A DNA stretch of 22,236 nt from Caulochytrium protostelioides (Eukaryota; Chytridiomycota; Caulochytriomycetes; Caulochytriales; Caulochytriaceae). Made by a program: the position numbers and the translations under genes. Below, one piece after another: positions 1-22,236 of this stretch; position 1 is the stretch's first letter; each line of letters starts with the position of its first letter. Where the stretch lies: positions 1 to 22,236 of the forward strand of contig ML014360.1 in the NCBI GenBank assembly GCA_003615045.1, written 5' to 3'. The notes under the pieces are model-generated. The model saw only the letters and a program-made list of their open reading frames with translations, was not told the origin of the DNA and made no database searches.

Positions 1-188
1 GTGGTTGATAATATGAGGCTAAGATGAGAATATGTGTGCGTTATCATGTGTACGCATGTATCACGAGGGGATGTACATTCTTGGGGGTCTGCCCGCGGAT
101 GGTCCCCGTTATATACCTTTCAGATCGAGGGAGACACTTAGGTGGAGGAACAAGCTTTTTTTCTTTCCTCTTTGCGTCATCCTTCGTT

Positions 189-230
189 TGACGTCAAAGT
201 GACGACGTGTCACGTCACGTCACGTCGTGT
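189..230. promoter_or_regulatory. CRE-like palindrome followed by CACGT tandem repeats
   Basis: A perfect TGACGTCA palindrome lies at 189-196. It is followed by GTGACGACGTGT and three tandem CACGT units at 211-225. Such motifs are the usual sites of bZIP (CRE/ATF) and bHLH (CACGTG-like) factors. The cluster sits about 150-180 bp upstream of tRNA-Lys and about 540 bp upstream of the HAD gene, so its target is not clear. The motif content is directly visible; the regulatory role is inference. Confidence 0.35.
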
Positions 231-274
231 CTGACAGCTCCCTTCGCGATTGCGTCATGAGATGTCAAATTGGG

Positions 275-336
275 GCGATGCTCAGTTGACGATCGCTCTC
301 AAAAAGACAATGGCGCGATGCTCAGCTGACGATCGC
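275..336. repeat. two near-identical 22-bp imperfect palindromes, 40 bp apart
   Basis: The 22-mers at 275-296 and 315-336 differ at a single base (T or C at position 12). Each begins GCGATGCTCAG and ends TGACGATCGC. The second copy is itself an imperfect inverted repeat centred on CAGCTG: 18 of 22 positions match its own reverse complement. They lie just upstream of tRNA-Lys, with the second copy ending 36 bp before the mature 5' end. They may be protein-binding sites or the remnant of a short tandem duplication. Confidence 0.6.
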
Positions 337-372
337 CGCTTTGTGAAGACACCTATGACAAAAACAAAAATC

Positions 373-445
373 GCCCGGTTAGCTCAATCGGTAGAGCGTA
401 CGACTCTTAATCGTACGGTTGCGGGTTCGACCCCCGCATCGGGCT
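373..445 (+). tRNA. tRNA-Lys(CUU)
   Basis: A complete 73-nt cloverleaf can be drawn. The acceptor stem is 373-379 with 438-444 (one G-U pair). The D stem is GCTC/GAGC (382-385/394-397). The anticodon stem TACGA/TCGTA encloses loop CTCTTAA with anticodon CTT at 406-408. The T stem GCGGG/CCCGC encloses TTCGACC. The discriminator base is 445. No intron and no encoded CCA are seen, as expected for a eukaryotic nuclear tRNA. Anticodon CUU decodes the lysine codon AAG, the codon favoured in a GC-rich genome. Confidence 0.97.
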
Positions 446-768
446 TTCAATTCTTTTTATTTTTAAATATTCCGTAAGCTTTGGCTCGTTAGGGCGCTCG
501 CGTGGAAATCGTGGGGCGGCTGGGCTTCCGTTCGACCTACGGGCCCCAAACACACACTGGCCCCAATGGGGAGTTACTAATATCCGGCAGCGGTTTCACA
601 TCATAAGTTTTGTTCGATATGCTGTCGATCCCCAGTTGTTCTTTATCAAGCACGACCTGGCTCATTAAGTTGTTTTATCTGGGAATAGTACGCCAAGCCT
701 TGACAGAAAGCCCATTTGTGACTCTCAACTTCCCTGCAACCCTCGTCCTTACGTTCATCCATCTCACT
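446..768. other. intergenic, tRNA-Lys to HAD gene
   Basis: After the tRNA terminator no supported gene is seen. The right half must contain the promoter and 5' leader of the HAD phosphatase. A longer in-frame extension upstream of its ATG exists but has no recognisable domain. Confidence 0.5.
454..458 (+). terminator. Pol III T-tract terminator of tRNA-Lys
   Basis: A run of five T begins 9 nt after the tRNA 3' end, with a second T4 run at 461-464. This is the usual RNA polymerase III termination signal. Confidence 0.8.
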
Positions 769-1646
769 ATGACGGTTTCCCAGACTCGAACGACGTTCCC
801 AAACGTCACCCATGTCCTCTTCGACATGGATGGAACGCTTTTGGTACGATAGCGGCGACGTGATCTTGCGGCTCGAAAGGTCCGCCTCGTCTCAATCCGC
901 CTCGCCTCGATTCGATTTGGATTCGATATGAACTGACCTGGATGGCCCCGCCGCTCACCTCCCTGCCTTCTCCTGATTTATGATGGATCCTTCGTGTAGG
1001 ACACAGAGCGGCTCTACACGGTCGTGAGTGAGCGCATTCTGGCCGCTTATGGCAAGGAGTTTACCTTTGAGATGAAGGCTGCAATGATGGGCACGAACAG
1101 TCAAGACGCGGCGACGATTCTCATTGCCAAGTCAGGCATCCCGATAACACCGGAAGAGTACATCGCGCGCGCTGCGGAGATTCAGCTCGAGTTGTTCCCC
1201 TCGGCGCGGCCGTTGCCCGGTGTCGAGCGTCTCGTCAAGCATCTCTTGAAGCACAAGATTCCCATGTGTGTCGCAACCCCAACAACACCCCCAACTACCA
1301 TCTGAAGACGTCGGAGAACCGCGCACTTTTTGATCTGTTTGGCCCTAACGTAACGTGCGGCGATGACCCCGAGGTGAAGGCCGGCAAGCCCGCGCCAGAC
1401 ATGTTCCTCGTAGCGGCTAAACGACTGGGCGCCGATCTGAAGCGGCCCGAGTCCTGCCTCGTCTTTGAGGATTCCTATGCGGGCGTACTCTCGGGGTTGA
1501 ACGCCGGCATGCAGGTGGTCTGGATCCCAGATGAGCGTCTCAAGCTGGACCAGGAGGTGGTGAAGCAGGTGAGCCAGGTGATGTACAGCATGGAGGAGTT
1601 CCGTCCGGAGCTCTACGGCATGCCGCCTTACGACAATTCCGAGTAA
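769..1646 (+). CDS. HAD-superfamily phosphatase (GS1/pseudouridine-5'-phosphatase-like), two exons, apparent frameshift
   Basis: This is a subfamily-I haloacid dehalogenase-like hydrolase, a Mg-dependent phosphatase acting through an aspartyl-phosphate. Exon 1 (769-843) encodes the N-terminus and the catalytic DMDGTLL motif (D19 and D21; D19 is the expected nucleophile). A 156-bp intron (844-999, GTACGA...GTGTAG) follows in phase 0. Exon 2 restarts with DTERLYT, the usual continuation of DxDGTLLDTE in this family. Motif II (VAT), motif III lysine (KAGKPAPD) and motif IV (FEDSYAG) are all present. The frame changes between 1279 and 1300: VAT is read in one frame and YHLKTSENR onward in another, with a premature stop at 1303-1305 in the first. 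One missing base, probably in the C5 run at 1288-1292, would explain it. The expected length is then about 240 aa, normal for the family. The substrate cannot be told. The start was chosen because the homology begins just after this ATG. Confidence 0.85.
844..999 (+). other. intron of HAD phosphatase gene
   Basis: A 156-bp phase-0 intron with GT donor and GTGTAG acceptor directly follows the codons for the DxDGTLL motif. A candidate CTGAC branch-like site is visible. In-frame stops in the intron rule out read-through. The two flanking exons join into a standard HAD motif I. Confidence 0.85.
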
Positions 1647-2221
1647 TCATCGCGCGCCTATCATCGTCGATTGACATCCAGCAATATGTTAAAAACGTCT
1701 TGCACAAACCGAATAGCAAGCTCTGGGGCTGATAGTTGTCAACACAACAACAGCAACTACTGTCCGCAAGAGGAATTAGCGTGGCTAAGCAAAGCTATGG
1801 CGGCCCTCTATTTATTTCTACTTGTTTCTCCCTCATGTCTCGGGGCAGCCAGGTATGGCAAGGCTTCCTTCTCTTTAATTGCAAGCCTTCATTGACAGAT
1901 CCGAATCATTACTGCTACTGTAGCAGGAGTCGCAAGGTACAGTCGGAGAACATCGAATGGGAGGAACTGGGGAGGTGCTCGATATGAGGATGCGGTCGAC
2001 AGCTATCGTCGCCGTTAGGCGGGATTGTGCTCGATCGCCGTCGCCGGCCTCCCTTGAAGCTCCGTGACACCATCAATCCCCACGCTTATCCCGGCCGCCA
2101 ATTTGCAGTGACCCTGATTTGGTGCCAGTCGTCCCATGACCATCGCACTAATAACAGTTATCGGCGGCTGTTGTTTTGATGCTGTGAAAAGGCTCGAAGA
2201 ATATTAGATGTGAAAGGGCAA
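1647..2221. other. convergent intergenic region, HAD gene and RRP12 3' ends
   Basis: About 575 bp between the two converging genes. Short open frames exist but none shows a domain, good codon bias or a gene-like start. I see only 3' untranslated sequence. Confidence 0.6.
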
Positions 2222-5200
2222 TTAGCGTTTTTTCGGCTTGAGGGCGCGCGCCGCCGCACTGTGGCTGGTGCCGAGGGGAACGTATGCGAACGGCTGGACC
2301 TTGCCCGGGGCCACGTTGTCGCCCTTGGCATTCTTGGCCTTAAATTGCTGACCCATTTGGCGCGAGAGCTTCTGTTGCTCGCGCTCTGCCTTCTCGCGGA
2401 TCTTCTGCTGGTGGCGCTGTGCCGTGTACGCCTGCACGGTAACGGGCGCGCCGGTCTCGTCGTATAGGCCGTGTCCGCCCTCGTCGCCGTCCTCTACCGC
2501 ATCACGCGAGCGCTTCTGACCCTTCTGCACGTAGCGCAGACGGCCGTCCGCACCGCGACTCAACGCTGCTTCACCCGTGATCGCCTCCATGTAGTTCTGG
2601 TTGGCGTCACGGGCGTTCTGCATGAGCTGCGCTGTCTGCGGGTCCGCGGAGCGGGCGAGACGAGTTGCCACGTCGCGCTCGGCCTCCTTATCGCGGATAA
2701 CGAGATGGCCGTCGCGGTCGGTGTAGATGCCCGACTTGGCGAGATCGGAGTCGCGGTCCGGACGGCGGCCGGTGGCACCTGACGCGGCCGGCTTGCGGCT
2801 CGCCGTGTGGCGGGTCGTGTCGGCGATCTGAGTCACGATTTTGCGGTCGAGGAAGTCGACGATGTCCTCGTCGTCGCTCATGGCGTCGGACGCACGCGCC
2901 GGCGTGTCATGGGATCCCGGCACATCGGCCTTGCTGTTGTCGCGAGCAAAGGCATCCCGACGCAGATTCTGCGGAGACTCGTTCTCCTGGGACGGGTCGT
3001 CTTCCTCCTCATCGTCGGAGTCAATCACGTCCTGGAAGGACGCGGGCTTCGCCGGCGTCGCGGCAGTTGCGTCCTTGGCCGCCGCACCGCCCTTGCTCTT
3101 GTTGCGGTGGTCGCGCTCCATCGACTTGCGCATGTTCGTCATGTAGCGCTGGTCCTCCGCAGGCACAAAGCCGCGGATGGCCTCGAACGAGAACCGGCGG
3201 ACGAGGCGCTCAAACAGATGGCGGACGTTGAGCTTCAGATGTGAGCGGGGGTCCCGCGAGTGGCACAGCAGCCCGACAATAATGTTTTCGAGCTGCGACT
3301 GGATGCGCTCCTGGTCAAGCGTCATGACGGCGGTCTTGAGGAACATGAGCGCCGATTTGGCCGTTTCGCGGCTCTGGCCTTGAAGGAAGTAGACCGCGGA
3401 CTGGATGAGGTCGTTAACCGTCTCATCGCTCACGCGCTCGGAGGCATCAAAGAGCAGGCGCGCCAGACCACACAGCGTCGCGCTCTGCATCACGGGAGAG
3501 CTGCCCGCCAGGCCGGCCGAAACCATCGCGATAAAGGTGTCCAGCTCGTCAACGGCCTCGAAAAGGACCATGAAGGCCTCATAGGCCAGCGAGCGTGTGC
3601 GCTCATTCATTTCCTTGAGATCCAACAGGACTTCGGTAAGCACGTGGCGGACCCACGCGGCGAGGCTCTCAGCATCGGCTTCATCCGCGAGGCGGCGCGT
3701 GAGACAGATGATGGCCTGCAGACGCCAGCGACGTGCGCCACTAGTGCAACGCTGCGTGAGAGTCTCGTCGATCATGCTCACGGCGAGCGATTCGAGCTCG
3801 GAGCCGGCAAGGACTGGCGCAAGGATGGCGATGATCTTGTAAGACTTCTTTTGGACGAGCCCGTCGGCGACCTCGAGGTGCGAGGTAATGGCGCTGTACA
3901 CGAGCGAGACCAGACGTGCCTTCTCAGCACGAGCTTCGGCGTCCGTGTCCGCGTCAGCCTTACCGGCTTCGCAAATGACGGGTAGCAGCAACGCCATCAG
4001 GTCGAAGATGCGGTAGACGCGCTCCTGCACTTCGGCGGTGGGCGCCGGGCGGCCGGCGACCCAGCCCGCCTCGAGGAGGTTCTGGACGAGGGTGGCATAG
4101 TACATCTGGACGCGCTTGGCAGGCATGACATGGCTCAGGGCGTCAATGAGTCGCTGGTACTGCTGAAGCAGCGAGGACGTGGTGTACACCAGATCCGATG
4201 CGGCCGGCGCCGCCTGGCCCGCCTCGTCGGCACCGTCTTCCTGCATTGCGTCGCTCGACTGGACGCTGCGGCGGGACATGGGGCCGTCAATGACGTGTGC
4301 TTGGAGGAACATGCGGCAGATGTTGTTAAGGAAACCAACAGCCGACTCACCAATCACTGCGAGGTTGCGCTTGGCCTGAGCGAGGTCGTCCTGAAGCTGG
4401 GCGAGACGCGTGGCGTCGAGGGCAGCAGCCTGCTCGGGCGTCGGCGCCATCTCCGTGACTTCCATGTGGAGCTTGACCAGAGTCACTAGACTCGTGCAAA
4501 CCATTGAGCGGACATCGAGCGCGCTGCTCGCCGCGGTGTTGGGCGCGGCGGCGAGCGCCTGGAGGAGACGGTCGCGTAGCCCGACGAACTGCGTGTCGAC
4601 GTCGCGCGGCAGAGTCTCCATGATGCCCGGGAGCAGCTGCCAGATCTGGAGTGCCAGGGACTGGTAGAGCTTGCCCTCAGAGGCCTTCTGGCGTGCGTAG
4701 AACCCGGCGCACTTCTTCATGAGCGCGTCGGCGAGCGGCAGCAGGGTCTTGGCAAAGAACTCGAGGGTATGGGGGCCGAACACAGTTGTGCGAGACAAGG
4801 GCAGCGGGCGCTGGAAGGCCTTGGCGAACAGGGACAGCAGCCACGGGCGGCGCGGCAGATGCGGGTGTTCGGCAAAGATGTTGGGCGGGGCCCACTCCCA
4901 TAGCATCGCGAGGCCGATGCCCTGGACCGCCGACTCGAGGCAGCGGCGGAGCTCAGATGATTCGCCGACGCCGTCCTGGCCGTAGAAGGTGAGCACGGTA
5001 TCGTACAGTCCGCGGAGATGGGTCGGATGGGACGGCCCCATGCGGTCAAAGAGGGCCTCAGCGACCTGGAGCAGGCGGTCCCAGACCGCGCGGTACTTGA
5101 TATCTGTGAGCGCCGCGTCGATTTTGTCCACGAGACGAGACTCGATGGTGGCGGCCTGGGTGGAGAGCATCGCATTGGAGATGGCGTGGCGGCAGACGGC

Positions 5201-6463
5201 CGTGAGCGCTTCGGTGGCGGCATCCAGCACGGCAGACTTGATACCATCCTTCGCAAAGACCTCCTCGAGCACGTTCGTACAGTACGAAAACACCCACTCC
5301 GGGTACACCTCGACGCCGAAGGTCTGGAGCTTGGTGGTCTCGAGGGTCGTCATGGTAGCCGCGCGGGTCTGCGACAGGGTCGCTTCCATGATGCGGCGGA
5401 TGGCGGGGAACGCGGACTCGGTGAGATGGAGCCAGGCCGAGGCGAGGGTCTCGTCTTGAGCGCTGGGCTTCAAAGCGAGGATAGGGGCCATGGCGGCCTC
5501 GAGGCTGGACACGTCGCCGCGGTGCAGCAGGCGGCGCGTGGCGGCCTCGCTCACGAACACGGCCTCAATGGCGTGGTAGACCATCTCCGTGAACAGCGGA
5601 CGGTCGTCGACAGGCGTCAGCATCGGCAGCGCGAGCATCAAGCGGTAGAGGTCGGCGAAGGCGCGGGTCGCTTTCACGTCCGAGCCGTCGGTCGAGAAGA
5701 GAGGCATGAGAATGCGCACGGCTGACAGGATCTGGGTGAGCCGCGACTCCTTGGACTTGCGGATCTTTAGCGACTCGGTCTCGTAAAGACGGAGCTGGTC
5801 GGCGTAGAAAAGGATGGCGCGCTTCGTCATCGGGTGCGCCGCCGCCGAGCCCGTAGGCTGCGCGGCCGTGGCCGGCGGGTGGCCCAGCATGTGAACAAGG
5901 GCGTCGACGGCGGCCTTGCGGACCTTGGGGCGGGCATCCAGGCTGACGACGAGGAAGATCTGGAACGCCTGAATCGACTTGGGGTGGGCCCAGACGTGCG
6001 CGGGCTGAACAGCCAGTAGACGCTCGATACAGAACAGGAGCGAGCGGATGATGTTGGGGGCATCGGCGTAGCGCCCGAGCAGCGCCATCAGGGTCGTGAG
6101 TGTCGCATCGAAGCGCATGCGCAGCGCGGGCGTCGAGACATCGCCAATCACCACGGTGAGAATGTAGCACGCAGCGGCGACAAAGTCCTGGGAGTCGCTT
6201 TTGGCGCCGTCGGCCGTCTGCTGGTCGAGCATCACCATGATGGCGCCAAAGTAGGTCAGCGGCGCCGGCACTTCATCCTGCTCGCGAATGGCGTTCTCAA
6301 TCGCAACGAGCAGCGTAGCTGGTTGGCGCTGGTTGGCCAGGCCGGAGGTGAGCTGGGCACGAATGCGGTCCACGCCGGCCTGCCAGCCGTCGCTGGACGG
6401 GTGGTCCGCCTCAACGAGTGGCGGCGGCGCCGACGGCGCGGACACGCCCACTTCACCGGGCAT
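2222..6463 (-). CDS. RRP12: ribosomal RNA-processing protein 12 (Rrp12, HEAT-repeat ribosome export factor)
   Basis: A 1413-aa uninterrupted ORF. Rrp12 is a nucleolar HEAT/ARM-repeat protein that acts in maturation and nuclear export of pre-ribosomal subunits. The sequence shows long helical repeats over roughly residues 20-1100, including the NUC173-type central region. An acidic stretch (DSDDEEEDDPSQENE) lies near residue 1145, followed by a basic C-terminal tail. The tail carries FKAKNAKGDN...PFAYVPL followed by KPKKR at the terminus, a layout characteristic of Rrp12 tails (FKAKxAxGDxxxxGkxxPyAYxPL). Yeast Rrp12 is about 1230 aa, so this copy is somewhat longer through low-complexity insertions. 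The start MPGEVG has a CGCGATGC context and is the first ATG of the frame. No intron is needed. The gene diverges from uS10m and converges on the HAD gene. Confidence 0.93.
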   Translation of the reverse strand: MPGEVGVSAPSAPPPLVEADHPSSDGWQAGVDRIRAQLTSGLANQRQPATLLVAIENAIREQDEVPAPLTYFGAIMVMLDQQTADGAKSDSQDFVAAACYILTVVIGDVSTPALRMRFDATLTTLMALLGRYADAPNIIRSLLFCIERLLAVQPAHVWAHPKSIQAFQIFLVVSLDARPKVRKAAVDALVHMLGHPPATAAQPTGSAAAHPMTKRAILFYADQLRLYETESLKIRKSKESRLTQILSAVRILMPLFSTDGSDVKATRAFADLYRLMLALPMLTPVDDRPLFTEMVYHAIEAVFVSEAATRRLLHRGDVSSLEAAMAPILALKPSAQDETLASAWLHLTESAFPAIRRIMEATLSQTRAATMTTLETTKLQTFGVEVYPEWVFSYCTNVLEEVFAKDGIKSAVLDAATEALTAVCRHAISNAMLSTQAATIESRLVDKIDAALTDIKYRAVWDRLLQVAEALFDRMGPSHPTHLRGLYDTVLTFYGQDGVGESSELRRCLESAVQGIGLAMLWEWAPPNIFAEHPHLPRRPWLLSLFAKAFQRPLPLSRTTVFGPHTLEFFAKTLLPLADALMKKCAGFYARQKASEGKLYQSLALQIWQLLPGIMETLPRDVDTQFVGLRDRLLQALAAAPNTAASSALDVRSMVCTSLVTLVKLHMEVTEMAPTPEQAAALDATRLAQLQDDLAQAKRNLAVIGESAVGFLNNICRMFLQAHVIDGPMSRRSVQSSDAMQEDGADEAGQAAPAASDLVYTTSSLLQQYQRLIDALSHVMPAKRVQMYYATLVQNLLEAGWVAGRPAPTAEVQERVYRIFDLMALLLPVICEAGKADADTDAEARAEKARLVSLVYSAITSHLEVADGLVQKKSYKIIAILAPVLAGSELESLAVSMIDETLTQRCTSGARRWRLQAIICLTRRLADEADAESLAAWVRHVLTEVLLDLKEMNERTRSLAYEAFMVLFEAVDELDTFIAMVSAGLAGSSPVMQSATLCGLARLLFDASERVSDETVNDLIQSAVYFLQGQSRETAKSALMFLKTAVMTLDQERIQSQLENIIVGLLCHSRDPRSHLKLNVRHLFERLVRRFSFEAIRGFVPAEDQRYMTNMRKSMERDHRNKSKGGAAAKDATAATPAKPASFQDVIDSDDEEEDDPSQENESPQNLRRDAFARDNSKADVPGSHDTPARASDAMSDDEDIVDFLDRKIVTQIADTTRHTASRKPAASGATGRRPDRDSDLAKSGIYTDRDGHLVIRDKEAERDVATRLARSADPQTAQLMQNARDANQNYMEAITGEAALSRGADGRLRYVQKGQKRSRDAVEDGDEGGHGLYDETGAPVTVQAYTAQRHQQKIREKAEREQQKLSRQMGQQFKAKNAKGDNVAPGKVQPFAYVPLGTSHSAAARALKPKKR

Positions 6464-6731
6464 CGCGAGAAAAGTGCGGCGTACGGAGCAGCGAAAACAC
6501 TCGGTTTCTTAAGAAAGGAGGTTGGGGATGGGGTCCGAGTCTGAGTCTGAGTCCGCGTCCGAGGCGGGGATGGCGAGAGGGCCGTCGGAAAAGGGCGGTC
6601 AGACGGGTCAGCTCGTTCACTATCCTCCTGATGACGAGCCAAGTGCTGACAATACCGTCACGAAGCGCCACGTGAAGATGGGAGGCTGGCCGCTGGCCGA
6701 TATAGGTCGCCTCGCGGCCCTGTTGCCGTGT

Positions 6732-6767
6732 TGCCGATGCACGATGCACGTGCATCGTGCATCGGCA
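6732..6767. repeat. perfect 36-bp palindrome centred on CACGTG
   Basis: Each 18-bp arm is the exact reverse complement of the other, with the axis between 6749 and 6750. There is no spacer, and the centre is an E-box, CACGTG. Each arm holds a partial internal repeat (GATGCAC twice). It lies 269 bp upstream of the RRP12 start and 546 bp upstream of the uS10m start. Confidence 0.95.
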
Positions 6768-6776
6768 GCCCAAGGA

Positions 6777-6787
6777 CCTTATATAGC
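6777..6787 (-). promoter_or_regulatory. TATA-like element (TATATAAG on the minus strand)
   Basis: The minus strand reads CTATATAAGG at 6787-6778, a good TATA box. If used in that direction, initiation about 30 nt downstream would fall in the 36-bp palindrome, leaving a 5' leader of nearly 290 nt for RRP12. The plus strand also reads TTATATAG, so use in the other direction is possible. Confidence 0.4.
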
Positions 6788-7312
6788 GGGAGTGGGCCTG
6801 ATTCCAGCAAGGGCAAACTCCGCCGCGACCGTCGGGCCTTCCTCCTAGCGCCCCTTCCAGGGCGCGGAGAACCGGCGGCCCCCGGGACGGGGTCCTCGGA
6901 GGGGCTTAGATATCGCTTTTTCAAAAATTTCCATGTTTCTCAAGCTGCGCTTGACCAGCGTGGGCCAGCCCAAGCGCCTCCGGCCGCAGCCCTGGCGCGG
7001 CGCTCGCTCCGATGGTTCTGCCGAGCCCTCGTTCGGCTGAGAGGTGGGGCATCGCCCTTCATACGGAGCGGTGTTGTCAACACGCCTGCAAAGCCCGCGC
7101 TGCTCCGTTGCCACGTGCGCAAGAAACGGAGAATAAGTGCCCGCCCTCATCCGGTCCTGACCCTTTCTTCGCTTCGCCCACGTGTCACACGCATACGCTT
7201 GAGTCCGTGCGTTTGAGAATCGTGTCGCCTCGCGCATCAGGCGACTCTCCTCGGCCTGGCTCGGCATCGCCCTCTCCCTCCAGCACCGCGAACCGCCGCT
7301 CACCATCGCACC

Positions 7313-8410
7313 ATGAGCGCGCCCGTGTTCCGATGGCTTGCCGGCCCGCGCCGTACCGCTTGGGCGCCGACCGCCAGTCTCGCCGTTCGCTCGTTCGTGC
7401 CGGCCCATCGCGCTAGGGCACGGAGTCTTCAGAGCGCATCGGTGGCAGACGCGCGCCATGACACATCAGCGCCTGCCAACGATATCTCGGCCGAGCTGGA
7501 TGTGGCCGACGCCATGCAGCCTTTGACCCGGCCCACACCACCCGACGCCGCCGCATCCGACGCCGCTGCATCCGACGCCGCCGCATCCGACGCCGCGGCA
7601 TCCGACGCCGCCGCATCCGACGCCGCCGCGACCAACCCCGAGAAGTCATCGTCGCCGCCGATACAGCGAGCGCGCAACTTCTATACGTCTGAGATCTTCA
7701 GGACGGCTCGCCCGCTGACGGTGCCTGCGGTCGAGCATCTCGTGCCCAAGGACGACGCGGTGCTGTCGGCGACGCTCGAGCTGAGCGGGTTCATGCCGGA
7801 CCACCTGGACGTGATGGCCTACGCGATGCGTTACTTTGCTACGACGTTGACGATCCCGACGTCGCCGGTGATCCATCCGAAGAGCGACCTGGAGCGCTGG
7901 TCCGTCGTGCGTGGCCATTTCGTCCACGGCAAGTCGAAGGAGGCCTTTGAGCGGCTGGTGCATAAGCGAGTCGTTCAGTGCTACGACGCCACGCCGGAGG
8001 TCATTGACGCGCTGGTCAAGTATACCGCAAAGCACCTCCCGCCGGGCGTCGATCTGAACATCGAACACTTCACCTCACAGCCGCTGTCTTATGGCCAGGA
8101 GACGCTGGTGCAGCTGCGCGATGCCCTCGCCAAGCGCGTGGCCGTGCTCAAGAAGACCATCAAGCCTGAGACCCGCTCGCCCGTGGGCCACCGTGGTACC
8201 GTTGCGGAGGAAGACCTGTTCGCGAACGAGGTCAAGCTTAAGGCGCCGAATCGCATCGAGATGGGCCGATATGATTACTTCGGTCGCCAGCCCGGATGGA
8301 ACCGCCGCAAGCGCCGCGACTACCCGCAGCTCACGACGCCCCTCCGCGCCGACTTGGTCCGCGAACGCGCCAACCAGATTCTCGCGAAGTGGCGCTCCGA
8401 GAAAAAGTAA
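7313..8410 (+). CDS. RSM10: mitochondrial small-subunit ribosomal protein uS10m
   Basis: A 365-aa intronless ORF. Residues about 155-255 form a ribosomal S10 domain. LERWSVVRGHFVHGKSKEAF followed by RLVHKR and LPPGVDLNIE matches the bacterial and mitochondrial pattern of PTK..RxTVLRSPHVxKKSREQFE and LPAGVDVEI. uS10 sits in the head of the small ribosomal subunit. The N-terminus is rich in Arg, Ala and Ser with almost no acidic residues (MSAPVFRWLAGPRRTAW...), as expected of a mitochondrial presequence. Residues about 78-107 consist of six DAAAS-type repeats, which lie outside the fold. The C-terminal extension after the S10 domain (ending ILAKWRSEKK) is typical of fungal mitochondrial versions. 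The start has a good context (GCACCATGAGC). The gene diverges from RRP12. Confidence 0.9.
   Translation: MSAPVFRWLAGPRRTAWAPTASLAVRSFVPAHRARARSLQSASVADARHDTSAPANDISAELDVADAMQPLTRPTPPDAAASDAAASDAAASDAAASDAAASDAAATNPEKSSSPPIQRARNFYTSEIFRTARPLTVPAVEHLVPKDDAVLSATLELSGFMPDHLDVMAYAMRYFATTLTIPTSPVIHPKSDLERWSVVRGHFVHGKSKEAFERLVHKRVVQCYDATPEVIDALVKYTAKHLPPGVDLNIEHFTSQPLSYGQETLVQLRDALAKRVAVLKKTIKPETRSPVGHRGTVAEEDLFANEVKLKAPNRIEMGRYDYFGRQPGWNRRKRRDYPQLTTPLRADLVRERANQILAKWRSEKK
7544..7633 (+). repeat. 15-bp minisatellite, six copies, coding for DAAAS repeats
   Basis: Six head-to-tail 15-bp units (GACGCCGCCGCATCC consensus) are in frame within the uS10m gene. The units differ only at third positions, except the last, which codes DAAAT. 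The array lies between the presequence and the S10 domain. Confidence 0.95.
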
Positions 8411-8513
8411 ACACGATGTCTTATATTTTTAAATGAATTTATATATTTTTTTTTGACGCACTGCATATACAGGCCCTCCCTTGAGACGACCTAACGCGCA
8501 CGCCATGCCCTCC

Positions 8514-8541
8514 AGGGTGCGCCCCCCCGCAGGGGTGCCCT
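8514..8541. other. GC-rich hairpin just beyond the Fanzor relic 3' end
   Basis: AGGGTGC at 8514-8520 can pair with the complementary TGCCCT end at 8536-8541, and C-runs and G-runs in between extend the stem with one bulge. It lies about 50 bp past the stop codon of the Fanzor relic. An AT-rich stretch (8428-8456) separates it from the uS10m gene. Confidence 0.5.
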
Positions 8542-8588
8542 ACCGAGGCAGTACGCATTTTGGTTCAGTGGCGGATGAGTTTGCCGGC

Positions 8589-9473
8589 CTAGGGCTGCAG
8601 CGGCGCTTGCCGGGGGTTGCGGCACAGCGCCGCGGGTCTGACGGGAAAGGCCAGGCAGCGTCGGATGTTCAACGCAGCCTTAAGATCGCGGTTCACCAAC
8701 TTGCCGTTGGTAGCTTCATACCAGAGCAAGCCACGAATTGTGGTCCCCTGGCGCCGGCGTTGACCGGGTTTCAGGACCACATGCGTCTGGGCATACACCC
8801 GGGCCTTGCAGACTGGGCTGACTGCCGTCGGCGCGGATGAGGGAGCGCCCGCCCGAGACGCGCGACACGTTGGCACGACCGTCAGGTCCCCGGTTTTCAC
8901 CTTGGTCAGGATGTTATTCGTCTCGGCATGCACCTGGGGTTGTCCGGAACTCGCCGACCAGAACGGTGCGGAAGCGCTGAGCGCACGCCTGATACGCCCG
9001 AGCGCTTGGGACGGCGATCTCGCCCTTGCCCCCAGGGGCCAATTGGGAGGCTTCATCAGCGACCACCGCTTCAGCGACCACGGGCTTCGTCTCCGTGGCC
9101 GCCCCCTCGGCGACGCGGTTGAAAAATTAGGCAAACACGCGCTGCTTGTCAACGCAGACGCTGGTGTGCCCAGCGCGGCTTCAGGTACTCGATCCACAGC
9201 GGCTCGCACGCCTTCAGTGACAGCTCTGGGAAGGCCTTGTGCGCCGTGAGCGCCGTGCCCTTCGAGTTAACCTCTGCCAGCTACTGCAGTAGCTTCTTGA
9301 GATGACGCTGCCAAGTCTCCATCTGCCTAAGGTACTGCGATGCCGGCTTCCGCATCATAGCGTTTTCTGGCCAGTGTCCAGCTGTCGAGTAAGCAGCCGG
9401 ATCGATCGATGGCCGTGTAGAACATGTCAGTTCCACTTGGGCCGTTCCGAAGGATGTAGCCCTCGTCCAAGCT
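8589..9473 (-). pseudogene. degenerate Fanzor (eukaryotic TnpB-like RNA-guided nuclease) relic
   Basis: Read on the minus strand, this stretch gives successive fragments of a Fanzor/TnpB RuvC nuclease in shifting frames. The first frame (9473 to about 9339) has a LDEG remnant of RuvC-I (normally DPG) and LARKRYDAEAGI. The second (about 9358-9149) has SQYLRQMETW and LWIEYLKPRWAHQRLR, with an internal TAG at 9283-9281. The third (9150-8914) has DKQRVFA, a TAA at 9129-9127, FFNRV, and VLVGEFRTT of RuvC-II with its Glu. The fourth (about 8925-8589) has TIRGLLWY and VNRDLKAALNIRRC of RuvC-III with its Asp, then a stop. At least three frameshifts and two internal stops make it non-functional. The N-terminal half expected upstream of RuvC-I is not recognisable beyond 9473. 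All three stop codon types interrupt it, so an altered genetic code is not the explanation. Confidence 0.82.
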
Positions 9474-9953
9474 GTCTGCCCAGGGACGCTTGGTCATGCG
9501 GCGACCGGCACGTCGTCGGTAACCCGCTTGCTGCGCGCCCTTAGGTCACCGGCATCTCTTTAGAGACTGGCAGCGCAGTAAAGACAAGATATGGTGCGAA
9601 AATATGGCGCGAGAGCAGCGCCAGGCCCGGTGAGAGTTTGGTGGGCCGGTCCAGGACCCATATTTCCCCCGCGCGTGAGGCTCGTCTCGACGGGCCTCCG
9701 CCCACTGCTTCCTTCACATCCGTCTCCCGGCCCATCCATACATCCCTGCATGCATCCATGCCGTTCGCTATAGACAGCCATAGGTGGCCACACAGCTTTC
9801 TACCCCGCTAACACGATAAAATAACAACCAACTCGTTCAAGCACGTGATTTTCGCATGTCCAGGGCAGGACATCGAAAAGGCTCAGATTGTATCACGTAA
9901 ACTACGTAAGCGTGCCGCTTATGATTGTAACAAGAACACACCGCCCCGGCTAA

Positions 9954-10092
9954 GGGACGGTGGACTTGGAGGCGGGCACCCGTCCCACATCCGCGCCGTA
10001 TGATCATGCGGCCTTTCGGCCGCACGAAAAGAGGGAAACGCAGGCCTCCGCGAAGAGGCCCACGACATCCTCGCGCGTCCCGCCGAAGCGGG
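9954..10092 (-). ncRNA. candidate structured RNA: four stable hairpins, UUCG and GAAA loops on the minus strand
   Basis: Four perfect stems lie side by side. CCCGC/GCGGG at 10079-10092 encloses UUCG when read on the minus strand. GGCCTC/GAGGCC lies at 10043-10060. TGCGGCC/GGCCGCA at 10007-10024 encloses GAAA on the minus strand. GGGACGG/CCGTCCC lies at 9954-9986 with a 19-nt loop. UUCG and GNRA (GAAA) are the two stabilising RNA tetraloop classes, and both appear only if the minus strand is the transcript. A TATAAATA box lies about 180 bp upstream on that strand. I checked for signatures of U1-U6, U3, SRP, RNase P and MRP RNAs and recognised none. The identity is unknown and the existence of a transcript is inference. 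Confidence 0.4.
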
Positions 10093-10270
10093 GGTGGGTG
10101 AAGCTAGACCTGCTCGTCACGGCCAGTGTTGAAAGGGTTGGTACCGAGCCAGACCCTTCCTGCGTCTCACATACCCTGCGTGTCAGGTCCGCACATTAAA
10201 AGTGACGCGCGGTGCATTAGCGAAGAAGTCAGGAGATGAGAACGGCTTCAGCGATGCCAGCGAGGGCAGC

Positions 10271-10278
10271 TATTTATA
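10271..10278 (-). promoter_or_regulatory. TATA box on the minus strand
   Basis: The minus strand reads TATAAATA, a consensus TATA box. No protein gene follows it on that strand until the Fanzor relic. The hairpin cluster at 9954-10092 would lie in the resulting transcript. Confidence 0.4.
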
Positions 10279-10606
10279 CGAGACGAAACGGCAGAGCGGA
10301 GTGGGCGCAGCGTCGTGGGCGCAGCGGCGGAGTTGGGGGTGTTCCTGCCAAGCCCGTTCATGGGTCGTGTTTCCCTGCGGAGACGCTCGGCTGCGCCAGG
10401 CCGTGTTGCCCGTATCGGGGGGTGATGCACGCCGCTGCGCGCCGCGTGTGCATCATTTTGTCCATCATCGCCTTTCATGTTTCGTGACCATTGGATTTCT
10501 GGAAGATGCATGCATGTCCGCAAGCTTTCCGCGTCATGTTCCATGCAGCGGAGTGTTGTAGTGGAAAGCGGGGCGAAAGGCTAAATAGATAAACTAAAAG
10601 TTCGAT

Positions 10607-11824
10607 TCAGACGTATTCAATGGGATCGTCCGCAAGTCGGAAGACATTGCGCGACGTTTCGAGGGCTTCGGCGTCGAAGGACGGGTAGACGATGTGGCGC
10701 GGGCAGGGCGCCGTGTCGGCCAGCGGCCGCGCCGAGGGCGTGCCATACACGGGCTCCGACGCGCCATTGAAGCGGAGGGCGACCTCGCCGAGCGCGCCGT
10801 CCATGCAGCGCAGCGAGAATGCCAGCGACCCGCCGAAGGCCTCCCGAAGGGCCGTCTCAATCTCGACCCGGAGAAACGTGCCGCCCGGAACGATGCCGGC
10901 CTGCGCCAGCGCGGCGTACACATCGTACTGGTCCGCGAGGCCCAGCGCCGCAGCAAAGTAATTGCTCATCGCCCGGGTACCGTCGGCGCGGGTGCCTTCA
11001 GCGTGGACATGGTCCGTGGGGGCCCCATCGGTATCGATGCCGCCGACGCCGCCGGCGCGGGCAGTGTCAGACGCCGTCTCTGTCAGCGCGGCGGGCAGCC
11101 GTGGACGGTCCGCGAGCCGCAGCAGACATGCTGGGTCCGCAGGCGAGTAGCAGGTGCCGTCTTCGGCCCAGGCGCGGCGCCAGTGGTCGTTCAGGGAGCG
11201 TGTCTCGCTCGGCCAGAGCCGACGGAGTCGCTGCAAGAGCGCTGGGTCGGTGGCCGCGAGGCGCGCCTCGACGTCGTGATAGGCACGGGTCAGATCGCAC
11301 CGGACCATGGGCGCGCCCTCGCAGGAGGCGAGCCAGAGCCCGCGGACCGCCCAGCGCTCGGGGGCGACCGCGTCCGTCACCAGCCGGCTGCACCAGACAT
11401 GGCGGCATGTGGTGCCGATCCAGTGCATAACTAGCGTCAGGTCGCCGAACAGCGGCGCGCAGCACGCGTTCTGCAGCCGCCGGTCCAGCCAGGCGCGGTA
11501 GCCGTGATACGCGGGCGCCAAGTGCAGCGCTTCGTTGGTGCACACCGCAAGCGACATCGACGCCGACGGCGGCGGCGGCGGCGGCGGAGGGCATGAATCG
11601 ACGATGCCAAGGCAGGCGGCCGATGTACACGGCGGCAAGAATGTCGCGTTAGCCGGCGCAGGCGCAGGGTTGCGCGTCCGCGTCAGGGGCGTCAGGGGCG
11701 CCATGGACGGGTCCGCGGCCAGCGCCGGTCCGTAGAGTAAACGGTCGCTCGTCGCATACCGGACAATCAGCAAGGTTGTGATGAAGAGCAGCGACCCGTG
11801 CCAGACGCGGCTTGGGACCAGCAT
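10607..11824 (-). CDS. RNase T2-family protein lacking catalytic residues, signal anchor or signal peptide
   Basis: A 405-aa ORF from the first real ATG; the frame is open further upstream but only from non-ATG codons. Residues about 10-24 (GSLLFITTLLIVRYA) form a hydrophobic signal peptide or anchor. Residues 79-86 are eight prolines. The fold is RNase T2. CCAPLFGDLTLVMHW matches the first core strand of the family. RGLWLASC (161-168) aligns with active-site segment CAS I (HGLWP). RAWAEDGTC (217-225) aligns with CAS II (HEWxKHGTC). YFAAALGLADQYDVY plus ALAQAGIVPGG match the helix before the C-terminal sheet. GALGEVALRF matches the last strands. The catalytic His of CAS I is Arg. The His, Glu, Lys and His of CAS II are Arg, Ala, Glu and Asp. 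Structural cysteines and tryptophans are kept. The frame is intact over more than 400 codons, so this looks like a maintained pseudo-enzyme rather than a decayed gene. A secretory or vacuolar location is inferred. Confidence 0.85.
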   Translation of the reverse strand: MLVPSRVWHGSLLFITTLLIVRYATSDRLLYGPALAADPSMAPLTPLTRTRNPAPAPANATFLPPCTSAACLGIVDSCPPPPPPPPSASMSLAVCTNEALHLAPAYHGYRAWLDRRLQNACCAPLFGDLTLVMHWIGTTCRHVWCSRLVTDAVAPERWAVRGLWLASCEGAPMVRCDLTRAYHDVEARLAATDPALLQRLRRLWPSETRSLNDHWRRAWAEDGTCYSPADPACLLRLADRPRLPAALTETASDTARAGGVGGIDTDGAPTDHVHAEGTRADGTRAMSNYFAAALGLADQYDVYAALAQAGIVPGGTFLRVEIETALREAFGGSLAFSLRCMDGALGEVALRFNGASEPVYGTPSARPLADTAPCPRHIVYPSFDAEALETSRNVFRLADDPIEYV

Positions 11825-12691
11825 GGTGGCCTTGCGGGAAAGGCCGTGGTGTTGGCGTGGTGCGGCGTGGCACGGCCGGCCGCCCTGTGTGCGGCCCTGG
11901 GCGCGACTAGGCTGACCGCAGCTCGTGCGGTAGTGACGGAAGCGGCACCAAAGCGGACAGCGAGCAGCGAGCACAGCGCCAACGAGGCGGCTGGAGGACG
12001 TCTGAGACCAGGAGAGACAGCAACGGCGTCCGCGTCAGGCCGCTCCGGCACCGGCACCTCGTCTCGTCGGGTGTGCATGTTACGCCCCCTCGCGTCGGCT
12101 GTTGCGGCCTCGGCCGCTACGCTGTGTTTGGGATGATCGCCTCGTATCAAAAGCCACGTGCATCCGTCGTTTCGGTAGGTCGTGGGTGGGTGTGGCTTGG
12201 CCGCGTCCGTTGCTTGATGTCCCTGTGCAAGGGCCGGTGTGCTCCCCCCGAGCGGCGTGCGGTGGGCGTTAAAGGCTTCGCTGCGGTTGGCGGTGGCCCC
12301 GACGCGCTTCGATGCTCAAAGGCGCAGGCTGACAGGGTCCAGGGCCATTGGTGTGATCGAAAGCGGTCGTACTCAGATCGACGGCGCGAGACACGGCTCG
12401 GGGGCCAGCTTTCGTGAGTAAGCGCATGGACGGTCATCGACGATCGATGCTGGGGGAGAGACGTCGCTGGACAGACGATACGTGCTTTGATGCTGGGTCA
12501 CATGGAAGGCTGCCGCCAGGATCACCGAGACCGAACCACCGCGCGATCCCCCCTTTTTTCCCAAGAGCACCTACAGCAGGTTCTAACGGCGTCTCCGCAG
12601 CAAACTCCGATCCGATCCGAGCCCGAGCCCGATCACGAACCCCACCTCCCTCGATCTCCCGCAGGCACTCTACGGCACAACGACCGCCGCG
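11825..12691. other. divergent intergenic region, RNase T2-like and LisH-WD40 genes
   Basis: About 870 bp containing the promoters and 5' leaders of both genes. Overlapping open frames on both strands show no domain and reflect high GC. No RNA gene or clear repeat was seen. Confidence 0.5.
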
Positions 12692-14521
12692 ATGCTCTCG
12701 GTGGAGGCCGACGGCCACTATGTCGCCGTGGCGCTGATTCACGACTACTTGCGCCGCCGCGGCCTCGTGGACACGCTGACGCAGCTCCGCGCTGAGCTGC
12801 CCTCCGACGCCTTTGAGGACGATGACGCGGACTCCGACGACGACGAGGGCGGCACCGTCGCAGGCGATGCGGGCGCGGCTTCCACAACCGACGCGGGCGC
12901 CTCTCGTCGCGGCGTTCAAGCCGTCTCGGGGATCCCGAAGGGCCCGAACCCCGCTGGCCTCGGCTACCCGGGCGGCCTGCTCCAGCTGATCCAGACCGCG
13001 CAGGACCACCGCGAGCAGGAAAAGCGCGAGCAGAACCCGCACAAGGAACGCCCTTCGATTGCGAAATGGTAATGCGTGGCATCGCGCAACTCTTAAGCCC
13101 ATCGGCATGTCGTCATGTCGTCACGTGGATACGTCGACATAGACGCGTGTACACGGACGCAATGCATCAGCGAATGATGTTTTTTCTGATGCCTTTAGAC
13201 TCGCATGGCATCCCGATGTCGCGGTCATTTGTTGCTGATGCTTATACTCACCACTGCCGTTTCCTTTCCCTCATGATCGATCGAGCCTAGGCTCCCGCTG
13301 AACCCCAAGCCGCGCCACTACCCCAAGACGCCGCAAGAGATCTTCGAGCAGACCCACAGCCGCTCGATCATCCGCGCGCTGCCGCTCGGCCTCTCGGAAA
13401 GCCGTCCGGAGCTCGCGCGTGTGGTCAGTTGTTCGCTGGACAAGACGCTGCGCGTCACGGATTACGGCACCGGCCGGCTGCTCGCCATCTCCGCCCTGCT
13501 TGGCGCCAACCCGCTCGATCTCGCGATCCACCCGCGGCACGCGTATGTCGCCGTCACCGACATGAGCGGCACCGTGTCGCTGCTCTCGCTGCCGGGCCTC
13601 GACCTCTGCGCCTCGGTCAAAGCCCACCACAAATATGCAACTCGTGTCGTCTTCACGCCTGACGGCCACGGCCTCGTGACGGCGGGCTATGACCACGAGC
13701 TGGTCTACTTCCGCATCGTCGTCGCCAAGACCCTTGCGGTGGCTCAGGCCTTACCGACCGCCGGTGCCGATGCTGCTGATGAAAGCGAAGCCTCGGCCCC
13801 GCTGAACCAGGCACATGCTGAAGGCGCGACCGAAACGCAAGTCAGCCTCGAGAAACTTCAGTCATGGACCATGACCAATGTTCCGGAAGCGTTGGTCTTC
13901 CTCGACCATCCGCTGCAGCTAGCGCCGTCTGAGCGGCTCGATCTGCTCGTGCTCGTTCGCGGCGACCATATGATGCATCACCTGGCGCTCGACCCGCCCA
14001 GCGAGCCCCGCACGAGCGCCCAAGCTGACGCGCCGGCGCACCCGTGGATCCATGACGCGGGTCGGCTCAACATGAATCCGCGCGGCGACAGCTGGGTCTC
14101 CTTCACAGGCCTGGACCTCAGCCTGAGCCCGTGCGGCAAGTTCGCCTGCGTCTATACCGACTCGGCCACGGGCCGGCTGCTCGTCTACCGCTTGCCCGAG
14201 CCCACCGTCACGGCAAGCCAGCCCGACGCCCGCGAAGCCACGCGCATGACGCCGTTGTGGTGTGTACAGGAGCTGTATGGCGTCGAGTCGAGCCCGTTCG
14301 CCAAGCCCTGCGCGGTCTGGGACCCGCAGGGCGACGTGATCTGGGCAACGAGCGAAGACCACGCGATCGTCGGGTTCCACGTGGCTTCGGGCCGCGTCGT
14401 CTCGCGCCTCGTCGGCCACGCGGAGGCCGTGCGCTCGCTCGCCATCGCGCCCGACGCCTCCTGCCTCGTCAGCACGGGGATGGACTGCACGATCCGTTTC
14501 TGGCCGTTGACGTCTTCGTGA
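12692..14521 (+). CDS. LisH-domain WD40-repeat protein, two exons
   Basis: Exon 1 (12692-13068) and exon 2 (13291-14521) join in phase 2 to rebuild a Trp codon, giving 535 aa. Residues about 12-34 (VALIHDYLRRRGLVDTLTQL) fit a LisH dimerisation motif. An acidic linker (EDDDADSDDDEGG) and a short basic segment follow. Exon 2 begins LPLNPKPRHYPK and carries WD40-type blades: SCSLDKTLRVTD, VTDMSGTVSLLSL, TAGYDHELVYFRI, and at the C-terminus VGHAEAVRSLAIAP with STGMDCTIRFWPL. LisH-WD40 proteins usually act as scaffolds in E3-ligase, splicing or cytoskeletal complexes. I cannot assign this one to SMU1, LIS1, TBL1 or WDR26, and the fairly diverged blades argue against a close match. The start has a CGCGATGC context. 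It converges with the LIM gene, 189 bp apart. Confidence 0.8.
13069..13290 (+). other. intron of LisH-WD40 gene with an internal inverted repeat
   Basis: A 222-bp intron, GTAATG donor and GCCTAG acceptor, phase 2. Without splicing, translation stops at once at 13070-13072. Inside it GCATCAGC (13164-13171) and GCTGATGC (13234-13241) form a perfect 8-bp stem around 62 nt. This could shorten the effective donor-to-branch distance. Confidence 0.8.
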
Positions 14522-14710
14522 AGTTCGAATTGTCATAGGCAAAGTCGTTATGTATGAGGAGGATCAAAGAAGAGTATGGTATCACGTATCAATGGAGGCC
14601 TCCTTCCCCCGAGCCGTTCGCAGCACCCTGCGGCAGCGCAGCGGGGTGCAGGGGGGTATGATCAGGCGACTACAGCGGAGCTCGTCCTCTTCGCCCCGGC
14701 CGGTGGCGGG

Positions 14711-16043
14711 TTACGATGGCGGCATCAATGCCGGAGTCGTTGTCGAGTTTGGTGTCGGCGTTGTCGCGGTCAGTGCCGGCGTCGGAGAGACCGGCGACGT
14801 CGGCGCGGTGTTCCCGGCGCTGGCCAGGGGCGTCCCCGTTGCCGGATCACGGCTTGCATGGAGTTTGCCGAAGCACGGCGTGCAGAACGGCCGATTCTCG
14901 ACGGTGCCGACGCTGGCGCCCTCTTCAAAGACGGCGCCGCAGAGCGAGCAGAAGAAGTGATTCGGATGGAAGTAGCTCGATCCGACGGACGCGAAGGGGC
15001 CAATGATGCCCTCGTTGCAGTATGCACACGGCGGGCACCACGCCTTGGCAAAGCACGACTCGCACCACGGCAGCCCCGACTGCTCGAAGTAGGGGTTCGG
15101 CCCGATCGCGCGGCCGCACGACCCGTGGCACACGAAGTGCTCCGGATGCCACTGCGCGCCGAACGCGGTCAGGAACACGCCCTGCAGCGGCTGCTTGCAC
15201 GCCTCGCAGACCGGCACGAACGCCGCAGCAGGCGCCGCCGGCGGCGGCGGCGGCGGCGGCACGGGCCGCAGATGCGGGTTGCTCCCGCCATACAGCCCGC
15301 CCATGTCCATGCGCGCCTGGGCGGCCGCGGCGGCCGCGGCGGCCGCGGGGCTCAGGACGGGCTCGTGGCTCGGAACCCTGATGATCGTCACCGGCGGCCG
15401 GCCCTCCCAACCAGAGTATCCCTCAGCGTCACTCATCCCGCCCAGCGCACGCGCCGCATCGCCCAAGTCGGCGCCGTCCGGCCCTGCAGGGCGCGGCGGC
15501 GCGGCGCCCGACGGCGGGGACAGCGATTCCAAGGCCGTCAGCCATGTAGTGGGCGGGACATACGCGGGTCCGGCGGCCATACCCGTGGGCATGCCCGCGC
15601 CAGCCGCGGCATGGCCGCGGGCCGATGCGGATGCGCCGTGAGTCGGATCCGAGTGCGCGGCCACATCGACGCGCTTGAGGGTGCGGACGCTCGCCGAGGC
15701 CGGGGCTCGGGCGCCGGTCATGCCGTCGAGCCCCGAGATGACGAAGGAGAGGCCACGTGGCGCGGTGCCGGCGGGGCTGAGGGCCGGCGAGCCGACCGAC
15801 CCGCGCGGCGACGCCAGGCTGCCGGCATCAAGGCCGAATCCTGTGTGCTTCGGGCTCGCGCGGAACGAAGCCGTCGGCGTCACTACATCATACGTCAGGA
15901 GAAGATGGCCGATGTGAGAACACGTGGCTTAGCGAGGGTGTCGCCGGGCGGCGTGGTGAGCGAGGGGCCTCGGGCGGCGTGGCGATCGCCCGCAAGGTGG
16001 GGCACCTACCTTTGACAATGGTGGGGAGGTTGGAATCGACCAT
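14711..16043 (-). CDS. two-LIM-domain protein (possibly paxillin-like), two exons
   Basis: Exon 1 (16043-16010) encodes MVDSNLPTIVK plus one base. The intron is 16009-15883 (GTAGGT donor, CTGAC branch-like site, ATGTAG acceptor). Exon 2 (15882-14711) continues in frame, giving 401 aa. The exon-2 frame has no ATG near its left edge and runs into a stop upstream, so the first exon is required. Residues about 20-230 are disordered, rich in Ala, Pro, Ser and Gly, with poly-Ala (9) and poly-Pro (8) runs and a short LTALESL stretch faintly like a paxillin LD motif. Two LIM zinc-finger domains follow. LIM1 (about 237-288) has CEAC, HFVC and CESC. LIM2 (about 297-349) has CAYC, HFFC and CTPC. LIM domains bind proteins at cytoskeletal sites; fungal paxillin-like proteins act in the cytokinetic ring and in polarity. 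In LIM1 the cysteine pair after the His is spaced C-x3-C rather than C-x2-C. The tail is Thr/Pro-rich. Confidence 0.8.
15883..16009 (-). other. intron of LIM-domain gene
   Basis: A 127-bp phase-1 intron 34 nt after the start codon, with donor GTAGGT, branch-like CTGAC (15894-15898) and acceptor ATGTAG. The phase match between exon 1 (11 codons plus G) and exon 2 (TG ACG...) supports it. Confidence 0.75.
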
Positions 16044-16813
16044 CGCGGGAGCCAGCGCGGAAGGAAGAAAAGAACAAAGACGGGCGACGGCGAAGGTCGG
16101 TAACAATATGGCTATCGCCAGGATGTGGCGCGATTTCGACGAGCCGAGCGAACCGAGAGGACCGGGATGCGGGGTCAATGGATGCAGCAGGCCGGATGCA
16201 GCAGGCTGGGATGCGATGGACCTGCGGGCACGTGCGTCCCCGCTCGGCTTCCAGGCCATCAGGACATCCATCCACCACGAGACGATCTTAGGCGCGGTAT
16301 GACCTCATGGGCCTGCCGTATATGTAGCCCCGAATGCCCCCGCAGATACGATGGGGTGAAGGGTGTGGCGGGCCTGATGCCTCATGGTTGGTGGCACACG
16401 GCATATTTGCATCCGAATCGCCCGTCGATCTTCTGGAAAACCGCCTGCTCCCCGCCTTCTCCCTCCCTTGGCTGCCCCACCCAGTTTCCTCTGTTCACGC
16501 TCATCGCCTCGTGCGCTGAACGGGCGTTCGGTGACACATGTGACAGACAGCTGCTAGGTTCCAGCTCAGATGGGCGTGCGCCGTGCCATGCCGTGCTTCC
16601 AGACCGGACGGGACTGAACTAATTCTAACCGCCACCCCGCCACCAGAGGCGCTCACAGATGCCTGAACCGCGAGGAACGGCGGGTGGGAGGCGCTGGGAG
16701 TCGACGTCGCGGACATCTCGCTCGAAGGCATTACAACAAGCATCGTTGATTAAATAAGACATGTCGCGGTTGGGGCGGCATGCGGAAGCGACAAGGGGAC
16801 GCGAGTCCGGACG
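16044..16813. other. intergenic, LIM gene 5' side and TIM10 3' side
   Basis: About 770 bp. A 165-codon open frame on the plus strand (16125-16622) has no domain and an amino-acid composition unlike its neighbours. A short plus-strand tail ending at about 16752 looks faintly coding but has no recognisable upstream exon. Otherwise nothing is seen beyond the presumed LIM-gene promoter. Confidence 0.45.
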
Positions 16814-17685
16814 TTAACGGCCCGGCTGCGACATGCCAGACAGTTTCGTGCCGACCTTAGTGTTGATTTCAAAGTACTTGGCAACGCATCGGTCGATGCA
16901 AACCGACTCACCCTTGTTGAGCTCGCCGTCAAAGTAAGCCGTCGGGATGCACTTGCGGTGGCAAGAGTCCACGATGCTATGGTCAATCAAGCAATGAGCC
17001 AAGTATGCCAACCCAGAAGTCGAAGCAGTGAACCCGTGGTGAGTCGCACTTCGTTGATGACGATGCCGTCCATGTCCATGATCTTCTAGTCTTTTGATGA
17101 TGACCGACTTACTTGTTGAAAAGGGTAGTGACCATTTCCTATCACAGCGAAGAGAAATATGTCACATCGCGTCACGATCAGCCGCATGAAAGCATCAGGA
17201 GATAACATCGGGATTGGCGCGACCAAATTATCGGAGCAGGGTGGCCGTTCATTGATACCAAAGCAAGGGTGAGTCCATGGCCGCCGAACGATCTCTCACG
17301 CATCTTCCGCTCAGCAGTTGGGCCAGTAATGCCAGAACGGCGGCTTTCGGCGTTGGCTGCGCATCGTTATGATCCGTGCGTCGTGCTCGGGGCAGTGACG
17401 CGGTGCGATCCAGACGCACGATCCAGACGGCCTGAGTAGCATGATCGGTTCCGACCTCCTCGGAGGACATGATTCGCCATGCCGTCCAGCAGAGCATGGG
17501 TGCTCGGACGCACGACCCGATGCATACCCGGTCGACGCGATGCCGTGCAGCGGTGGCGAGCGCGCGCGCCGCTGCAGGGCTTACCGCAGGACGGTACACC
17601 ACGTTACCAGTTCTTGCTCCGCCATCACGACGTTGAGGTTGGACTGTTGTTGGGCCATCGCGGCCTGGTTGTTCATGAAGTTCAT
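16814..17685 (-). CDS. TIM10: mitochondrial import chaperone Tim10, three exons
   Basis: Exon 1 (17685-17608, 26 codons) gives MNFMNNQAAMAQQQ...VMAEQEL. Exon 2 (17138-17113) is a 26-nt microexon giving EMVTTLFN plus two bases. Exon 3 (16976-16814) continues N-IVDSCHRKCIPTAYFDGEL and ends GMSQPGR. The product is 88 aa, close to the usual 90-93. The twin CX3C motifs (CHRKC and CIDRC), 16 residues apart as normal for Tim10, and the block ELNKGESVCIDRCVAKYFE identify Tim10 rather than Tim9 or Tim8. Tim10 forms a hexamer with Tim9 in the intermembrane space. It escorts hydrophobic carrier and outer-membrane precursors, and the cysteines form two disulfides through the Mia40 pathway. Intron 1 is 469 bp (GTAACG...GATAG), long for this window. 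Intron 2 is 136 bp (GTAAGT...CCATAG). The junction phases (0 and 2) are consistent throughout. Confidence 0.92.
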
Positions 17686-17800
17686 GGCGTCCGAGAGCGG
17701 CTGTCGGGGTGCGGGGTCCGGAAGAGAAACGAGCAGCAGGAGAGACAAAGCGGAAAGCGAGGCGGCGGCGTCTAGGCGGCGTATCGAGGACGGTGGAGGG

Positions 17801-17824
17801 TGTATGTGTGTGTGTGTGTGTGTG
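17801..17824. repeat. (TG)n microsatellite
   Basis: Ten uninterrupted TG units at 17805-17824 are preceded by TGTA. The tract lies 116 bp upstream of the TIM10 start codon, in its promoter or 5' leader. As CA/TG tracts they can adopt Z-DNA and vary in length. Confidence 0.95.
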
Positions 17825-18100
17825 ACACGGCAGGAAGACAACCAAGGGCGTCTCTTGTGGAGGGACTCTGTCACGCGCCGACGGGAGCACGGGGAGTCGA
17901 TGGCGACGTCCGTGCACGTGCCCGCGTCGCGTGGCGGCGCTGGCCGCCGAAGTCAACGCCGCGAGCGCACGGGTGGCCCTGCATGCACCCTTCGCACGAC
18001 CGCAACGACGGTGATCGCCCGCAGGCATCCGGACGGCGCCAGGTCTGCGTGGCGGCACGGGCGGCCCAGGCAGCAGGGGCCCTCGGGATGGCCCGCACCT

Positions 18101-18128
18101 CGCACCTCGCGCCGCGCACCTCGCGCCG
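18101..18128. repeat. 14-bp direct tandem repeat, two copies
   Basis: CGCACCTCGCGCCG occurs twice head to tail (18101-18114, 18115-18128), with a partial copy just before. Confidence 0.85.
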
Positions 18129-18252
18129 CGCAAGCCCTACCCCCCGGCGCGAGACCCCGGACCCCGGCGACGCCCTGCGGCGCGGCGACCCCGCCCGCCG
18201 CGATGGCGGGCCACCTCCGGCATCGCCGCTCGCGCTCCAGACCCACCGCGCG

Positions 18253-18296
18253 AGCACCGCGCCAGCACCGCGCCAGCACCGCGCCAGCACCGCGGG
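18253..18296. repeat. 11-bp minisatellite, four copies
   Basis: The unit AGCACCGCGCC is repeated four times, the last ending GGG instead of GCC. It lies between TIM10 and ELP2 and is noncoding. Confidence 0.93.
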
Positions 18297-18725
18297 CGAG
18301 GCCGTGCCACCCGCCTCCGAGACGTCCGAAGGCACGTTCGCCCACACGTGCGCAGCCGCTCCTGACGGCGCGCCTGACGGCCGCTGTCCGCGGGGACAGC
18401 GGAGTTTGCTGCCAGGGGCGTCGCGTCGAGCACGTGGCCGTCGCGTGGACGCCCCTCAAGACGCGCCGCCCACGACCGCGACCCCCCGCTCAAGGCCAAG
18501 CGGCCGTCGTCGGCCGCCACGCCGCGTCGTGTCATGTCGTGCCGTGCCGTGCCGTGTCGTCGGCGCGTCAGGCAATCCCACGATCGGGGCCGGAGTGCTG
18601 CGCGAGCCCCACACCCAGCCGCAGCGCGACCGCCCTCGACCGCGACGACCGTTCCCGCAGCTCGTCCCACCCTGATCCCCACGCACGCATCTGGGTCCCC
18701 TGCCCGCTGCCCCAGCCGTCTCACA

Positions 18726-21566
18726 ATGGCGGTGGTCCAGCTCGAGCATGCGTCCGCTGGGGCCAACCGCGTTAGTCAGGCGACATCATGGCACCCACAG
18801 TATGCCACGCTGGCCATGGCCGCGGGCAAAAGTCTGATGCTGATCAAGCCCTCTCTCGGGTGGAGCGCCCATACGACGCTGCATGGCCACGCCGAGCGCG
18901 TGACCTGCGTGCAGTTCGCACGTCCGCAGCATGACGCCGCGATGCGCACGGCGGCCCTGGACGCTTCCAACGCCACCGCCCGCCGACCCCACGCCGCGCC
19001 GCTCATTGTTTCGGGTGCCGCGGATCATACCGTGCGCGTGTGGCGCCCGGCGGCGCCTTGGTCTGGCGCCCTCGATGCCGAGACCGCGTGGACCTCCGAC
19101 GTGCTCACGGGCCATACGGCCGCCGTGCTCACCGTGAGCGTGCGCGTCACGGCCGCCGGGCAGATGGTCCTTGCTTCCGGCGCCTCGGACGGCCGCATCT
19201 GCATCGCCACGGGCTCTGCGGCGGACGGCGCCGAGGCGCCGTGCCTCATCCAGACCATCGCGATGCCGCGCCACTACGCCATGACGCTCGCGCTCGCGGG
19301 GCTGCCCAGCGGCGATGCGTGGCTGCTCTTTGCGGGAGCCACCGACCGCCAGCTCCACCTCTATACGAGCGAGCACGCCGCCGTCAGCGCAACAGCGACG
19401 TTCGAGCATCGGCTCGCTCTGCCGGGCCATACGGACTGGATCCGTTCGGTGGACACGGCAGCAATGATGGTGGGCGAGCGGCCCGCCCTCGCCGTCGCCA
19501 CCGGAAGCCAGGATCGGTTTGTGCGGCTCTGGCAATTAACGCAGCAAGCCCCTCCGCTTTCCAGCCCGGCCTCGATCGCCACGGACCTCCCAGCAAGCGG
19601 TGGAGACGCAGAAGACGCCGCCACCGCCCAACTGCGACGCTTGACCGACACGCTTGAAACAGCGCTGCAAACCACGCAGTCCATGTCGACCAAAGCGTTT
19701 GATGTTCAGCTGGGCGGGAAGTCGTGGCTGTTCCATTTCGATAGTCTGCTGGCTTGTCATGAAGGATGGGTGCACAGCGTACAGTTTGATCCATACCAAC
19801 ATCTCAAGGCGCATGCGTCCGGCAAACCGCCCACGTGGCCCCGTGTTCTGTCAGCTTCGGCCGATCAGACCTGCATCGTTTGGTCGTGCGGCGACAGCGA
19901 GAAAGACGCGATGGCGTCCGACCCCGACAAAAGCCAGACATGGTCGTCGGTGCGCGCCGGTGACATGAGTGGCAAAACGCAGGGCTTCTACGGTGCCATA
20001 TGGACACCCGACCCGGTGGAGCGTGAAGACCGAACCGCGGCGGTCGGAAGCCAGCGCTTTGTGGCCAACAACTATACCGGCGCCTTGCAGCCGTTTGGCT
20101 GGCGTCCGTCCGACGTGGCGGAGGACCTGGCCTCGGGCCACTGGAAAGCTCTGGCGGGTCTCTCGGGCCACAGTGACGCGATTATGGGTCTGTCGTGGAA
20201 CACGGCCTCTGACTTCTTTTTGACGACTAGCCTGGATCAAACAACTCGCTGCTGGGGCTCGACACGCCAGAGTACCCCGGCGGATAACCGCGCTGACGCT
20301 GTCACTGCCACAGCACAAGACCCGGCCGCGGTCGCACGCACCGTCTCGCGGCCTCGATGGTCCGAAATTTCCCGTCCACAGATTCACGGATACAACCTGC
20401 AGTGTATTGCCCCGATCGACCGCTATCGTTTTGTTTCGGGAGCCGACGAAAAGATTCTCCGTACCTTTGTCATGCCGCGCACCATGTGGCACCTGTCCCG
20501 GCGGCTGTGTGGGCTCCAGGACGACGCCGCCGAGGACGCGGCGCGCTTGCCCATGGAGGCCCACGTTCCCGCCCTCGGGCTTTCGAACAAGGCCATGGAC
20601 ACGTCGACGCAGCCATCTCCGGAGTCTAACACTGACTCTCAGCCCGCCGAAACCGGGCCCCACGGCCGGCAGGATCCGGCCGATGCCCCCGCGACGCTCC
20701 CCCTTGAGCAGGCCCTGCACCAGCACTCGCTCTGGGCCGAAACGGGTAAACTTTATGGCCATGCGTTTGAAATCACCGCCGTGGGATCGTGGACTCGGCC
20801 AGGGATCGACATGGCTCCGCCAACCCTGGTTTCGGCAGCGCGTGCCTCGGACCCTGCGGCATCAGCCCTGCTGGTGTGGCAACAAAGAGACGAAGCACAG
20901 CGTTCCGAAAATTGGCATATCGTCGGTCGCTGTGAAGGCCACAGCCTCACAGTGGTGTGCATCCGGTTCTCCTTGGACGGAATGCGCGTCCTCAGCGTGG
21001 GCCGCGACCGCTCCTTGTTGATTCATCAGCGTCCGGCGAAGAGCTCGGGCGTCGAGGGTTCGGTGGACAACGCGTCCGTTGAAAACCAAGAGACGACTGT
21101 GGTCGCGCTGTGGCCCGTTGCACTCAATATTCCCAAATGCCACTCCCGTATCATCTGGGGCGCTGCCTGGATGGGTAACGATATTGTCGCGACTGTGAGC
21201 CGTGACAAAATTTGCCAGCTGCGGCACGCGGAGACAGGGGCGCTCCTTTGGCGGAGCGAAGTGCAAAGCCAGGGCCTGACCGCCGTCGATGTGATCAGGA
21301 TTGGCGTGACCAGCCACGGCCAGCAGTTCCTCATGGCGATCGGTGACGAGGCTGGTGGCATTCGCATCTTCCGATGCAGCGTTCCCGGTTCAACGGGCCC
21401 CTCCCCCCTGGCGGTGGACCTCGTACACGTCGTCGACACGTCTCGAACGCACCAGGGCGCCGTGAAATGTCTTTCTTTCAAAGAGCACCACACTTCTGAC
21501 ACATCATACACCCTGGCAAGTGGTGGCGAGGATGGGTCAGCTCGCATTTTCCGAATCGATCTTTGA
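18726..21566 (+). CDS. ELP2: Elongator complex subunit 2 (WD40 scaffold)
   Basis: A 946-aa intronless protein. Elp2 is the double seven-bladed WD40 scaffold of Elongator, which makes the mcm5/ncm5 side chains of wobble uridines in tRNA. The N-terminus (HASAGANRVSQATSWH, then LAMAAGKSLML) matches the family start GANRQxxAxDW...AYGxGxxV. WD blades follow: LHGHAERVTCVQF with SGAADHTVRVW, TGHTAAVLTVSV, and HEGWVHSVQFDP with SASADQTCIVW. The diagnostic block is GFYGAIW, then about residues 470-580 GHWKALAGLSGHSDAIMGLSW, DQTTRCWG, RPQIHGYNLQCI and SGADEKILRTF. The second propeller carries YGHAFEITAVG, EGHSLTVVCIRFS and SRDKICQLR, and ends SGGEDGSARIFRI. It is longer than yeast (788 aa) through inter-blade insertions (for example about residues 620-670). 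The frame is open for 64 codons upstream, but the homology starts at this ATG (CTCACAATGG). Confidence 0.94.
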   Translation: MAVVQLEHASAGANRVSQATSWHPQYATLAMAAGKSLMLIKPSLGWSAHTTLHGHAERVTCVQFARPQHDAAMRTAALDASNATARRPHAAPLIVSGAADHTVRVWRPAAPWSGALDAETAWTSDVLTGHTAAVLTVSVRVTAAGQMVLASGASDGRICIATGSAADGAEAPCLIQTIAMPRHYAMTLALAGLPSGDAWLLFAGATDRQLHLYTSEHAAVSATATFEHRLALPGHTDWIRSVDTAAMMVGERPALAVATGSQDRFVRLWQLTQQAPPLSSPASIATDLPASGGDAEDAATAQLRRLTDTLETALQTTQSMSTKAFDVQLGGKSWLFHFDSLLACHEGWVHSVQFDPYQHLKAHASGKPPTWPRVLSASADQTCIVWSCGDSEKDAMASDPDKSQTWSSVRAGDMSGKTQGFYGAIWTPDPVEREDRTAAVGSQRFVANNYTGALQPFGWRPSDVAEDLASGHWKALAGLSGHSDAIMGLSWNTASDFFLTTSLDQTTRCWGSTRQSTPADNRADAVTATAQDPAAVARTVSRPRWSEISRPQIHGYNLQCIAPIDRYRFVSGADEKILRTFVMPRTMWHLSRRLCGLQDDAAEDAARLPMEAHVPALGLSNKAMDTSTQPSPESNTDSQPAETGPHGRQDPADAPATLPLEQALHQHSLWAETGKLYGHAFEITAVGSWTRPGIDMAPPTLVSAARASDPAASALLVWQQRDEAQRSENWHIVGRCEGHSLTVVCIRFSLDGMRVLSVGRDRSLLIHQRPAKSSGVEGSVDNASVENQETTVVALWPVALNIPKCHSRIIWGAAWMGNDIVATVSRDKICQLRHAETGALLWRSEVQSQGLTAVDVIRIGVTSHGQQFLMAIGDEAGGIRIFRCSVPGSTGPSPLAVDLVHVVDTSRTHQGAVKCLSFKEHHTSDTSYTLASGGEDGSARIFRIDL

Positions 21567-21846
21567 CATCTCTGATGTCTCTATCTGTGAATGTGCCTTT
21601 TAATAATAGATGATACGGGCCATGGCGATAGCCAATAACCATCATACAACTGTACCGTATTACGACTTTACATAGCCAGAGATGCGCATGTCAGCGGCGA
21701 AGCGGATACTTAGCATAATTTAAATAATAAGATAACTTTCGCATCACCTTGCGGTCAACTAGACAACGCCGATGAAGACACAAGCAGCGACGTCACAATC
21801 GCATGCGACTCCAACGACATCGGAAACAGAATCAAAACCGTTACTA
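21567..21846. other. ELP2 3' region
   Basis: Relatively AT-rich sequence (poly-A and T-rich stretches at about 21598-21740) compared with the GC-rich genes, consistent with an ELP2 3' end. No further gene is seen. Confidence 0.5.
21834..21837 (-). terminator. Pol III T4 terminator of tRNA-Gly
   Basis: A minus-strand T4 run 9 nt beyond the tRNA 3' end. It is short, so termination may be leaky. Confidence 0.5.
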
Positions 21847-21962
21847 TGCATCCGCCGGGAATCGAACCCGGGGCTAACACATGCTGCTGTAAGACTCTGA
21901 TGCCGGGAAGACGGTCAGAGCGGCTATGGCAAGCGTTAATTTTACCACTAAACCACGGATGC
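21847..21962 (-). tRNA. tRNA-Gly(GCC) with 45-nt intron
   Basis: The acceptor stem GCATCCG/CGGATGC (21962-21956 with 21854-21848) is perfect. The D arm is GTTT-AGTGGTA-AAAT. The anticodon stem is AACGC/GTGTT with loop TTGCCA|T and anticodon GCC. The variable loop is AGCC. The T arm is CCGGG-TTCGATT-CCCGG, with discriminator A. The mature length is 71 nt, normal for tRNA-Gly. The 45-nt intron (21926-21882) starts one nucleotide after the anticodon, the canonical site for nuclear tRNA introns cut by the splicing endonuclease. It contains a GGC that can pair with the anticodon. Confidence 0.93.
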
Positions 21963-22019
21963 TGTTTTGTTTTTGTTGGACGGCGCCTTTAGTCTACCTG
22001 GAATCGATCACTTTCCGCC

Positions 22020-22099
22020 AGGTTCCATAAGGTTCCATGAGGTTCCACGAGGTTCCATGAGGTTCCATGGGGTTCCATGAGGTTCCATGAGGTTCCACG
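22020..22099. repeat. 10-bp minisatellite, eight copies
   Basis: Eight head-to-tail copies of AGGTTCCATG with single-base variants (ATA, ACG, and a G-initial copy). The array starts 58 bp upstream of the 5' end of tRNA-Gly (minus strand). It is noncoding; the open frame across it arises from the short repeat. Confidence 0.95.
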
Positions 22100-22236
22100 A
22101 AGCCCATGGAACCACTCCCCGTCTGTAATGGACACGTGTCTCATGTCCCGTGGCAATTGCATCATCTAGCGTCATTCCCCCTTTCCGCCCGATATGGCTG
22201 CACGCCACTGCGCCCCTCATCGGGAAAGAACGGAAA

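Follow-up and report, generated by a model that had tools for sequence, protein, structure and literature searches.

What does a run of short, overlapping open frames on the minus strand of a chytrid contig represent, to which protein lineage did it belong, and how did it come to lie there? The window analysed here, a stretch of 22,236 nucleotides that makes up one whole contig (ML014360.1) of Caulochytrium protostelioides, had been interpreted from its letters alone, and this sequence-only reading proposed a fossil Fanzor in frameshifted pieces at positions 8589 to 9473. An open-access literature search retrieved no paper joining Fanzor with Caulochytrium. With a probability of about 90%, we consider this locus to be a 5'-truncated, frameshifted and catalytically dead nuclease gene of the Fanzor1 lineage (TnpB family), and one of many decayed mobile-element copies in this organism.

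The remnant in the window

A protein profile (A2) constructed from 22 relatives, none of them a Caulochytrium row, was searched against the 558 six-frame pieces of at least 20 residues contained in the window. Only four pieces fell below E = 1, and these were collinear with the profile, with a change of frame at every step: 9330-9545 (profile positions 352-400, E 1.7e-4), 9152-9280 (421-463, E 8.9e-12), 8917-9126 (475-532, E 3.4e-18) and 8592-9266 (507-605, E 2.7e-22). The fifth-best piece reached E 4.2, and the best among 12,661 pieces from 20 dinucleotide shuffles of the window reached 0.89. The succession of RuvC-I, RuvC-II and RuvC-III originally read from the sequence is thereby recovered, as are its three frameshifts, which correspond to the three frame changes between the four pieces, and the assertion that such an order exceeds chance. 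Short open frames resembling RuvC motifs by accident would agree with the fact that six window frames compared with Pfam matched no Fanzor or TnpB family, and that the longest of them, of 225 residues, retrieved no Fanzor from PDB and matched there only one unrelated enzyme chain (E 1.5). Nevertheless, the collinear profile matches, the empty shuffles and the recurrence of the same DNA across the genome led us to reject a chance origin, which we regard as vanishingly improbable.

The remnant runs on the minus strand from about 9488 down to the native stop codon TGA at 8565-8567, and is followed by a conserved 3' tail of about 105 nt; thus, the place assigned to it from the sequence was right, while both of its borders had been set too far inward. 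In the RuvC-I remnant (9339..9488), NGPSGTD stands in place of the DPGRxN of the relatives and the catalytic Asp has become Gly (codon 9441-9443); the LDEG formerly taken for this motif lies several residues before the true site. By sequence reading, a TAG stop codon (9281..9283) and a TAA stop codon (9127..9129), each interrupting a frame that matches the family, flank a conserved LWxEYLKPRWAxQRLR segment (9152..9280), after which the RuvC-II remnant (8938..9126) retains, in VLVGEFRTT, the catalytic Glu (codon 8950-8952) attributed to it earlier. The same holds for the catalytic Asp of RuvC-III (codon 8685-8687), contained in VNRDLKAALNI within a remnant that also includes the TNB region (8595..8879) and that is closed by a premature TAG (8589..8591), seven sense codons before the native stop. 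Where at least two internal stops had been counted, there are three. The long frame in this region, given as 8589-9209, actually spans 8592-9266, and the view that only part of it belongs to the gene agrees with the family alignment, which covers 8595-8879 only. Given the loss of the RuvC-I Asp together with the frame changes and stops, the window copy would be unable to cut at present, and its description as a fossil is justified on the same grounds. Past the native stop, the conserved tail (8461..8564, minus strand) is a candidate omega-RNA region, with a stem-loop in better-preserved copies, and is followed by an A-rich 3' terminus with a run of nine A (8436..8460, minus strand), about where similarity between copies stops.

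As for its surroundings, the remnant and the frame of an S10-type ribosomal protein (7217-8410, plus strand) have their 3' ends facing each other, the A-run being some 36 bases from the stop of this frame, within which a tandem repeat (7542-7629; 15-base unit, 5.9 copies) encodes DAAAS repeats. The window also contains a ribonuclease T2 domain frame (10607-12034, minus strand; PF00445, E 1.1e-20), further frames matching RRP12, LIM and WD40 families, a tRNA-Lys (CTT) at 373-445 (plus strand), and an Rfam tRNA match of 116 bases at 21847-21962 (minus strand) that is absent from the ARAGORN output and probably has an intron.

Relatives and the Fanzor1 lineage

Two further profile searches at E ≤ 0.001 retrieved 170 and 73 proteins, of which the best 120 of the 170 and all 73 were used. 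Six short or chimeric sequences (P0015, P0018 and P0034-P0037) were left out before profile A2 was built and the relatives were counted, resulting in 176 relatives of 424-922 aa (median 622); a second profile, A4, comprised 26 relatives. Their sources include metagenomes, the green algae Tetrabaena socialis, Chlamydomonas euryale and Chlamydomonas sp. UWO 241, and this chytrid, the latter with fragments; a more distant green-algal relative, with 25% identity, is found in Haematococcus lacustris. A FastTree phylogeny from which rows of less than 500 aa were omitted (178 rows, 232 columns; root placed on P0190) grouped three Caulochytrium fragments (0.999) with P0010-P0014 (0.854). No relative was found by tblastn with 600 pattern stretches from viral contigs, and PADLOC gave no match for the four proteins submitted.

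The catalytic motifs are strongly conserved in this family. DPG occurs somewhere in 172 of the 176 relatives and is invariant in all 22 of profile A2, where the RuvC-II Glu, directly before [TS][TS], and the RD and N of RuvC-III are likewise invariant (22/22 each). In P0010, the spacing of D370, E535 followed by FRTT, and R577-D578 fits the D-X(125,275)-[TS]-[TS] and RD pattern set out in passages of PMC3627910.

When profile A2 was compared with 177,635 distinct PDB sequences up to E = 10, three matches were obtained, from Parasitella (3.3e-16), Spizellomyces (3.2e-10) and Guillardia (0.058), and all of them are Fanzor1, in agreement with the lineage first proposed. The Spizellomyces alignment extends from profile position 246 to 598, and the Parasitella alignment is strong at 144-452, its C-terminal part (519-599) alone having an E of 0.068. 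Profile A4 matched two chains, the same ones from Parasitella (2.3e-16) and Spizellomyces (6.8e-9), and the Glu that precedes [TS][TS] in the relatives aligns with the Glu of both. The link between the window and Fanzor runs through these relatives, since the window and its sister sequences by themselves find no Fanzor in PDB: sister frame P0001 had no match in PDB, Pfam or NCBIfam, and a profile of seven Caulochytrium fragments (A1) had none in PDB. In Pfam, sister frames P0004 and P0006 had no match, and P0002 matched PF07282 below the cut-off (E 0.013, 16.1 bits) and, in NCBIfam, NF040570 at E 0.077. The single relatives P0010, P0190 and P0191 also retrieved no Fanzor from PDB by phmmer, P0010 matching one unrelated antibody chain (E 0.34). 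The four matches in the window were obtained through the profile of relatives; they are collinear, and this profile had no better match to an unrelated family in PDB.

PF07282 covers Fanzors too. It matches 15 of the 22 relatives (best E 9.6e-5), with P0173 above its cut-off; among precomputed Pfam labels, PF26935 is assigned to many relatives and PF07282 to 8 of those listed. NF040570, the guided TnpB family, matches 11 of the 22 relatives (best 4.1e-6). The matches to both models, mostly weak and at the RuvC-III end, constitute the likeness to TnpB, and those to NF040570 could be taken to indicate a decayed bacterial TnpB, acquired by contamination or direct transfer, rather than a eukaryotic Fanzor. 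However, passages of PMC10711439 give Asp-hydrophobic-Gly for the RuvC-I of TnpB, whereas the family displays DPG and the alternative Glu, an arrangement that the same source regards as characteristic of Fanzors and of the cyanobacterial TnpBs nearest to these. Moreover, the PDB matches of both profiles are restricted to Fanzor1, and the named hosts are this chytrid and green algae; we therefore consider a bacterial origin very unlikely. The Caulochytrium copies form a repeated, dispersed element in a eukaryotic host.

The family nonetheless departs from the 2013 Fanzor motif, which, according to PMC3627910, includes a C4 zinc finger between RuvC-II and RuvC-III; PMC10711439 ascribes this finger to "many" TnpBs and Fanzors. 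Using our own regular expressions, neither pair of the finger was found in 173 of the 175 relatives that could be parsed (1 of the 176 was unparsed); an earlier finger pattern had given neither pair in 121 of 121, with 8 of 129 unparsed. The two remaining relatives retain finger-like Cys/His pairs, P0182 with CxxC followed by a wider Cys pair and P0190 with HxxC and CxxC, which suggests that the finger was lost within the lineage and that both may be possible intermediates. P0190 also displays an N-terminal match to DUF5763. PpFz1 and SpuFz1 resemble the family in the collinear match of the N-terminal and RuvC regions, the Glu before [TS][TS] and the RD of RuvC-III, and PpFz1 also shares DPG in RuvC-I; SpuFz1, however, carries a CCCC finger (PMC10432273, in part), as the elements of Bao and Jurka (2013), found in other hosts, include the C4 finger in their motif (PMC3627910, in part), and the window copy is dead. 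Judged by sequence, and given the absence of the finger in 173 of 175 relatives, the family is a zinc-finger-less clade of the Fanzor1 lineage, and not a textbook Fanzor. Searched against this genome, PF07282 found no match at E ≤ 0.001, probably owing to decay and the absent finger together.

Decayed copies in the Caulochytrium genome

The genome searched comprises 20.9 Mb in 337 contigs. The DNA of the remnant has at least 40 further matches in it, with 73-81% identity (a number limited by the scoring), and at the protein level at least 167 matched stretches were obtained with a sister-copy frame and at least 102 with a relative, with several stretches per locus. Intact relatives elsewhere in the genome, which the sequence-only reading had held likely, did not appear: disregarding introns, no intact copy was found among the at least 102 stretches matched with a relative, the longest covering 367 of 618 residues and containing a stop, and all six listed matches that extend over at least 300 residues are interrupted by one or more stops. 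The relatives without interruptions came exclusively from metagenomes and from organisms other than this chytrid. In an alignment of 39 copies (38 loci plus the window) over 495 columns, the mean pairwise difference was 0.241, and the mean difference to the majority base was 0.148, that of the window being 0.123. From this divergence and the stop-bearing matches, and within the limits of the assembly and of the matches listed, the element looks old and inactive in this chytrid. The mutation spectrum of the copies, with similar per-base rates of G>A and A>G and a transition/transversion ratio of 1.2, has no one-sided excess readable as RIP; for both the spectrum and the divergence counts, loci L027 and L048-L050 were left out.

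Several further observations were made on individual copies. Two genome matches, on contigs C230 and C155, contain the same stretch without differences and appear to be a single locus, situated at contig ends. The annotated gene CXG81DRAFT_23488 (P0018, 554 aa; locus L015, C6:203500-211000) begins with a Fanzor remnant, its opening part coinciding, by eye, with the open frame of the C6 copy, and continues with unrelated sequence; it is probably a gene-prediction chimera. With respect to P0010, the Caulochytrium sister copies (e.g., L009:926-1885) are longer by about 45-50 residues in the interval from RuvC-II to RuvC-III, and this insert contains the segment VYAQTNVVLKPG, similar to the preceding VHAETNEILTKV; their likeness possibly reflects an internal duplication. 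Upstream of the long copy in L051, two stretches within positions 311-558 match sequence in L009 and L018, and correspond to a second repeat family. Lastly, among the best 40 genome matches of the 3' tail, many have, by eye, no Fanzor match upstream among the matches listed, and it is possible that these consist of the tail alone, in the manner of the ghost loci described in PMC10432273.

Ends, 3' tail and mode of spread

The ends of the copies were analysed in 43 sources, corresponding to the window and 42 loci, L026 and L027 sharing one stretch and being cut by contig ends. All 43 reach profile position 591 or beyond, out of 615, whereas their start positions are spread from 7 to 485, of which 1 of 43 lies in positions 1-20 and 14 of 43 precede 352. 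As most sources were picked with a C-terminal query (from 352 on), the constant 3' end is partly a result of selection, which does not apply to the 5' spread before 352. After the coding part, the copies share the conserved tail, and they cease to be similar close to an A-rich border; A-rich 3' termini occur in many copies, and long A tracts are not general. Comparison of the 5' regions of L022 and L051 showed similarity from about the coding start, and further upstream L051 matches other repeats.

By its position, and in line with passages of PMC10711439, the 3' tail is a plausible source of a right-end RNA. In the best copies the tail forms a long stem-loop starting near the stop codon, with fold z-scores of -5.3 (L014), -4.6 (L044), -4.2 (L029) and -4.1 (L032 and L039); the score is -0.64 in the window and above 0 in 12 of 39 copies. 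The mean z-score of the 39 tails was -1.26, versus -0.58 for a coding control (p 0.11) and -0.11 for the downstream flank (p 0.0018). These scores were computed for 39 of the 42 rows of alignment A3, leaving out L027 and L048-L050; L027 was left out of the tail work because its stretch is identical with that of L026. RNAalifold returned no consensus pairs on the tail alignment. In a structure picked from the per-copy folds, and thus biased toward itself, having been chosen from the same rows as tested, 73.5% of cells were paired versus 72.0% in shuffled alignments, a value reached by 6 of 500 shuffles; for the other four measures, the observed value was reached by 17 (covariation score), 23 (cells changed on both sides), 77 (pairs changed on both sides) and 101 (further pair types) of 500 shuffles. 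Sliding the partners of this structure lowered pairing from 73.5% to 36.9-48.0%. The omega-RNA of the Spizellomyces Fanzor derives from the 3' end of its element. The ancestral protein, which is about 617 aa long in the nearest relatives, would most likely have cut double-stranded DNA under the guidance of an omega-RNA, this guide would have come from the 3' tail of the element, and the element itself was probably moved by machinery supplied in trans.

Two modes of spread can be considered for these copies. A constant 3' end combined with variable 5' ends speaks for retroposition, in which a reverse transcriptase supplied in trans would insert copies of the element's RNA, truncated at random from the 5' side; the A-rich termini point in the same direction, and the genome has 19 RVT_1 matches, 15 of them over the cut-off. 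Against this stand the selection of most copies with a C-terminal query, biased toward intact 3' ends, the lack of general long A tracts, the absence of any match to PF14529 (LINE-type endonuclease) in the genome, and the behaviour of fragments in the flanks of the loci: among five further fragments, two extend as far as the C-terminus, two stop short of it and one is truncated where its locus ends, and another fragment, in L039, also extends that far but belongs to the 40 DNA matches already counted. Among the matches listed, some to the N-terminal part lack a counterpart at the C-terminus, whether as a real feature or as an effect of the listing. The test for target-site duplications was also weak (mean score 6.19 versus 5.91, p 0.042; 39 copies with uncertain borders, leaving out L022, L026, L027 and L049). 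Weighing this evidence, we hold retroposition to be possible rather than probable.

Alternatively, the element may have spread as a non-autonomous DNA transposon (Helitron, Mariner, MuDr or unclassified), its 5' scatter being due to deletion or aborted repair. This is favoured by the missing LINE-type endonuclease, the weak duplication test and the mixed flank fragments, and also by precedent, as Bao and Jurka reported Fanzor1 in several DNA transposon superfamilies, according to passages of PMC3627910. Compared by description in that same source, the chytrid copies resemble two of its families: CMe-1A of Cyanidioschyzon, a likewise diverged Fanzor1 family of about 150 copies, and a Mucor family, MCi-2, whose members have almost the same 3' region but differ in the 5' region and lack sharp borders at that end. 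Internal deletions also occur in the chytrid copies; L022, for instance, has no match between profile positions 143 and 263. Compact Fanzor1 elements of the SfAV type, with the Fanzor gene only and about 600 residues, are similar in protein size, by the description given in part of PMC10711439; that description, however, includes terminal inverted repeats and short target-site duplications, and neither is established for the chytrid copies. PF14214 matched neither this genome nor the control genomes, and hence provides no evidence either way. We regard spread as a DNA transposon as an evenly balanced proposition.

A broader proposal would be that a large eukaryotic Fanzor1 clade dispensed with its zinc ribbon, hitherto counted in the common motif, and that its RNA, anchored by the guide-bearing 3' tail, was retrocopied many times in 5'-truncated form in this chytrid; we consider this doubtful, and if true, a programmable nuclease would have travelled as a retroposon. 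For the family as a whole, PF07282 finds nothing in a genome with a large Fanzor fossil record, so surveys that depend on the zinc-ribbon domain or on CxxC patterns can undercount Fanzors. The zinc-finger-less clade has uninterrupted members, about 600 aa long, both among green algae and in metagenomes, and these are candidates for asking whether RNA-guided cutting can do without the finger; the decayed copies of Caulochytrium, with their fixed 3' and scattered 5' ends, make testable how Fanzor1 elements move.
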